DNA from: Candidatus Acididesulfobacter guangdongensis
GTDB lineage: Bacteria > SZUA-79 > Acidulodesulfobacterales > Acidulodesulfobacteraceae
DNA length: 64,000 bases
Direction of reading: 5' to 3'
Assembly (NCBI GenBank): GCA_004195045.1
Contig: SGBC01000001.1
Location: 744,001 to 808,000, forward strand
In this document: positions 1 to 64,000 of the stretch, piece after piece
How the letters are laid out: the number at the start of each line of letters is the position of its first letter
How positions within the stretch are numbered: position 1 is the first letter of the stretch
Notes under the pieces: generated by a model
What the model saw: only the letters and a program-made list of their open reading frames with translations
What the model was told of the DNA's origin: nothing
The model's database searches: none
Translations under genes and position numbers: made by a program

Positions 1-36
1 GAAAGTCTGAAAAATAAAATTTATTTCGGAAAAAAT

Positions 37-107
37 ATCAGATTAATTTTTTTGCAAATATTTTCTTTGTAAATTGGATGTTTCGTATACAAAGAAATAA
101 ATCGGAT
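37..107 (+). repeat. 71-bp palindromic intergenic repeat, copy 1
   Basis: This 71-bp element recurs in inverted orientation at 40483-40553. By eye the copies differ at about 7 of 71 positions and have exactly the same length. The ends are inverted repeats: ATCAGATT at the left is mirrored by AATCGGAT at the right (AATCTGAT in the other copy). In this copy the palindrome extends outward with GGAAAAA and TTTTTCC, and an inner pair TTTCTTTGTA/TACAAAGAAA is also visible. There is no coding capacity. It looks like a miniature inverted-repeat or REP-like element. Confidence 0.7.
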
Positions 108-249
108 ACCTTTTTCCATTTATAAATTTAAAAAATAATAGAAAATATTACAAGGTTCAATGAAATAAAATAAAAAAATGACTGCAGAAAAGTCAAACTT
201 GGGGATTATTTTTTTCTAATGCAGGATTAAAGATTAGTTTGTTTGATGA

Positions 250-278
250 TTGATTTTTTAAAGGTTGGACTGTATAAT
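250..278 (+). promoter_or_regulatory. Sigma-70-type promoter, probably leaderless
   Basis: TTGATT (250-255), a 17-nt spacer and TATAAT (273-278) form a good housekeeping promoter. The expected transcription start near 285 almost coincides with the ATG at 286, so the DUF5714 mRNA may have no leader. This also argues against the upstream TTG at 265, which lies inside the promoter. Confidence 0.5.
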
Positions 279-285
279 ACTAATT

Positions 286-1293
286 ATGAATGCAATTAAT
301 AATACTGAAGATGCTTGCGATAACCATAACAGCCATGTTTCAAATTGCCTGATATGCGGAAGCAAATTACAATATCTGCAATCTTCTAAGGAATTGACCT
401 GTTTTTACTGCGGAAAAAAAGAAAAATCAAATATTGTCTGCGCAAATGACGAATCGCATTACGTCTGCGATGATTGTCATAGTATCTCTTCAATTAATTA
501 TATTAAAGAATTTGTTATAAATACTGTCATCGAAAATCCTTTTGAAATTGCATTGTCTATATTAGAAAATAAAGACATTCCAATGCTTGGATGTCATCAT
601 TGCTATATTTTAACCGGTTCAGTTCTTGCAAGTTTGAAAAATAAAAAGCTTTTTAATATAGGCAATGAGGATATAGAAGAGGCTTTTTTCAGATTATCGA
701 AACAGGCTGTAGGAGGCTATTGCGGACTAAGCGGCGTGTGCGGAATTGTCCCTGCCTGCGGTGTTATTTATTCCATTTTAACGGGGGCGGTTTGCGGCAA
801 AGATATTGAGCAAAAAATTACTATGGGTTTAACATCGGCTGTTTCAAATGCCATTTATGAACTCACAGGACCTTCATGCTGCAAAGCATATATGTTTAAA
901 GCTCTTGAAATTATCATTACCGATATTTACAGGGATTTCGGAGAAGTCATTTCCGGTAAAGATTTTGAAATAAAATGCGGTTTTGTCGAATTACATCCTC
1001 ACGGGTGCAGAAAAGAGAAATGTCCTTATTATTCAGGCGTAATATTTAACTATAATAATAATGAATTTTCTTGCATATCGGCAGCCGCTGCGGAAAACAA
1101 AAATTCATTAATCTCAACTTCTTCAAATTTATTATCTGCTTCGTCTTTATCCGCTTTATCCGCGGCTGATTTAAATGCCGGTTCGCCGGTTGTCCCAGAA
1201 CAGTTTGAAAAACAGCTTGAAAACAATAAACTCAATGCCGTAAAATATACGTTTGGCGAAAATAAGGTAAAAGCTGACAGCGCTCCATGCTGA
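286..1293 (+). CDS. DUF5714 domain-containing protein
   Basis: The product is 335 residues from the ATG at 286. The N-terminal ~75 residues carry zinc-ribbon-like cysteine pairs (CLIC, CFYC, CDDC). The core then contains the Cys/Gly-rich stretches GCHHCYILTGSVLA and CGLSGVCGIVPACG that I associate with DUF5714. A further Cys/His-rich piece follows (HPHGCRKEKCPYY). The many cysteines suggest metal or Fe-S binding, but no function is established. The C-terminal ~75 residues are Ser/Ala/Asn-rich and probably disordered. The next gene starts 40 bp downstream on the same strand and may be co-transcribed. Family assignment is fairly confident; the role is unknown. Confidence 0.75.
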   Translation: MNAINNTEDACDNHNSHVSNCLICGSKLQYLQSSKELTCFYCGKKEKSNIVCANDESHYVCDDCHSISSINYIKEFVINTVIENPFEIALSILENKDIPMLGCHHCYILTGSVLASLKNKKLFNIGNEDIEEAFFRLSKQAVGGYCGLSGVCGIVPACGVIYSILTGAVCGKDIEQKITMGLTSAVSNAIYELTGPSCCKAYMFKALEIIITDIYRDFGEVISGKDFEIKCGFVELHPHGCRKEKCPYYSGVIFNYNNNEFSCISAAAAENKNSLISTSSNLLSASSLSALSAADLNAGSPVVPEQFEKQLENNKLNAVKYTFGENKVKADSAPC

Positions 1294-1332
1294 GGCGCTA
1301 AATAAAGCCTGAGTTCAGGTTCTTCTATAATA

Positions 1333-1647
1333 ATGGGAATGAATAAAATAATAGAAGTAGAGGTAAAGACTGGTTCAAAATTTAAAAAATTTGAAATCAT
1401 AGAAAACGGCGGCAAAATTTGCAGCAGCAATAATAATAATAATAATTATGATAACAATAATAACAATAATGATATAACTGAAAATGTAGATAAAATTAAA
1501 CTTTATATTACTGAGCGTCCTATAAACAATAAGGCTAATGAAGCTATAATTAAATATCTTTCAGAAATATTTAATACGCCGAAAAAGAATATTGAAATAA
1601 TTAAAGGGCTAAAGATTAAGAATAAGCTCGTTAAAATTACCTTTTGA
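1333..1647 (+). CDS. DUF167 (YggU) family protein
   Basis: A small protein of 104 residues. The C-terminal half, with KLYITERPINNKANEAIIKY and then a Lys-rich strand (IEIIKGLKIKNKLVKITF), is typical of the DUF167/YggU fold, whose function is unknown. The usual ~75-100-residue domain is interrupted after about residue 34 by an Asn-rich insertion of roughly 17 residues encoded by AAT/AAC triplets (about 1426-1475). The first third of the domain is therefore divergent. The 3' end overlaps the convergent YhaN-like gene by 39 bp. Confidence 0.75.
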   Translation: MGMNKIIEVEVKTGSKFKKFEIIENGGKICSSNNNNNNYDNNNNNNDITENVDKIKLYITERPINNKANEAIIKYLSEIFNTPKKNIEIIKGLKIKNKLVKITF

Positions 1648-4600
1648 TAATAAATTGAGAATATGTTTATGGTGTGTAAAGTATATAATCTGTGTTTTCT
1701 TTGATATTTCAGAAAAAATTTTCAAACATTCAAAAGCCCTTTCATCGTCAAAATTCACTAAAGCATCGTCTATTATCATCGGCATCGGTTCATTTGATTC
1801 GATATATTTTTCAAAACTGGCAAGGCGAAGCGAGAGGTAAAGCTGGTCGCAAGTGCCCTCGCTCATACCGCCGACATCTATTTCCTGTATTTCTTCACCG
1901 GCACCTTTCCTTAAACCGACGAGTATAGCCTCGTCCTTTTCTGTATAAGATGTTCTGAGACCTGAAAATGATTTCAATGTCAGAGCCGAAAATATGCGGC
2001 TTGCTTTTTCTAAAACAGGTCCTTGATTTTGCAATCTGTATCGTTCTATTTCATTTTTAAGAATGATAGACGCTAATCTTATTTTGATATATCTGTCAGC
2101 GTGATGTTCAATTTGAGCCGCCGCTTCAGCTTTATTTTCCGCCGCTTCCGCCGCCGCATCCGAGTTGCCGTTGTACTGTTTAAGATATTGTTTTTCTGCG
2201 CCTATCGACTGTTCCAATTCAGAATTTTCTTTTTTTAGTTTTTCAAGTTCCGATTTTATATTGGCAATTTCGCCTGGAATAGAATCAGGATTAATTTCTT
2301 CAGATGCGGCAATAAATTTTTCTATTTCAGTGCCGCCTGAATGTCCGCTTAATTCTTTATTCAGCTGTTCCAATTTGTTTTTCAGCGATTCGGCTTCTTC
2401 AGATTTTCTCTCAATATCTTTTAGCTGCTCAATGTTTTCACAATCAGCCTCTTTCATCATAGATTTAAGCTTTGCATTAAATTTTTCTATTTTATTTTTT
2501 ATTTCATTGTTTTCTTCTTCATATTTATAAAGGTCGTCGTTGTGTTTTTGCAGAATAGCTTCATCCTTCATAGCTTTGCTCAAAGCGCTCTGCATTGCAT
2601 AAATTTTATCTCTGGCTTTTAAATCCGATACTTCAGGCATTGCCGCCGCGTACAGACTGTCCGCTTCGTGTTCAAAATTTAGAATATTTTTTTTAATAGC
2701 AGTTATTCTGCCCATCAATGTTTTTGATTCGCTTATTTTAACCGTCAATTCCTGTTCTATATCCACAAATTGTTTAGCTGCCGAGTATTCTTCGTCAGAT
2801 TTTAATCCGAGCGCCGACATTCCTTTTTTCCATTTTTCTTTAAGGTCGTTAATTCCGGAAATTGCTTTTTCTTTTTTTATGTTTATGCTGTGCAATTCTT
2901 CGCCAAATCGTTTTATATCTTTGTCTAATTCGAATTTTTCCGCTTTAATTTCATCTTGCCGTTTAATAAGATACAGACCTTCATTTATCAGTTCGGATAA
3001 CGTCATAGATTGCGCCTGTTTTTCTTCAGATTTATTTTCTGCTTCCGCTATATAGCCGGCAGATTTTAGATGTTCAGAGAGTAAAGAACGATTTTTATCT
3101 ATCTGTTTTTTTATATTATCAATATCTTCTTTTAAGTATCTTAAATTTTCGGCGTCTTTTGCAAGTTTCTGCTGATTTTGCAGCCATGAACGCATCTCTC
3201 TCGGTGTAAGCGGCGTAAATTTTAAAGGACTCCATAAGCCGTTCCACTCCTCCGTGAGTTTTTCTTTCACGGCAGTATGTTCTTTTTTTTGTATTTCAAG
3301 GGATTTCAGTTCATCTGCAATGTTATCCGATCTGGAAAGCCAGATTGTCTTTTTTGAAACGGCTTCTGATTCATGCCTCAGACTGTCGGATATTTTATCG
3401 GTATTCTCTATATTGTTTTCATATATATCGACTATAGACAAGCCGTTGTTATTCTTGTCATTGTCATTACAGTCAAGCGCGTATGTACTAATTTCCGTTT
3501 CTTTTATTTTTTTTTCGATGTAAATATCTTTTATTAATCTCCAGCTGCAATTTCTTTTTGATCTTTCGTTTTCAAGGTCTGTTTCTGTATATATTACGCC
3601 TTTAATCTCAAGAGCCGCAATATCTCTTTTTATATTTTCGGCTTCTTTTGAAAGTCCGTTAATTTTAGACTCAATTTTATCAATCTCGGAATTGATTTTT
3701 TCAAAGTTTCTGTCAAATTTGTCTATTGTTTCAACAAACGGAACAGGCAGCGTTTCAATTTCTTCGATAGTTCCGTTCCATAATACAAGTTTAGAAAGTT
3801 CATTCTTGCAGGAAGTTTCTTTTTTTATAAAGTTAGCTGTTTTTTCGTCTAAAAATTTTTCAATATCCCCGTCTTTCCTGATGCTTCCTATCAATTTTTC
3901 TAATCTTGTCAAATCGAAATATTCGCCTGTTCCGTTAAGTTTTGCTTCCGCCGCTGATTTCTTGCGTTCACGAGAATCAATAAGTTCGTCAAACTCTGAT
4001 ATTTTATTTTTTAGCGTGTTAATATCATTTGATAATTGCGAAATATTATCGCGTTGTCCCATAGCTGCGGATAATTCGGGCACTTCCTCAATAGAAATAT
4101 CCGGCCTGAATTTCTTAAGTTCATTAAACAGTCTTTCGGATTCATATTGCAGATTGCCATACTGACTTTCAAGACCGGGCAGGTCTTGTAATTCTTTTAT
4201 ATAACTGCCTAATCTCACATTAATATCTTCAATTTCTTTTTTGCGCGCAAGTAAGTTTTTAGGGATTTTAATATTTGATATTTTATCTTTAACCGATTGT
4301 AATTTTAAGTTATTTGCTGCTTCTTCACGTGCTGCTATTTCTAAAGATTGAGAGGTATCTTTCCTTTCGTCTGCAAATTGTTTTCCAAGAATCGGGACAT
4401 TACCGAGACGCTCCATGTTTAAAAGAGTTTCTTTTCTTTCGGCAATAGTCGGCAGAGCTCTATATATACGCTCAAATCTGCTGAGTTTTAAACTGAACTC
4501 GGTTATTTTTTGATTTATATCCAACTTTTTAGCTTCGGCATCTTTAAGATTTTCATTATGCTCAGTCCATTCTTTCGGCACAAGCGAATGCTGTTTAATT

Positions 4601-5199
4601 TTATCATTGGCATCTTTATATTTGGCAATATAACCCATTATCGAAGATTTAGTGCTTCTTGGCTTGAAAATACTTTGAGATTCATCGTCTAATTCATCAA
4701 AAATTTTTCTGAGCCCGCTTATTCCGGTGCCTGCCGCAAAGAGACTCTGTCCTATATCCCCTTTGCCGGAGACTATATCTTTGCCTCCGTGTACAAGGTC
4801 TTCATGGCTGAAACCGAACATCATATTAAAGGAAGATTCATCGATTCCGGAAAGAAATTTTTCAAGTTCTGTATGGCTGATTTCAATGCCATTTTCAGAT
4901 AAAAGAGTTTTTGTGCGCCCCTTTCTTCTCTGAAACGATAACGTTTCCCCTGCCGTATTTTCTATAGCGGCAGAAATGCGAAGGCGGGTGCCGTCAAATT
5001 TAAAACTATCGGGAGTGCGTTCCGGAATTCCAAAAAACAATGACCTTAAAGCCCTAAGACTTGATGTTTTTCCGGATTCATTCCGTCCGTACACTATGCA
5101 GAAAGAAGACTGAGCGGAAGATTTACCGTTGTTTTCAAAATTAAGGAGCATATCCTCGAACGGACCGTACGGATTTAGCCTCAGCGATATTATTTTCAT
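1609..5199 (-). CDS. YhaN-like AAA ATPase (SbcC/Rad50-type)
   Basis: A 1196-residue SMC/Rad50-like ATPase. Walker A is near the N-terminus (YGRNESGKTSSLRALRSLFFG, about residues 38-58). Long coiled-coil arms occupy residues ~180-1000. The C-terminal head has a signature-like stretch (GGMSEGTCDQLYLSLRLA), Walker B (MIIDDALVNFD) and an H-loop (IIYFTHHKH). The N-terminal form matches the YhaN subgroup. It lies directly downstream of a YhaO/SbcD-like nuclease on the same strand (236-bp gap), so the two probably form a DNA end-processing complex. A low-complexity patch with Asn/Asp (CNDNDKNNNG) interrupts the coiled coil around residue 580. No clear ribosome-binding site is visible before the ATG. 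Confidence 0.85.
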   Translation of the reverse strand: MKIISLRLNPYGPFEDMLLNFENNGKSSAQSSFCIVYGRNESGKTSSLRALRSLFFGIPERTPDSFKFDGTRLRISAAIENTAGETLSFQRRKGRTKTLLSENGIEISHTELEKFLSGIDESSFNMMFGFSHEDLVHGGKDIVSGKGDIGQSLFAAGTGISGLRKIFDELDDESQSIFKPRSTKSSIMGYIAKYKDANDKIKQHSLVPKEWTEHNENLKDAEAKKLDINQKITEFSLKLSRFERIYRALPTIAERKETLLNMERLGNVPILGKQFADERKDTSQSLEIAAREEAANNLKLQSVKDKISNIKIPKNLLARKKEIEDINVRLGSYIKELQDLPGLESQYGNLQYESERLFNELKKFRPDISIEEVPELSAAMGQRDNISQLSNDINTLKNKISEFDELIDSRERKKSAAEAKLNGTGEYFDLTRLEKLIGSIRKDGDIEKFLDEKTANFIKKETSCKNELSKLVLWNGTIEEIETLPVPFVETIDKFDRNFEKINSEIDKIESKINGLSKEAENIKRDIAALEIKGVIYTETDLENERSKRNCSWRLIKDIYIEKKIKETEISTYALDCNDNDKNNNGLSIVDIYENNIENTDKISDSLRHESEAVSKKTIWLSRSDNIADELKSLEIQKKEHTAVKEKLTEEWNGLWSPLKFTPLTPREMRSWLQNQQKLAKDAENLRYLKEDIDNIKKQIDKNRSLLSEHLKSAGYIAEAENKSEEKQAQSMTLSELINEGLYLIKRQDEIKAEKFELDKDIKRFGEELHSINIKKEKAISGINDLKEKWKKGMSALGLKSDEEYSAAKQFVDIEQELTVKISESKTLMGRITAIKKNILNFEHEADSLYAAAMPEVSDLKARDKIYAMQSALSKAMKDEAILQKHNDDLYKYEEENNEIKNKIEKFNAKLKSMMKEADCENIEQLKDIERKSEEAESLKNKLEQLNKELSGHSGGTEIEKFIAASEEINPDSIPGEIANIKSELEKLKKENSELEQSIGAEKQYLKQYNGNSDAAAEAAENKAEAAAQIEHHADRYIKIRLASIILKNEIERYRLQNQGPVLEKASRIFSALTLKSFSGLRTSYTEKDEAILVGLRKGAGEEIQEIDVGGMSEGTCDQLYLSLRLASFEKYIESNEPMPMIIDDALVNFDDERAFECLKIFSEISKKTQIIYFTHHKHILNLLSKGNFNELILNL

Positions 5200-5435
5200 T
5201 TTTATTAATTTTTTAATTTATCTGATTAACATTAATATTAAATATTTTATTAATTGTTCATTTATTTTGTTTCATTTTTTAAATTATTTAATTATGTTTA
5301 TAATATTTTATTTTATACATTTTGTTTAATCTTACATTCATTCGCATTTTTATCGAAAAATTGTCATAAAGCCCCTTGTTTTAGCTGCAGAGGTATAAGA
5401 CAAACGGTTTCTAATTTGTCATTTATAGCAAGCTG

Positions 5436-6731
5436 CTATATATCATGCGTAAGCAGACGCGATATCAAGAGCTCTTTTGTTTCTGCTATGATTTCTTTAA
5501 ATTTATCGCTTTCAGAGTTTGTCGGCGCGTCTGCATTTTCTTTAAAATATAATTTTAATGCAAGCTCCGGCGGCAGTTTTGAGTTTAAATCAGAAACATC
5601 CTTAGATATAATATCGTATATTATTTCTTTGTTTTCTCCGATGTCTAAAGATTCTATATACCTGAGCATATTTCCTATAGGATCATTTCTTTTTTTTATC
5701 TGTTCAATATCTGATTCAAACGTAGTTTTTATAAGCAATTTTTCAAGCCAAACTGAATCGCCGAACGATGAATCGGCTATGGACAAACGTATTTCGTTTA
5801 TCCATTTTTCCGGTTCTAACGACAGCTGTCTATGTGCTTTGCAGCTTCCTTTTAATATTATTCTCAGTACCGTGAATGCATTGTCATTTTTTGTAATTTC
5901 TTTTTCTGCATCCTGTCTTACTGCTTCAACTACGTCAAAAGGTTCTGATATTCCTGAAATATCAATGTTGCGTAAAGACCAGACTAATGAATGTAAAGAT
6001 TTGAATTCTGCAGAAACTACCGAAAGAGTCTCGGAGTCCACGGTTACCAGCATACATCCTTTTGGTCCCGTTTCTTTTATATGTCTTCCCTGCGTATTGC
6101 CGGAAAAAATAATCCACGGTTTTTCGCTTAATATCTCTCTTTTATGAACATGCCCGAGAGCCCAGTAATCGTAATTTTTGGATTTAAGGGTATCAAGCGA
6201 ACACGGAGCATAATTTTCGTGCCCTTCTCTTCCGTTTAAGCTTGTATGAAGAACGCCGATATTAAACATCCCTGACACCGGCATAGGATAAGATGAAGCT
6301 AAATCTTCTGTAACCGCCCGTGTTGCAAAACTCCGACCGTGTATAGCTACATTAAATTCTCTAAGTATAAAAGTCTCAGGTTTTTTAGATGAAAACAGAT
6401 TTATACCGCTCGGCAATTTTAGTTCCCTGGTTATTTTGCTCTCTGCATCGTGATTGCCTTTAGCGATGAAAACAGAAATGCCCTTAGAAGTCAATTTTGA
6501 CAGACGGCTCAGTAAAAATAAGCCGGTATTATAATCTTTCCAGTCTCCGTCGTACATATCACCCGATATTACGACAAAAGACACCCCTTCTTCTATTGCT
6601 AAAGTTATCAAATTATCTAAAGCTTTCCTTGTTGCGCCGCGAATTTCCTCAACGGGGGCGCTTTCGTAATTTTCAAGCCCGCGAAGCGGGCTGTCTATAT
6701 GTATATCTGCAGCGTGTATAAATTTCAGCAT
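5436..6731 (-). CDS. YhaO/SbcD-like metallophosphoesterase exonuclease
   Basis: A 431-residue calcineurin-like phosphoesterase. The metal-binding motifs appear in order: DIHIDSP (residues 9-15), SGDMYDG (~56), KGNHD (~91) and GHVHKRE (~195). This is the layout of SbcD/Mre11-type DNA nucleases and of YhaO. The C-terminal half is the family-specific cap. It is upstream of the YhaN-like ATPase on the same strand, as expected for a nuclease-ATPase pair acting on DNA ends. The specific subgroup name rests on the partner gene and is an inference. Confidence 0.85.
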   Translation of the reverse strand: MLKFIHAADIHIDSPLRGLENYESAPVEEIRGATRKALDNLITLAIEEGVSFVVISGDMYDGDWKDYNTGLFLLSRLSKLTSKGISVFIAKGNHDAESKITRELKLPSGINLFSSKKPETFILREFNVAIHGRSFATRAVTEDLASSYPMPVSGMFNIGVLHTSLNGREGHENYAPCSLDTLKSKNYDYWALGHVHKREILSEKPWIIFSGNTQGRHIKETGPKGCMLVTVDSETLSVVSAEFKSLHSLVWSLRNIDISGISEPFDVVEAVRQDAEKEITKNDNAFTVLRIILKGSCKAHRQLSLEPEKWINEIRLSIADSSFGDSVWLEKLLIKTTFESDIEQIKKRNDPIGNMLRYIESLDIGENKEIIYDIISKDVSDLNSKLPPELALKLYFKENADAPTNSESDKFKEIIAETKELLISRLLTHDI

Positions 6732-6921
6732 TATTGTTTTAATATTGTCAATTTTTTTAGAGGTTATTTTAACTATATTTATTAACTATGCAAAAGTTTG
6801 AAACAGACTGCAATTTATAATAACTATTAACACTTAGAATTAATATATTACTTAATTTTTAAATTTTATCATAAAAATAAATTTTTAACTAATCTTATTA
6901 GAATTAAAGATTTTATTATTA

Positions 6922-6950
6922 TTGACTTTTGTTAAATTTTAAAATATATT
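6922..6950 (+). promoter_or_regulatory. Sigma-70-type promoter for the riboswitch-permease transcript
   Basis: TTGACT (6922-6927), a 17-nt spacer and TATATT (6945-6950) lie about 45 bp upstream of the cobalamin aptamer, at the right distance to start a leader RNA containing the complete aptamer. Nothing else is seen in the stretch 6732-6921, which is AT-rich spacer behind the divergent nuclease gene. Confidence 0.55.
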
Positions 6951-6994
6951 TATAGCATATTAAAAAAATATAAACAAAAATAAACCAACAACCG

Positions 6995-7237
6995 TTTAAA
7001 AGACAAGGGAAATAGGTTAAAAGCCTATGCTGTACCCGCAGCCGTAAGAGTTATTATTTTTAAGGATAGTCAAATATTAATTAAGCCACTTACATGCCTC
7101 GTAATATACTATATGTAATTTATTATATGTATATGTATATTATGTGCAATAAATGTTGGGAAGGCTGATTATCCGAATGCTCAAGCCGGAAGACCTGCTT
7201 TTAAATGATTTAATTTACATTTGCGGGGGGTCAAATG
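6995..7237 (+). promoter_or_regulatory. Cobalamin (B12) riboswitch, translational type
   Basis: The conserved pieces occur in order: AAGGGAA (7005-7011), the P5 hairpin with L5 loop CCCGC (7035-7039) and GCAGCCGTAA, GCCACTT (7085), GGGAAGGCTG, and the B12 box AAGCCGGAAGACCTGC (7183-7198). P1 closes by TTTAAAAG (6995-7002) with CTTTTAAA (7198-7205). Downstream, CATTTG (7218-7223) pairs with CAAATG (7232-7237), which contains the permease start codon. The loop CGGGGGGT holds the Shine-Dalgarno sequence and is complementary to L5. This is the classical L5-L13 kissing-loop arrangement in which bound B12 hides the ribosome-binding site. The controlled gene is an APC permease. Sequence match is strong; ligand binding is established for the family only. 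Confidence 0.93.
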
Positions 7238-8740
7238 GAAAGAAGCAATCTCACCGGCGATAAAAATAAACTTCATCAGATATTAAAATTATTTGATTTA
7301 TCAAGTCTTTCAATCTCAAGCGTAGCGCCCATATTTAGCATTGCAGCCGCCGGAACGAGCATGGTTCAAAGCGCAGGGCTTTTCGTACCTTTGGCTATAG
7401 GCTTAATTGCTTTGCCGTTTTTAATTTCATCATGGATTTTTCTAACATTAAACAAACATTTTCCGAATGCAGGCGCATCGTATCACTGGTCCAGACGAAT
7501 AGTAGGTATTAATTATTCTAATTTTCAGGCTTGGATTATAATAATGGCATATTTCTGGTCTATACCGCCCATTTTAATTCCGGCATCCAGATTTACGCTT
7601 GATTTACTCGGCTTTAATCAATTTAATGTTTCTTATGAAATCTTGTTTGCGTTAATATGGACTGTTTTTGCCGGATTCGTTTTATTATACGGAACAAAAT
7701 TAACCGCAATTGTTACTCAAATATTTTTGTTTGTGGAAATTATAGCTGTTTTGCTTATAGGAGTGATAGGATATAGCATATGGGATAAATTTTCATACGG
7801 CATGCATAGCGGCAATATATTTTCATTTTCGAATTTTAATCTTTCAGGAATCATAGTCTGCATGATTATAGGGGCTACCATTGTTGATGGTTGGGAAATA
7901 GATTCATATGCTTCCGAAGAATCGAAACAGCCAAAATTAACCCCCGGTAAAAGCGGAATAATAGGCGCGATAATGGTGGTTGTTTATTATTACATTATAT
8001 GGCCTGTTTTGCTTCATGAAACATCTTTAAAAACATTGAAATCAAGTCCCGATGTATTGCTTGCATGGGCTAATAATGCTAATCCGTCTATTCTGCCGGT
8101 TATGAAATTAGCCTTAGTTGCTTCTACCGCAGGGTCTTTATGGCTTACTACTTTTATATTATCAAGAGCGCTTTTTTCAATGTCGAGAGATAAAATAATG
8201 CCAAAATTTTTTGGATTTTTATCAAAAAAAAGGGTTCCGAAGTGGTCTATATTAATACCTTTAATTTTATCCTTCGCAACAATTTTGCTAGAAATTTTTT
8301 TTCCTTCGTTTGAAAATTTTTTCAATATAGTTCTGGCGACCGCAGGATTTTTTTTGGTAGCAGAGTTTTTTTTAGACAGCTTTAATACTATAATATTTTT
8401 ACTAAAGTATCATAAAAATATCAAACATTCCATGAGTAATCACAACCATATTATTATCTTATCGGGCGCTTTCTTCGTTTTTATATATTTAGGGGCTCTT
8501 CTTGCATTATTTTTTGTTTACGGACCCAAACATCTCGGTTCTTCTATTGATTTAATTACTGCTATTATGCTTGCAATGGGGCTTTGCTATACAATATGGC
8601 TGCTGATTTCTAAAAAGGAACAAAAAATATATATGGCTGATTTCGATGATTCTATTGATATTATACCATTCAAAAAAGGTAACGGCGAAACTGATGCCGC
8701 TTTGAAAGACGTATCGGACGTGGGCAGACCTTTATTTTAG
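7235..8740 (+). CDS. APC-superfamily permease under B12 riboswitch control
   Basis: A 501-residue membrane protein with about 12 hydrophobic segments. The N-terminal SSLSISSVAPIFSIAAAG is the glycine/serine-rich first helix of amino acid-polyamine-organocation carriers. The conserved PNAGASYHWSRRIVG loop follows near residue 77, and EIDSYASEESK resembles the loop after TM6. The substrate cannot be read from sequence. The preceding riboswitch would shut translation when cobalamin is plentiful. Plausible cargo is therefore a B12 precursor or something needed only when B12 is scarce, such as methionine; this is inference. It is monocistronic by layout: the next genes are on the other strand. Confidence 0.85.
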   Translation: MERSNLTGDKNKLHQILKLFDLSSLSISSVAPIFSIAAAGTSMVQSAGLFVPLAIGLIALPFLISSWIFLTLNKHFPNAGASYHWSRRIVGINYSNFQAWIIIMAYFWSIPPILIPASRFTLDLLGFNQFNVSYEILFALIWTVFAGFVLLYGTKLTAIVTQIFLFVEIIAVLLIGVIGYSIWDKFSYGMHSGNIFSFSNFNLSGIIVCMIIGATIVDGWEIDSYASEESKQPKLTPGKSGIIGAIMVVVYYYIIWPVLLHETSLKTLKSSPDVLLAWANNANPSILPVMKLALVASTAGSLWLTTFILSRALFSMSRDKIMPKFFGFLSKKRVPKWSILIPLILSFATILLEIFFPSFENFFNIVLATAGFFLVAEFFLDSFNTIIFLLKYHKNIKHSMSNHNHIIILSGAFFVFIYLGALLALFFVYGPKHLGSSIDLITAIMLAMGLCYTIWLLISKKEQKIYMADFDDSIDIIPFKKGNGETDAALKDVSDVGRPLF

Positions 8741-8772
8741 TTTAGTATATTTTTAAATTCATCTTCGGTCAT
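8737..8772 (-). pseudogene. 11-codon ORF echoing the N-terminus of the LRV protein
   Basis: An ORF on the minus strand with a consensus ribosome site (AGGAGG, 4 nt before the ATG) encodes only MTEDEFKNILN before a stop. The start of the LRV-repeat protein at 46309 is MTENEFKNIL, matching 9 of 10 residues. It could be the 5' end of a lost paralogue or a tiny leader peptide. It overlaps the permease stop codon. The remaining spacer to 8921 holds nothing I can identify. Confidence 0.35.
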
Positions 8773-8921
8773 TATTCCTCCTGTTTCTGATTAAATAAGG
8801 TTAATTAGTGCCGGTACCCCAACGGAGAAGGAGCAGAATAAATATAATTAATACAAATACAATAAATATTTACTTATAACCACTTGGCTTATATCCTTAA
8901 TTTAATTTTAATATAGTATAG

Positions 8922-9758
8922 TTATGATTTCAATATACCGATGATGATGCAATACAAGATGTCGGCAGCATTATTTGAAAATTCAATATCAAAATCCGAA
9001 AAATCATTATTACCGCCTGTGAAATTTTCAAGGTTTTTAATTTCTTCATCATGACTTATCTTATGAATAATATTACCCCTATTCATATTCATATTGCTTT
9101 TATTCGACGTATATAATTTCTTATCGGTAGTATCTGAATTATCTGACGCATAACAGCTGCCTGATACGTAACTATCAGACGCGTAATCTAACGCATAATT
9201 ACCCAATAAATCCAGCTTGATAGATTTAAACATTTTATTTTTACCTAAGTGCAGCAGGCTGACTAAAGATTCTAAAAAATAATCCAATTTTTTTTCTATC
9301 TGTTTAATTTTTTTGTATGATTCTTTTTCTGCTGTATTTTCTTCGTTTATATCGTTTATATGTCCTTTAAAATTAAAATTAATTTTTGCATAGGATTTAA
9401 GATTCGATAATTCAGCCTGCAAATCGGATAATTCGCCTATATTGTTTATATATTCGCTTAAATCTTCAAATTTTGTAATAAGAATAGGGCATTCGGAATT
9501 TGTAAATGACAGGATATTTTTGATTTTTAAAATAATTTCTGTATCTTTAAGCGCTTCCAATATATTTTTGGCATAATCTTTAAATAAATCATTCAATTTA
9601 TCTTTATCGGTTTTATTTTTAGTCGAATGCCTGCTTGAATTAATCTGTGAAATCAGACTGAGGCACTGCCATAATGCAAGATACGTTTCTATGGGTTCAT
9701 TTTGTTTATTGGGATATAATGCGAGATAAGACAAAATTAGATCTCTAATGTTTTTCAT
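8922..9758 (-). CDS. Hypothetical protein, lineage-specific
   Basis: I do not recognise this 278-residue protein. The N-terminal ~180 residues are predicted largely helical, with Leu/Lys/Glu-rich segments and a possible coiled coil (YKKIKQIEKKLDYFLESLVSL). A Ser/Asp/Tyr-rich low-complexity region follows around residues 190-225, with an internal echo (DYASDSYVSGS then CYASDNSD). The C-terminus ends in a short hydrophobic stretch (ILYCIIIGIL). No signal peptide is visible. It is downstream of a small lipoprotein gene with a 51-bp gap, so the two are probably one transcript. Confidence 0.55.
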   Translation of the reverse strand: MKNIRDLILSYLALYPNKQNEPIETYLALWQCLSLISQINSSRHSTKNKTDKDKLNDLFKDYAKNILEALKDTEIILKIKNILSFTNSECPILITKFEDLSEYINNIGELSDLQAELSNLKSYAKINFNFKGHINDINEENTAEKESYKKIKQIEKKLDYFLESLVSLLHLGKNKMFKSIKLDLLGNYALDYASDSYVSGSCYASDNSDTTDKKLYTSNKSNMNMNRGNIIHKISHDEEIKNLENFTGGNNDFSDFDIEFSNNAADILYCIIIGILKS

Positions 9759-9809
9759 ATGCCGTCCGTTGAATATTTCATTAATTATTTTTTTTAATTG
9801 TAATTACCT

Positions 9810-10235
9810 TTAAAACAATGAAGGGTGCTGTTTTTTATATATTTTCTTGCTTTTATGATAAAGTACGGATAATGCATTTATACAATTTTTAAAACTGTGC
9901 CCTCCGCCTGTTATTATATTCTTGTACATCTGCACCGGTTCAAGGAGAGTTCCGTATAACTGGGCGAGATGTCGGAAATTATCGCCTATATTACTTTTCC
10001 AGCGTATAGGTTTTTTCGGGATATGAGGAGCAATAGCCGAAACAAGCATCTGATTGCAGCTGAACACTTCAGCTTTTGCTTTTTTTATATGAGATTTATA
10101 ATATGTTAGAGAATATATTTTTTTAGGTTTAGGTTTAGCTGCGCATCCTGATAAAAAAATAGAAAAACCTGCTATTGCAATAATAGAAAAACTTAAAAAT
10201 AATATTTTTTTAAATTCACCTGAGTACTGACCCAT
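9810..10235 (-). CDS. Small lipoprotein of unknown function
   Basis: A 141-residue protein with a basic N-terminus, a hydrophobic segment and a lipobox LSGC placing the lipidated cysteine at residue 31, so it should be an exported lipoprotein. The mature part starts with a Lys/Pro linker and contains a conserved-looking core (WKSNIGDNFRHLAQLYGTLLEP) that I cannot assign to a family. A strong ribosome site (GGAGGT) precedes the ATG. It is first in a likely two-gene unit with the hypothetical gene downstream. Confidence 0.65.
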   Translation of the reverse strand: MGQYSGEFKKILFLSFSIIAIAGFSIFLSGCAAKPKPKKIYSLTYYKSHIKKAKAEVFSCNQMLVSAIAPHIPKKPIRWKSNIGDNFRHLAQLYGTLLEPVQMYKNIITGGGHSFKNCINALSVLYHKSKKIYKKQHPSLF

Positions 10236-10757
10236 GTTGTATACCTCCGTAAACTAATTTTTAAATAATAACGTATAAAAAAATAAACTGCAAGATAAGC
10301 TATAATGTATTCTATGGCATATTTGCACTAATTAAGGATATAAAGAATAATCCGTAATGTAACTTATTGAAATATAGTTATAATAAAGTATGATAAAATT
10401 TAAAAAAAATATTAAAAAGCTGCAGAATATTAAATATAATTTGAAAAATATGATTAATTATATTTATTTTATATTCATAATGATTTATACTTTAAAAATA
10501 AAAATAATTAAAGTAAGATATAACTTGCGACATTTAAATAATTTATAGATAAATAACTTACAATCAGCATAAATGTATCAGTTATTATTGTAATTATTTA
10601 TTGCGGATTTTATATTAACTTTTTAAATATTATTATTATATTATATCAACCGCTTAATTTAATTAAATCAAATTCAGCCGAACTAAACTAATAACCATGC
10701 ATAGCTGAATCTGATAAACTTAAACTAAAAAGCATTATATCACAATCTGGAGGAAAA
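10236..10757. other. 522-bp AT-rich spacer without a gene
   Basis: This separates the divergent lipoprotein gene and the beta-CASP gene. It is dominated by A/T runs and has no ORF with coding character in either strand. No riboswitch or tRNA was recognised. It presumably contains the promoters of both neighbours, but many TATAAT-like strings make any single call unreliable. Confidence 0.4.
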
Positions 10758-12212
10758 TTGAAAATACAATCATTCGGCGCAGCAAAAACAGTCACGGGAA
10801 GCTGCCACATAGTTCATGAAAACGGCGTTAAAGTGATGATAGATTGCGGTCTTTTTCAAGGCAAGGATGAAGAAAATAAAAATTCTGAATTAGGGTTCAA
10901 TCCGGCAGACATTGATTACTTAATACTTACTCATGCTCATCTTGACCACTGCGGCAGGATTCCTATGCTCATAAAAGGCGGATTCAAGGGAAAAATTTAC
11001 TGCACAAAGCCGACATTTCAACTTGCAAGGCTGATAATGCTGGATACGGCAAAGATTATGCTGGAAGACTACAAGCACGATTTAAAAAAGAAACTCAGAT
11101 ATAATCCGGAAAAAAAATCTGATCCGCATTCTTTGACCCATTTATCTTCCGCATCTTTTGCATCCCGTTCTTCCGCTTCCGCTTCATCTTCGGCTCTGCT
11201 GTATAATGAGCTTGATGTTTTTGAAAGTTTAGACCATTTTAATCCTGTATTGACATATAACACCCCGTTTATCCTCGACGAAAAACATAATATCAAAGTA
11301 GAGATCAAAGATGCAGGTCACATTCTCGGTTCAAGTTTTGTAAAACTTATGTTCGGTGATAGTTCAATCATATTTTCAGGCGATCTCGGCAACAAAAATA
11401 AACCTATAGTCAATAATTTTTCATATCCCGACGAAGCCGATGCCGTATATATTGAAACTACGTACGGAGATAGGCTTCATAAAAGTTTTGACGATTCAAA
11501 AACAGAACTCTTAAATATTATCGAAACAACTTTTAAAAACGGCGGCAACGTTTTAATTCCCAGCTATGCTATGGAAAGAACGCAGGATATTTTATATATT
11601 CTGAAAGGATTCTATAAAAACGGCAAACTTCCAAAATGCAAAATATTTCTTGATTCTCCGCTTGCAATTAATATTACCGATATATTTCTTAAAAATCCCG
11701 AATATTTCAGAAAAGACGAACTGCAATTATTTCAAAAAGATAATCCCTTTGAAATACCTTACCTCACTGAAACAAGAGATGTTGAAGAATCAAAAGAAAT
11801 AAACAGATTCACGGAAGGCGCAATTATAATAGCGGGAAGCGGTATGCTTACCGGCGGAAGAATGCTGCATCATCTTAAACATAATCTATGGAGAAAAGAA
11901 AATTCTATTATTTTCATAGGCTATCAGGCAAGAGGAACATTAGGCAGAAAAATTGTAGAAGGCGATAAAACTATCAATGTCTTCGGCGAGCATATTGACG
12001 TGAACGCTTCTGTTCATACGATAAACGGTTTTTCGTCGCATGCGGACCAGAACGAACTCATTGAGTGGCTGAGCGCTCTGAAAAATCAGTCTAAAACGAA
12101 AATATGCCTTATCCACGGCGACGAAGATAAGATGGATATTTTTAAAGAAAAAATAGCTCCTCTGGGCTTTAATGCTTACATTCCGTCATATGCTGAAGAA
12201 ATTGAAATTTAA
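10758..12212 (+). CDS. MBL-fold beta-CASP RNase-like protein
   Basis: A 484-residue metallo-beta-lactamase-fold protein of the CPSF/beta-CASP group. It begins MKIQSFGAAKTVTGS and has the zinc motif HAHLDHCG (about residues 55-62). It also has the later ligands around DAGHILGSS and FSGDLG, a beta-CASP segment (YAMERTQDIL, GSGMLTGGR) and the C-terminal FSSHADQNEL motif. Family members are RNA-processing nucleases. The start codon is TTG, supported by GGAGG 4 nt upstream. Between the metal motifs there is a Ser/Ala-rich insertion (about residues 125-148) not usual for the family. Confidence 0.85.
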   Translation: MKIQSFGAAKTVTGSCHIVHENGVKVMIDCGLFQGKDEENKNSELGFNPADIDYLILTHAHLDHCGRIPMLIKGGFKGKIYCTKPTFQLARLIMLDTAKIMLEDYKHDLKKKLRYNPEKKSDPHSLTHLSSASFASRSSASASSSALLYNELDVFESLDHFNPVLTYNTPFILDEKHNIKVEIKDAGHILGSSFVKLMFGDSSIIFSGDLGNKNKPIVNNFSYPDEADAVYIETTYGDRLHKSFDDSKTELLNIIETTFKNGGNVLIPSYAMERTQDILYILKGFYKNGKLPKCKIFLDSPLAINITDIFLKNPEYFRKDELQLFQKDNPFEIPYLTETRDVEESKEINRFTEGAIIIAGSGMLTGGRMLHHLKHNLWRKENSIIFIGYQARGTLGRKIVEGDKTINVFGEHIDVNASVHTINGFSSHADQNELIEWLSALKNQSKTKICLIHGDEDKMDIFKEKIAPLGFNAYIPSYAEEIEI

Positions 12213-12404
12213 TTCTGGGGTGTGCGCCGATTATTTATTGAAATTATTTAATTATTTATAATAACTTATAATAGTATTATTCAGTTAAACAAAGTAGCTA
12301 AACAGGCTAAATTAGATAGTTAATTTTACAGATAAATTATTAAATGATTATTAACATTAATTTTAATAAATTTCTGAATTAAAAAATAGTGATATCTTTA
12401 TATA

Positions 12405-12428
12405 ACTATATAACTATATAACTATATA
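12405..12428 (+). repeat. Short tandem repeat, 3 x 8 bp
   Basis: Three exact copies of ACTATATA in tandem lie in the spacer between the convergent beta-CASP and glycosyltransferase genes. They may simply reflect strand slippage in AT-rich DNA; no terminator is obvious. Confidence 0.6.
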
Positions 12429-12460
12429 ATATATCAAATTTTCGACGCTGGATCAGGAAG

Positions 12461-13683
12461 CTACCGATGTATAAGCATATCTTCGTAAATACTTATAATC
12501 CTATTTACCGAAATATCCGATTTAAAAAGTCTGTTTGCCCTTTCAAAACCTTTTAATGCTTCTTTTTTCATAACATCAGGATTTTTGATATACGTTTCGA
12601 TTGCTTCTTTAAGTTTAGCAGGGTCTTTAGGCGGTATGATAATATTTGTATTATCGTAAACTTCAGGTATTCCGCCGGTATTTGTTGCAATGCATGGTTT
12701 TTTCATAAACATGTATTCAATATTATTAACGCCGAAAGGTTCGTTTAAAGAGCATGAAACGGCAATATCAAACATATCTACAAATTTTCTCACATCTTTT
12801 TGATACCCCCAAAACTTAAAATTATCTGCAATACCCATTTTATTAACTATATTTTTCAGTTTTTTTTCATCATTGCCATTTCCTATGATATGGAACATTA
12901 ACGATTTATTAGTCAAAGATTTTAAGCCGGATTTTAGCAGCAGTTCCGCTGCTTTTACAAGATAAACCTGACCTTTTTGTTCCGTGACTCTTCCTGTAAT
13001 TCCGATATTAAAGAAATTTTTAAACTTATCAAGACTTTCATCACTGCCGGTATTATTTTTGTTGTTTATTAAATTGCAATTAGTATTAGTATTAGTATTG
13101 TTAATACTGTAATTAGTAAATTCATTTTCATCTATTCTTTCATAGGTTATATCCATCTTGTTTATAATTTCTTTTATGTTTAAAGCATTGTATTTTAGTT
13201 TGAAAATTTTATTTATAATCTTTTCGATATAACCGGGCGTATATCTTTTATATTCTTCACTTGAAAAATATTCAATAAAATAATTTTTTACTGACAGACT
13301 TACAAAAGATAATCTATCGGCAAGAGCGTAATACGGATAGCCGCTAAAAATATTAATGGTACTGAATACCGGTATTTTAAGGAAATTGCCGGCTAAAACC
13401 CCGAGGTAGTTTCCTGTTCCTAAGTGAGTATGTATTATATCTATATTTTCCGTTTCGCATATATTTATTATTTTTTTAACTGCAAAAACATTTTTTCTTT
13501 CAGGGTCTAAAATTGAATAATAAGGCACGCCGGCATTTTTTAATAAAAAAATCATTTTTTATTAAGAGAATGTATAAAAAAAAACGCTTTATGCCCTTTC
13601 TCAATCTGCTTTTTTGCAAGATAAACAGCGGAATTTTCAGCGCCGCCCCAACCTCTTGAAGAAATTATGTGGAGAATTTTCAT
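12461..13683 (-). pseudogene. Glycosyltransferase (GT4/GT1 family), split by a frameshift
   Basis: The reading frame from 13683 gives 43 residues, beginning MKILHIISSRGWGGAENSAV, the canonical N-terminus of GT4 enzymes with the GWGGAE donor loop. It stops with TGA at 13554-13552. The rest (364 residues from 13555) continues in the -1 frame through HTHLGTGNYLGV, GRVTEQKGQVYLVKA and NEPFGVNNIEYMFMKKPC to the C-terminus. The ORFs overlap as ATGA after a run of six A. One additional A would restore a ~407-residue enzyme. An Asn-rich insertion (INNTNTNTNCN) sits before the second domain. It may be a real mutation, a sequencing error or a slippage-rescued gene. The likely role is surface polysaccharide synthesis. 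Confidence 0.75.
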
Positions 13684-13902
13684 ATTCTATGAAATTTTTC
13701 TAATGTGCTGTATTTTCTTAATTATTTTATTACCTTAAATTAAAATTGTAAGTTCCTATTATAAACAAAATATAAATAGACTGCAAACAGATAAGTATGA
13801 TGAAGATACACCTTAACCATACACTAGAATTTTATATTCTGTTGTCTATTGACTTTGAAATATCCCAATATTTTATATCGCAAAATTGTAGAATAAGGTA
13901 TA

Positions 13903-13931
13903 TTGACATTTATTTTTTTAAGGTGTACAAT
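13903..13931 (+). promoter_or_regulatory. Near-consensus sigma-70 promoter
   Basis: TTGACA (13903-13908), a 17-nt spacer and TACAAT (13926-13931) form one of the best promoter matches in the window. Transcription would start near 13938, just upstream of the fluoride riboswitch aptamer, and run into the membrane-complex operon. Confidence 0.75.
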
Positions 13932-13950
13932 TTGATTGTATTTATACAAA

Positions 13951-14085
13951 GAGCAATGGGGTTCTGCTTATAACGCCTTTGGGTTGTTTTTTATCGTTTA
14001 AGGTTTTTGATTAAATCTTAAGGCTGATGACTCCTACATTATTAATTTTTAATTTACATTCTAACAAACAACAATAATAATGTAG
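13951..14085 (+). promoter_or_regulatory. Fluoride riboswitch (crcB motif)
   Basis: The 5' hairpin AGCA/TGCT (13952-13955, 13965-13968) encloses ATGGGGTTC. Next come TATAACGCC and the variable arm closed by GCCTT (13975-13979) and AAGGC (14020-14024). The invariant 3' strand is GGCTGATGACTCCTAC (14022-14037). GGGG in the first loop can pair with CTCC (14031-14034), the pseudoknot of the family. A competing stem, CTACATTATTA (14034-14044) with TAATAATGTAG (14075-14085), uses the last aptamer bases and ends at the ATG at 14086, giving a plausible on/off platform. The downstream genes are not the usual fluoride exporters but a membrane redox complex. The match is strong; fluoride sensing follows from the family. 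Confidence 0.93.
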
Positions 14086-15072
14086 ATGCAGAATGGAGCT
14101 GTGACCCATTATATGGATATCTATATCACTTCAGCCGTCTTTCAGATATTTCAGATTATCACCGTCCTTGTATTTTCTCCGCTTATTGCCGGATTTATTA
14201 ACAGAATTGAAGAGATTATTCAGGGTAAAAGAGGACCGTCTATATTTCAGCCGTATTATGACCTGTATAAGCTTTTTCATAAAGAAGTTATAATTTCCGA
14301 AGATTCGTCTTTTGTTTTTCGTTTTGCCCCCTTTGTTTCCTTTATATCAATGATACTTATTACTATGCTGATACCTGTTCTGACTGCGTACCCCCTGCCG
14401 CTGGGGTTTATGGGAGATATGCTGGGCGGAGCTTTTCTGTTTTCGCTGTCTTCTTTTTTCATAAACATAGCTTCGCTTGATAAAGGTACAAGTTACGGCG
14501 GGCTCGGCTCTTCAAGGGCAACTGTTCTTGCTATTCTTTCAGAACCTACGCTGATATTAGTTTTTGTGGGGGTTGCCTTAATTGCAAAATCAACTTTGCC
14601 TTATGTAATGCTGAATACTATAATTTCTCATTTGCCTTTATATTTCAGTTCTTCGCATTTTTTAATAATAACGGCTTTTTTTTTGCTGTTTCTTGCCGAT
14701 ACTGACAGAAGACCGATAAACGCATCTACGCATGTTGAAATGAGTATGATTGAAGAAGCCCGCATATTGGATTACTCAGGACCGTATCTGGCGCTGCTGA
14801 AATGGAGCGGCTATATGAAGCAATTTTTATTGCTCGTTATTTTCTTAAATGTTCTGGTTTTTCCGTGGGGTCTTGCGGTAAATCATAGTCCTCTATCGCT
14901 GTTTATCGCAGTTATCACATTAATTTTTAAAATGTTCATAGTAGGTATAATCGCGGCGCTGATTGATACATCCATATCAAGATTAAGATTTTTCAGATAT
15001 CAGGAATATTTTGCTGCCGCTTTTGTATTAAGCGTATTAGCTATAATGACTTTTCAGTATAAAGGATTTTAG
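14086..15072 (+). CDS. Membrane-complex subunit, HyfC/HycD/NuoH-like
   Basis: A 328-residue integral membrane protein with about 8 helices, homologous to the NuoH/HyfC/EchB subunit of complex I and group 4 hydrogenases. The conserved cytoplasmic loop GKRGPSIFQPYYDLYKLFHKE (residues ~48-68) and the EMSMIEEARILDYSG segment, which contacts the quinone or electron-carrier region in complex I, are both present. It is the first gene after the fluoride riboswitch. The start is uncertain: ATG 14086 abuts the regulatory stem, and ATG 14113 (MDIYITS) is an alternative more like family N-termini. The protein should anchor the peripheral arm and take part in ion translocation. Confidence 0.88.
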   Translation: MQNGAVTHYMDIYITSAVFQIFQIITVLVFSPLIAGFINRIEEIIQGKRGPSIFQPYYDLYKLFHKEVIISEDSSFVFRFAPFVSFISMILITMLIPVLTAYPLPLGFMGDMLGGAFLFSLSSFFINIASLDKGTSYGGLGSSRATVLAILSEPTLILVFVGVALIAKSTLPYVMLNTIISHLPLYFSSSHFLIITAFFLLFLADTDRRPINASTHVEMSMIEEARILDYSGPYLALLKWSGYMKQFLLLVIFLNVLVFPWGLAVNHSPLSLFIAVITLIFKMFIVGIIAALIDTSISRLRFFRYQEYFAAAFVLSVLAIMTFQYKGF

Positions 15073-15190
15073 ACTTTTCCTTTAGACATCTTTAGACATA
15101 TTTATTAATTATTTATTACTGGTAAAAATATGATGTTATTGGCTATGAGTTTAAACTAATAATATATAAGAACTCTTGGAGAATATAATT

Positions 15191-15865
15191 ATGCTGGGAC
15201 TTGCGCTGCCTGTTTATTTAAATGTGACGATTGATTTATTGACGGCTTTCATACTTCTTTTGTCTTTTGTAATGCTGAGTTCTAAGTGGATATCGTTTTA
15301 CATTCACGCATACGGTATTCAATCCTTTCTGATTTTTATACTGACGCTTATTCTCGGTATTGAAACGCGCAGCGTGAATTTGTATATGGTCGCTCTATTG
15401 ACGCTGATAGTAAGATGCTTGGCTGTGCCGTATATGCTTTTAAATATGATGAAAAAGTTTAACATAAAAGAAGAGATAAATTTCAGCATAAAAATTCCGG
15501 CATCCATTATTATTGGGCTTATTCTGACGGTATTCGGCTATTTTTTAACATTCAGGCTTATTCATAATTTTGCGCCGGATATAATTATAAATTCAGCAGC
15601 TATTGCCTTAAGTTTAATATTTATAGGATTTTTTATGATTATATCAAGATATACTACAATAACCCATATTTTGGGTTTGCTCGTGATTGAAAACGGTATT
15701 TTTCTGTTTTCCGTCATATTAACGCCGACACTGCCTTTAATAGTGGAATTAGTCGTTCTTTTCGATATTCTTGTCACTGTAGTTGCAATGTTAATTCTTT
15801 CAATGGTAATGAAAATAAAAACCGGTTCATTTTCAACGGGAATGTTGAATAGGCTTGTGGGATAA
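15191..15865 (+). CDS. Membrane-complex subunit, HyfE-like
   Basis: A 224-residue protein with about 6-7 transmembrane helices, resembling hydrogenase-4 component E (HyfE), which fuses NuoK-like features. The stretch ITHILGLLVIENGIFLFSVI is the typical conserved helix containing a membrane glutamate. ATG at 15191 was chosen because GGAG lies 9 nt upstream (15178-15181); the longer TTG start overlaps that site. It is followed after 4 nt by the HyfF-like gene, indicating translational coupling. A role in proton or sodium movement in the membrane arm is inferred from the family. Confidence 0.82.
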   Translation: MLGLALPVYLNVTIDLLTAFILLLSFVMLSSKWISFYIHAYGIQSFLIFILTLILGIETRSVNLYMVALLTLIVRCLAVPYMLLNMMKKFNIKEEINFSIKIPASIIIGLILTVFGYFLTFRLIHNFAPDIIINSAAIALSLIFIGFFMIISRYTTITHILGLLVIENGIFLFSVILTPTLPLIVELVVLFDILVTVVAMLILSMVMKIKTGSFSTGMLNRLVG

Positions 15866-15869
15866 TTTT

Positions 15870-17387
15870 ATGAAAATATTAATAATAATATTTCTGTTTA
15901 TACCTTTAATTGCAGGGCTTTGCTCTTTCGTATTAAAAAATAAAAGAGTCTCAGAAGCGCTGACATTTATATCATCGATTGTTTCGCTCTCAATATCCGT
16001 CGCTTTTTTAATTTATTTAATGAGCGAAAGAGGTTCTGCAGGCGTCATATCTATTTTTAATAATGCCGTAGTTATAGATAAATTTAGCGCTTATATTGTT
16101 TTATTAGTCGCTCTTATTTATTTTTTATCTTCCATGTATTCAATTTCCTACATGAAACTTGCCGTGAAAAATGAATCTGTTACGGATAGCGAGTTTTTTC
16201 GTTATTATTTATTAATTAATCTGTTTGCTCTTACTATGCTTGTTGCGCCTATCCTGAACAATATGGCGCTTTACTTGATTGATATCGAACTTACGACTAT
16301 AACAAGCTCTTTTTTGGTTATCACCGAAATTACGGAAAAATCTATCGAAGCAGCATGGAAATATATAGTTGTAGTTTCAAGCGGCATTTCGCTGGCTTTA
16401 TTAGGAACGGTTCTATTTTATTTGTCGGGAAACCTGCATGGTATTTACGGTTTGCATGTGTCTTCGTTAGATTGGACTGTTCTAAGCGCCCATTCCGCAT
16501 ATTTGAACAAAGATTTAGTTAAGATAGCGTTTATTTTAATAGTGATAGGTTTAGGCACTAAAGTCGGACTTGCGCCGATGCATACATGGGTTCCGGATGC
16601 GTATTCCGAAGCGCCTTCTCCTGTGTCCGCAATGCTTGCGGCTTCTTTAGAAAATGTTGCGCTGTACGGCATTATAAGATATTTTAACATAGCAGGAGGA
16701 AGCACCGGTTTTAATTATCCGGAGACGGTACTCGTTATAGCAGGAATTTTTTCTATATTTGTGGGTATCATGGGTATAATTAATCAGAATTCTACTAAAA
16801 GACTTTTTGCATATTCTAGTATTGAACAGATGGGTATTATAAGTTTAGGTTTTGGACTTGGCGGTGTTTTTGGAACATTCGGCGCGCTTTTTCAAATGCT
16901 GGCTCATAGTTTATCAAAACCTATAATGTTTTACGGCTCAGGAAATTTGCTTCATAAATATAAAACAAAGGAGATTAAAAATATAAAAGGAGTTATCTAT
17001 ACGATGCCCAAAACTGCTTTTTTATATATAGCCGGGGCTCTGACCCTTGTAGGAGCTCCACCTTCTGCGGCATTTATAGGTGAATTTTTAATACTTCTGG
17101 AAAGTTTTAAAAAAAGCGATTATTTTATATCGGCGCTGCTGATAATATTGCTTATAGCAGCTTTTATTGCAATATTAGCCAAGATAAATTCAATGATTTT
17201 TGGAGTGTCAGGCGAGAATGCAAATATATATGATGCGAACAATGTGCAGCTCAAAAGAGGAGATTTCGGTCCGGCTTCATTAGTGCCTATGGCGATACCG
17301 CTAATACTTACAATTTTTTTAGGGCTATATATTCCATCGCCGCTAAAGTCTTTTTTAGACGGAATAGTACGCATAATAATCAAATAG
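15870..17387 (+). CDS. Membrane-complex antiporter-like subunit, HyfF-like
   Basis: A 505-residue NuoL/M/N-type antiporter-like subunit with about 14 helices. The hallmark segment GLGTKVGLAPMHTWVPDAYSEAPSPVSAMLA includes the channel lysine and proline-broken helix. A conserved glutamate (DIELTT in an early helix) and KRLFAYSSIEQMGI also fit HyfF. The start at ATG 15870 follows GGGA with a 7-nt spacer, just after the previous stop codon. It should be one of two ion-pumping subunits of the complex, the other being the HyfB-like gene at the end of the operon. Confidence 0.87.
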   Translation: MKILIIIFLFIPLIAGLCSFVLKNKRVSEALTFISSIVSLSISVAFLIYLMSERGSAGVISIFNNAVVIDKFSAYIVLLVALIYFLSSMYSISYMKLAVKNESVTDSEFFRYYLLINLFALTMLVAPILNNMALYLIDIELTTITSSFLVITEITEKSIEAAWKYIVVVSSGISLALLGTVLFYLSGNLHGIYGLHVSSLDWTVLSAHSAYLNKDLVKIAFILIVIGLGTKVGLAPMHTWVPDAYSEAPSPVSAMLAASLENVALYGIIRYFNIAGGSTGFNYPETVLVIAGIFSIFVGIMGIINQNSTKRLFAYSSIEQMGIISLGFGLGGVFGTFGALFQMLAHSLSKPIMFYGSGNLLHKYKTKEIKNIKGVIYTMPKTAFLYIAGALTLVGAPPSAAFIGEFLILLESFKKSDYFISALLIILLIAAFIAILAKINSMIFGVSGENANIYDANNVQLKRGDFGPASLVPMAIPLILTIFLGLYIPSPLKSFLDGIVRIIIK

Positions 17388-17407
17388 AAACAAGCATAAA
17401 AATAAAA

Positions 17408-18796
17408 ATGAGACATCAGCCTATGTTTAAAAAATTTTTGGGCGATTATGAATTTATCTGGGGTCCGGTTAAAAAAGGCGTATGTGAATCTTCATATTAC
17501 CATTTTTTAACTTCAAGCGAAGAGTTGCATGAGCTTGATATAACTCTCGGCTATAAAACCAGAAATGCAATGAATGCAGCACGGGGAAAAGGTAATTTAT
17601 ACGAACAGATTTTAATCATGGAACGGATTGCAGGAACGCATGCTTTTGCAGCTTCTTTAAGCTATTGTCTTGCTGCGGAGGATTATTTCGGGCTGACTGA
17701 CAAATTGCCGGATTACATAAAATTAATAAGGATGTTTTTTGCCGAATTAGAAAGATTAAGAAATCATATAGAAAATTTATCCGAAATATCCGGTTCTACA
17801 TATTTAGAAGTGCCGTCTTCGCTATATGCCTATTACGCTGAAAAAATTAAACAGCTTTCATCGGAGATTGTATTTTCAAGATATCTTATGGGTATTAATA
17901 CTGTAGGCGGAGTAAGATTAAATAATGTACTCTGCCATAAGTTTATTGACAATAGCAATAGCAATAACGATAGCAATATTTACAATAATAGTAATAATAA
18001 TGATATTGGCAATGATAGTGCAGCTAATTTTAAATGTTTTGAGTATATAGTAAAAGCAATAGGTTCTTATATAACAGATATTGAAAAAATAATAAAGCAG
18101 AACTCGGAAACCAAATCGCATATTGACCGATTAAAAACTACAGGAAAGATTAATCCTGAAATTGCCGAAAAACTTCATGCTGAAGGCATTGTTGCTAAAA
18201 GCGCAGGGATTAGCCGTGATTTAAGATTAAAATATCCTTACTTGCTTTATAAAGATATTGCCCTGAAACCTGTTTTGTATAATGACGGCGATGCGCTTTC
18301 AAGATATCTTGTAAGAATAGGCGAGATAAGGCAGTCGTTTGATATTCTTAAAATTTGTTTTGAAAAATTGACAAAAAATATGTCAGAATCGAATATAAAT
18401 ACGGATGATATTTATGGGCACGGCAAAAATATAATTAATACAGGCAAGCTGCAGCATGATATGCGCAGTATATATAATTATAGCAATAGCGATAATAATA
18501 GCGACGGCAATAATGATAGCAATAGCGGCGGATATAATAGCGATGTTTATCAGAATTTGTTCTTATCAGGTGTTCCGCATGGAAAATACGGTTTTGGTTC
18601 CGTTGAGTCGTCGGAAGGTCCGATATTCTGCATAACTGGAAGATTTGACGGCAAAATTTTTAAAAAAATCAATATTAAATATCCGTTCGAAAATAATTTT
18701 AAGGTATTCAAACATTTTACTAAAAATACTATGATGATGGATTTCAATATTAACGAAACGAGCTATAATTTTTCGGTTGCGGCGTGCGACAAATAA
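17408..18796 (+). CDS. Hydrogenase-large-subunit-like protein lacking NiFe ligands
   Basis: A 462-residue homologue of HycE/HyfG/NuoD. The place where group 4 hydrogenases have RxCGxC reads MERIAGTHAFAAS: the two expected cysteines are Ala75 and His78. The C-terminus ends in FSVAACDK without the paired-cysteine motif. It therefore cannot hold a normal NiFe site and resembles the catalytic-subunit homologues of Ehr complexes or the NuoD-type quinone-site subunit. Two Asn/Ser/Asp-rich insertions (about residues 178-204 and 355-380) break conserved regions. No N-terminal NuoC-like domain is obvious. It lies 20 bp after the HyfF-like gene. Confidence 0.82.
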   Translation: MRHQPMFKKFLGDYEFIWGPVKKGVCESSYYHFLTSSEELHELDITLGYKTRNAMNAARGKGNLYEQILIMERIAGTHAFAASLSYCLAAEDYFGLTDKLPDYIKLIRMFFAELERLRNHIENLSEISGSTYLEVPSSLYAYYAEKIKQLSSEIVFSRYLMGINTVGGVRLNNVLCHKFIDNSNSNNDSNIYNNSNNNDIGNDSAANFKCFEYIVKAIGSYITDIEKIIKQNSETKSHIDRLKTTGKINPEIAEKLHAEGIVAKSAGISRDLRLKYPYLLYKDIALKPVLYNDGDALSRYLVRIGEIRQSFDILKICFEKLTKNMSESNINTDDIYGHGKNIINTGKLQHDMRSIYNYSNSDNNSDGNNDSNSGGYNSDVYQNLFLSGVPHGKYGFGSVESSEGPIFCITGRFDGKIFKKINIKYPFENNFKVFKHFTKNTMMMDFNINETSYNFSVAACDK

Positions 18797-18865
18797 ATAT
18801 AATAGATAAAATTAAATTTAACTAGGCAGAATAATTAATAATTTATCTTATCGGGGCAGATTTTA

Positions 18866-19852
18866 ATGGCTATATGGACATATAACGGTTTAAAATTCGG
18901 AATTAAATCAGTAAATTTTCCAAAGGAAAACGATTTTTACGAAGGTTTTTTTTCGTATTTAAAATTTGATACCGATAAATGCTTAAATTTTAAAGAAACT
19001 TTAGACAGTAATGATTTACCTTGTTTAAAATGTCAGGAAGTGTGTCCGACAGGCGCAATAGATATTTTAAATATTTACGATAGCAAAAATAGCGCAAATT
19101 ATGCAAATAGGGCAGATAAAGAGAACAGAACAGGTAAAATAATTAACGGCGCAGATAATATCAGCGCAAATAAAATTAATAAAATTCATAAAAAAATCGA
19201 TAAAATCAATACAGAAGTAAAAGACATAATAGACATAAAAAAATGCATATATTGCGGATTGTGCGTCTCGGAATGTTCAAATATAGCCGAAGCCGTCAGT
19301 TTTTCCAACTTTATCGGTAAAGATAATATTAATGAAGCTCATGTTAAGAATAATATAAAAAATAATGCCAAAAACAGCGATAAAAAAAAGTTTGGTTTTT
19401 TTAAAAAATCTTTATTCGTAAAACATATAGACTCAGGTTCCTGCGGAGCATGCGAATCGGAGATAACGGCGTTGAATAATCCGTATTATAATATGCACAG
19501 ACTAGGAATATTTATAACGCCGAGCCCCAGATTCGCCGATGTAATATTGCTGACCGGCGTATTTACCGATAGAATGTCCGATATTTTTTACAATGTGCTG
19601 GATAATACTCCGAATCCGAGATTCATACTTCTTGCAGGCGTATGTCCTATTTCCGGAGGCATCTGGAGCAGTTCTGCCCGGCATATAGGCGGTTCTGAAA
19701 GCCGGTTAAATAATTCCGGTTTTTTAAATAATAAAAAAAACGGCAATATTTTAAAAACTGAAAATATAATACTGGTGCCCGGATGTCCGCCAAATCCATT
19801 TATGATACTTAACGTATTGCTGTCGATAAAGTCCGGCGGCTTTGCAATGTAA
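18866..19852 (+). CDS. Ferredoxin/NuoB-like fusion subunit (HyfH-HyfI type)
   Basis: A 328-residue fusion. The N-terminal ~150 residues are a 2[4Fe-4S] ferredoxin: CLKCQEVCP (residues ~52-60) and CIYCGLCVSEC (~129-139), separated by a Lys/Asn-rich insertion of about 55 residues. The C-terminal half is a NuoB/HyfI small subunit: SGSCGACESEI supplies two cluster cysteines, followed by GVCPISGGIW and VPGCPPNP. These are the ligands of the proximal [4Fe-4S] cluster. In related operons the ferredoxin and small subunit are usually separate genes. The protein would carry electrons between a soluble donor and the large-subunit homologue. Confidence 0.85.
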   Translation: MAIWTYNGLKFGIKSVNFPKENDFYEGFFSYLKFDTDKCLNFKETLDSNDLPCLKCQEVCPTGAIDILNIYDSKNSANYANRADKENRTGKIINGADNISANKINKIHKKIDKINTEVKDIIDIKKCIYCGLCVSECSNIAEAVSFSNFIGKDNINEAHVKNNIKNNAKNSDKKKFGFFKKSLFVKHIDSGSCGACESEITALNNPYYNMHRLGIFITPSPRFADVILLTGVFTDRMSDIFYNVLDNTPNPRFILLAGVCPISGGIWSSSARHIGGSESRLNNSGFLNNKKNGNILKTENIILVPGCPPNPFMILNVLLSIKSGGFAM

Positions 19853-19972
19853 GAAGTACGATATGATAATGATAAGCGAAGCGCATTATACCCAAAATTG
19901 CCGATGGAAATTTTAAAATTAAATTAAGCATGTAAATAATTATGGAAAAGTTTGAAGGAAAAATAAACTAAT

Positions 19973-22177
19973 ATGAATAATCTTGCAGATAATCAGGCGG
20001 CGTATATCTATTTTTACTATTTGTTTATGATTTTTTCGATAGGCGGAATAGTAGTTTCATTTTCAGGCATGATTTTTAAAAAATTTAATAAAGCCTATAT
20101 AGCAGGCAATATTCTTTATATGGCTGCATCTTTTTTTGCAGTGATATCAGCCCTGTCTTTTTTTATTAAGCCCGTATATAATTTCTTTAATCTATTTGAA
20201 TTTAACTTGAATTACGCCGGCGGCAGTGTGCTATTCAGCATCGGCAGATATTTTCCGGCAGGCAATATACTGATGAGATTAGATTCGCTTAGTGCTTTTT
20301 TTATTTTATTTTCCTTTAGCGTATTCTTTTACATTTCTCTATATCAGATAAAATATATTGAAAGATTTAAAGAAAAAATTAATCTGTCAAGTTTTACTTT
20401 TTTATTTGGGATTATGCTTTTAAGCGTTTATTTTACGCTGTTTTCATTTAATGCCTTCATTTTTATGATAAGCTGGGAAGTAATGGCTGTGTCTTCCTAT
20501 CTTCTGGTGCTTGGCAAACATTATATTAAGGGCACCGTTAAAGCCGGTTTTTTGATGTCGACGATTATGGAATTCGGCGGTATGCTAATAATCGCCGCTA
20601 TTATGCTTCTATATGTCCATTCCGGAAGTTTTAATCTGTTCGGCATGAGAGATATTGTTATTGCACCGGAACTTAAGGATGTTATATTCCTGCTATTTTT
20701 ATTCGGTTTCGGAGCAAAAATAGGCATAGTGCCTCTGCACATCTGGCTACCGGAAGCGCATCCGGCTTCTTTATCGGGGGTTTCCGCAATTTTAAGCGGC
20801 GTTTTAACGTCTGCAGGCGTATACGGGGTTATGAGATTCGGTCTGTATGTGCTGCATCCGGTAAATACGGCATTATTTTTAGGAACCGTAACTATCGTTA
20901 TAGCTGTATTGACTATGTTTTTCGGGGTAGTATATATGGCTCAGACCCATGATTTAAAAGTTTTATTGTCGTATTCGACCGTTGAAAATATGGGTCTTAT
21001 TCTGACCGGCATTGGAGCATCTTTATATTACAGATATTTTAATCTTGAAGGTCTTGCCGCTCTTGCGCTTCTGGCGTCTTTATACGCATTGATAAATCAT
21101 GCTTTTTTTAAAAGCCTTCTTTTTATGGGCGCAGGAAATGTCGAATATGAAACGGACAGTCATGATATGGATAAATTCGGCGGTCTGCTGCAAACTATGC
21201 GATTAACCGGAATTTTAGTGTTTATAGGGGTATTATCGGCAGCGGCTATGCCTCCTTTAAACGGATTTGTTTCAGAATGGCTTAATCTGGAAGTGGTTTT
21301 TTTAGGTTTTAATATACACAGTATTTTGCCGAGGATAGTGCTTTTTTCGGCAGGTGCGGTTTTAGCGCTCAGCGCTGCAATGGCGATAGCCAACTATGTG
21401 AAACTTTACGGCATAACCTTCCTTAGTTCAGCAAGGTCGAAAAAGGCGATGAAAGCTAAGGAAGTTCCGTTATTAATGAATATTGCCATTTTAATTCCGG
21501 TGCTCCTCAGCATATCGTTATCTGCTTTTATGTTTTTTTATACTCCTTTCATGTCTAGAGTATCAAACTTGATTTATCATATAAATATAAATGATAAAAT
21601 AATGCATAATTATATTTTTATCCCGTATTATAATACTTTTTCTGCGTCTAGTCCGGTTTACCTATTTTTTGTATCAATAATCCTGTTAATTGTTTTATAT
21701 ATAATTTACCGTTATTTGCTTAAACCTGAAAAAAGATATGTAAAATATGCCTGGACGGGAGGAACCGAAAGCTCAAACCAGCATGCGCAAATTTCTGCTT
21801 TAGGTTTTTCAAACGCAATAAGGATAATGTTTAATATTGTTTATAAATCGAGGCAGAGAATTGAAACGAGGACGATAAAAACTTTGTATGCCGATACGAA
21901 TTCTGATTCTGGCATAGACGCGGATAATGCGGACAATAGAGGCTTGCACGCCGGTACAAAAAATCCTTTCCCTTATGCTTCTTTTTATCACGATTCAAGC
22001 GGATACGGTTCTTACATATTCCCCCTGTTAGAATATTATCTTTATATGCCGGTTATAAAATTTTTTAACCGTCTAAGTTCCTTGACTACTTCAAGACTGC
22101 AGAACGGTTCATTAAACGTGTATATATTTTATATATTTTTCGTATTTCTTGCAGCGCTGTTTATAGTGATAATTTAA
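19973..22177 (+). CDS. Membrane-complex antiporter-like subunit, HyfB-like
   Basis: A 734-residue NuoL/HyfB-type protein with about 15 or more helices. Family features are the helix FMISWEVMAVSSYLLV with its conserved Glu, the segment GFGAKIGIVPLHIWLPEAHPASLSGVSA with the channel Lys, and DLKVLLSYSTVENMG. A polar, Asp/Asn-rich stretch interrupts the C-terminal part (about residues 640-665, encoded near 21890-21960). It is the last gene of the riboswitch-led operon. Its stop codon overlaps the end of convergent nifV by 4 bp. It is likely the second ion-translocating subunit of the complex. Confidence 0.87.
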   Translation: MNNLADNQAAYIYFYYLFMIFSIGGIVVSFSGMIFKKFNKAYIAGNILYMAASFFAVISALSFFIKPVYNFFNLFEFNLNYAGGSVLFSIGRYFPAGNILMRLDSLSAFFILFSFSVFFYISLYQIKYIERFKEKINLSSFTFLFGIMLLSVYFTLFSFNAFIFMISWEVMAVSSYLLVLGKHYIKGTVKAGFLMSTIMEFGGMLIIAAIMLLYVHSGSFNLFGMRDIVIAPELKDVIFLLFLFGFGAKIGIVPLHIWLPEAHPASLSGVSAILSGVLTSAGVYGVMRFGLYVLHPVNTALFLGTVTIVIAVLTMFFGVVYMAQTHDLKVLLSYSTVENMGLILTGIGASLYYRYFNLEGLAALALLASLYALINHAFFKSLLFMGAGNVEYETDSHDMDKFGGLLQTMRLTGILVFIGVLSAAAMPPLNGFVSEWLNLEVVFLGFNIHSILPRIVLFSAGAVLALSAAMAIANYVKLYGITFLSSARSKKAMKAKEVPLLMNIAILIPVLLSISLSAFMFFYTPFMSRVSNLIYHININDKIMHNYIFIPYYNTFSASSPVYLFFVSIILLIVLYIIYRYLLKPEKRYVKYAWTGGTESSNQHAQISALGFSNAIRIMFNIVYKSRQRIETRTIKTLYADTNSDSGIDADNADNRGLHAGTKNPFPYASFYHDSSGYGSYIFPLLEYYLYMPVIKFFNRLSSLTTSRLQNGSLNVYIFYIFFVFLAALFIVII

Positions 22178-23319
22178 TGTTTAATATTAAAATAAATGTC
22201 CATAATTTCACCGTCGTTTAAATTTCTTTTTATATCTATAGATTTTTGTCTGACGGCAGATAAAATATCTTTAGCTTCCGTTTCATTTATAGCGATGCCC
22301 ATTTTTTTTAATTTGAATTTAATAATAGATGTGCCGCTGTGTTTTCCGGCTAATAATTTTCTTTTGAGTCCAACTTCTTCCGGCTGATACGGTTCATAAT
22401 TTATCGGGTTTTTAATAATGCCGTCCGTATGAATACCTGCTTCATGATGAAAAATATTTCTGCCGAGGATAGGTTTGTTCACCGGAATAGGTCTTTTAGT
22501 GATTTTTGCTATAATTTCGGCAAGTTTTTTTACTTTCTTAAAATCAAAATCTATTTCTTTTTTTTCTATAAATTTAAAATAAGCAATAACTTCTTCTAAA
22601 GCGCAATTCCCGGTTCTTTCTCCTATACCCGCAATGCTGCCTGAGACAAAGTCGGCTCCGGCTTCTATAGCCGCTACAGAATTTCCTGTCGCCATGCCTA
22701 AATCGTTATGAGCATGTATTTCAATTGCTATTTGTTTAAACTTAGACTTTATAAGTTTTATATTCTTATATATTTCAAGAGGATTTAAAATGCCGACTGT
22801 ATCGGAATATCTGTATTTATAAGCACCTTCGCTTTCCGCAATATTTATTATTTCATAAAGATTGTCTTTATCAGCTCTTGACGAATCTTCGCCTCCTACG
22901 GAAAATACGACTTGTTCCTTTATTAAAATGCGGCAAATATTAATTAAAGTTTTTTTTACATAATCAAAATCTTTATTAATTTTATACTGCATATGGATAT
23001 CTGATATAGGTATAGAAATATGAACATAGCGCATTCCAATATCAAGCGATGCTTTAACATCGTCTATATTAGCTCTGTTCCATGATATAATTTTTGCATT
23101 TAAACCTAAGGAATTAATGGTTTTTACGGCGTCCTTCTCTTCTCCGCCCATTATAGGAATGCCTGCTTCTATTTCATTTACGCCGATTTCATCAAGCATT
23201 TTTGCAATGATTATTTTTTCATTATATGAAAAGATAACCCCGGCAGTCTGTTCTCCATCCCTGAGGGTTGTATCGTTTATCAAAAAATTGCCGTGTTTTT
23301 TATCTTTTGATTTTTTCAT
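22174..23319 (-). CDS. nifV: Homocitrate synthase NifV
   Basis: A 381-residue DRE-TIM metallolyase. NDTTLRDGEQTAGV is the active-site start. EIHAHNDLGMATGNSVAAIEAG provides the metal-binding HxH, and GIGERTGNCALEEV follows. The enzyme condenses acetyl-CoA and 2-oxoglutarate into homocitrate, the organic ligand of the nitrogenase FeMo-cofactor. The start ATG at 23319 was chosen because longer readings pass the promoter at 23420-23436 and add residues atypical for the family. It is divergent from nifH with a matching sigma-54-type promoter, supporting NifV over a leucine-pathway homologue. Confidence 0.9.
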   Translation of the reverse strand: MKKSKDKKHGNFLINDTTLRDGEQTAGVIFSYNEKIIIAKMLDEIGVNEIEAGIPIMGGEEKDAVKTINSLGLNAKIISWNRANIDDVKASLDIGMRYVHISIPISDIHMQYKINKDFDYVKKTLINICRILIKEQVVFSVGGEDSSRADKDNLYEIINIAESEGAYKYRYSDTVGILNPLEIYKNIKLIKSKFKQIAIEIHAHNDLGMATGNSVAAIEAGADFVSGSIAGIGERTGNCALEEVIAYFKFIEKKEIDFDFKKVKKLAEIIAKITKRPIPVNKPILGRNIFHHEAGIHTDGIIKNPINYEPYQPEEVGLKRKLLAGKHSGTSIIKFKLKKMGIAINETEAKDILSAVRQKSIDIKRNLNDGEIMDIYFNIKH

Positions 23320-23419
23320 AAAATTTTGTGCAATAAAATTATTATATTTATATATGATATATCTTGCGCTTAAACAATTCCATCTATTATTCTGATTTAT
23401 AATATAACACGTAATTAAT

Positions 23420-23436
23420 AGCATAAAATATGCCAG
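23420..23436 (-). promoter_or_regulatory. Sigma-54 (-24/-12) promoter for nifV
   Basis: Read on the minus strand the sequence is CTGGCATATTTTATGCT, with GG and GC separated by exactly 10 nt as required for sigma-54 RNA polymerase. It closely resembles the nifH-side promoter, sharing TGGCAT, TTTATGC and the spacing. Transcription would start about 90 nt upstream of the nifV ATG at 23319. Confidence 0.7.
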
Positions 23437-23548
23437 CGCACATATAGAATTTAAAGGTCTTTCCCGTCTTTTATGAATAATTGTAGATTTTATATTGATG
23501 TAAAATTAATCATTAACAAATATTATGCACAAAAATTAGGCATATTAT

Positions 23549-23572
23549 TTGTTAATTTTGTAATAATAACAA
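23549..23572. promoter_or_regulatory. Inverted repeat in the nifV-nifH spacer
   Basis: TTGTTA (23549-23554) and TAACAA (23567-23572) form an interrupted palindrome lying between the two divergent sigma-54-type promoters. It could be an activator or repressor site. A canonical NifA element (TGT-N10-ACA) was looked for in this spacer and not found. Confidence 0.3.
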
Positions 23573-23706
23573 GACATTTGATGCTTTCCAATTAATTTAT
23601 TAATTTTTTAAAATAGTTTAATTGCATGGCATGGCATAAGAGAGCATTTATTATTATAGTAAATTATATAAGTGATTATTTTCTAATTTATGATTATTAT
23701 TTTTAT

Positions 23707-23723
23707 TTGGCATAATTTATGCA
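23707..23723 (+). promoter_or_regulatory. Sigma-54 (-24/-12) promoter for the nif operon
   Basis: TTGGCATAATTTATGCA matches the consensus YTGGCAC-N5-TTGCW at the key GG and GC positions with correct 10-nt spacing. The transcript would begin near 23735, leaving a ~180-nt AT-rich leader before nifH. Sigma-54 use fits nitrogen-regulated expression by an enhancer-binding activator; none is encoded in this window. Confidence 0.75.
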
Positions 23724-23889
23724 TTGTAATAAATAACGATAAAAAATAATGGGATTAAGATTAATAAACATAAAAACATAATAAACATAAAAGCATTAAT
23801 AAAATAACTATAGAAATTTTAATATTTTTTAATAGTTATATTTATTTGATATTTAACACGTAACGCATGATAAAAAATTAAAAAACTAA

Positions 23890-24786
<897 letters not shown>

Positions 24787-24883
24787 ATTGTTTAATTAAT
24801 TTTTCTTTTATTATTTTATAAGTTTTGTATTTTATCTGTCATGCCAATAAAACGGCAGAATTACTTAAAAAAGGCAAATTATC

Positions 24884-25846
24884 ATGAAAACAGACAATAA
24901 AGCAATTAACGGCATAAGGAATATAAAAAAAGACGGGAATAGCAATGCCTCAGATTATAATAATAACGAGGACATTAAAAGGCATCCGTGTTTTAGCGTA
25001 GAAGCATCAAAATCTTACGGCAGAATACATTTGCCTGTTGCCAAAAGCTGCAATATTTCGTGCAATTATTGTCATAGAGATTATGATTGCCCAAATGAAT
25101 CAAGACCGGGAGTCACAAGCAGGCTTTTAGCTCCTGAAGAAGCGGTAGAAAGAATATATGAGGTAAAATCTCTTTATAATGAAATAAGCGTTGCTGCGGT
25201 GGCAGGTCCGGGAGACAGCCTTGCAGACCCGGATAATACGCTTAAGACATTTGAGTTAGTCAGAAAAGAATTTCCTGAATTAATATTTTGCATGAGTACA
25301 AACGGTCTTAATTTAAAAGAAAATATAAACAACCTTAAAGACGCGGGTATAAAATTTATTACGGTAACATTAAATGCAACGGATGCAGCTATTGCTTCTA
25401 AAATTTATAGATTTGTTAATTATAAGGGTATTTGCTATAAAGGCAGTGAAGCGGCAGAACTGCTGCTTGAAAAGCAGCTGGAAGGCATAAGAATCGCTGT
25501 TTCTGAAGGGCTTACCGTTAAAATAAATTCGGTATTAATACCTGGAATTAACGATAAGCATATAAAAGAAATGTCTGAAAGCATTAAAAAAATGGGAGTA
25601 TATCTTTTTAATGTAATGCCTATGATACCGGCAGATAAATCATTTTTTCAAAAAATAGGTGTTCCGGCTGCCACAAGGCAGGATATAGCTAATGTAACAG
25701 ACGGTATAACAGGAATTAACATCATGAAGCATTGCCGGCAATGCAGATCGGATGCCGCGGGTCTGCTTGGAAAGGATATAAGCAGCAAGTTGAATAATAA
25801 TAAGGAGAAAGATCATGATAACAGAAAATGCTGTTCAGGGGTGTAA
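24884..25846 (+). CDS. nifB: FeMo-cofactor biosynthesis radical SAM protein NifB
   Basis: A 320-residue radical SAM enzyme. HPCFSVEA is followed by KSCNISCNYCHRDYDCPNE, holding the CxxxCxxC [4Fe-4S]/SAM motif (about residues 56-63). AGPGDSLADP and the C-terminal KHCRQCRSDAAGLLG add the further cluster ligands typical of NifB. The enzyme builds the carbide-containing core (NifB-co) of the FeMo-cofactor. The NifX-like C-terminal domain found in many bacterial NifB proteins is absent, giving the short, archaeal-like form. The first ~30 residues are a poorly conserved Asn/Lys-rich leader. The 3' end overlaps the methyltransferase gene by 32 bp. Confidence 0.95.
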   Translation: MKTDNKAINGIRNIKKDGNSNASDYNNNEDIKRHPCFSVEASKSYGRIHLPVAKSCNISCNYCHRDYDCPNESRPGVTSRLLAPEEAVERIYEVKSLYNEISVAAVAGPGDSLADPDNTLKTFELVRKEFPELIFCMSTNGLNLKENINNLKDAGIKFITVTLNATDAAIASKIYRFVNYKGICYKGSEAAELLLEKQLEGIRIAVSEGLTVKINSVLIPGINDKHIKEMSESIKKMGVYLFNVMPMIPADKSFFQKIGVPAATRQDIANVTDGITGINIMKHCRQCRSDAAGLLGKDISSKLNNNKEKDHDNRKCCSGV

Positions 25847-26687
25847 ACTGCAGAAAAGTTTAAATTTTTCACAGGATGAAGAATTATATATAGCAACTTC
25901 CGATACTAAAGGAAAAATGGAAAATGATTATAAACCATTTGTGAATAAAATTTTGAACAGCATTTCCTTTGTGCCTGATTCGGTACTTGATCTTGGCTGC
26001 GGTCCCGGTTATATAGCGCGGAGATTTAGCGAAGTTCTTCCTAATGCTAATATTGTAGGCGTTGATATTTCTGAGATTATGATTAGCCATGCTTTAAAAA
26101 GTTCTGCTAAGATTACAGATGAAGCAAATCCAAATTTTAGCAGAAGAGATATGCAGGCTGCAGGTGCGAGATTTGCAAACAATTATTATGATAATTGCGA
26201 TAATAAAATTAAAAACAATATGTATGATGCGAAAGTTGCTGAACATATGGCGGCTGCAGGCAATCTAAATGTCAATTTAAACGTCAATGCCTATGATTTA
26301 AACAACGGTTATTTTCATCAAAAACTGCGGTATTTGATTGCTAACAGCGAATGTCTGCCTTTTAGCGACAATTATTTTGACGTTATTATTTTAAAAGGAA
26401 CATTTAAATGTTTGGAAAGAAAAGCCGAATCTCTCAAAGAAATGCACAGAATATTGAGCAGCCGCGGAGAGATATTAATATTTGAATTCAGGAAGGATAT
26501 ACCTGAAGATGAGTTTTTGATTCTCACAAAAGACATGCAGCCTCAAAAAGTCAGGTCATTAAGAAATAAGCTTAATTGTTCGCCGGATTTAGCAGAATAT
26601 AAATATTGTCTGTCTAAATCAAATTTGTCAAAATTTGCCGAAATAACGAGCGACGGACTTGATTTAAAAATACGCATAGTAAAATAG
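25815..26687 (+). CDS. Class I SAM-dependent methyltransferase in the nif operon
   Basis: A 290-residue Rossmann methyltransferase. Motif I is VLDLGCGPGYIARRF (about residues 57-71), followed by the acidic strand end VGVDIS. Post-motif elements are ECLPFSDNYFDVIILKGTF and LKEMHRILSSRGEILIFEF, resembling the UbiE/methyltransferase-11 group. A poorly conserved insertion of about 65 residues, rich in Asn and Ala, separates motif II from motif III. It begins inside the end of nifB with its own GGAG ribosome site, so translation is coupled to nifB. The substrate is unknown. Its place between nifB and the ferredoxin suggests, without proving, a role linked to nitrogenase maturation. Confidence 0.85.
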   Translation: MITENAVQGCKLQKSLNFSQDEELYIATSDTKGKMENDYKPFVNKILNSISFVPDSVLDLGCGPGYIARRFSEVLPNANIVGVDISEIMISHALKSSAKITDEANPNFSRRDMQAAGARFANNYYDNCDNKIKNNMYDAKVAEHMAAAGNLNVNLNVNAYDLNNGYFHQKLRYLIANSECLPFSDNYFDVIILKGTFKCLERKAESLKEMHRILSSRGEILIFEFRKDIPEDEFLILTKDMQPQKVRSLRNKLNCSPDLAEYKYCLSKSNLSKFAEITSDGLDLKIRIVK

Positions 26688-26748
26688 TAAAATAGTTAAA
26701 TAATTAAAGTTAAATAGTTAAATAGATGAATAATTATATTGTTAAATA

Positions 26749-26772
26749 GTTTATATAGCTGTTTATATAGCT
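26749..26772 (+). repeat. Tandem 12-bp duplication
   Basis: GTTTATATAGCT occurs twice in immediate succession within the AT-rich spacer (26688-26943) before the ferredoxin gene. The same spacer also holds several copies of GTTAAATAG. No GG-N10-GC promoter was found here, so the operon probably reads through. Confidence 0.6.
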
Positions 26773-26943
26773 AATCGGTACTTATTCAATTAATTATTAA
26801 TTAATTATTTAAATAAAAAAATAGATATATTCAGATATATAAAAATATATAAAAATGAAGTAAATAAATAAAAAAATTAATATAAATATATAAAGATAAA
26901 TAAAATAGATATAATAAAAATTAAAAAACAGGAGAAAATTTTT

Positions 26944-27243
26944 ATGAGTATTATGGACGGTTTTAGCGGAAATATTGAAGAATATATAGTAGCTCCGAGA
27001 AAATCAGGTTCAAAATGGGTACCGCATTTTTTAGTAGCTTTTGACCAGGAAAGCTGCATTTCATGCGGCAGATGCATCAAAGTGTGTCCCGGAGGAGTTT
27101 ACGTCTTTGAAGATGAAGGCGATAAGATGGTGGTTAGAATTGAAAATATGGATGATTGTCTCGGAGATATGTCATGCGAAAAGGTCTGCCCGAAGAACAA
27201 GACGATGCATCTGCATAAATTTGAACCGCTGCAAAAACAGTAA
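26944..27243 (+). CDS. Nif-associated 4Fe-4S ferredoxin (FdxB-like)
   Basis: A 99-residue ferredoxin of the nif-specific ferredoxin III type, recognised by WVPHFLVAFDQESCISCGRC. The first cluster motif CISCGRCIKVCP is complete. The second reads CLGDMSCEKVCP, with Asp where the second Cys of CxxCxxCxxxCP should be. That site may bind a [3Fe-4S] or an Asp-ligated [4Fe-4S] cluster, as known for some ferredoxins. It sits between the methyltransferase and nifD, and a role as electron donor for nitrogenase or for NifB is likely. A good ribosome site (AGGAG) precedes the ATG. Confidence 0.9.
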   Translation: MSIMDGFSGNIEEYIVAPRKSGSKWVPHFLVAFDQESCISCGRCIKVCPGGVYVFEDEGDKMVVRIENMDDCLGDMSCEKVCPKNKTMHLHKFEPLQKQ

Positions 27244-27326
27244 ATTGTGAACTGTAAAACGATGCTATGTTAATTTAGTTAACTTTAACTGCATATAAGC
27301 AAGCATAAATCTATGGAGGAATTAAA

Positions 27327-28763
27327 ATGGCTATTAATATTAAAGAAAGCGAAGAGATAGTTGAAGATGTGCTGAACATCTATCCAGAAAAACCGAGAAA
27401 AAACAGGCAGGAGCATATAGGCGTCAACAAAAAAGATGCCTGCGGGTCTTGCATAGCTAAATCTAATTTGAAATCTCTGCCGGGCGTCATGACTCCCAGA
27501 GGCTGCGCATATGCCGGTTCTAAAGGTGTTGTGTGGGGTCCTGTAAAAGATGTTATTAATATCAGCCACGGTCCTATAGGATGCGGGCATTACAGCTGGG
27601 GAACAAGAAGGAATTTAGCCAATGGAGTACCGGGCGTGGAAAATTTTATGCCTTTTCAGTTTACTACGGATTTCAGGGAGCGCGATATTGTTTTTGGCGG
27701 CGATAAAAAATTAGAACAGGCGATACATGAATTAAAAGGACTTTTTCCAACTACCAAAGGATTTGTTGTGGAATCGGAATGTCCCATAGGTCTTATAGGC
27801 GATGATATTGAGGCTGTAGCTAAAAAGACGTCCGCTGATTTAAACACAACGGTAATTCCTGTAAGATGCGAGGGTTTCAGAGGCGTCAGCCAATCTTTAG
27901 GACATCATATCGCCAATGATTCAATAAGGGATTATGTTGTCGGTACTGGCAAATTAGACGACAGTCAGAAAACTAAGTATGATGTTGCAATTTTAGGCGA
28001 TTATAATATAGGAGGAGACGTCTGGGCTTCAATGAAGGTTATTACAGAAATGGGTTTGAATGTAATTGCCCACTGGAGCGGCGACGGGTCAATCGAAGAG
28101 ATGAGAATTACGCACGAAGTTAATTATATACTTCTTCATTGTTATCGTTCGATGAATTATATTTCAAATTATTATAATGAGAAATACGGGATTCCGTGGA
28201 TTGAATACAATTTCTTCGGTCCCACGAAAATAAAGGAAAGCATCAGAAAAATAGCCGCTTTATTTGACGAACATATACAGGAGCAGTCAGAAAAAGTAAT
28301 TGAAAAGTACGAACCCAAAATGCAGGCGGTTATAGACAAATATAGACCGAGATTGGAAGGCAAAAAAGTCATGATACTTGTTGGAGGACTTAGACCGAGG
28401 CATATAGTCGGAGCGTATGAAGACCTAGGAATGCAGGTTGTTACCGCTGCTTATGAGTTTGCACATAGCGATGATTATGAAAGAACGACCAAAGAATTAG
28501 AAGACGGGGCTATTGTGGCAGATGATTTAAACGAACATGAGTTTATCGAACTTGCGCACAGATTAAAACCGGATTTAGTTGCATCGGGGATAAAAGAAAA
28601 ATATGTTTTTCAGAAAATGGGCATACCTTTCAGACAGATGCATTCATGGGATTATTCCGGTCCTTATCACGGATATGACGGCTTTGAAATATTTGCAAAA
28701 GATATGGACCTTGCAATTAACAGCCCGTCATGGAAATTTGTAAAACCGACATGGAAAAAATAA
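27327..28763 (+). CDS. nifD: Nitrogenase MoFe protein alpha chain NifD
   Basis: A 478-residue alpha subunit. P-cluster cysteines lie in [19 protein letters not shown] and [12 protein letters not shown]. The FeMo-cofactor ligands are the Cys in [10 protein letters not shown] and the His in [11 protein letters not shown], both present, so a molybdenum-type active site is expected. [13 protein letters not shown] contains the conserved loop near homocitrate. A strong ribosome site (GGAGG) precedes the ATG. It is placed after nifH, nifB, a methyltransferase and a ferredoxin, not directly behind nifH. Confidence 0.97.
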
Positions 28764-28910
28764 AGAAATAAACGGTAATAATATCCGTATGTTAACTTAT
28801 ATATAATTGATATTCAATCAATAGTAGACAGCATCTCGGTTTGCAAATTTTGAGAAATATTTTGCAGTTACAGTAAGTAATTATAAGAAGTTGTATATTA
28901 TTTGCGGCGG

Positions 28911-28924
28911 TAATGCCGGCATTA
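28911..28924. repeat. 14-bp perfect palindrome between nifD and nifK
   Basis: TAATGCCGGCATTA stands out by GC content in a 198-bp AT-rich spacer. It may be a small hairpin tuning nifD/nifK mRNA or a protein site. Nothing else is recognised in the spacer. Confidence 0.4.
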
Positions 28925-28961
28925 TTTATAAATACAAATAAAATTTGAGGAGGCTATTCAA

Positions 28962-30389
28962 ATGGCTAAGATGACTAAAGAAGAAGTCCGGCAAACTAAA
29001 GACTGGATGAAAACCGAGGAATATAAAGAATTAAATTTTAAAAGAAAATCTATTGTAATTAATCCTGAAAGAGCTTGCCAGCCTCTCGGAGCCGTTCTAT
29101 GTTCCGCAGGATTTGAAGGAACTATGCCATTTGTCCACGGTTCGCACGGCTGCGTTGCTTATTATAGAAATAATTTATCAAGACACTTCAGAGAACCGAT
29201 TGCGGCGGTTTCTACCTCTCTTACGGAAGACGGAGCAGTGTTCGGGGGACAGGCAAACGGGTTTGAAGGTTTTAAAAATTGTTTGAATCTTTATAAACCA
29301 AAAATGTTTGCAATATCTACAACCTGTATGACGGAGGTTATAGGCGATGATTTGGGGGCGATAGTAAATAATGCCAGAGCAAAAGGATTTTTGCCTGAAG
29401 ATGTGCCTGCGCCTTATGCGAACACTCCGAGTTTTGTCGGTTCCCATATAGACGGTTACGATAATATGCTTGCTGCAATTATAGATACGTTAGGGGTTAA
29501 AAGCGAATCCGTTTCAGACGCCATAAATATAATACCCGGTTTTGATACGACTACCGGCAATATTAATGAAATAAAAAGACTTTTAACAATCATGAAGGTA
29601 CCGTACCTTGTTATTGCGGATTACTCTAATACGCTGGATTCTCCGCTGAACGGCGAATATAAGCTATACAATGAGGGCGCAACTACCTTAGAAGATACAA
29701 AAAATTGCGTTAATAACAAAGCGACTATTGCGCTTCAGAAATTCAGCACCAAAAAGACGATTGCTTTATTAGCGGATAAGTTTAAACAGGAAGCAAAAGC
29801 AGTTAAAAGTCCGGTTGGAATAAAATTTACAGATGAATTTCTTATGGCCGTTTCTGAAATTACCGGAAAAGAAATTCCAAAAGAAATTGAAGATGAAAGA
29901 GGCAGAGCGGTTGACTCAATGACGGATGCGCAGCAGTATATTCACGGCAAAAAATTTGCAATATTCGGCGACCCTGATATATTAACGGGGCTGACAAGCT
30001 ATTTGCTGGAAATGGGCGGCATTCCTAAATATGTGCTGTGTTCTAACGGTAATGAAGAATTCAAAAATGATGTTGAAGCATTGCTGAAAGAATACGGATG
30101 CGATGAAGGGGAGGTCTATATAGATAAAGACCTGTGGCACCTGCACTCTCTTGTAATGACCGGACCTGTCGATATGCTTATAGGACCGAGCCACGGAAAA
30201 TTTGTAGCAAGAGAAGCCGGCGTTCCTCATATCAGATTAGGATATCCTATTTTTGACAGGGTCAATATCCACCGTTATCCCTTTTACGCCTATTCAGGAG
30301 TAATTAATTTAACGACATGGATAGTAAATAAATTCATTGAGATTGTAGATGAAACATCTGATGATGCTCATTTTGAGCTTTTAAGATGA
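28962..30389 (+). CDS. nifK: Nitrogenase MoFe protein beta chain NifK
   Basis: A 475-residue beta subunit. The P-cluster cysteines appear in NPERACQPLGAVL, HGSHGCVAYYRN and STTCMTEVIGDD. At 475 residues it is shorter than the ~520-residue proteobacterial form and lacks the long N-terminal extension, as in clostridial-type enzymes. RHFREPIAAVSTSLTEDGAVFGG is a strongly conserved beta-chain segment. A ribosome site (GAGGAGG) precedes the ATG. It pairs with NifD in the alpha2beta2 tetramer. Confidence 0.97.
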   Translation: MAKMTKEEVRQTKDWMKTEEYKELNFKRKSIVINPERACQPLGAVLCSAGFEGTMPFVHGSHGCVAYYRNNLSRHFREPIAAVSTSLTEDGAVFGGQANGFEGFKNCLNLYKPKMFAISTTCMTEVIGDDLGAIVNNARAKGFLPEDVPAPYANTPSFVGSHIDGYDNMLAAIIDTLGVKSESVSDAINIIPGFDTTTGNINEIKRLLTIMKVPYLVIADYSNTLDSPLNGEYKLYNEGATTLEDTKNCVNNKATIALQKFSTKKTIALLADKFKQEAKAVKSPVGIKFTDEFLMAVSEITGKEIPKEIEDERGRAVDSMTDAQQYIHGKKFAIFGDPDILTGLTSYLLEMGGIPKYVLCSNGNEEFKNDVEALLKEYGCDEGEVYIDKDLWHLHSLVMTGPVDMLIGPSHGKFVAREAGVPHIRLGYPIFDRVNIHRYPFYAYSGVINLTTWIVNKFIEIVDETSDDAHFELLR

Positions 30390-30447
30390 AAAATCTATAA
30401 AATAAAATTTATACAGTATAAAACTATAAAAAAAGGAGGCGATTAAA

Positions 30448-31800
30448 ATGCAGCTTAAGGTTAAAGAAGAGTTGTTTGATGAGCCTACATGCGAGCATAA
30501 TATACAGAAGAAAGAAAAAAAAGCATGCAAAACAGCTGTACCCGGTTCTTCAACCGGAGGATGCGCTCTTGACGGAGCTTATATCGTGCTCAGCCCGATA
30601 CGCGATGCTCTTCATGTTGTTCATGGGCCGATTAATTGCCTCGGCAACAGCTATAATCAGAGAACATCGGAATCAAAGGGCAATGAAACCTTTTATATGT
30701 ATGGAATGACTTCTTCGATTAATGAAAATGACCTGATTTTCGGTTCTGAAGATAAATTAAAAAAAGGAATCGTTTATGCGGTAAACAAGTTCAATCCGAA
30801 AGGTGTTTTTATCTATAATACCTGCGTACCTGCATTGACAGGGGAAGACATAGGAGGCGTCGCAAGAGAATTAACCGAAAAACTTAATATACCGGTAGTT
30901 CCTGTGCAAAGTCAGGGCTTTTCGGGCGGTAAAAATCTTGGAAATAAGATTGCCGGAGATGCGCTCTTTGAATATGTTATAGGGAAAAAAGAACCAAATA
31001 TTGATATTTTAACCGATTATAATATTAATTTAATAGGCGAATACAACATAAAAGGCGAATTGTTTTTAATTAAAAAAGCGCTTAGCGACAACGGCATTAA
31101 TTTACTTTCAAATATAACAGGCAATGCAACTATGGAAGAAATAATGTATTCGCATAAAGCAGGGCTAAATGTCGTTGTATGCTCTAAAGCTTTAGTATAT
31201 TTAGCAAGAAAAATGGAAGAAAAATATGGAATACCTTTTATAGAAGAATCATTTTTCGGATTGTCTTCGACGAATAATGCAATGCTGCATATAGCAGAAA
31301 GTTTTAAAGATGCTAAACTAATAGAAAAGGTTAAAAAAAATATTGAGTCAAAGACTAAAATAATACGGAAAGAGATTGAACCGTATAAAAAATTTTTAAC
31401 CGGCAAAAGAGTTCTTTTATATACAGGCGGTGTTAAAAGCTGGTCTTTAATCTCCGCATTAAATGACCTTGGCATGAAAGTTATAGCGACGGGGGTTAAA
31501 AAAAGTACGGAAGAAGATAAAAACAGAATCAAGGAATTTGACGCAAACGGAAATATTATAATGTTAGATAACGGAAACCCAGTTAATCTGATAAAAATGA
31601 TAAAAGACGAGCAAGCTGATATTCTGCTTGCAGGCGGAAGAAATCAATATACGGCTATAAAATCTTTAATACCGTTTTTAGATGTTAATCAAGAGAGAAG
31701 CAATTCTTATACTTCTTACGAAGGCATAGTTCATCTCGGAAGGCAGATTTATCTTGAATTAAACAGTCCGGTTTATGACGTTATCAGAAAAGCAAATTAA
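30448..31800 (+). CDS. nifE: FeMo-cofactor scaffold protein NifE
   Basis: A 450-residue paralogue of NifD. It has cysteines in STGGCALDGAY, GPINCLGNSYN and NTCVPALTGEDI that serve the NifEN [4Fe-4S] cluster. Near the C-terminus LLAGGRNQYTAIKSLIPFLD and NQERSNSYTSYEG are characteristic of NifE and replace the cofactor-ligand segment of NifD. NifEN is the scaffold where the NifB product is matured with Mo and homocitrate. Strong ribosome site AGGAGGC, 59 bp after nifK. Confidence 0.95.
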   Translation: MQLKVKEELFDEPTCEHNIQKKEKKACKTAVPGSSTGGCALDGAYIVLSPIRDALHVVHGPINCLGNSYNQRTSESKGNETFYMYGMTSSINENDLIFGSEDKLKKGIVYAVNKFNPKGVFIYNTCVPALTGEDIGGVARELTEKLNIPVVPVQSQGFSGGKNLGNKIAGDALFEYVIGKKEPNIDILTDYNINLIGEYNIKGELFLIKKALSDNGINLLSNITGNATMEEIMYSHKAGLNVVVCSKALVYLARKMEEKYGIPFIEESFFGLSSTNNAMLHIAESFKDAKLIEKVKKNIESKTKIIRKEIEPYKKFLTGKRVLLYTGGVKSWSLISALNDLGMKVIATGVKKSTEEDKNRIKEFDANGNIIMLDNGNPVNLIKMIKDEQADILLAGGRNQYTAIKSLIPFLDVNQERSNSYTSYEGIVHLGRQIYLELNSPVYDVIRKAN

Positions 31801-31853
31801 AGTTAAGCTCCGCTAAACAAGAAGTTAGCTTATTTTAATAGGAACAAAATATC

Positions 31854-33287
31854 ATGGAAAATATAAAAAACATTGAGATAAATCCTTTAAAAACAAGTTC
31901 ATCGCTCGGGGCGGTCATTGTTTTCCTCGGTATTAAAAATGCCGTTGTTCTCATGCATGGGTCTCAGGGATGCGCCAGCTTTGACAAGGTTACTTTGACA
32001 AAACATTATAGAGAAAATATACCTGTTTATACGACTGCCTTAAATGAACTTGGAGCAATTTTAGGAGGAAGCAGCTATTTAAAAGCCGGGGTTAAGAATA
32101 TCGCCGATAAAATTAACCCCGCTTTTATAGGTATTACATCTACAGGTTTAAGCGAAGTAAACGGCGAGGATATTCATGCGACTTTTAACGAGTTAAAAAA
32201 AGAATTAAAAGAAAGCGGAGATTATGACAATTTAAGTCTGGCTTATGTCAGCACTCCGGATTACGACGGAAATTTTGAAGAGGGATACAAAAATGCCATT
32301 CTTTCATTATTGCAGACATTTTGTATAGACGACAGGGAAAATTTGGCAGGTGCTTATAACAATGAAACGATTGATAAAAATAATATAAGAAATATTAGCG
32401 ATTATAAAAATAACGATAAAAATAAAGATAACGGCGCTAAGGATAAGGATATTAAAAATATACGCGCTAATGTGTTTTGTCCGTTTTCTTTTACTGCTAT
32501 GGATTTCTTAGAGCTGAGAGACTTATTGGAAGATTTCGGCATAACGCCTGTTATGATACCTGATTTGGGAACTTCGATGGACGGACATCTTGATGAAAAC
32601 GGCTATTTGCAGACGACATCCGGCGGAACTGATATTGAAGATTTAAAAAAAGCAGGTTTAAATAATTTAAATATAATTATAGGCAGCAGTTTAAAAAGTT
32701 TAATTGCACCCGTCAAAAAAATTACCGGATTAAATACTTATTATTTTTCCAATGTCAGCGGATTAAAAAATACGGATTTATTTTTTAAATTTCTTGAAGA
32801 AATATCTTTGAGAAAGACTCCTGAAAGATATAAAAGACAGAAAAGACAATTAATGGATGCATATTTAGATACGCATTTTTACTTTTTAGGCAAAAATATT
32901 GCAATAGCAGAGGGAATTGATATATTAGATTCATTTTCTGAAGTACTGAGCGAAGTCGGAGCGAATATTAAAATAGGAGTAACAACATCAAAAGCTTATG
33001 AAAATTTAAAAAACAGATTTGAAATTTTAACAGAAGGCGATATTGATTTATTTGGCGAACTTATTGAAAATGATGGCAACGGTATAGACCTTGTAATTTC
33101 AAACTCTAATGCCGGATACACTGCTGAAAAAATAGGCGTGCCTATTTTAAAAGCCGGTTTCCCTCTAATAGACCGGATAGGGCATAATTTTAAACATTAT
33201 ATACTGTATAAGGGCAGCGCTAATCTGGTATATGAAGCTGCGAATCTGTTAATGTCTGTTAATGAAAAACTCATGGAGGAGGTATAA
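31854..33287 (+). CDS. nifN: FeMo-cofactor scaffold protein NifN
   Basis: A 477-residue NifK paralogue. The single N-terminal cluster cysteine is in MHGSQGCASFDKV, as in NifN, while other P-cluster cysteines of NifK are missing. GITSTGLSEVNGEDIH and the C-terminal GVPILKAGFPLIDRIG match the family. An insertion rich in Asn, Asp and Lys (about residues 165-205) extends the middle. It ends 1 nt before the nifX start and follows nifE by 53 bp. Partner of NifE. Confidence 0.94.
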   Translation: MENIKNIEINPLKTSSSLGAVIVFLGIKNAVVLMHGSQGCASFDKVTLTKHYRENIPVYTTALNELGAILGGSSYLKAGVKNIADKINPAFIGITSTGLSEVNGEDIHATFNELKKELKESGDYDNLSLAYVSTPDYDGNFEEGYKNAILSLLQTFCIDDRENLAGAYNNETIDKNNIRNISDYKNNDKNKDNGAKDKDIKNIRANVFCPFSFTAMDFLELRDLLEDFGITPVMIPDLGTSMDGHLDENGYLQTTSGGTDIEDLKKAGLNNLNIIIGSSLKSLIAPVKKITGLNTYYFSNVSGLKNTDLFFKFLEEISLRKTPERYKRQKRQLMDAYLDTHFYFLGKNIAIAEGIDILDSFSEVLSEVGANIKIGVTTSKAYENLKNRFEILTEGDIDLFGELIENDGNGIDLVISNSNAGYTAEKIGVPILKAGFPLIDRIGHNFKHYILYKGSANLVYEAANLLMSVNEKLMEEV

Positions 33288-33288
33288 T

Positions 33289-33666
33289 ATGAAAGTAGGG
33301 TTTACGACAACCGACAATGTTTTTATCAATGACCATTTTGGATGGGCAAAAAAAATTGCAATTTATGATGTCACAGAATCAGGCTTTGATTTTATTGAAT
33401 TAAGGGAGTTTGAGGCAGAAGAAGATGAGATTGAAAAAATAGAAAAAAAAATTGCAAAATTGAGAGATTTAAAAATAATATTTGTTGAAAGTATAGGCGG
33501 TACTGCTGCTGCAAAAGTAGTCAGTTCGGGTATTCATCCGGTTAAGTCAAAACCTGATGATAAAATAGTAACCGTTCTTGAAAATTTAAAAGGAGTTTTA
33601 TCAACCAATCCGCCGCCATGGCTAAAAAAAATTATAATGAAAGATAAAATGGCAAATATTGCATAG
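33289..33666 (+). CDS. nifX: NifX-family FeMo-cofactor carrier protein
   Basis: A 125-residue protein of the dinitrogenase iron-molybdenum cofactor family. It begins MKVGFTTTDNVFINDHFGWAKK, the typical NDHFG start, and continues with the alpha/beta RNase H-like fold (IFVESIGGTAAAKVVSSGIHPV). The ATG at 33289 is chosen because GGAGGAGG lies just upstream; a longer reading overlapping nifN lacks such a site. A C-terminal tail of ~35 residues follows the core. Family members shuttle NifB-co or the NifEN-bound precursor. NifX is the best name from its position, but a NafY- or NifY-like role cannot be excluded. Confidence 0.88.
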   Translation: MKVGFTTTDNVFINDHFGWAKKIAIYDVTESGFDFIELREFEAEEDEIEKIEKKIAKLRDLKIIFVESIGGTAAAKVVSSGIHPVKSKPDDKIVTVLENLKGVLSTNPPPWLKKIIMKDKMANIA

Positions 33667-33756
33667 CTGCACAATTACTGTTTTTATTTTTAATAGGAAC
33701 ATTTAGAATACATTTTAATAATGATTTAATAACAATTTAAGAAGGAGAAGAAAATT

Positions 33757-34083
33757 ATGGAATCTATGGAAATGATTAGAGCAATAATCAGACCTGAAAA
33801 AGAGAAAGATGTTTTAAAAGGGCTTGAAGCAGGCGGTTTTATATCAGTCACCAAGATGCATGTTTTTGGAAGGGGCAAACAAAAAGGTATAAAGGTGGGG
33901 CAGGTTGTTTATGATGAACTGCCTAAACTTGAGCTTATGATGGTTGTAAGTAAAAATGATGCAGAAAAAGTATGCGACATTATACAGGAAAATGCATATA
34001 CAGGCAATATAGGCGACGGAAAAATATTCGTGGTGCCGGTCAGTCATACTTATACTGTGAGAACAGGCGCGGAGGGACTTTAA
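33757..34083 (+). CDS. nifI1: PII-like nitrogenase regulator NifI1
   Basis: A 108-residue PII signal protein. MIRAIIRPEKEKDVLKGLEAGGF is the N-terminal beta-alpha unit. The T-loop carries GRGKQKGIKVGQVVYDELPK, and GDGKIFVVPVSHTYTVRTG is the C-terminal nucleotide-binding signature. The T-loop form and the paired neighbour identify NifI1. In methanogens the NifI1-NifI2 complex binds and inhibits the MoFe protein when ammonium is present and 2-oxoglutarate low. Ribosome site AGGAG. Only 1 nt separates it from nifI2. Confidence 0.93.
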   Translation: MESMEMIRAIIRPEKEKDVLKGLEAGGFISVTKMHVFGRGKQKGIKVGQVVYDELPKLELMMVVSKNDAEKVCDIIQENAYTGNIGDGKIFVVPVSHTYTVRTGAEGL

Positions 34084-34084
34084 T

Positions 34085-34501
34085 ATGGAATCAAAATTTG
34101 AAGAAAAAGCAGTTGAGATACTGGCAGTAATTAGAAGACATAAATTTCAGGAAACGAAAGAAATGCTCGCGGATGCCGGTTATGTTCAGATGACATTCTA
34201 TTCTGTACACGGCAGAGGCAAACAGAAAGGACACGGCGGTTTAGCTAATGAGCTGGACCCGGGATTAGATGCAATAAGCAAAAATAAAAACAATATGGAA
34301 GCGGCAGATAACGATTATCATTTTTTGCCGAAAAGAATGCTTTCTATAGTAGTACCGGAAAGCGAAATGCCAAAAGCAGTAAAGATTATAATGGACATTA
34401 ATAAAACTGGATTTTACGGAGATGGAAAAATATTTGTTATACCCGTTGGATTTGTTGAAAGAATAAGAACTTCAGAAGAAGGACTGTACGCTCTGGCATA
34501 A
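34085..34501 (+). CDS. nifI2: PII-like nitrogenase regulator NifI2
   Basis: A 138-residue PII protein, longer than canonical PII because of a T-loop insertion of about 25 residues (GLANELDPGLDAISKNKNNM and following) typical of NifI2. GRGKQKGHGG and GDGKIFVIPVGFVERIRTSEEG are the PII signatures. With NifI1 it likely forms the post-translational ammonium switch of nitrogenase. Here the pair closes the operon, whereas in methanogens and clostridia nifI1/nifI2 usually lie between nifH and nifD. Confidence 0.93.
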   Translation: MESKFEEKAVEILAVIRRHKFQETKEMLADAGYVQMTFYSVHGRGKQKGHGGLANELDPGLDAISKNKNNMEAADNDYHFLPKRMLSIVVPESEMPKAVKIIMDINKTGFYGDGKIFVIPVGFVERIRTSEEGLYALA

Positions 34502-34518
34502 ATTTTAAAATTTTTAAA

Positions 34519-34598
34519 AGTTCCTTAATTCTGCATATAATTTAAATTATAATTATTTAATAATTATTTTTTCAATTCTACTTCAGTATTAAGGAACT
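34519..34598. terminator. Inverted repeat and AT-only terminator after the nif operon
   Basis: Outer arms AGTTCCTTAATTCTG (34519-34533) and CAGTATTAAGGAACT (34584-34598) are complementary with one mismatch. Inside, ATAATTATT (34549-34557) and AATAATTAT (34559-34567) form a stem followed by a T run (34568-34572), giving a rho-independent-like terminator made only of A/T. The outer palindrome could also end transcripts of the small ORF coming from the other side. Confidence 0.45.
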
Positions 34599-34603
34599 CT
34601 TAG

Positions 34604-34660
34604 TTATTTCTTTTTTGTTGACGGTTTTTTAGTTTCTTTTTTTATCGGTTTATTTGCCAT
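34604..34660 (-). CDS. 18-residue Lys-rich small protein
   Basis: The sequence MANKPIKKETKKPSTKKK is preceded by one of the best ribosome sites in the window (GGAGGAGGTGA, about 8 nt before the ATG). Ten of its 18 residues are Lys. It lies about 130 bp downstream of the FmdB-like gene on the same strand and is followed by the inverted repeat at 34519-34598. No family is recognised. A nucleic-acid-binding or ribosome-associated micro-protein is possible. The strong translation signal is the main evidence. Confidence 0.45.
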   Translation of the reverse strand: MANKPIKKETKKPSTKKK

Positions 34661-34790
34661 AATTAAACTCACCTCCTCCATTTTTTAAACGCTGTACGAT
34701 GTATTTTTTAATATCGGTATTACGTTATATATAAAACATTATATTATATATAAAATAATAAATGATAGTATTAAATTATTTGATTTAATT

Positions 34791-35111
34791 TTATTTTTTT
34801 GTGGAATCCGAAGTGCAAGACCCGCCCGTTCCGCAGGAACATGACGGAGCTGCCGCCGTTGAAACTGCTGCGTCGCTTTTCTCTGTGCTGTGATGATGAG
34901 CGGCTGCAGGCGACGATGACGATGGTTTGCTTCCGCTTCCATAGTCGGTTTTATACCATCCTGACCCTTTTAGAACAAAACTAGAATTTGAAATTAATTT
35001 TTCAAGTTTTCCTCCGCATTTAGAGCATACTTCCAACGGTTTTTCGTTTATTTTTTGGATTACTTCCGTTGTATCCCCGCATTTAGTGCATTTATATTCT
35101 CTTATAGGCAT
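34791..35111 (-). CDS. FmdB-family zinc-ribbon protein
   Basis: A 106-residue protein starting [20 protein letters not shown], the characteristic FmdB/CxxC_CxxC_SSSS start, with a second CxxC ([13 protein letters not shown]) completing the zinc ribbon. GSGWYKTDY is also conserved in the family. The C-terminal half is a Ser/Ala/His/Cys-rich tail ([14 protein letters not shown]) of unclear role that might bind metals. A strong ribosome site (CGGAGG) precedes the ATG. Function is not firmly known; FmdB was first linked to regulation of amidase genes. Confidence 0.88.
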
Positions 35112-35412
35112 ATTAAAACCTCCGTTGATATATTTTTATATAACATATAAATTGTATTATATCTGACTATTATATCATAATTAAATTAAAAATAAAATAT
35201 TTAAGGCATCGTAATGTATTTAAAAAAATTTAAAAATATCTTATAATACTTGTTGCGTTTATATTATAATATGGATATTCTATTTACCTTATAATTAAAA
35301 TAATCATAGTGCGGATAAAATATAGCTATAAAGAAAGATACAAAGATATTAAAAAAAGATATTAAAAAAATACACGAAAGAGATATCAAGATAAAAATTG
35401 AGGCATATTTAT

Positions 35413-36738
35413 ATGCAAACAGACGGCACTAAAGTTAAAAACGATATAAAATCCGATAGCATTAAGGACACCGGCGGCAAATGGCTTAACAGCAATGTTC
35501 TTTTTATATCATTATCAGCTTTTTTTGCCGATTTAGGCTATCAGGCTGTTCTGGTAATGTTTCCTATTTTTTTAGTTCTTGACTTGCACAGCTCCATTAT
35601 TTATTTTGGCATAGCCTCAGCTATAAGCTATGGAATAGGCGCCTTTTTCGGCTACTTTGGGGGGCGTGCAGGAGACAGATTCGGACATAAAAAAATTGCT
35701 ATTATAGGAAATCTCTTAATACCGTTGCTTTCATTTACCGGTTTCAGCATATATCCGGCAGAGGCGGTCGCGTTTTTCTCAACAGGGTGGTGGTCAAGAA
35801 ATTTCAGGTCTCCTTCAAGAAGGGTTCTTCTTTCAAGGTCTGTTTTTAAAGAATTTTACGGTAAAGCTTTCGGTTTTTTGCATGCTCTTGATGAAGGAGG
35901 CGGTTTTTTTGCCGGCATTTACGCGTTGATACTTTTTGCATATCATGTGCAGACAAAATTTATTTTGCTTATAACGGTTGTACCCCTGTTAATTTCTACA
36001 TTTTTTCTTACGCTTATATCCAAAAAAAAATTAATTAACAATCCGCCTGCCAATCCGGAAAAAATCAGTAACGATAATACAATTAAAAATAATACGATAC
36101 ATAACAATAATTCTGCTAATATTGCAGCTGACAATAACGTTAATGCCAAGCTTAGCAGCATAAGTTCGGCAAAACCCAAAGATGCCGATTTAAATGAAAA
36201 TTTATTTAAAAGGATACTGATTGCAACTTCTCTATACGGTTTCAGTTCTTTCAGTTTCGGATTTCCTATTTTAACAATTGCCCAGTCTTCAAAAAACGAT
36301 GAATTAGGCATTCTGTCGTATATTTTATTTTTTGCTTTTACATCTCTTACAGGTTTGATAGCCGGAAAAACAATACTTAAAACAGTAAAAAAATTGGGAT
36401 TCGGTTATTTTCTCACGTTTATAGGTTCGTCTGGAATGGCTGCAGTATTTTTCTTCTCTCTGAATCCGTTATTGTATTATGTTGCGGTAGCTTTTCTGGG
36501 TGTTTCTTTAGGGATTATAGAAACGTTGGAGCCTACGGCTGTAAGTATAATCTCCAAAAACGACAAGAGGGGAAAAGGCATGGGCGCTTTAACGGCGGCA
36601 AGAAGCATCGGAATATTCGGCGGCAATATTATTATGGGGCTTTTGTACTCCGTCGGAGCCGACTATTCTTATTTATATGCCGGTCTTTTAAGTCTCGCAG
36701 CGGCTATAATAATATACGCGTCAAAATCTGAAATTTAA
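35413..36738 (+). CDS. Major facilitator superfamily transporter
   Basis: A 441-residue protein with two six-helix halves. The loop GYFGGRAGDRFGHKKIAIIGN after TM2 is the MFS signature; FYGKAFGFLHALDEGG and SIISKNDKRGKGMGALTAARSIG are related motifs in later loops. The long central cytoplasmic loop (about residues 210-260) is Asn-rich low complexity. The ATG at 35413 is supported by GAGG 9 nt upstream, better than the TTG at 35398. The substrate is unknown and neighbours give no clue. Confidence 0.85.
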   Translation: MQTDGTKVKNDIKSDSIKDTGGKWLNSNVLFISLSAFFADLGYQAVLVMFPIFLVLDLHSSIIYFGIASAISYGIGAFFGYFGGRAGDRFGHKKIAIIGNLLIPLLSFTGFSIYPAEAVAFFSTGWWSRNFRSPSRRVLLSRSVFKEFYGKAFGFLHALDEGGGFFAGIYALILFAYHVQTKFILLITVVPLLISTFFLTLISKKKLINNPPANPEKISNDNTIKNNTIHNNNSANIAADNNVNAKLSSISSAKPKDADLNENLFKRILIATSLYGFSSFSFGFPILTIAQSSKNDELGILSYILFFAFTSLTGLIAGKTILKTVKKLGFGYFLTFIGSSGMAAVFFFSLNPLLYYVAVAFLGVSLGIIETLEPTAVSIISKNDKRGKGMGALTAARSIGIFGGNIIMGLLYSVGADYSYLYAGLLSLAAAIIIYASKSEI

Positions 36739-36911
36739 AAAATAAAAGATATAGCATAAAAGATACAAAATACAAGATGATGTAGTATTATAGCATATTA
36801 GATAAAAATTTAAGATATAGAATTATAACTTAATATTGCAATAGAAAATATTTATGCATTTCTTTGCTCGGTTAAGCGAAATATAAGTAAAAAGTAAAAG
36901 GTGTCTAAAGT

Positions 36912-36932
36912 AAAAGGTGTCTGACACCTTTT
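36912..36932. repeat. Perfect 10-bp hairpin, REP-like
   Basis: AAAAGGTGTC and GACACCTTTT flank a single T, with a partial upstream copy AAAAGGTGTC at 36896-36905. The core GGTGTC-T-GACACC is GC-richer than its surroundings. It may be a terminator for the MFS gene in both directions or a REP-like hairpin. The same spacer contains CTATTGCAGGATTAA at 36950, similar to CTAATGCAGGATTAA near 217. Confidence 0.5.
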
Positions 36933-37014
36933 CCGAGTAGATAACTTTCTATTGCAGGATTAAGAATATAGAGTTATACAATAAATTTATAATTTTATAA
37001 TAATACTTATAAAT

Positions 37015-37659
37015 ATGAGCAATTTTGAAGAAATAAAAAACATAGAATATTTTAAAACATTAAGCGAAGATAAAATCGCTGAAGTAGCAGGTGTTTTAAA
37101 AGAAGAAAATTATGAAGCTGAAGAAAATTTATTTATTGAAGGCGAAAGATCCAAGGGTATCTACTTTGTTAAAAGCGGTACGATAAAAATTTACAAATCT
37201 TCAAAAGACGGAAAAGAGCAAATTTTAAAATTATGTTATGCAGGCGAGTCATTTAACGACGTCACGGTGTTCAGCGCAAATATAAATCCTGCCTCTGCAG
37301 ATGCCGTTAATAAATCTTCCGTTTTCCTGCTTTCGAAAGAAAACTTGGAAAATTTAATATTTAAATATCCGGAAATTTCATTTAATATAATAAGAAGCTT
37401 GACAGATAAACTCAGATTTCTGACAAGCAGGATTGAAGACCTTTCCTTAAAGCATACACAGGAAAGAATAGGCAAGATACTGCTGCTTTTTGAAGGACAG
37501 AAACTGAGTCAAAAAATGATAGCGGATATTGCCGGCACCGCAAGAGAGGTAGTGTCACGAGCCTTACGGGAATTTTCCAATATGGATATTATCAGATTAA
37601 ACAAAAGAGAAATAGAAATAATCGATAAAGGCAAATTAAAAAAATTAGTAGACAAATAA
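37015..37659 (+). CDS. Crp/Fnr-family transcriptional regulator
   Basis: A 214-residue protein. The N-terminal cyclic-nucleotide-binding-like beta-barrel (residues ~20-120) includes GERSKGIYFVKSGTIKIYKSS. A long dimerisation helix follows. The C-terminal winged helix (~150-205) has QKMIADIAGTAREVVSRALREF as recognition helix. The cysteines of oxygen-sensing Fnr are absent, so it does not carry an Fnr-type Fe-S cluster. The ligand is unknown. It stands alone between the MFS gene and rsmD and could be a global or local regulator. Confidence 0.88.
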   Translation: MSNFEEIKNIEYFKTLSEDKIAEVAGVLKEENYEAEENLFIEGERSKGIYFVKSGTIKIYKSSKDGKEQILKLCYAGESFNDVTVFSANINPASADAVNKSSVFLLSKENLENLIFKYPEISFNIIRSLTDKLRFLTSRIEDLSLKHTQERIGKILLLFEGQKLSQKMIADIAGTAREVVSRALREFSNMDIIRLNKREIEIIDKGKLKKLVDK

Positions 37660-37768
37660 AATCAATAGAATCAATAATAGTGAATAGATTAGCCGGATAG
37701 AAAATTAACAAATCAACAAACAGTCAAAGATAAAAAGATAAAAAGATAAATAAATAGTTAAATAAATC

Positions 37769-38371
37769 GTGAGAATAATAAGCGGCACTCTCAAAGGCAG
37801 AAAAATTCCGAATGTTTTTAACGTCAAAGATGTAAACCCTTCATCTGATATGATAAAAGGTGCCCTGTTCAGCATTTTAGGCGATGAAATAAATAATAAA
37901 ATTTTTTGCGATTTATATGCCGGCACAGGCAATATCGGATTCGAAGCATTATCAAGAGGGGCAGACTCATGCATTTTTCTGGAAAGTTTTAAAAAAATGG
38001 CATTACTTATAGGTAAGACGGCTAATGAATTTAAAGTTAAAGATAAAGTTAAAACAATTTGCGGCGATGTTATAAATTTAATTAATAAAAATTTTTTAGA
38101 GACATATTTGCCGGATATTATTTTTCTAGATCCGCCCTACGAATTACGGCTTGGCGGAAAAACTTTAGAAGCTATCGCAGGCAAAGTTTCTTGCCGCTCA
38201 TGCGCATGCGATTATCGCCCGCTGATAATTGTCCAGCACGATAAAAAAGAAATCCTGCAAAATAGATATGAAGATTATTTTTTAACGAAAGAAAAAATAT
38301 ACGGCAGGTCTGCTCTGTCTTTTTATGAAAATATTTACGAATATAAAAAGACGGCTAAAGACGATTTATAA
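37769..38371 (+). CDS. rsmD: 16S rRNA (guanine966-N2)-methyltransferase RsmD
   Basis: A 200-residue methyltransferase beginning MRIISGTLKGRKI from a GTG start. DLYAGTGNIGFEALSRGA is motif I and DIIFLDPPYE holds the catalytic NPPY-type motif (DPPY) for exocyclic amine methylation. RsmD modifies G966 of 16S rRNA during 30S assembly. It precedes coaD by about 250 bp, a common bacterial gene order. Confidence 0.92.
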   Translation: MRIISGTLKGRKIPNVFNVKDVNPSSDMIKGALFSILGDEINNKIFCDLYAGTGNIGFEALSRGADSCIFLESFKKMALLIGKTANEFKVKDKVKTICGDVINLINKNFLETYLPDIIFLDPPYELRLGGKTLEAIAGKVSCRSCACDYRPLIIVQHDKKEILQNRYEDYFLTKEKIYGRSALSFYENIYEYKKTAKDDL

Positions 38372-38624
38372 ATTATAAATTACAATATAATTAAATTAAT
38401 GTAAGGTGTCTCGGCAATCTGCTATTTTCTTCGCAATCTGTTTTATAGTTCACTATTAGATGCATCCGTCGAACAGCCTAATGTTAATGTTTTATTGCTT
38501 TTTTTTGCTGTTTATGATAAAAATATAGCTTATAGTATGGATAAATTTATGGGCAGATTAATTGGAGATGCCTTTTTATATTTTTCATGTTGTGATTTAT
38601 AATAATAATTCTCAAGCAGGTCCG

Positions 38625-39158
38625 ATGACTATGGCTAAAAAAAATATAGCCGTTTATCCGGGTTCGTTTGACCCTGTTACTTTCGGTCATATAGACATTT
38701 TAAAAAGAAGTCTTAACATATTTGATAAGGTTATAATCGCTGTCGCATGCAATAGGAAAAAAGGTTATCTTTTTGGTCAGGAAGAAAGGGTTAAACTTAT
38801 TAAAGACACGATAAAAAGCATAGATGAAATCGAAGACGATAGGGTTGAGATTGTTGCGCTCAGCGGTTTATTGGTAAAATTTGTAGAAAGTATAAATGCG
38901 CGTGTTATAATAAGGGGGCTCAGGGCTGTATCCGATTTCGAATACGAACTGCAGCTTGCTACCACAAATAGAACATTAAACCCGGATATAGAAACTATTT
39001 TTATGATGACGGCGGAAAAGTACTCATTTCTAAGTTCTACCATAGTAAGAGAAATATCCCGTCTCGGAGGCGATGTTTCTACTATGGTGCCGCTTTTAAT
39101 ATCCGAAGAACTTCAAAAGTTATATTCTAAAGGAGATAGAGATGAAACTCTCATGTAG
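38625..39158 (+). CDS. coaD: Phosphopantetheine adenylyltransferase CoaD
   Basis: About 177 residues. AVYPGSFDPVTFGHIDILKRS contains the nucleotidyltransferase HxGH-type motif (TFGH). RGLRAVSDFEYELQLATTNR and EKYSFLSSTIVREISRLGGDVS are CoaD signatures. It makes dephospho-CoA from 4'-phosphopantetheine and ATP. The start is either ATG 38625 or ATG 38631; an upstream in-frame extension to 38562 is unlike the family. The 3' end overlaps the aminotransferase gene by 17 bp. Confidence 0.93.
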   Translation: MTMAKKNIAVYPGSFDPVTFGHIDILKRSLNIFDKVIIAVACNRKKGYLFGQEERVKLIKDTIKSIDEIEDDRVEIVALSGLLVKFVESINARVIIRGLRAVSDFEYELQLATTNRTLNPDIETIFMMTAEKYSFLSSTIVREISRLGGDVSTMVPLLISEELQKLYSKGDRDETLM

Positions 39159-40359
39159 GGCGTCGCTGATTAAACCTTCTGCAACGCTTGCAATAACGGC
39201 AAAAGCTAAAAAACTTAAATCGGAAGGTAAGGACGTCGTTGGTTTCGGCGCCGGAGAACCGGATTTTGATACGCCTTCTTATATAAAAGACGCCGTAAAA
39301 GATGCATTAGACAAAGGTTTAACAAAATATACGCCTGTATCCGGCATAGACGAACTTAAAAGCGCCGTCCACGATAAATTTTTGACAGATTACGGCGTCA
39401 ATTATGAAAATAACGAGATTTTAGTTTCATGCGGAGGCAAACATAGTCTATATAATTTATTTATGGTTTTGCTTGATGAAGGCGATGAAGTCATTATACC
39501 TTCGCCCTACTGGGTTTCTTATACCGAAATAGTAAAACTTGCAGGAGGCGTGCCGGTTCTTGTAGATACTTCATCAAATGGTTTTAAGTTTAACCTTGAT
39601 ATGCTTAAAGAAAGCTATAGTTCCAGAACTAAAGCCGTAATTATAAACAGTCCTTCAAATCCCACAGGCGTGATGATGAATGATAAAGACCTGATAGACA
39701 TTGCCATGTTTGCGGTTGAAAAAGATTTGCTTATCGTTACTGACGATATATACGAAAAAATAGTATTTGACGATAAGAAATTTTTTAATGTATTAATGGT
39801 TGACAAATCATTAAAAGAAAATACCGTTGCAGTTAATGCCGTTTCTAAAACATATTCTATGACCGGTTTTAGGATAGGATATGCCGCAGGGAAAAAGGAA
39901 ATAATTTCGGCAATGAATAATCTGCAATCGCAAAGTACATCAAATCCTACATCGTTTGCTCAATACGGAGCGCTTGCGGCTTTAAGGGGAAATCTTGATT
40001 TTACGGTAAAAATGAAAGAAGAATTTGAAAAAAGACGCAATTATATGCTGGAATTTTTTGCAACCGAAATTAAAAACATAAATCCTGTAAAACCGGACGG
40101 AGCTTTTTATATTTTTGCCGATGTATCTGAAGTGCTAAAAAGCGGCAGCGGCGCTATAGATTCATCTGCTAAGTTTTGCTCCTATCTGTTAGATTCGTAT
40201 TTAGTCGCAGCCGTTCCAGGCATAGAATTCGGAAACGATAATTTTATACGGCTTTCGTTTGCTACAAGTTTTGACGTAATAAAAGAAGGGCTTCGCAGAA
40301 TAAAAGAGGCGTCAAAGCCGGAAAACTTGAATAAAATAAATTTAAATAAATTTAAATAA
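39142..40359 (+). CDS. Class I/II pyridoxal-phosphate aminotransferase (aspartate type)
   Basis: A 405-residue fold-type I aminotransferase. GAGEPDFDTP, NSPSNPTGVMM and VSKTYSMTGFRIGYAAG (with the PLP-binding Lys) match the I-gamma aspartate aminotransferase group. RLSFATS holds the carboxylate-binding Arg. It probably converts oxaloacetate and glutamate to aspartate; aromatic or prephenate activity is possible. Its start overlaps the end of coaD, so the two are translated together. The last ~12 residues (NLNKINLNKFK) are a degenerate Asn/Lys repeat. Confidence 0.88.
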   Translation: MKLSCRASLIKPSATLAITAKAKKLKSEGKDVVGFGAGEPDFDTPSYIKDAVKDALDKGLTKYTPVSGIDELKSAVHDKFLTDYGVNYENNEILVSCGGKHSLYNLFMVLLDEGDEVIIPSPYWVSYTEIVKLAGGVPVLVDTSSNGFKFNLDMLKESYSSRTKAVIINSPSNPTGVMMNDKDLIDIAMFAVEKDLLIVTDDIYEKIVFDDKKFFNVLMVDKSLKENTVAVNAVSKTYSMTGFRIGYAAGKKEIISAMNNLQSQSTSNPTSFAQYGALAALRGNLDFTVKMKEEFEKRRNYMLEFFATEIKNINPVKPDGAFYIFADVSEVLKSGSGAIDSSAKFCSYLLDSYLVAAVPGIEFGNDNFIRLSFATSFDVIKEGLRRIKEASKPENLNKINLNKFK

Positions 40360-40482
40360 ATTTAAATTAAATTAATTATACCAACTAAACATAAGGTTAA
40401 ATGAAAAGTTATTTAACCCAACTTCATCATAATTATCAGCAACATATTGTGATTTATATCAATGGGTTATTATCAAAAAGAT

Positions 40483-40553
40483 ATCAGATTTATTTTTTTG
40501 TGTACGCAACATTTAATTTATAAAGAAAATATTTGCAAAAAAATTAATCTGAT
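40483..40553 (-). repeat. 71-bp palindromic intergenic repeat, copy 2
   Basis: The inverted copy of the element at 37-107, with the same length and about 90% identity by eye. Its outer ends ATCAGATT and AATCTGAT are perfect inverted repeats, extending to about 18 nt per side with one mismatch. It lies in the spacer before lpxK, whose ribosome site starts 30 bp further on, so it could affect that gene's expression. Confidence 0.7.
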
Positions 40554-40595
40554 GCCTTGTCAAAACATAATAATTGACTTTTAGAGGAGATTTGC

Positions 40596-42115
40596 ATGTC
40601 AGATTTAGAACGAAGAATATTAAAATTTCTTGAAAACAGTAAAAAAAATACCTCGAGTAAAAAGGACGGCGCTTCCGGCGGCGGAACTTTAAATTTTATA
40701 AAGAATATTCTAAAATCACCATTATTTATAATTTCATATATTGTTATCGTTTTTACAAAAATTAAAAGGTTTATGTACGCCAATAATATCCTTTTCAAGT
40801 CAAAAGACCCGGGTATTTTTACTGTAAGCATAGGCAATATCAATATGGGCGGGTCAGGCAAAACGCCGCTTGTTTATTCGCTTGCCTCTTATTTATACAA
40901 TAAAGGTTTTAAACCTTGCGTAGTTAGCCGCGGGTATGGGGCTAACTTAAAAAAAAAATCTATATTGCCGGATGGGAATACGATAATAAGCATCTGCTCT
41001 CCGACGAAACTCTCCTTTTAATAGAAAAATTTAAATCTTTAAATCAAGAAGTACCTGTAGTGGTGTCAAAAAACAGATTTAAGGCTTCTATGCTATGTCT
41101 TCAAGAGACTACTTATGTAAATTTGCGCGATCTTTACGAAACAGAGTCATTTGATTTTAATAACGTAGACGACAACATCAGCGGCATTTCGGAAAACTTC
41201 GAAAATGAAAACGAAACCGAAAATGAAAATGCATCTGCAGTTGTGACCGCAGCCGCAACAGATGCCGATTCTGTTAGAGAGCCGGTTCATGCCGCAGTCG
41301 GCGGCGGTATCGATGTCAATAATAACAGCCATTATGATGATGGCGAATTTTCGTCTCACTGCGCATACGGCGATGTTCACGATAAGTATGAAAAATACAA
41401 AAGAATAAGCATTATAGATGACGGTTTTACCGCATTAAATATTAAGAAAAATTTAAATATTATTCTTATAGACGGAACTAAAAATTTATTCGGACAGTTT
41501 GTCATTCCGGCAGGTGTTTTAAGAGAGCCGGCATCTTCCGTAAGATATGCAGATTGTATTATAATTTCTAAAACGGCAGAACACGATTTGTCATTAGAGG
41601 CAGAGATAAGAAAATATAACAAATCATGTCCGATATTCTATTCTTATTATGTACCGTCAAATATCAAAGGCGGATTAGGCGGAAGAGAGGTGATTCCGTG
41701 CGGACAGGCATCAAACGGCAATGAAATGGCGGCAAAAAAAGCGGCAGTTATTTGCGGTATAGGCAATCCAGAGTATTTTTATAAAAATATAAAAAGCTGC
41801 GGGTTTTATATATCAGATACGTTTGAGTATGGCGACCATCATAATTATAAATACGAAGACATATTAAAGTTAAAATCGATAACGGATAGTCATGAAGATA
41901 TAACAATTATTACCACGTTAAAAGATTATGTAAAGCTGAAGAATTTCAGGCTGAAGTTTCCAGACGTTATAGATAAATTATATTATTTAGACTTTGAAGT
42001 AAAAATCGACGGCGAATTTTATGATTTTATTATAGAAAAATATTTTGATTATATAGGAAATATAAAATCGGAATTAGCTGATAAAGTTAAAAATTCTTTA
42101 GCAATAAATCAATAA
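40596..42115 (+). pseudogene. lpxK: Tetraacyldisaccharide 4'-kinase LpxK, frameshifted in a poly-A run
   Basis: The first frame (40596-41021) gives the kinase N-terminus with the P-loop GNINMGGSGKTP and VVSRGYGANLKKK, then runs into a stop. The remainder continues in another frame directly from the run of ten A at 40949-40958. It reads YIAGWEYDN, LSDETLLLIEKF and VPVVVSKNRF, then IIDDGF and GQFVIPAGVLREP to 42115. One extra A restores a single ~505-codon lpxK. LpxK phosphorylates the lipid A disaccharide and is usually essential, so rescue by slippage or a sequencing error is more likely than loss. An acidic, Asn/Glu-rich insertion of ~80 residues precedes the DDG motif. Confidence 0.85.
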
Positions 42116-42282
42116 AAACAAATAGTTTTGCCGACAATAAAAATATCAATAAACGCAATATCAATAAAAAAATTGCAGATAGCAACAAAAATGATAAAAA
42201 AAGAATGATAATTGATAATACGGATAACAATAATACAATAGTCATTAAACAGTAAAATTATTAAACAATAAATAAACTATAA

Positions 42283-43290
42283 ATGAAAAAAAATCTAATT
42301 GCAGGGAAAGCGGAATATTTTTTGGTAAAAAGCTTTTATATAATTCTAAATATTTTGCCTGTAAATTGTGCATTAGCTTTTGGCAGATTTTTGGGCATAA
42401 CATTTTACAGATTAGATAAAAAACATGCAAAAAACGTTATAAATAATTTAAAGATAGCTTTTGGGGCAAGCGGAGAAAATGGCGGTGAACATAAAAATGA
42501 TAAAGAATTAAAGAAAATAGCAGTAAATTTTTATAAAAATCTCGGTATGGTTTTTATCGAGATTTTCAGGTTAAATAAATATAATAAAGAAAACATAGAT
42601 AATTTTGTAGAAACCGATTTTAGCAATATTAAAGATATATATGGTAAAGAGCCGATTCTTTTATTGACTGCGCATTTCGGAAATTGGGAGCTGCTGGCAA
42701 AAACATTCAGTCTTAAGGGATACAAAGGAAATGTCCTTGCAAGACCGTTAGACAATGAATATATAGAGCAGATACTTTACAGATTAAGAACTGCTTCCGG
42801 CAACAAGGTAATTTATAACAGAGAAAATGCCGTTAAAGAAATATTAACGGCAATCAACAACAATGAGATAATAGGATTTCTTCCTGATGAAAATGCGTCT
42901 AAAAGAATAGGCGTTTTTGTAGATTTTTTCGGAAAATCCGCATGTACAATGCCGGGCATCGCAAATATTGCTGCTAAAACCAGAGCGACTATCGTGCCGG
43001 CATTTATTGTCAGACAAACTGAGCATAGTAGTGCCGTGCATTTAAACAACAGTGCGTCTGCCTATAGCGGCAGTAATGCAGTTAATGCAGTTGCGGAAAA
43101 TAAAATAAATTACAGCAGACATAAATTAATTATAGGAAAACCGCTGAAAATTGACTATACCGGCAACAGAAAAGAAGATGTTATAAATATTCTAAATATT
43201 TTTCACAGAACGATAGAAGATATTGTCAGGGAATATCCCGAACAATGGTTCTGGATTCACAACAGGTGGAAAACAAGACCTGATAAGTAG
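42283..43290 (+). CDS. Lipid A acyltransferase (LpxL/HtrB family)
   Basis: A 335-residue membrane-anchored acyltransferase. TAHFGNWELLAKTF carries the HxxxxE/D catalytic motif, and FLPDENASKRIGVFVDFFGKSACTMPG is the family's second signature. EQWFWIHNRWKTRP is the conserved C-terminus. It adds a secondary acyl chain to Kdo-lipid A at the inner membrane. A Ser/Asn/Ala-rich insertion (about residues 247-268) occurs before the last domain. It follows lpxK after 167 bp, forming a lipid A gene pair. Confidence 0.9.
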   Translation: MKKNLIAGKAEYFLVKSFYIILNILPVNCALAFGRFLGITFYRLDKKHAKNVINNLKIAFGASGENGGEHKNDKELKKIAVNFYKNLGMVFIEIFRLNKYNKENIDNFVETDFSNIKDIYGKEPILLLTAHFGNWELLAKTFSLKGYKGNVLARPLDNEYIEQILYRLRTASGNKVIYNRENAVKEILTAINNNEIIGFLPDENASKRIGVFVDFFGKSACTMPGIANIAAKTRATIVPAFIVRQTEHSSAVHLNNSASAYSGSNAVNAVAENKINYSRHKLIIGKPLKIDYTGNRKEDVINILNIFHRTIEDIVREYPEQWFWIHNRWKTRPDK

Positions 43291-43317
43291 AAGAAATATA
43301 ATCATATTATTTATTAT

Positions 43318-43345
43318 TTGACAATTTATGATAAAATGATATGAT
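43318..43345 (+). promoter_or_regulatory. Sigma-70 promoter of the outer-membrane protein gene
   Basis: TTGACA (43318-43323), a 16-nt spacer and TATGAT (43340-43345). About 120 nt of leader follow, including about three degenerate copies of a 13-nt AT-rich unit (ATAAACAATAAAT, around 43377-43418), before the ATG at 43466. Confidence 0.6.
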
Positions 43346-43465
43346 AACGAAAAAATCGTAATAAGAAAATAGAAAATATAAACAATAAATATAAACAATA
43401 AATATAACAATAAATATAAAAAATTGTATAAGGTGTTACGCAGTTTTGAAAATAAGGGGACAATA

Positions 43466-44767
43466 ATGCTGCTAAAAAAAATAATTAAAATTATTAAAAA
43501 AAATTTTAATTTTAGCGGAAAAAATCGTATTAAATTCTCGTTTGTTGTTTTATTGTCTCTATTTATTACAGTTGCAGCCCCGATTGGCGTCGCAGAAGCG
43601 AGCGGGACGATAACCGGCATTACACCGTCAAATAATTACAATCAAAGCTCCGGCAGCGCAGGAAACGTTACCGGTCTGCAGCCGCCTGTTAACGGCGGCA
43701 ATCCGGGCGGTATGTTTAATGCTAAATCTTATTACCCCGCCGGCAGCGCAGGTTCAAGCAGTCCCTTCAAATGGTGGGGCGTTAATTTGGATTTATCGCC
43801 GTTTGTGAGTCAAAATTACTCAAATCCCATAAGCCAGATTGACAATATTTCCGATACGATAACCGGAATTAACAACAAGTCTGTTACGGTTCCGTTAAAT
43901 TACAGTTTAAACAATTCAAATTTTAACGGCAACGGATTGGCATTGAGATATCATTCGTTTAATCATATTATTTCCGTGGGCGATTTTTTGCCTCCGCCTA
44001 TTTCATGGATTTTATTTTTTATTCCAAGCATTAAAGATAAATATTATTATTCAAGTTCAAATTTTAATTTGAGTTATGTTGACAGTTCCAATTTAACTAT
44101 GAATACAACAGATGCAACTATAACAGGTAAAATGCAGGAAGTATTTCTAAGATACTACTGGAGTCCGTTAGGCGTGGACTATCCGGTTAGTTTGGATAAC
44201 CATAAGATAACTTTGGTTCCATATGCAAATCTGGGAATCGGCGGCTTTACAGATTTTTTCTATGCGCATGATTTTACTTCAACTAACCCGAATGACCTTC
44301 TGTATGTCGCTTTAACAAATCCGCAGGCAGCTAATGATCAATATGCTCAAGGATTGTATGGGTTGGGAATGCGATACGGCGCGGGAGTTCAGGTATTTGC
44401 TAAACATCTTTCCGGTCAAGTGTCTTTTCATATATTACCTTATAATTTTAAAAGAGGTTTTGCAGCGCCTGGTTTTATAGCCGCAAATCAAGGTGCGTCG
44501 CTGCCTTCTCCAAGTATGACCGAAGATATTTTTGATGCCGGCGTTCACTATAATTTTATATCTAACTGGTATGTCGGTTTAAATTATGAATACGATTCTT
44601 TTCATGTAGGCTCAATAGGGCAAACGCCTATAAGTTTGTCTAATGTGAATGTAACGCAGCAGAGCGGCGATACATCAGTCAATTCAAATGTGACCGCCGA
44701 CAATTTTTATAACGGCGGAACAATGAAAAATAATTATTTGTATTTAACTATAGGATATAATTTTTAA
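43466..44767 (+). CDS. Outer-membrane beta-barrel protein
   Basis: A 433-residue protein with a long basic N-region and a signal peptide ending around VGVAEASG (residue ~40). The mature part starts with a Gly/Ser/Asn-rich linker and continues as alternating amphipathic strands rich in Tyr and Asn. The C-terminus is YLYLTIGYNF, with the terminal Phe used by the BAM complex. The family is not certain; it could be a porin-like or OmpW-like protein. ATG 43466 has AGGGGA upstream, unlike the longer reading from 43424. Confidence 0.78.
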   Translation: MLLKKIIKIIKKNFNFSGKNRIKFSFVVLLSLFITVAAPIGVAEASGTITGITPSNNYNQSSGSAGNVTGLQPPVNGGNPGGMFNAKSYYPAGSAGSSSPFKWWGVNLDLSPFVSQNYSNPISQIDNISDTITGINNKSVTVPLNYSLNNSNFNGNGLALRYHSFNHIISVGDFLPPPISWILFFIPSIKDKYYYSSSNFNLSYVDSSNLTMNTTDATITGKMQEVFLRYYWSPLGVDYPVSLDNHKITLVPYANLGIGGFTDFFYAHDFTSTNPNDLLYVALTNPQAANDQYAQGLYGLGMRYGAGVQVFAKHLSGQVSFHILPYNFKRGFAAPGFIAANQGASLPSPSMTEDIFDAGVHYNFISNWYVGLNYEYDSFHVGSIGQTPISLSNVNVTQQSGDTSVNSNVTADNFYNGGTMKNNYLYLTIGYNF

Positions 44768-45060
44768 ATCTTAGATAGCACAATATCAATATCTATATGC
44801 ATTAAAAAGTATCCCGTCATTGAATCAAGAAGCCTATTAAACGAAGTACAGCGAAGCTCATTCATTGATAGGCAGTTCACCAATATGATATAATATAATA
44901 TAATATGATATGATATTGTATTTGTTATAGATAGTATTTATATATATGTATTGTTTATTTATATTTATTTTCGTTTTAGAATAAGGAATCCTCGTGCTTA
45001 TAGCTTGGGGAGAGAATTAATTAACTGCAGGATATATTTTGAGGATATATTTGAGAAAAA

Positions 45061-45609
45061 ATGATACCGCCGAATCAAAAAAAAGTAGATGAACTTATTC
45101 AGCTTGACTTAGGATATATTCCGGATGTCAGCGTTGATGATTATAGCCTTACGATAAATGGTCTGGTAGATAACCCTTTAGTATTAACCTATCAAGATGT
45201 AGTGAATATGGCAAACGATAAAGTTATAGACGATTTTCATTGCGTTACTGGCTGGACTAAAGAATCTGCCGAATGGGAAGGCGTTTTATCAAAAAACATT
45301 GCCGCTATCGTTCATCCTGATAAAAATGCAAAGTATGTTCTGATAGGCTCTTACGATGGCTACACTACAAATGTAGGGATTGATTTTTTCGTTAAAGATA
45401 AATCGATACTTGCGATTAAGTACGGCGGAGAGACGTTGAGCCGAGAACACGGTTATCCGCTGCGATTAGTCATTTCCGATAAATATGCATATAAAAGCGC
45501 TAAGTGGGTTAAGGTTATTACGTTTTTAGATAAAGAAGAGCTTGGATACTGGGAAAAAAGAGGATATTCTAACGGCGCAGACCCATTCAAAGAAGAAAGA
45601 TATGCTTAG
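45061..45609 (+). CDS. Sulfite-oxidase-type molybdopterin-binding protein
   Basis: A 182-residue protein consisting only of the oxidoreductase molybdopterin-binding domain. DFHCVTGWTKESAEWEGV includes the Mo-coordinating Cys seen in sulfite oxidase and YedY/MsrP proteins; GGETLSREHGYPLRLV and SAKWVKVITFLDKEE follow. No Tat signal peptide is present, so it appears cytoplasmic unless the start is misplaced. The substrate is unknown; sulfite is one option, unproven. The 293-bp region upstream is AT-rich with a GATAT-repeat tract and no gene. Confidence 0.85.
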   Translation: MIPPNQKKVDELIQLDLGYIPDVSVDDYSLTINGLVDNPLVLTYQDVVNMANDKVIDDFHCVTGWTKESAEWEGVLSKNIAAIVHPDKNAKYVLIGSYDGYTTNVGIDFFVKDKSILAIKYGGETLSREHGYPLRLVISDKYAYKSAKWVKVITFLDKEELGYWEKRGYSNGADPFKEERYA

Positions 45610-45777
45610 CCGTTTAGCTGTTAGCTGGGTAATTCGTATAGTTGTTCCATAATCATAATCAAAAATATATATTCTAAAATAATCAACTATATAGAAAAGA
45701 AAAAATTAATAAAAAATGTTTATAATAATAAGATAAATAAAATAATAAGATAAATGATAGAATAATTGGGATATGAT

Positions 45778-46173
45778 TTATTTGTGTAATATAAATTCTT
45801 TCAAAACAGCGGCATTATTATTTATTTCGTCTTTAAGGCCGTACAATAAAGTTACGTTTTTGTTTCCGGTTTTTAACAGTCTTAATATTTCCGCAATGGG
45901 ATTAACCGAATCCTTATCTTTCTTGATCGAAAAATCGTGCGTGGCATTGTAGTATCCAGAAAGCTCTTCCAAATACATTGTTTTAAATTCGTTAAAATTT
46001 ATCGCCGAATCATGAAACGATTTTCTCAGTTCGTTAGAAGGGGCTATATCTTTAAACCAGAAATTTATTTTCGCCCTTTCTTTGCTCATACCTCTCGGCC
46101 ATAACCTGTCCACTAATATTCTTATACCGTCGTCATCGGACGGCTTGTCGTAAATTCTTTTTATATTCAGCAT
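45778..46173 (-). CDS. DUF488 family protein
   Basis: A 131-residue protein starting MLNIKRIYDKPSDDDGIRILVDRLWPRG, the diagnostic N-terminal block of DUF488; FKDIAPSNELRKSFHD and VTLLYGLKDEINNNA are also conserved. The central loop (YYNATHDFSIKKDKDSVN) is longer than usual. Function is unknown. The ribosome site GGAGG lies just upstream of the ATG. It is convergent with the Mo-protein gene. Confidence 0.88.
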   Translation of the reverse strand: MLNIKRIYDKPSDDDGIRILVDRLWPRGMSKERAKINFWFKDIAPSNELRKSFHDSAINFNEFKTMYLEELSGYYNATHDFSIKKDKDSVNPIAEILRLLKTGNKNVTLLYGLKDEINNNAAVLKEFILHK

Positions 46174-46308
46174 ATTTTTTCCTCCGCTATATGATATATG
46201 AATTAATTATATCTTAAAAAAAGTTAAAAATGTACCAAAATGCAAAATTTTAATGTATAATTAAATAAAAGAACAAAAATTTACTAATTTATTGAAGTTA
46301 CGAATAAA

Positions 46309-46827
46309 ATGACTGAAAACGAATTTAAAAACATTTTAAAAAACGGAGATTTTAAAGAGCGGTTTAATGCCGTAAGCATGGCAGATCCCGCTTATTTAAT
46401 TTATGCCGTAAATGATAAAGACGAAAACGTAAGATATAAAGTCGCCTCAAGAATACCCGCCGAAAATTTAACATCCCTAATAAACGACCCGTTTAAAGAA
46501 GTCCGTTTAATCGTCGCAAAAAGAATCGACCCAAAAGAGCTTCCAAAAATGATGAATGACAGATCTTTCTGGGTAAGACATGCGGCAGCCGAGAGAATAG
46601 ACGAATCTTTTCTGCCTTCGTTAATATATGATAAAGAACCAATAGTAAGAATTAAAGTTGCCGAAAGAATATCACCTGAATATTTAAAGGATATGATGCA
46701 TGACCCCGAAGCGCTTGTAAGAAAGGCGGTGTCGAAAAGAATCCCTAAAGAATATCTGCCTTTAATGAAAGACGACGAAAGCGAAAGCGTCAGAAATATC
46801 GTTGCCGAAAGGATGTCGAAGTTATAA
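46309..46827 (+). CDS. LRV (leucine-rich repeat variant) protein
   Basis: A 172-residue protein made of five 24-residue repeats and a sixth partial one. The repeats begin at VRYKVASRI, VRLIVAKRI, VRHAAAERI, VRIKVAERI, VRKAVSKRI and VRNIVAERM. This is the LRV repeat described from nitrogen-fixing Azotobacter, but the N-terminal Fe-S cysteine cluster of that protein is missing: the first 40 residues contain no Cys. It is probably a protein-interaction scaffold. The N-terminus MTENEFKNIL has an echo at 8737-8772. Confidence 0.8.
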   Translation: MTENEFKNILKNGDFKERFNAVSMADPAYLIYAVNDKDENVRYKVASRIPAENLTSLINDPFKEVRLIVAKRIDPKELPKMMNDRSFWVRHAAAERIDESFLPSLIYDKEPIVRIKVAERISPEYLKDMMHDPEALVRKAVSKRIPKEYLPLMKDDESESVRNIVAERMSKL

Positions 46828-46857
46828 AAAAAGTTCTCGTTATTTAATATTCTTTTT

Positions 46858-47103
46858 ACTTTTCAGGCTGCCGAGGTTTATTCGGGAATGAAGGGAAAAG
46901 AGGAAAGAAAAACTCGTGAAGTTATAGAAAGTTTTTATTTTTTAGATATAAATAAACAAATAGCCGAATTAACAGATACATATATAAATAAATACAGAAA
47001 GTTACATCAAATAGAGTTTGCAGATGCAATTATAGGAGCTTTGGCAAAAAATTACAATTTTAGATTATTTACATTAAATACAAAGAACTATCCCCATGCT
47101 TGA
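46858..47103 (+). pseudogene. PIN-domain (VapC-like) toxin remnant
   Basis: The frame reads FQAAEVYSGMKGKEERK, then QIEFADAIIGALAKNYNFRLFTLNTKNY, which is the C-terminal two-thirds of a PIN-domain toxin, including the conserved acidic residue in FADAIIG and the TLNTKNY end. The N-terminal part with the first catalytic Asp is missing; upstream is the LRV gene. No antitoxin gene is recognised. An ATG at 46888 could start a 71-residue product, but it would be incomplete. Confidence 0.6.
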
Positions 47104-47261
47104 CAAAGATGATTTCATATCCAAATAAAGAAATAACTCTGTAAAAGTTGGTTAAATCTGTAATAATGGCACCTGATTTATTCATTGATGTCATTGAAAG
47201 AACAAAACCAGCTTTCAGTAATCGCCAAAATAAATATGAATTGTGATTATAGGAGTAATGC

Positions 47262-47687
47262 ATGCCTTTAGATTTAAGCAGTTTGCAAAAAGCGGTTAAT
47301 TCGTTGGAACGGGCTGTTAAAGTCGCCGATAGGATTATCAAAGACAAAGACAGAGTTAATACGGATGAAGAAGAAGTGATACGCGCAGGGGTTATTCAAA
47401 ATTTTGAATTTACTTACGAGCTTTGCTGGAAATTTATGAAAAGATGGCTCAAAATAAATATAGGCTTAACTAATTTAGACGGGGCTACCAGGAGGGAACT
47501 TTTCCGCGAGGCTTATAAAAGCGGGCTCATCGAAGATGTAGAGAATTGGATGGAGTATCACGAAGCGCGAAACGAAACATTTCATGCGTATGGCGATGAT
47601 AAAGCAGAAGATGTACTTGAAGTTGCAAAAACCTTTTCAAAGGATGCAAAACGCCTATTTTTAAAATTAGAAGAAAAAAATGATTAA
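47262..47687 (+). CDS. HEPN-like nucleotidyltransferase partner (HI0074 family)
   Basis: A 141-residue all-helical protein of the nucleotidyltransferase substrate-binding (HI0074) family. NFEFTYELCWKFMKRWL is the conserved core helix and ARNETFHAYGD contains an Rx4H arrangement (RNETFH) as in HEPN RNases. Paired with the downstream nucleotidyltransferase (8-bp overlap), it forms a two-gene module of the MNT/HEPN toxin-antitoxin type. Ribosome site AGGAG. Confidence 0.85.
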   Translation: MPLDLSSLQKAVNSLERAVKVADRIIKDKDRVNTDEEEVIRAGVIQNFEFTYELCWKFMKRWLKINIGLTNLDGATRRELFREAYKSGLIEDVENWMEYHEARNETFHAYGDDKAEDVLEVAKTFSKDAKRLFLKLEEKND

Positions 47688-48003
47688 TGTTGCTGAGCAC
47701 GAATTAAAAACTATTCTTGATATATTAACTAAGCATGTGAATGAGTGCGAGGTTAGAGCTTTTGGCTCAAGGGTTACAGGAACGAATAAGGATAGTTCCG
47801 ATTTAGATTTAGTTGTTGTTTGCGACAAGAAATTAGAAATACGCCAAATAGGAAAACTAAGGGAAGCATTTGAAGAATCTTCTCTTAATTTTACTGTTGA
47901 TGTTTTGGACTGGCAAAGTATAACTAAAGAGTTTCAAAAAAATATAGAAAAATCTTTTTATGTTTTAAAAAAAGCAAATAAAAAAACAAATAATAATTGG
48001 TAA
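47680..48003 (+). CDS. Minimal nucleotidyltransferase (MNT) 1
   Basis: A 107-residue Pol-beta-like nucleotidyltransferase. AFGSRVTGTNKDSSDLDLVVV is the GSx-DxD active-site motif, and the third acidic residue is in FTVDVLDWQ. The family's antitoxins modify HEPN toxins with AMP. Its start overlaps the end of the HEPN-like gene. The last codons (KKANKKTNNNW) lie in a ~90-bp segment that is repeated at 49244-49332. Confidence 0.85.
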   Translation: MINVAEHELKTILDILTKHVNECEVRAFGSRVTGTNKDSSDLDLVVVCDKKLEIRQIGKLREAFEESSLNFTVDVLDWQSITKEFQKNIEKSFYVLKKANKKTNNNW

Positions 48004-48052
48004 TATTATAAAGTATACGATTTTGCCGATATTACGAGCGGCGCATAGTTTA
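47961..48052 (+). repeat. ~90-bp direct repeat, left copy
   Basis: This segment covers the 3' end of the first MNT gene plus a short downstream piece and recurs at 49244-49332 with small differences (roughly 85-90% identity by eye). The two copies bracket the second MNT/HEPN module. The downstream part resembles the piece before the HsdM remnant (FADIT versus FADVT). Confidence 0.7.
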
Positions 48053-48138
48053 CTATAAATATATCAGAGCAAAATAATTATGACAGATGAATGAAGAACT
48101 TATAAGAAAAGAAAAATAATTTATCGAAATAAATTAGC

Positions 48139-48159
48139 AATGTGCATTTTTTGCACATT
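48139..48159. promoter_or_regulatory. Hairpin or operator palindrome before the second MNT/HEPN module
   Basis: AATGTGCA (48139-48146) and TGCACATT (48152-48159) are perfect inverted repeats around five T. It could be the terminator of the first module or a binding site for autoregulation of the second one. The rest of the 48004-48370 spacer is AT-rich and contains a promoter at 48276-48303. Confidence 0.4.
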
Positions 48160-48275
48160 AATTCTGTCGTAAAATTTCATAGTAATTATTTGCAGTAACT
48201 GTAATTATTGTAATACATATTATTAAAAGATTAAAGAAATTAAATATTTTTATTTTAAATATTAATATTAAATTC

Positions 48276-48303
48276 TTGATATGCATTAATAGTATTATAT
48301 AAT
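48276..48303 (+). promoter_or_regulatory. Sigma-70-type promoter for the second MNT/HEPN module
   Basis: TTGATA (48276-48281), a 16-nt spacer and TATAAT (48298-48303), about 65 bp before the ATG at 48371. Confidence 0.5.
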
Positions 48304-48370
48304 ATTAAAAAAAGAAACTTTTATCTGAAAGCCAAATAATTAATGTTTTAATTAATTTTAAGTTAAATAT

Positions 48371-48673
48371 ATGAGATTAACCGATTATGAAATCAAAGCA
48401 ATTAAGGAAATATCCGCAAAAATTTTTGGCGACGATTCTATCGCATATATATTTGGTTCTAGGGTTGACGACGCAAAAAAAGGCGGAGATATAGATATAT
48501 ATATCGAAACGGATAAAAATGCGGATATTTTTGAAAATAAATTAAAATTTTTAGTCGAGCTTGAAAAAAAAATAGGCGAACGAAAAATAGATGTTGTCAT
48601 TAAGAGCGCAGATTCAGATGAAAATTTACCGATATATAAAATAGCTAAAACTCAGGGAGTATTGCTTAAATAA
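48371..48673 (+). CDS. Minimal nucleotidyltransferase (MNT) 2
   Basis: A 100-residue Pol-beta-type nucleotidyltransferase. YIFGSRVDDAKKGGDIDIYIE gives the GSR-DxD motif and KIDVVIK the third acidic residue. It is distinct in sequence from the MNT at 47680. The stop codon overlaps the HEPN start in TAATG, so the pair is translationally coupled. Gene order is MNT then HEPN, reversed relative to the first module. Predicted antitoxin component. Confidence 0.85.
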   Translation: MRLTDYEIKAIKEISAKIFGDDSIAYIFGSRVDDAKKGGDIDIYIETDKNADIFENKLKFLVELEKKIGERKIDVVIKSADSDENLPIYKIAKTQGVLLK

Positions 48674-49161
48674 TGAACGATGAATTAGACGTTGACCGTT
48701 TAAGACTTCTTAATTATGTGTATGAATGCGATAGACATATAATTAAAATAAAGCATGCTTTATCCAAAATGAAAAATTTTATGCCCTTGACCTTATCGGA
48801 TTTCGGTTCTTTATCCGAGGATGACAAGGAACATATCGATCAGCTAATATTTAGATATTCAAAATTGCAAGACTCAATGGGAGAAAAACTATTTCCTTCG
48901 ATATTAAAAAACCTAAAAGAAGATTATGAGCATAAACCATTGCGGGATATAATAGACAGACTTGAAAAATTAGAGATAATCGAAAGAGCTGATGATTGGG
49001 AAGAATTAAGAAAATCCAGAAATTTTTTGTCTCACGAATATTCCACGGAAGAAAATGAATTAGTGATAAATATTAATAATGTTTATGGAAAACTAGTTCC
49101 TAAAATTTTTTTAATTTACGAAAGAATCATATTATATATAGAGAATAATATAGTTAAATAA
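48673..49161 (+). CDS. HEPN-domain toxin-like protein
   Basis: A 162-residue helical protein. RKSRNFLSHEYS contains the Rx4H RNase motif (RNFLSH) of HEPN toxins. ADDWEELRKSRN is the typical preceding helix. With the overlapping MNT it resembles HepT/MntA-type modules. The whole module lies between two ~90-bp direct repeats. Confidence 0.82.
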   Translation: MNDELDVDRLRLLNYVYECDRHIIKIKHALSKMKNFMPLTLSDFGSLSEDDKEHIDQLIFRYSKLQDSMGEKLFPSILKNLKEDYEHKPLRDIIDRLEKLEIIERADDWEELRKSRNFLSHEYSTEENELVININNVYGKLVPKIFLIYERIILYIENNIVK

Positions 49162-49243
49162 TTATTGTATATTTTGACTTCTTTTTTTATCGCCACGATA
49201 TGTAATTTAAGGCTTTCTTCAATATCGTACAGCGTCTGCAAAA

Positions 49244-49332
49244 TGTTTTAAAGAAAGCAAATAAAAAGCAAATAATAATTGGTAATATTATAACGTATTA
49301 AATTTTGCCGATGTTACCAGCAGCATAGTTTA
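49244..49332 (+). repeat. ~90-bp direct repeat, right copy
   Basis: Right-hand partner of 47961-48052. It begins with a decayed copy of the end of the first MNT gene, frame-disrupted here, and runs into the HsdM remnant. The sequence 49162-49243 between the HEPN gene and this repeat shows nothing recognisable. Confidence 0.7.
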
Positions 49333-49662
49333 CCGATGAAGAAATTAATAAAATCGCTGGCACTCACCATGCTTTCAGGGTGAATTACCGCGGCTTTTAG
49401 TCACTCCAGCGTGTAAAGCGGGAAATATGCCGATATTGCAGGATTTTGCAAAGCGGCAAATCTTGAAGAAATAAAAAAACAGGGTTATATTTTAACGCCC
49501 GGCAGATACGTCGGCACTAAAGAAACGGAAGAAGACGACGAAGCATTCGAGGAAAAGATGGATCGGCTGACGGCAGAACTATCGAAACAAATGAAAGAAG
49601 AGAAAAGGCTGGACGAAGAAATAAAAACACAACTGTCTAAAATAGGATTAAATTTGGAATAA
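49297..49662 (+). pseudogene. Remnant of a type I restriction methylase (HsdM) C-terminus
   Basis: Short matches in shifting frames read FADVTSS, then FTDEEINKIAGTHHAF, then YADIAGFCKAANLEEIKKQG. They end with LTPGRYVGTKETEEDDEAFE and a helical tail to the stop at 49660-49662. This is the C-terminal end of HsdM proteins. At least one frameshift and the stop after YRGF near 49400 show it is inactive, and the methylase domain itself is gone. It directly precedes the RhuM-Fic gene, which often accompanies type I restriction loci. Confidence 0.75.
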
Positions 49663-49668
49663 GAATTT

Positions 49669-50661
49669 ATGGAAAATATTAAAAATGAAATAGCTATATA
49701 TCAGTCGGAAAGCGGGGCAATTGAGATAGAAATTGATTCAAAAAAAGAAACTCTTTTATTAACACAACAGCAAGTGGCCCAGCTTTTTAACGTTAAGAAA
49801 GCTGCAATTTCAAAGCATGTGAAAAATATATTTGACTCAGCTGAACTTGAAAAAGAATCAACTGTTTCCATTTTGGAAACAGTTCAAAAAGAAGGCGGCA
49901 GAAAAGTTATTAGAAAAATAGAATATTATAATCTAGATATAGTTTTATCTATTGGATACCGCGTTAATTCGGTTAATGCCACAAGATTTCGCCGGTGGGC
50001 AACTAAAACTTTAAAGGAATATATTTTTAAAGGTTATTCTATTGATAAGGAACGCATTGCGTCAAATTATAAACTATTCTTAAAAGCGTTAGACGATGTA
50101 AAAGCTCTTTTGCCGGAAAGCAGTAAGACAGATACGGTCAATATATTAGAACTCGTATCTATTTTTGCGGATACATGGTTTTCTTTAAATGCATACGATG
50201 CCGAAGAACTGCCAAAATCGGGGATTACGAAAAATCAGATAGAAATTACGGCAAATGAATTGAGAAATGCTCTGCAAGAACTAAAAAAGGAACTTATCAC
50301 CAAAAGCGAAGCTACCGATTTATTCGGTATCGAAAGGAAGGAAAAGAATATAGAAAATATTGTCGGAAACGTTTTTCAATCTTTCGGCGGAGAATATGTT
50401 TATTCGACCGTTGAAGAAAAGGCCTCAAATTTATTATATTTTTTCATAAAAAATCATCCTTTTATCGACGGCAACAAACGAAGCGCCGCATTTGCTTTTA
50501 TATGGTTTTTGCAAAAAGCAGGCTTGTTAAATATACAACGCTTAAGTCCAAATGTGCTAACGGCTCTTACATTGCTTATCGCCGAAAGCAATCCAAAAGA
50601 TAAAGACAGAATGATAGGCATTATTCTGCTGATTTTAAGAGGCAGCAGCGAAAAAAAATGA
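49669..50661 (+). CDS. RhuM-type protein with Fic domain
   Basis: A 330-residue protein. The N-terminal half has an HTH-like QVAQLFNVKKAAISKHVKNIF followed by YYNLDIVLSIGYRVNSVNATRFRRWA, diagnostic of the RhuM/virulence-protein family. The C-terminal half has the Fic motif HPFIDGNKRSAAFAF (about residues 260-274) for nucleotide transfer to proteins. The gene is intact, in contrast to its neighbours. In other genomes such proteins occur inside type I restriction operons, consistent with the HsdM remnant 6 bp upstream. Confidence 0.87.
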   Translation: MENIKNEIAIYQSESGAIEIEIDSKKETLLLTQQQVAQLFNVKKAAISKHVKNIFDSAELEKESTVSILETVQKEGGRKVIRKIEYYNLDIVLSIGYRVNSVNATRFRRWATKTLKEYIFKGYSIDKERIASNYKLFLKALDDVKALLPESSKTDTVNILELVSIFADTWFSLNAYDAEELPKSGITKNQIEITANELRNALQELKKELITKSEATDLFGIERKEKNIENIVGNVFQSFGGEYVYSTVEEKASNLLYFFIKNHPFIDGNKRSAAFAFIWFLQKAGLLNIQRLSPNVLTALTLLIAESNPKDKDRMIGIILLILRGSSEKK

Positions 50662-50762
50662 AATAAGTGCAAAAATATGCAAAAATAGAAATAGAAGCAG
50701 TTTCTTTTTAGAAGACATCACATATTAAAATAAAACTAATTAAATGATTAAATAGTGCGCTA

Positions 50763-51297
50763 ATGCGGGGTATTTTTATGTCGATAAAGACGGTTTTAAA
50801 AAATTTAAGAGCAGAATATACTAATATTAGAGATTTAGGTACGGCTTTTGAAAGATTAACGCTTAATTTTTTAAAGACGGATAATATATACAAAACTTTA
50901 TATAAAAATGTATGGATGTGGAAAGATTTTGTTCAATCACACTCTGAATTTGGTCTAAACGAGAAAGATGCCGGTATAGACCTTAACTTTCTTTTCCGGC
51001 TACTACAAATGCCGATAAATTGTTAGAAAATTTTAAAAGCGGCAAGACTGACATTAACGGTGGTAAAACCGTAATTTTTTCGACGTATCACAATCTCTTG
51101 ACGTAATTAAAAAAGCTCAGTCTAACGGATTGCCGGAATTCGATTTCGTAATTTGCGATGAAGCTCACAGAACTACCGGAGTTATTAACGGCGGAATAAA
51201 AGACGATTCTAATTTTGTGATGATACAAAATTTCCGTCGCATTTTATTTATTTGCTCGGTCATTTATAGAGTTTGTTTTCATAAGTTTAAAAATTAA
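50763..51297 (+). pseudogene. Degraded DEAH helicase of a restriction system
   Basis: The N-terminal 87 codons (50763-51026) read LGTAFERLTLNFLKTDNIYK and FGLNEKDAGIDL, typical of the nuclease domain of large restriction helicases. After a deletion, the frame from ~51000 gives KLLENFKSGKTDINGGKTVI and STYH before a stop. A second shift yields SLDVIKKAQSNG, then FDFVICDEAHRTTGVINGG with the DEAH box. The rest of the helicase is missing and the sequence ends at 51297, just before gmhB. Confidence 0.75.
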
Positions 51298-51317
51298 AAA
51301 ATAAAGAGGGCAGAATT

Positions 51318-51893
51318 TTGGAAAATAAAAAAAATAAATGCGTATTTTTAGATAGAGACGGGGTTTTAAATAAAGACATAGGCTATCTCAAATCTCCCGA
51401 CCAATTAATTATTCTTCCAGGGGTAATAGGAGCCTTAAAGAAACTTAAAGATGCAGGATTTTTACTAATTATAGTAACCAATCAATCAGGAATTGCAAAA
51501 GGTTTTTTTTATGAAGACGATCTGAAAAAAGTGCATAATGCGCTTTTAACAATTTTTAAGAAAGATAATATTTATATTGACGATATATTTTATTGCCCTC
51601 ATCATAAAGACGGGATAGCTGAACCTTACAATATATCTTGCGATTGCCGCAAGCCTAATACAAAAATGATAAAAGACAGCGCAATTAAATATAATATAGA
51701 TTTAAGCAAATCTTACTTAGTCGGAGATAAAGATACCGATATTCAGCTCGCAATTAACGCAGGTCTTAAATCTTTTTGCGTGGAAAATGATATGTATGAA
51801 TATGACAAGAATGTAGTTCCAGACTATTTTGTCGGCAATTTAGCGGAGGCTGCGGAGATAATTATTGAGATTTCAAATTCAAATGTGCAATGA
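51318..51893 (+). CDS. gmhB: D-glycero-D-manno-heptose 1,7-bisphosphate phosphatase GmhB
   Basis: A 191-residue HAD-IIIA phosphatase. FLDRDGVLNKDIGYL is motif I, IIVTNQSGIAKG motif II, and LVGDKDTDIQLAINAG motifs III/IV. The zinc-binding residues are in CPHHKDG and CDCRKP, specific to GmhB and histidinol-phosphatase relatives. It provides heptose for the LPS core. The start codon is TTG with GAGGG upstream. Confidence 0.88.
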   Translation: MENKKNKCVFLDRDGVLNKDIGYLKSPDQLIILPGVIGALKKLKDAGFLLIIVTNQSGIAKGFFYEDDLKKVHNALLTIFKKDNIYIDDIFYCPHHKDGIAEPYNISCDCRKPNTKMIKDSAIKYNIDLSKSYLVGDKDTDIQLAINAGLKSFCVENDMYEYDKNVVPDYFVGNLAEAAEIIIEISNSNVQ

Positions 51894-52020
51894 TATTACT
51901 AAGCAACTTTCCGCAGATACAATGCAATAAATATAACATATTAAAATATTAAATAAAAATTTAATATTACTGTTTTTATTTTTTATTATAATAGAAATTA
52001 AATCGGAGCCTGTCCTTAAT

Positions 52021-53454
52021 ATGTCAATTTTATACATTTATCTTTGGTTGTCAACGACCATGCCTGTTTTAATCATAATTTTACTTGTCATTAATATTTA
52101 TTTTATTTTTTTTAAAAGTAAAAAAAACGAAAAAGACATTGAAGAAAATATTAAGATGTCAAACAGGTCGTTATCGGCGCTTTCCGAAGTAAATACAAAT
52201 TTGCTAAGATTAAAAGATACGGTTGAAAAATCCGACTCAAATATCAGAAATGAGATAAAAACAGAGTTTAAAAACAGCCGCGATGAAACCTTATCTTTAT
52301 TAGCAAAAATAAGAGAGGAACTTGCTAATTCTTTTAAGGGTTCAAGGGAAGAACTTTCCAGCTCATTTAAAAATTCAAACGATGCAGTTTTGAATTTTTT
52401 AAATATGACAGGCGAAAAACTTGAGCAGATGAGAAAAACAGTTGAAATCAGCGTAAAAAATCTGCAGGACGAAAATACAAAAAAATTAGATGAAATGCGT
52501 GCGACGGTTGATGAAAAACTGCACGCCACTTTAGAAAAAAGATTGGCTGAATCATTCAGTCAGGTCTCTGAAAGATTAGAATCCGTGCACAAAGGTTTAG
52601 GAGAAATGCAAACGCTTGCCGCAGGGGTAGGCGATTTAAAAAAAGTTCTGTCAAATGTCAAAACAAGAGGAATATTAGGAGAAGTTCAGCTTGAAAATTT
52701 ATTAAATGATATTTTATCGACGGGACATTTTGAAAAACAGTTCGATATTACCAAAAATGGTCTAAAGCAGAGGGTTGATTTTGCAATAAAAATTCCGCAG
52801 GATAATAATTTTAATTCTTATAATTATTTACCGGTTGATTCAAAATTTCCCATAGAAGCGTATCTGTTTCTTCTGAATGCCTACGAAACAGGTGATAAAA
52901 GCGAGATAGAAAAAGCATCCAACGGTTTAAAAAGCGTAATAAAAAAGCATGCGGCAGATATCAAGAATAAATATATTTCTCCGCCGCAAACTACTGATTA
53001 CGCAATAATGTTTTTGCCTACGGAAGGTCTTTATGCTGAAATTTCGAGACAGCAAGATCTCATAGAAAGTCTTTACAGAACTCACAAGATAATTATTGCC
53101 GGACCTAATACATTGGTCTCTATTTTAAGCAGTTTTTTAATGGTTTTCAGAGCTATTAATATCGAAAAACATGCAGGCGAGGTTCAAAATGTGCTTTCGG
53201 CAGTTAAAACAGAATTCAATAAATTTGGCGATATATTAAAGAATGCTCAAGATAAAATCAATAAGGCAAGCGACGATATAGATAAGTTAATCGGAACAAG
53301 AACGAGAAAGATGCAGTCTGTTTTAAAAAATATTCATGAACTTCCTGAAAAAGAAGCTGCGAATATATTAGATGTTCAGGCAAACACCGCTGCAGACACT
53401 GATACAACGGATGCAGAGGTAGAAGAGCAGGTTAATCAAGAAAAAAGTATTTAA
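52021..53454 (+). CDS. rmuC: DNA recombination protein RmuC
   Basis: A 477-residue protein with an N-terminal membrane helix (residues ~12-32), a long coiled coil (~40-200) and the RmuC nuclease-like domain: LKKVLSNVKTRGILGEVQLENLL, then YLPVDSKFPIEAY. MFLPTEGLYAE and AGPNTLVSILSSFL are also family motifs. RmuC limits inversion at short inverted repeats. The C-terminal ~30 residues are acidic and Thr/Asp-rich, and the final 35 nt are duplicated downstream. Confidence 0.92.
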   Translation: MSILYIYLWLSTTMPVLIIILLVINIYFIFFKSKKNEKDIEENIKMSNRSLSALSEVNTNLLRLKDTVEKSDSNIRNEIKTEFKNSRDETLSLLAKIREELANSFKGSREELSSSFKNSNDAVLNFLNMTGEKLEQMRKTVEISVKNLQDENTKKLDEMRATVDEKLHATLEKRLAESFSQVSERLESVHKGLGEMQTLAAGVGDLKKVLSNVKTRGILGEVQLENLLNDILSTGHFEKQFDITKNGLKQRVDFAIKIPQDNNFNSYNYLPVDSKFPIEAYLFLLNAYETGDKSEIEKASNGLKSVIKKHAADIKNKYISPPQTTDYAIMFLPTEGLYAEISRQQDLIESLYRTHKIIIAGPNTLVSILSSFLMVFRAINIEKHAGEVQNVLSAVKTEFNKFGDILKNAQDKINKASDDIDKLIGTRTRKMQSVLKNIHELPEKEAANILDVQANTAADTDTTDAEVEEQVNQEKSI

Positions 53455-53530
53455 ATGGGTTGAAAAACTCCATCATAATTTTGGATTTATATGAAGAAGA
53501 GCAGGTTAATCAAGAAAAAAGTATTTAAAT
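53422..53530 (+). repeat. 35-bp direct repeat at the rmuC 3' end
   Basis: The last 32 coding nucleotides and the stop of rmuC (53422-53456) are repeated exactly at 53496-53530, 74 bp downstream. This looks like a recent local duplication. Confidence 0.8.
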
Positions 53531-53562
53531 ATTGAGAATAGTTGCTGTTGTGTTATTTTTCC

Positions 53563-53591
53563 TTGACTTTGCAAAATTTATATGGCAAAAT
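53563..53591 (+). promoter_or_regulatory. Candidate promoter of rpsT
   Basis: TTGACT (53563-53568) is followed after 17 nt by CAAAAT (53586-53591), a weak -10. The location, 100 bp before rpsT and after the rmuC duplication, is sensible for an independent ribosomal-protein promoter. Confidence 0.4.
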
Positions 53592-53690
53592 TTCTTAGTT
53601 GTTGATACAATAATGTAAATAGAAATAGATAGTTTTTTAATAAAATAAATAAAGTAAATACAAAAATAAAATAGGGAGTCAACAAAATTT

Positions 53691-53957
53691 ATGCCTAATC
53701 ATAAATCTGCAATTAAAAGAGTAAAACAGACAAAAAAAAGAAATCTCCGTAATACCAGCAATGTTTCCGCAATGAAAACATTTATGAAGAAATTTATAAG
53801 CGCTGCAGAAAACAAAGATATGGACAATGTTGAGAAATTTTTTAAAATTAATGTGTCTTTTATAATGAAATTAGCTTCTAAACATGTTATTCATAAAAAC
53901 AACGCAGCGAGAAAGGTTTCCAAGATAACTAAACTTTATAATTCTGTAAAGGCATAA
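53691..53957 (+). CDS. rpsT: 30S ribosomal protein S20
   Basis: An 88-residue basic helical protein beginning MPNHKSAIKRVKQTKKRNLRN, with the conserved end HKNNAARKVSKITKLYN. Length and composition match S20, which binds 16S rRNA. Ribosome site AGGGAG upstream. Convergent with holA, a frequent neighbour in proteobacteria. Confidence 0.96.
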   Translation: MPNHKSAIKRVKQTKKRNLRNTSNVSAMKTFMKKFISAAENKDMDNVEKFFKINVSFIMKLASKHVIHKNNAARKVSKITKLYNSVKA

Positions 53958-53991
53958 CAAAGATAAAAGATAAAGAGAAACATATAACTGC

Positions 53992-54019
53992 AAAAAACAA
54001 AAAAATAAAATTGTTTTTT
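53992..54019. terminator. Bidirectional terminator between rpsT and holA
   Basis: AAAAAACAA (53992-54000) and TTGTTTTTT (54011-54019) form a 9-bp A/T stem with T runs in both directions, in the 72-bp gap between the two convergent genes. Confidence 0.55.
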
Positions 54020-54029
54020 AATTATATTT

Positions 54030-55157
54030 TTAACTATATTGCTTAACTGCGAGATTTGTTTTAAATATCAGCTCTTCAAATATCAGATTGTCAGGAAAAC
54101 CGGATGTTTTCAGCTTAATATCGGTTTCTTCTATTATTTCTATTATATCTGACAGATTTTTTAGATTGTAAGAATTAATTCTTGAGAGGAACTTATTTTT
54201 CAGAAACGGCGGAATGTTATTTGCCAGCAGTATAGTATTTAAATCAATGCCGGATCTGTTCATCAGTTTTCCTTTGTGAATTTTCTTTATTTCTGTGTAT
54301 AATATTGAAATTATTTTAACCGGTTCTTCGCCCTCCTCGTATATCAGGCTAAAAATATTGTAGGCTTTTTTAAAATCTTTGTCTATTATAGCGTCTATAA
54401 AATCAAAAACAGTAAAAGCGCGGGACACGGAAATTAAGGACTTTATATCTTTAACGGTTAAATGTTTCACGTTTTTCGCATTATTATTATGTGCCGTATT
54501 ATTGCCGTCTGAAATATAGCCGTCCGCCGCATCTCTGCCTGTATTCGAAACAGTCGCAGTGCTAGTATTAGTATTGGTATCATTGCCGCCGCTGTCTGAA
54601 GCGCCATTTTCTTTGCCGGTTAGTTTTTTGAAATTATTTGCTATTTTATCCAGTTCGTTATTTATGTTGGAAAGATTATTGCCGATGATTCTTAAAAAGT
54701 AATAAATAGTTTCGTCATTCATAGCTATATTTTTTTCTCGGCACATTTCAGATATATACTTGGGTAATTCAGAATCATAAAGCGGTTTTATTCTAATGAG
54801 CCTAAAATATTTTTTAGACTTTAATGTTTTGAAAAAATTGTTGTTTTCGTTTATTTTTGCGGCATTTTTATAAAAAATAATTACAGAAGTTGGCGATGGA
54901 TTATTGATGTATTTTATTAAATCTTTATCATTCAAGACAGTTTCTTCAAAATCATATATAAGCATTATTCTTTTGTCGGCAATAACCGGATAGCTGTCGG
55001 CTATATTTAATATCTGCGATGCGGATGGGTTTGATAGTTTATCAAAATTAAAGTCGTACTGTTCTTTATTTAAATACGTAAGCTTTATCTTTTCTATTTC
55101 TTTATTTATTCTGAATTCATCTTCCCCGTAAAAAAAATATATAAGTGTTTCTTCCAT
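54030..55157 (-). CDS. holA: DNA polymerase III subunit delta (HolA)
   Basis: A 375-residue clamp-loader subunit. IYFFYGEDEFRINKEIEKIK is the N-terminal AAA+-like start, followed by SYPVIADKRIMLIYDFEE and NELDKIANNF. The C-terminal helical domain contains SVSRAFTVFDFIDAIIDKDFKKAY. An Asn/Thr/Ser-rich low-complexity insertion (about residues 180-226) interrupts the protein between the first and second domains. It is in the conserved cluster leuS-lptE-holA, all on the minus strand. Confidence 0.9.
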   Translation of the reverse strand: MEETLIYFFYGEDEFRINKEIEKIKLTYLNKEQYDFNFDKLSNPSASQILNIADSYPVIADKRIMLIYDFEETVLNDKDLIKYINNPSPTSVIIFYKNAAKINENNNFFKTLKSKKYFRLIRIKPLYDSELPKYISEMCREKNIAMNDETIYYFLRIIGNNLSNINNELDKIANNFKKLTGKENGASDSGGNDTNTNTSTATVSNTGRDAADGYISDGNNTAHNNNAKNVKHLTVKDIKSLISVSRAFTVFDFIDAIIDKDFKKAYNIFSLIYEEGEEPVKIISILYTEIKKIHKGKLMNRSGIDLNTILLANNIPPFLKNKFLSRINSYNLKNLSDIIEIIEETDIKLKTSGFPDNLIFEELIFKTNLAVKQYS

Positions 55158-55244
55158 GGTAAATTAACTTATTTATAAATTCAATTAATTCAATTTAAAA
55201 TAAAGGCAGATAAGAGATAAGAGATAAAAGTTAAGACATACAAG

Positions 55245-55333
55245 GCGCTGCTTCCCTTGCTTTTTATTATACGGTTATGTTAAATATTTTACATAAAAGC
55301 ACAGCGGCATAAAAAGCGCTGCTTCCCTTGCTT
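55245..55333. repeat. 18-bp direct repeat in the lptE-holA spacer
   Basis: GCGCTGCTTCCCTTGCTT occurs at 55245-55262 and 55316-55333, 71 bp apart and both followed by AT-rich sequence. The GC-rich pair lies just after the lptE stop (minus strand) and may be part of transcription-ending hairpins or a trace of duplication. Confidence 0.6.
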
Positions 55334-55343
55334 ATTATTACTG

Positions 55344-55955
55344 CTATTTATGAATTATGGCTTTTGTTTCTATTAAAAGAATAATTTTTTTCGCTATTCT
55401 TTTTGAAACAATATCTAACGCTGTTTTTTCCTGTTTATGCCCTACTAACGGATTTTCATAGTTAAAATAGTTTGCGCTGGATGTCAGCGTAACATTATGA
55501 AATAAAATTTTACCGCTTGTTTTATATAAATTTATTGATACTGTTGCCGAAATTGAATACTGTACGGCTGCTGCAACGCCTGTATATGATATAACAGAAT
55601 TATTAATAGAAATTATTTTGCCGGTTAGGTAATATTGAGCATTGTTTTTATTTGAACTGAACATGCCGGTAGATGAGTTTAGATAATAAGCTATATTGTC
55701 TGAAAAGTAAACGCCGACCCCGCTTTTATATGTCAAATTTTTAAAAGGCTTAATATAAATGTTTTTTATACTTGAATAATTTCCGTAAACAGGCGAATAA
55801 ATATCGGTATTATTATTTGAACTTATTGATGCGCCATCGGTTCCGAGAGCGCCTGCCGTTCCGTTTGTCTGCTTAAGCAGCGAATATCCGCAGGCAGACA
55901 GGAGAAGCGGAGGGAGCAGAATAAATATTAAAATAATAAGTCTTTTTAAAAGCAT
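55344..55955 (-). CDS. lptE: LPS-assembly lipoprotein LptE
   Basis: A 203-residue lipoprotein with signal peptide and lipobox LSAC (Cys22) followed by GYSLLKQ, typical of LptE. Mature-domain features are IKNIYIKPFKNLTYKSGVGV and SISATVSINLYKTSGKILF (the two-layer LptE/RlpB fold). It plugs the LptD barrel that delivers LPS to the outer leaflet. Its place between leuS and holA is the classical lptE location and supports the call. Confidence 0.87.
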   Translation of the reverse strand: MLLKRLIILIFILLPPLLLSACGYSLLKQTNGTAGALGTDGASISSNNNTDIYSPVYGNYSSIKNIYIKPFKNLTYKSGVGVYFSDNIAYYLNSSTGMFSSNKNNAQYYLTGKIISINNSVISYTGVAAAVQYSISATVSINLYKTSGKILFHNVTLTSSANYFNYENPLVGHKQEKTALDIVSKRIAKKIILLIETKAIIHK

Positions 55956-56150
55956 AGTTATTAAATTTTTTGAATAATAATTTTTTATAATAATCTTAAA
56001 TAACGCTGTTAGATAAAGATAATATTACATAGCAAATACAATAAGATGACGGATGAATAATGATTTATTAATTATTGGCTTTATCTGCTTTATATTTTTA
56101 AATATATTCTTAAATATATCTTTAAAAATTAGATACTTTGAATGACTCGG

Positions 56151-58931
56151 CTAAATGATAATATTAATAAGTTTATTCTTTACATATATAGATTTCTTAA
56201 CCAAAGAAATATCAGGGATATTTTTCTTAATTTTTTCGTCTTCCAACGATAAATTAAGAATATCCTGCTGCTCTGAATCTATATTTGCCGTTATTTGAGA
56301 CCTAAGTTTGCCGTTTATCTGCACTGCAATATTACATGTATCAATTTTATAACCTGTTTCCATAATTTTAGGCCATCCTGCATATTCAATATCTGCATCG
56401 CCGCCTAAAATTTCAAAACACTCTGAACAAACATGCGGAATGAACGGATACAATATTATTAAAATAGAATTCAAAATATGTTTTAATAAATATGCATCGC
56501 TTTTATTTAAATCATTCCAGTTTTTATTTTTATCATATTCATAAATTGTATTGACTAATTCCATGCAGGAGCTTATGACCGTATTAAAATGAAATCTCCC
56601 CTCCATTTCGGTTTCAGATTTTTTTATTATACCATTCAATTCATTATTAATCTTCTTTAATTCAATATCTGCATCTTTAAAAAAATTCCCGTTTAAGATT
56701 GCCGATGACGGCTGCCCTGTTAATCCTCCCATTTCTTTATTCTCTTTAATCTCTTGAGATTCTTTAAGCCCATTAAATTTTTTCGGTTCTTTTATTGCTG
56801 TATTAGTTAAATAATGTTCGTATAATATTATAATTTTATATATCCTTACAATGAATCTGTAAGAGCCCTCAACTCCTTTGTCATTCCATTCGAGATCTTT
56901 TTCCGGAGGAGCTGCAAAAAGCGAAAAAAGTCTGACGGTGTCCGAGCCGTATTTATTTATGAGGTCGTCAGGGTCAACCACGTTACCTTTTGATTTTGAC
57001 ATTTTAGAACCGTCTTTTACGACCATACCCTGCGTCAATAAATTTTTAAAAGGTTCATTAACGTTCAGATACCCTAAATCTCTTAAAACCTTGATAAAAA
57101 ATCTTGCATATAAAAGGTGCATTACCGCATGCTCAACTCCTCCTATATACTGGTCAACCGGAAGCCAGTAATTTGCAGCCTTTTTATCAAAAGGACATTG
57201 TTCAAAAGAAGATTGGCTAACAGCGGAATCAGAACAGGAACCGTAGCCGCAATTACTGACAAAATGCACATTCGAATTGCTATCTGAATTATGCGGCAAA
57301 TCTGATTTTGATTTTGTAGTATATTTTGCGTAATACCATGAAGATTCTACAAAAGTGTCCATAGTATCTGTTTCTCTTTTAGCTTGTCCACCGCATACGG
57401 GACAGCGTGCATCGATAAATGATTCTAATTTTGCAAGCGGAGATTCGCCTTTGCCGGTAAATGTTACATTTTCAGGCAGTTCTAACGGCAAATCCTCTTC
57501 GTGCAGCGGTACGGCGCCGCATTTTTCGCAATATACAATAGGAATGGGGCATCCCCAGTACCTCTGTCTTGAAATTCCCCAATCCTTTAATCTATAGTTT
57601 ATGACGCGTTTGCCGATGCCTTTTTTCTCTGCTTCTAAGGATATAGCCTTTTTAGCTTCTTCGGATGTTAAACCTGTAAATATAGAAGAGTTAATTAAAA
57701 TACCATCTTCTAAGAAAGGACTCGCGAGATCTTGAATTTCGTCTTCTTTAATTTTGCCGTTAAGTTCGATATCGTTTCTTTTAATTTCGTTCCTTTTAAT
57801 ATTTAGAGAAGTCTTTTCATTGTTTTTATTTTGAATAACCTGTTTTATTTCAATGTTATATTTTTTTGCAAACTCAAAATCTCTTTCATCATGAGCCGGA
57901 ACCGACATTATCGCTCCTGTTCCGTAATCCATAAGGACGAAATTTGCGATATAAATAGGAAGTTTTTGTCCATTAAACGGATTAATAGCATAAGAGCCCG
58001 TAAAAACTCCTTCTTTTTCGGTAAGTTCTTTTGAAATTAAACTTTTTCTGATTAATTCTTCAGTTTTGACCTTGGCATCTTCAGTTTTCAATAGATCTTT
58101 AGCGAGCGGATGCAGCGGCGAAATAGCAAGATACGTTGCGCCAAAAATAGTATCGGGTCTAGTTGTGAATATTTCAAGATGCGTCGGTTCAGCGGATATT
58201 TTAAAAAGTAAACTCAGCCCCTCACTTTTCCCTATCCAATTTTTTTGCATTAGTTTTACTTTATCCGGCCAGCCGCTTAGATTATCTAATTCTGAAAGAA
58301 GTTCTTCGGCATAGTCCGTAATTTTAAAAAACCACTGCTCCATGTTTTTGATAGTAATTTCATTGCTGCACCGCCAGCATTTTCCGTTTTCAACCTGTTC
58401 GTTGGCAAGGGTAGTATGACATGATTCACACCAATTAACGCGCGAAAGCTTTTTATACGCAAGACCTTTTTTATACATTTGAATGAAAAAAAGCTGTTCC
58501 CATTTATAATAAGAACTGTCGGATGTTATAATTTTTCTGTCCCAGTCGTAAGAAAGACCGAGTTTTCTAAGCTGAACTTCCATCGTTGCGATATTTTTAA
58601 GTGTCCACTCTGTAGGATTAGTGTTATTTTTTATCGCAGCATTTTCGGCAGGCAGTCCAAAACTGTCGAAACCTATCGGGTGCAAGACATAATAGCCTTT
58701 TAATCTTTTATATCTGGCTATAGCATCACCTATGGAATAATTTCTGACGTGTCCCATATGAATCCTTCCAGATGGGTAAGGAAACATTTCAAGACAATAA
58801 AATTTTTGCCTATTTTCACCATTGGTATTATTAAGCGGTATATCTTCGACGGAATATGTTTTTTCGCTGTACCACTTATTCTGCCATTTTTTCTCTATTG
58901 AATAAAAATCATAATTTTTTTCCTGTTCCAT
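56151..58931 (-). CDS. leuS: Leucyl-tRNA synthetase
   Basis: A 926-residue class I synthetase. The HIGH-type motif is YPSGRIHMGHVRNYSIGD (residues ~52-69). The CP1 editing domain includes TTRPDTIFGATY and MSVPAHDERDFEFA, and KMSKSKGNV is the second signature. The leucine-specific block ETDTMDTFVESSWYYAKYT is present. Low-complexity insertions distinguish it: a Lys/Asn/Glu-rich piece (about residues 368-395), a Ser/Asn/Cys-rich piece right after YAKYT (about 540-575) and a third near residue 715. It is thus longer than the usual ~860 residues. Confidence 0.95.
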   Translation of the reverse strand: MEQEKNYDFYSIEKKWQNKWYSEKTYSVEDIPLNNTNGENRQKFYCLEMFPYPSGRIHMGHVRNYSIGDAIARYKRLKGYYVLHPIGFDSFGLPAENAAIKNNTNPTEWTLKNIATMEVQLRKLGLSYDWDRKIITSDSSYYKWEQLFFIQMYKKGLAYKKLSRVNWCESCHTTLANEQVENGKCWRCSNEITIKNMEQWFFKITDYAEELLSELDNLSGWPDKVKLMQKNWIGKSEGLSLLFKISAEPTHLEIFTTRPDTIFGATYLAISPLHPLAKDLLKTEDAKVKTEELIRKSLISKELTEKEGVFTGSYAINPFNGQKLPIYIANFVLMDYGTGAIMSVPAHDERDFEFAKKYNIEIKQVIQNKNNEKTSLNIKRNEIKRNDIELNGKIKEDEIQDLASPFLEDGILINSSIFTGLTSEEAKKAISLEAEKKGIGKRVINYRLKDWGISRQRYWGCPIPIVYCEKCGAVPLHEEDLPLELPENVTFTGKGESPLAKLESFIDARCPVCGGQAKRETDTMDTFVESSWYYAKYTTKSKSDLPHNSDSNSNVHFVSNCGYGSCSDSAVSQSSFEQCPFDKKAANYWLPVDQYIGGVEHAVMHLLYARFFIKVLRDLGYLNVNEPFKNLLTQGMVVKDGSKMSKSKGNVVDPDDLINKYGSDTVRLFSLFAAPPEKDLEWNDKGVEGSYRFIVRIYKIIILYEHYLTNTAIKEPKKFNGLKESQEIKENKEMGGLTGQPSSAILNGNFFKDADIELKKINNELNGIIKKSETEMEGRFHFNTVISSCMELVNTIYEYDKNKNWNDLNKSDAYLLKHILNSILIILYPFIPHVCSECFEILGGDADIEYAGWPKIMETGYKIDTCNIAVQINGKLRSQITANIDSEQQDILNLSLEDEKIKKNIPDISLVKKSIYVKNKLINIII

Positions 58932-59187
58932 AGATAGTATCTGCTATTTTTTTTGTAGGTTTAATTAATTAAAACAATAAATAAAATTAAAGACGATAAG
59001 TTCTGTTATAAAAAATACGGTTATAAAATAAAATTATAAACTGCAACTATATAACAAATAAATTACATAATGAATAAATTATGAAATAATAATGAATGTC
59101 AAATATAATTATTAAAATACAATTAATTATGAAATTGAAATTTAAAATTAATAAAATTCAACAATCATAGAATGATTATTAATAAAA
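58932..59187. other. AT-rich spacer between leuS and the phosphoketolase unit
   Basis: Together with 59188-59382 this makes a 451-bp stretch without a gene. It contains the terminator of the phosphoketolase gene at 59188-59220 and, near 58935-58990, presumably the leuS promoter. No other feature was recognised and no ORF here has coding character. Confidence 0.4.
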
Positions 59188-59220
59188 AAACTCCCTATTA
59201 TAAAATATAGCAGGGAGTTT
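59188..59220 (-). terminator. Rho-independent terminator after the phosphoketolase gene
   Basis: AAACTCCCT (59188-59196) and AGGGAGTTT (59212-59220) form a 9-bp stem with a 15-nt loop. Read on the minus strand the stem is followed by seven T. It lies about 165 bp after the stop codon at 59383. Confidence 0.75.
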
Positions 59221-59382
59221 AAAATTTTATAATTAACAATATTATCACAAAAAAGGATATAAATAAATATAGACTTTTTAGGAACAATTTTCTTAATTGA
59301 AAATAAAAGCCGATTAATTATTGGCATAATGTAACATAGGTATTGGCAGAGCAAAAAATTAATTAGTATTTGCCCCAATTAA

Positions 59383-61719
59383 TTAAAGCGTCCAGTTTTC
59401 AATCTCATCCATATCTTTAAGATTTGTTTTAACATATACTTTGTTGTTGCTTATTTTTTCTTCTAATTTAGCTATTAAATCTATATATTTTGACTCAAAA
59501 TCAGGAACATTTTTTAAGGCAAGGATAGCTAAATCAAATCTGCTCATTTTATTTCTTATAACCATATCGAACGGTGTTGTCGTGGCGCCTTCTTCCATAT
59601 AGCCTCTCACGTGAAAACGTTCAGAGTTAGGCCTTCCGTGGACGAGGTCGTGAATTATCCTGATATATCCATGGAATGCAAATACAACAGGGGTATTTTC
59701 AAGAAAAAGATTGAGAAAAACATCCGGATCTATTCCGTGAGGATGATATTCCGCAGGACTTAATGTCATTAAATCTACTATGTTTATTACTCTTGTTTTA
59801 AGTTCGGGAGCATATTCTTTTAGCAAAGATGCGGCGGCAATAGTTTCTAAAGTCGGAACGTCGCCGGCGCAGGCAAAAATTATATCGGGATTTCCGTCAT
59901 CTTTATTGCCCGCCCAGTCGAACACAGAAATTCCTTTCTGGCAGTGTTTTTTTGCCGATTCCATATCAAGCCACTGAAGCTCAGGCTGTTTGCCTGCAAT
60001 AATAACATTTACGTAGTTTTTAGAACGCAGGCAATGGTCCATGACTGCCAATAGCGTATTTGCGTCAGGCGGAAAATAAATTCTGGCGACCGATGACCTT
60101 TTATTTATTATATTATCAATAAAACCAGGTCCTTGATGTGAAAATCCGTTATGGTCCTGTCTCCATACATGAGAAGAAAGTATAATATTGAGAGAAGCTA
60201 TCGGTTTTCTCCATGGAAATTCCTGAGCTATTTCAACCCATTTTGCAAACTGAGTAACCATAGAATCAACGACGGTTGCAAAGGCTTCATAAGTGATAAA
60301 AATGCCGTGCCTGCCTGTTAGCAGATATCCTTCAAGCCATCCTTCGCATAAATGTTCCGATAGAACTTCCATCAATCTTCCATTTGCGGATACATGGTCG
60401 TCAATTTTTATGACAGGATTTACCGAGCATCTGTCTGTAACCTCAAAAACTCCGTAAAGTCGGTTAGATGCGGTTTCATCAGGACTGGTTAAACGAAAAT
60501 TTTTAGGATTTTTTTTATAGATATCTCTTACGTATTCGCCGAGCCTTCTCGTTGATTCTAAAGTTATTGTTCCTGGAGTTTTTACGTCCACCGCATATTG
60601 CGTAAAATCGGGAAGATTTAAATCTTCAAGAAGAAAACCGCCGTTAGCGTAAGGGCTAGCGCCGATTCTTTTATTTTTCTTCGGAATAAAATCGGCTAAT
60701 TCTTTTATCAATACGCCATTTTCATCAAAAAGTTCATTATGTTTATAGCTGCGCATCCATCCTTCAAGCAGCTTGAGATGAGAAGGATTTTGTACGGCAT
60801 CGGTTATAGGCACCTGATGAGCTCTGAATGTGCCTTCTAAAGGCAAACCGTCAAGTTCTTTTGGGCATGTCCAGCCTTTTAAGGTTCTCAATATTATCAT
60901 AGGCCACGCAGGTTTTGTTTTAAATCCTTTTTCTCTGGCGTCTTTTTGTATTGCAATTATATTTTTATAGCAGGTATCAAGAGTTTCAGACATTTTTTTA
61001 TGCATTTCAAACGGGTCGTCGCCTTCTACAAAAAATACGTCGTAGCCATAGCCGGAAAACAAATTTTTTAAATGTTCGTCATCCGTTCTGCCTAAAACGG
61101 TAGGACCGGCTATTTTATATCCGTTTAAATGCAAAATAGGAAGGACGGCGCCGTCTCTTTCGGGATTTAAAAAATCAACGGATTTCCAGCTTCCTTCCAG
61201 CGGTCCTGTTTCAGCTTCGCCGTCTCCTACCACACATACCGTGATAAGCTGCGGATTATCAAATGCCGCTCCGAAAGCATGAACTAATGAATACCCTAAC
61301 TCTCCGCCTTCGTGCATTGAACCGGGAATATGGGGTCCGACATGGCTCGGAAAACCGTACGGTGTTGAAAACTTTCTGAACAGCTGATTCATTCCGTAGG
61401 CATTTTGTGCGATTTCAGTATGATGTTCCGATAAAGTTCCTTCTAAATATGTATTTGCAAGTATTGCCGGAGCTCCATGTCCGGGACCGATTATTAAAAG
61501 GATATCGGCATCGGTATGGTTTATCAGATTATTTAAATGCGCATAAATAAAATTTAAACCGGGCGTTGTTCCCCAGTGTCCAAGCAGTCTCGGTTTTATA
61601 TGCTCAGGTTTCAGCGGCGCTTTTAACATTGCGTTATCTTTGAGATAGATTGTACAGCAGGCTAAATAATTTGCAGCTCTCCAGAATGAATTTATGGTTT
61701 CTAATTCTTTTTCGCTCAT
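59383..61719 (-). CDS. xfp: Xylulose-5-phosphate/fructose-6-phosphate phosphoketolase
   Basis: A 778-residue thiamine-diphosphate enzyme. GHWGTTPGLNFIYAHLN, PGHGAPAILANTYLEGTLSE and VVGDGEAETGPLEGSW (the ThDP/Mg motif) are XFP signatures. The C-terminal domain contains WRQDHNGFSHQGPGFID and GYMEEGATTTPFDM. It cleaves sugar phosphates to acetyl phosphate plus an aldose phosphate, giving a carbon-conserving route to acetyl-CoA or ATP. A good ribosome site (GGAGG) precedes the ATG. Acetate kinase and phosphotransacetylase are not in the window. Confidence 0.95.
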   Translation of the reverse strand: MSEKELETINSFWRAANYLACCTIYLKDNAMLKAPLKPEHIKPRLLGHWGTTPGLNFIYAHLNNLINHTDADILLIIGPGHGAPAILANTYLEGTLSEHHTEIAQNAYGMNQLFRKFSTPYGFPSHVGPHIPGSMHEGGELGYSLVHAFGAAFDNPQLITVCVVGDGEAETGPLEGSWKSVDFLNPERDGAVLPILHLNGYKIAGPTVLGRTDDEHLKNLFSGYGYDVFFVEGDDPFEMHKKMSETLDTCYKNIIAIQKDAREKGFKTKPAWPMIILRTLKGWTCPKELDGLPLEGTFRAHQVPITDAVQNPSHLKLLEGWMRSYKHNELFDENGVLIKELADFIPKKNKRIGASPYANGGFLLEDLNLPDFTQYAVDVKTPGTITLESTRRLGEYVRDIYKKNPKNFRLTSPDETASNRLYGVFEVTDRCSVNPVIKIDDHVSANGRLMEVLSEHLCEGWLEGYLLTGRHGIFITYEAFATVVDSMVTQFAKWVEIAQEFPWRKPIASLNIILSSHVWRQDHNGFSHQGPGFIDNIINKRSSVARIYFPPDANTLLAVMDHCLRSKNYVNVIIAGKQPELQWLDMESAKKHCQKGISVFDWAGNKDDGNPDIIFACAGDVPTLETIAAASLLKEYAPELKTRVINIVDLMTLSPAEYHPHGIDPDVFLNLFLENTPVVFAFHGYIRIIHDLVHGRPNSERFHVRGYMEEGATTTPFDMVIRNKMSRFDLAILALKNVPDFESKYIDLIAKLEEKISNNKVYVKTNLKDMDEIENWTL

Positions 61720-61883
61720 TAGCAGTTAACCTCCTTGATTTATTTAAATTTATCTAAAATTTATCTAACAATATTATTATTAAGTATATATCAGACAGTT
61801 AAATATAATTTATTAATTTAAAAAAATTTATTAATTTAAAAAAATAAAACAACGGTCGATGCTGCTTTTTCGTATTGTTCTAA

Positions 61884-62489
61884 TTAACTGAATCCATATT
61901 GTTCCAGTTCTTTTTTTGTCGTATCGTAGCTGATATGGCGGAAGGCGTTAATGCCTAAATTGGCGGCTGTTTCAACGTTAAAATATCTGTCGTCTATAAA
62001 AATACATTCTTCTGGTTTTGAAAATGCAAGATTTAAGGCAAGTTTGTATATATTTTCATCAGGTTTTCGCAGATGCACAAAACACGATGTTATAAAAAAG
62101 TCGAATAATTTGTCTAATTCAAATGTTTTAACGCGATAGAGAGAAAGTTCGAGTCCTTCGTTGTTAAGAGCGGCAAGTTTAAATTTATGACGGGACTTTA
62201 ATACATGAAACAAGCTTATCATATCCGGAATAGCATGCGACTGACTGAACATAAAATTTTTAAAATCAGTTTTAGAGAACTCCCGTTCAGTATAAAATAT
62301 TGATTTGTCAAGATAATTATCTAATGTAATCTTTCCTTCTTCATAGAGCGAAAATAAATAACCGTGCCTTTCAGAAAAATCATTATAATCTAAATTAAAT
62401 TTTTCAGCCGCAGATTTTCTTGAATTGGTATCCCAGCCGTTAGTCAATAAAACACTGCCTATATCTAAAAAAATTGTTTTTATTTCCAT
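61884..62489 (-). CDS. HAD-superfamily hydrolase (subfamily IA)
   Basis: A 201-residue protein. FLDIGSVLL is motif I, though the usual DxD is DIG, so the second Asp is replaced by Gly; AALNNEG is motif II, RKPDENIY motif III and CIFIDDRYFNVETA motif IV. The altered motif I is common in HAD-IA members annotated as phosphoglycolate-phosphatase-like or haloacid dehalogenases, some of which lack the general acid. The substrate is unknown. It lies upstream of the phosphoketolase gene on the same strand with a 164-bp gap. Confidence 0.8.
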   Translation of the reverse strand: MEIKTIFLDIGSVLLTNGWDTNSRKSAAEKFNLDYNDFSERHGYLFSLYEEGKITLDNYLDKSIFYTEREFSKTDFKNFMFSQSHAIPDMISLFHVLKSRHKFKLAALNNEGLELSLYRVKTFELDKLFDFFITSCFVHLRKPDENIYKLALNLAFSKPEECIFIDDRYFNVETAANLGINAFRHISYDTTKKELEQYGFS

Positions 62490-62671
62490 TTTGTTTTTAT
62501 TGTTAATATAGCAGATTTTCTCAAAATTATTTGATACAATATATCTATAATATATCTATGCTTATCGTACAGCATCTAATAACAATTATATCACAATTTA
62601 TCAGAATAACAATTTTCAGAGAAGGTGTATCGTATAAAAAAAATAAAAAATTACACAGATGAAAAAATAAT

Positions 62672-63721
62672 ATGAAAAAAACAGCCCTATTATATAATCA
62701 GGAATTGGAAAAATATAAATATGCCGAGTATCATCCTTTAAAAAGAGAACGCATTATTTATACTATGCAAAAAATTAAAAAATATTCAAAAGGAGTATAT
62801 GAAAATTTTATTGCAGAACCTGCTTCGATAGAAGAAATGAGTTTGTATCACGGCGAAGATTACATCAAATATCTTTATGAAATAGAAAACGATAAAACAA
62901 AATATATACCTAACAAATATGGAATAGGCACGCCTGACAATCCTTATTTTAAAGGTATTTTTTCTACATCAGCCATTCATGTAGGCGCAGTGAATTTAGC
63001 TGCCGATTTAATTGTAAAAGAAAATTATTCCGACGTTTTTTATTTCCCGGGCGGGCTTCACCATGCAAAAAAAAATCAAGCATGGGGCTTCTGTTTTGTA
63101 AACGACCCTGTTTATGCAATATTGAGATTATTAAATTATAAAAAAAAGGTTTTGTATGTGGATGTAGATGCGCATTTTTGCGACGGAGTTGTATGCGCTT
63201 TCAAAAACAATCCCGTAAACAAAAAAGATTTATTAATAATGTCGTTCCATGAAAGCGGAGATTTTTTGTTTCCGGGGGAAGGCTACATTGAAGAAAATGA
63301 TTCAATTAATTTTCCGCTCTACCCAGGAACCGATGACCATACCTATTTATTAAATTTTAAAAAAGTTTTCGATACAGTATTTGATGAATTTCAACCTGAT
63401 GTTATAATTGCGCAAATAGGGGCAGATTCATCAAAATTTGACATATTGTCCCATTTAGATTTGTCTTTAAAAGGCTATTTGAATATCATTAAAATTATTA
63501 ATGAAAAAAACGCGAACAAAATATGGCTGGGCGGCGGCGGATACAATAATAAATTTACTTCATGCGCATGGTCATCGGCTTTCAGATTGGTTTTGGGAGA
63601 TATAAATGCCGGCGATATCAAACATAATATTAAAGACCTGAAAGCGTTTAATTATGCAGAAAAAAATTACGACTTTCTCGCAAAAAACATTCTTTTAAAG
63701 CTAACTGCGCAACTTGACTGA
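62672..63721 (+). CDS. Histone-deacetylase-family protein (AcuC-like)
   Basis: A 349-residue arginase/deacetylase-fold enzyme. The catalytic His pair is in GGLHHAKKN, and the zinc ligands are in DVDAHFCDG (Asp and the first His) and IGADSS (Asp). GGGGYNN carries the conserved active-site Tyr. One change is seen: the position after the zinc-ligand His is Phe where relatives have His (DAHHxDG). The enzyme probably still binds zinc and removes acetyl groups from a protein or small-molecule amine. In several bacteria AcuC regulates acetyl-CoA synthetase, but no such gene is nearby. Confidence 0.85.
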   Translation: MKKTALLYNQELEKYKYAEYHPLKRERIIYTMQKIKKYSKGVYENFIAEPASIEEMSLYHGEDYIKYLYEIENDKTKYIPNKYGIGTPDNPYFKGIFSTSAIHVGAVNLAADLIVKENYSDVFYFPGGLHHAKKNQAWGFCFVNDPVYAILRLLNYKKKVLYVDVDAHFCDGVVCAFKNNPVNKKDLLIMSFHESGDFLFPGEGYIEENDSINFPLYPGTDDHTYLLNFKKVFDTVFDEFQPDVIIAQIGADSSKFDILSHLDLSLKGYLNIIKIINEKNANKIWLGGGGYNNKFTSCAWSSAFRLVLGDINAGDIKHNIKDLKAFNYAEKNYDFLAKNILLKLTAQLD

Positions 63722-63743
63722 TATATAGATAAAATAATATATA

Positions 63744-64000
63744 TTATATATATTTAATTATCGATAGGAAAAAAAGTATTGTTCCCACTACCACGCAGCT
63801 GTCGGCAACGTTAAAACTCGGCCAGTGATACTGATATATATGGATATCTATAAAATCTACCACAAATCCCTGAACGACCCTATTGATTAAATTAGAAAAA
63901 GCGCCTGATATAATTAATGCGGAAGAAATTATAAAAAGATTTGTATTTATTTTAACTTTAAACAAAATATAAATTAGCGCAATTATAATGGCAAACGTGA
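63744..64000 (-). CDS. lspA: Lipoprotein signal peptidase LspA, C-terminal part
   Basis: The reading frame is open to the window edge, so the N-terminus lies beyond 64000. The visible ~85 residues include IISGAFSNLINRVVQGFVVDFID, with the catalytic Asp in FVVDF, and WPSFNVADSCVVVG with the second catalytic Asp in NVAD. This is the diagnostic C-terminal half of type II signal peptidase, which trims lipoproteins such as LptE and the one at 9810. Two transmembrane segments are visible. Confidence 0.93.
   Translation of the reverse strand, partial: TFAIIIALIYILFKVKINTNLFIISSALIISGAFSNLINRVVQGFVVDFIDIHIYQYHWPSFNVADSCVVVGTILFFLSIIKYI

Follow-up and report, generated by a model that had tools for sequence, protein, structure and literature searches.

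The window analysed here, a stretch of 64,000 nucleotides from the genome of AP2 (Candidatus Acididesulfobacter, a bacterium from acid mine drainage; PMC6776010), carries on its forward strand an operon of six genes (14086-22177) in the order H-E-F-L-S-B. The first gene, H (14086-15072, although its true start may be 14113; PF00146, E-value 4e-30), encodes a NuoH/HycD-like membrane subunit, the best solved relative of which is FHL subunit 4. It is followed by E (15176-15865), a HyfE-like membrane subunit whose match to NF008556 (E-value 1e-16) stays under that model's cut-off. Two antiporter-like subunits of the PF00361 family, F (HyfF/NuoM-type, 15855-17387) and B (HyfB/NuoL-type, 19973-22177), each possess a complete ion path (E145, K236, H351 and K355 in F; E169, K249, H376 and K380 in B). 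Between them lie L (17408-18796; PF00346), a 49-kDa/HycE-like large subunit, which, according to the ligand columns, has neither NiFe ligands nor the quinone-site His, and S (18866-19852; PF01058), a NuoB-like small subunit fused to a two-cluster ferredoxin part. The alignment indicates that S has kept the 12 cysteines for three 4Fe-4S clusters. Solved relatives of the operon proteins include subunits of formate hydrogenlyase, Mbh and complex I, and the six genes of the operon include none for a formate dehydrogenase or for hydrogenase maturation. Asn-rich inserts in the large (~17940-18610) and small (~19070-19390) subunits are, within the family, confined to the genus of AP2. AP2 also possesses a second, Ehr-like operon (L065, 7321-14386, ~1.6-8.7 kb before window base 1) of the order B-H-E-F-large, in which the large subunit ends early, no small subunit is adjacent and no riboswitch is present.

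Leader of the operon and fluoride exporters in the family

A consensus scan of the leader retrieved a sigma-70-type promoter (TTGACA-17-TACAAT, 13903-13931) agreeing at 11 of 12 positions, a match and not a proof, in line with the near-consensus promoter described in an earlier, sequence-only reading. The aptamer of a fluoride riboswitch (RF01734; 13943-14043) starts 11 bases past this promoter. In cmscan it covers model positions 1-64 of 64 with 39.0 bits (gathering score 34; E-value 1.3e-8 for the 3 kb searched and 2.7e-7 for the whole window), and it is the only RF01734 match in the 2,217,123-base AP2 genome; R1, a fluoride model built in this analysis, scores it at 37.6 bits. The covariance search therefore bears out the earlier recognition of a crcB-type fluoride riboswitch, and its presence before the operon is confirmed. 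Like other RF01734 riboswitches, it is a full-length match above the gathering score and lies upstream of fluoride-linked genes, but it differs from them in the long insert of its P3 loop and, probably, in acting at translation. A cobalamin riboswitch (RF00174, 52.8 bits) is located elsewhere in the window (6983-7216, forward strand).

The 3' end of the aptamer overlaps the 5' arm of a competing stem, in which 14034-14044 (CTACATTATTA) pairs exactly over 11 bp with 14075-14085 (TAATAATGTAG); this helix, equalled in strength in ~1% of shuffles, would probably constitute a translational off-state. The stem had been described as ending at the first start codon and does adjoin the ATG at 14086, but this ATG is possibly not the true start of H, because the gene starts in relatives outside the genus at the equivalent of ATG 14113, which has GGAG at 14095-14098. 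Complements of 8-11 bp between the 3' part of the aptamer and the sequence immediately upstream of the gene occur, with differing sequences, in 13 of 14 family leaders; most of those in relatives are individually weak (p 0.01-0.6), and a stem proven family-wide was accordingly rejected. A transcription terminator was rejected as well, since a search of the AP2 leader for an intrinsic terminator found none. Together with the complements near the start codon, this makes control at the level of translation the likelier mode in AP2.

The H gene is present in 18 of the 30 genomes of AP2's family, and in all 17 members with readable upstream DNA the riboswitch directly precedes H of the same six-gene operon. 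CrcB, searched for in 16 family genomes, was retrieved from one only (G008), which lacks the H-E-F-L-S-B operon and in which a separate fluoride riboswitch precedes CrcB and DUF190. No CrcB (PF02537) was found in the AP2 genome, and its single ClC possesses GREGP instead of the fluoride signatures GNNLI/GMGLI; the operon is therefore the only recognisable fluoride-response unit of AP2. Fluc requires a positive-outside potential (PMC11139923), whereas acidophiles hold an inside-positive one (PMC12831704), which may explain the missing CrcB. In several genera of the family the operon is followed by a gene for a dynamin-like GTPase (PF00350), and in unrelated genomes such genes stand immediately downstream of fluoride riboswitches (the loci are L027, 2967-4703; L023, 9371-11146; L113; L142; L146; and L127). 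A search of AP2 for this partner, run without a positive control, found none.

Linkage of riboswitch and complex across phyla

An RF01734 search over 386 genomes revealed riboswitches in 90, and in eight of the genomes searched, belonging to seven other families, the riboswitch leads into genes of the H-E-F-L-S-B complex. A small-subunit motif derived from riboswitch-linked members yielded 348 relatives in a search over 84,980 species genomes, and the best 80 were retained for analysis. Among these loci, R1 (27 training sequences, five of them from such operons) detected a riboswitch before H in 58 of the 61 with upstream sequence. Three of the 58 are weak matches right at H (18-23 bits), and Rfam's own model confirmed the riboswitch before the operon in six of eight sampled loci. 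At L213 a weak riboswitch is placed before crcB-DUF190-H, while at L172 and L174, two of the 61 loci examined, none was detected upstream of H. Carriers outside AP2's family belong to Proteobacteria, Acidobacteria, Desulfurellales, Campylobacterota and Bacteroidetes. Culturable species among the carriers of the operon include Acidiphilium iwatense, Rhodopila globiformis, Ancylobacter dichloromethanicus and Acidicapsa dinghuensis. A survey of group 4-like operons for the motif, as the sequence-only reading had proposed, thus separates the clade from related Ehr/Hyf-type control operons, none of which (0/21, AP2's own paralogue included) has the riboswitch (Fisher p 1.1e-16 for 58/61 versus 0/21, the controls representing one related operon type, nearly all of different gene order). 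The hyc, hyf and nuo regions of E. coli are equally devoid of a fluoride riboswitch.

In a tree of H and F (58 rows, quick method, with some long branches and an L178 row that may mix two operons of one contig), the riboswitch-linked complexes form one clade with a support of 100, apart from the controls and from E. coli Hyf. The contig of L178 contains a second, divergent copy of the complex (189-2059, reverse strand) with its own riboswitch (1998-2059, reverse strand), and another such copy is present on the contig of L228 (9294-14209, reverse strand). Ehr, defined as a set of group 4 hydrogenase-like subunits devoid of NiFe ligands (PMC10284858), shares this definition with the riboswitch-linked complexes, but its gene order is B-H-E-F-L-S, and the riboswitch clade is set apart from it by the tree (in which Ehr is represented by a sample only), the riboswitch, the crcB neighbours and an Fe-S-free subclade.

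Among the best 80 of the 348 relatives, crcB is the next gene after the operon in 19 of 62 loci; DUF190, enolase-like and dynamin-like genes are also recurrent neighbours. A strict rule of either CrcB or the complex was consequently rejected: the claim that the complex stands in place of a fluoride exporter holds for AP2, but elsewhere crcB often lies directly downstream. Another recurrent product of genes immediately following fluoride riboswitches is a small protein family whose members have a CPxC motif close to their start (L096, L104, L120, L124 and L139).

The modest score and long P3 insert of the AP2 aptamer, as well as the weak family-wide support for its competing stem, could be taken as signs of a chance match or of a relic RNA devoid of regulatory meaning. 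Such an explanation is very improbable, given that the linkage is kept both within the family and across phyla and that the neighbours include crcB, DUF190 and enolase-like genes; it was rejected on the cross-phylum linkage. Whatever the mechanism, a dedicated role of the complex in the fluoride response can be held with high confidence.

Metal ligands and the ion path

"Formate hydrogen lyase" genes behind crcB motifs were reported in 2010 (Weinberg 2010, PMC2864571), and the association was repeated in 2024 (PMC11139923), so that the earlier reading was right to name such genes among the published associations. Taken literally, these annotations would mean that fluoride switches on the H2 chemistry of a formate hydrogenlyase or group 4 hydrogenase, and both the published names and the subunit homology speak for it: the membrane, large and small subunits are homologous to those of E. 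coli Hyc and Hyf. However, Hyc and Hyf possess NiFe ligands and no riboswitch, and the riboswitch-linked complex is the reverse. The NiFe columns, CCCC in HycE and HyfG, contain a complete pair in none of 95 large subunits of the riboswitch clade, one subclade (B) keeping a single one of the four cysteines. On this ligand test the hydrogenase reading was rejected, and, the formate dehydrogenase and maturation genes also being missing from the six-gene operon, we give it almost no credence; judged from these sequences, a fluoride-stress ion transporter would be more likely than a hydrogenase.

The His of the complex I quinone site (NuoD) is likewise absent in all clade members aligned. The Fe-S ligands divide the clade: among the best 80 of the 348 relatives, 58 of the 59 loci in subclade A retain all 12 cysteines (the other locus is truncated), whereas the 21 loci of subclade B have lost all Fe-S cysteines along with the ferredoxin part. 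The proximal ligands are lost at L129, and at L131 and L143 they are kept while the ferredoxin part is degraded. Fe-S-free loci come from Desulfurellales, Hippea, Campylobacterota, Bacteroidetes, Spirochaetales and others; their gene order is unchanged, the riboswitch is mostly present too, and their small subunit still matches the NuoB/MbhJ fold (profile; AlphaFold model, pLDDT 80). Inspection of the genes downstream of subclade-B operons revealed no CxxCxxC protein; these complexes could draw on an Fe-S protein whose gene lies in another part of the genome. Of the earlier description as an energy-converting complex, a membrane complex of the formate-hydrogenlyase type remains, but not a hydrogenase-like enzyme.

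In contrast to the metal ligands, the membrane arm has been preserved. TM5 Glu, TM7 Lys and TM12 Lys of F and B (labels taken from established complex I knowledge) are 95-100% conserved in both subclades, as are the acidic and Lys residues of H (94-100%), so that the membrane arm is the part retained by selection throughout. In these antiporter-type residues and in its NuoH-like and NuoB-like subunits the complex resembles complex I and the Mbh/Mrp antiporter modules, and the buried Glu and Lys of the putative ion path correspond to those of the Nuo L/M and Mrp A/D ion channels. It differs from complex I by the missing quinone-site His and, in subclade B, by the missing Fe-S ligands.

The intact three-cluster ligands suggest that electrons still matter in subclade A, and the Fe-S chain of AP2 is the main argument for a redox-driven pump. 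In such a scheme, electrons supplied by ferredoxin or a different donor would flow through the complex of AP2 and subclade A to an acceptor, and the pumping of H+ or Na+ would restore the proton-motive force that HF dissipates; subclade B would be a secondarily changed form. The ligands are intact in AP2's family as well as in subclade A, the ion path is complete, and Ehr and Mbx are thought to couple redox with ion movement (PMC6349859). Yet the missing NiFe site and quinone-site His leave no known electron acceptor, and the Fe-S-free relatives retain the same riboswitch and ion path; on balance, we consider a redox-driven pump rather unlikely.

Charged residues specific to the clade are also located in the membrane subunits (H-E43, H-H191, B-E200 and E-R80); in the control operons the position of B-E200 is His in most cases and that of E-R80 is Lys in all. 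These residues, the lack of a known exporter in AP2 and the confinement of the family's CrcB to a genome without the operon would agree with a membrane arm that itself carries F- or HF out of the cell and replaces CrcB in AP2. We judge this unlikely, as crcB follows in the same operon elsewhere, so that the complex cannot be a simple replacement, anion transport is not known from any homologue, and the resemblance is entirely to proton and cation antiporters.

A putative ion transporter of the fluoride response

Since Fe-S-free members share the riboswitch, gene order and ion path with the others, the common function need not be redox-driven, and with the membrane arm as the conserved working part, movement of protons or cations is most likely. 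Fluoride-induced, redox-independent ion translocation may thus be the shared function of the clade, a proposition in which our confidence is about even. HF entry, above all in acid, releases H+ and F- (PMC11139923, PMC12831704). Under this proposal, HF would enter the cell and set free H+ and F- inside; fluoride would open the switch, probably at translation, and the six-subunit complex-I-like membrane complex would be made. Its working part would be the membrane arm, with two antiporter-type subunits and the NuoH-like and HyfE-like subunits, moving protons or cations, possibly coupled to F-, and so restoring cytoplasmic pH, ion balance and fluoride exclusion; the Fe-S chain of AP2 may still carry or sense electrons. 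Both the acid habitat and the conserved ion path agree with the earlier suggestion that the complex compensates for protons brought in by HF. The riboswitch, its clade-wide linkage, the ligand losses and the retained ion path are read from the sequences themselves; that fluoride induces the operon in vivo, which ion is moved in which direction and what powers the movement we infer.

More broadly, and with slightly less than even confidence, we propose that this phylum-crossing complex-I-like class is a dedicated fluoride-resistance machine without redox chemistry, a multi-subunit transporter of ions (possibly F-/H+) whose Fe-S centres are dispensable, having been lost in one subclade, and which would serve cells where passive Fluc channels are insufficient. 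We found no paper describing the riboswitch-linked clade in the literature searched, which excluded most subscription journals; as far as we have seen, its members not being hydrogenases, its separate, fluoride-linked status and its Fe-S-free subclade are new.

The notion that fluoride riboswitches control formate hydrogenlyase is hereby corrected, at least for this clade, a distinct complex-I-like lineage whose tie to fluoride is seen in 58 of the 61 loci open to examination. Its naturally Fe-S-free complex I relatives raise the question of whether a membrane arm can transport usefully without electrons. The complex also suggests how microbes handle fluoride in acidic surroundings, in which the toxicity of HF is particularly high and channels that conduct fluoride passively may fail.
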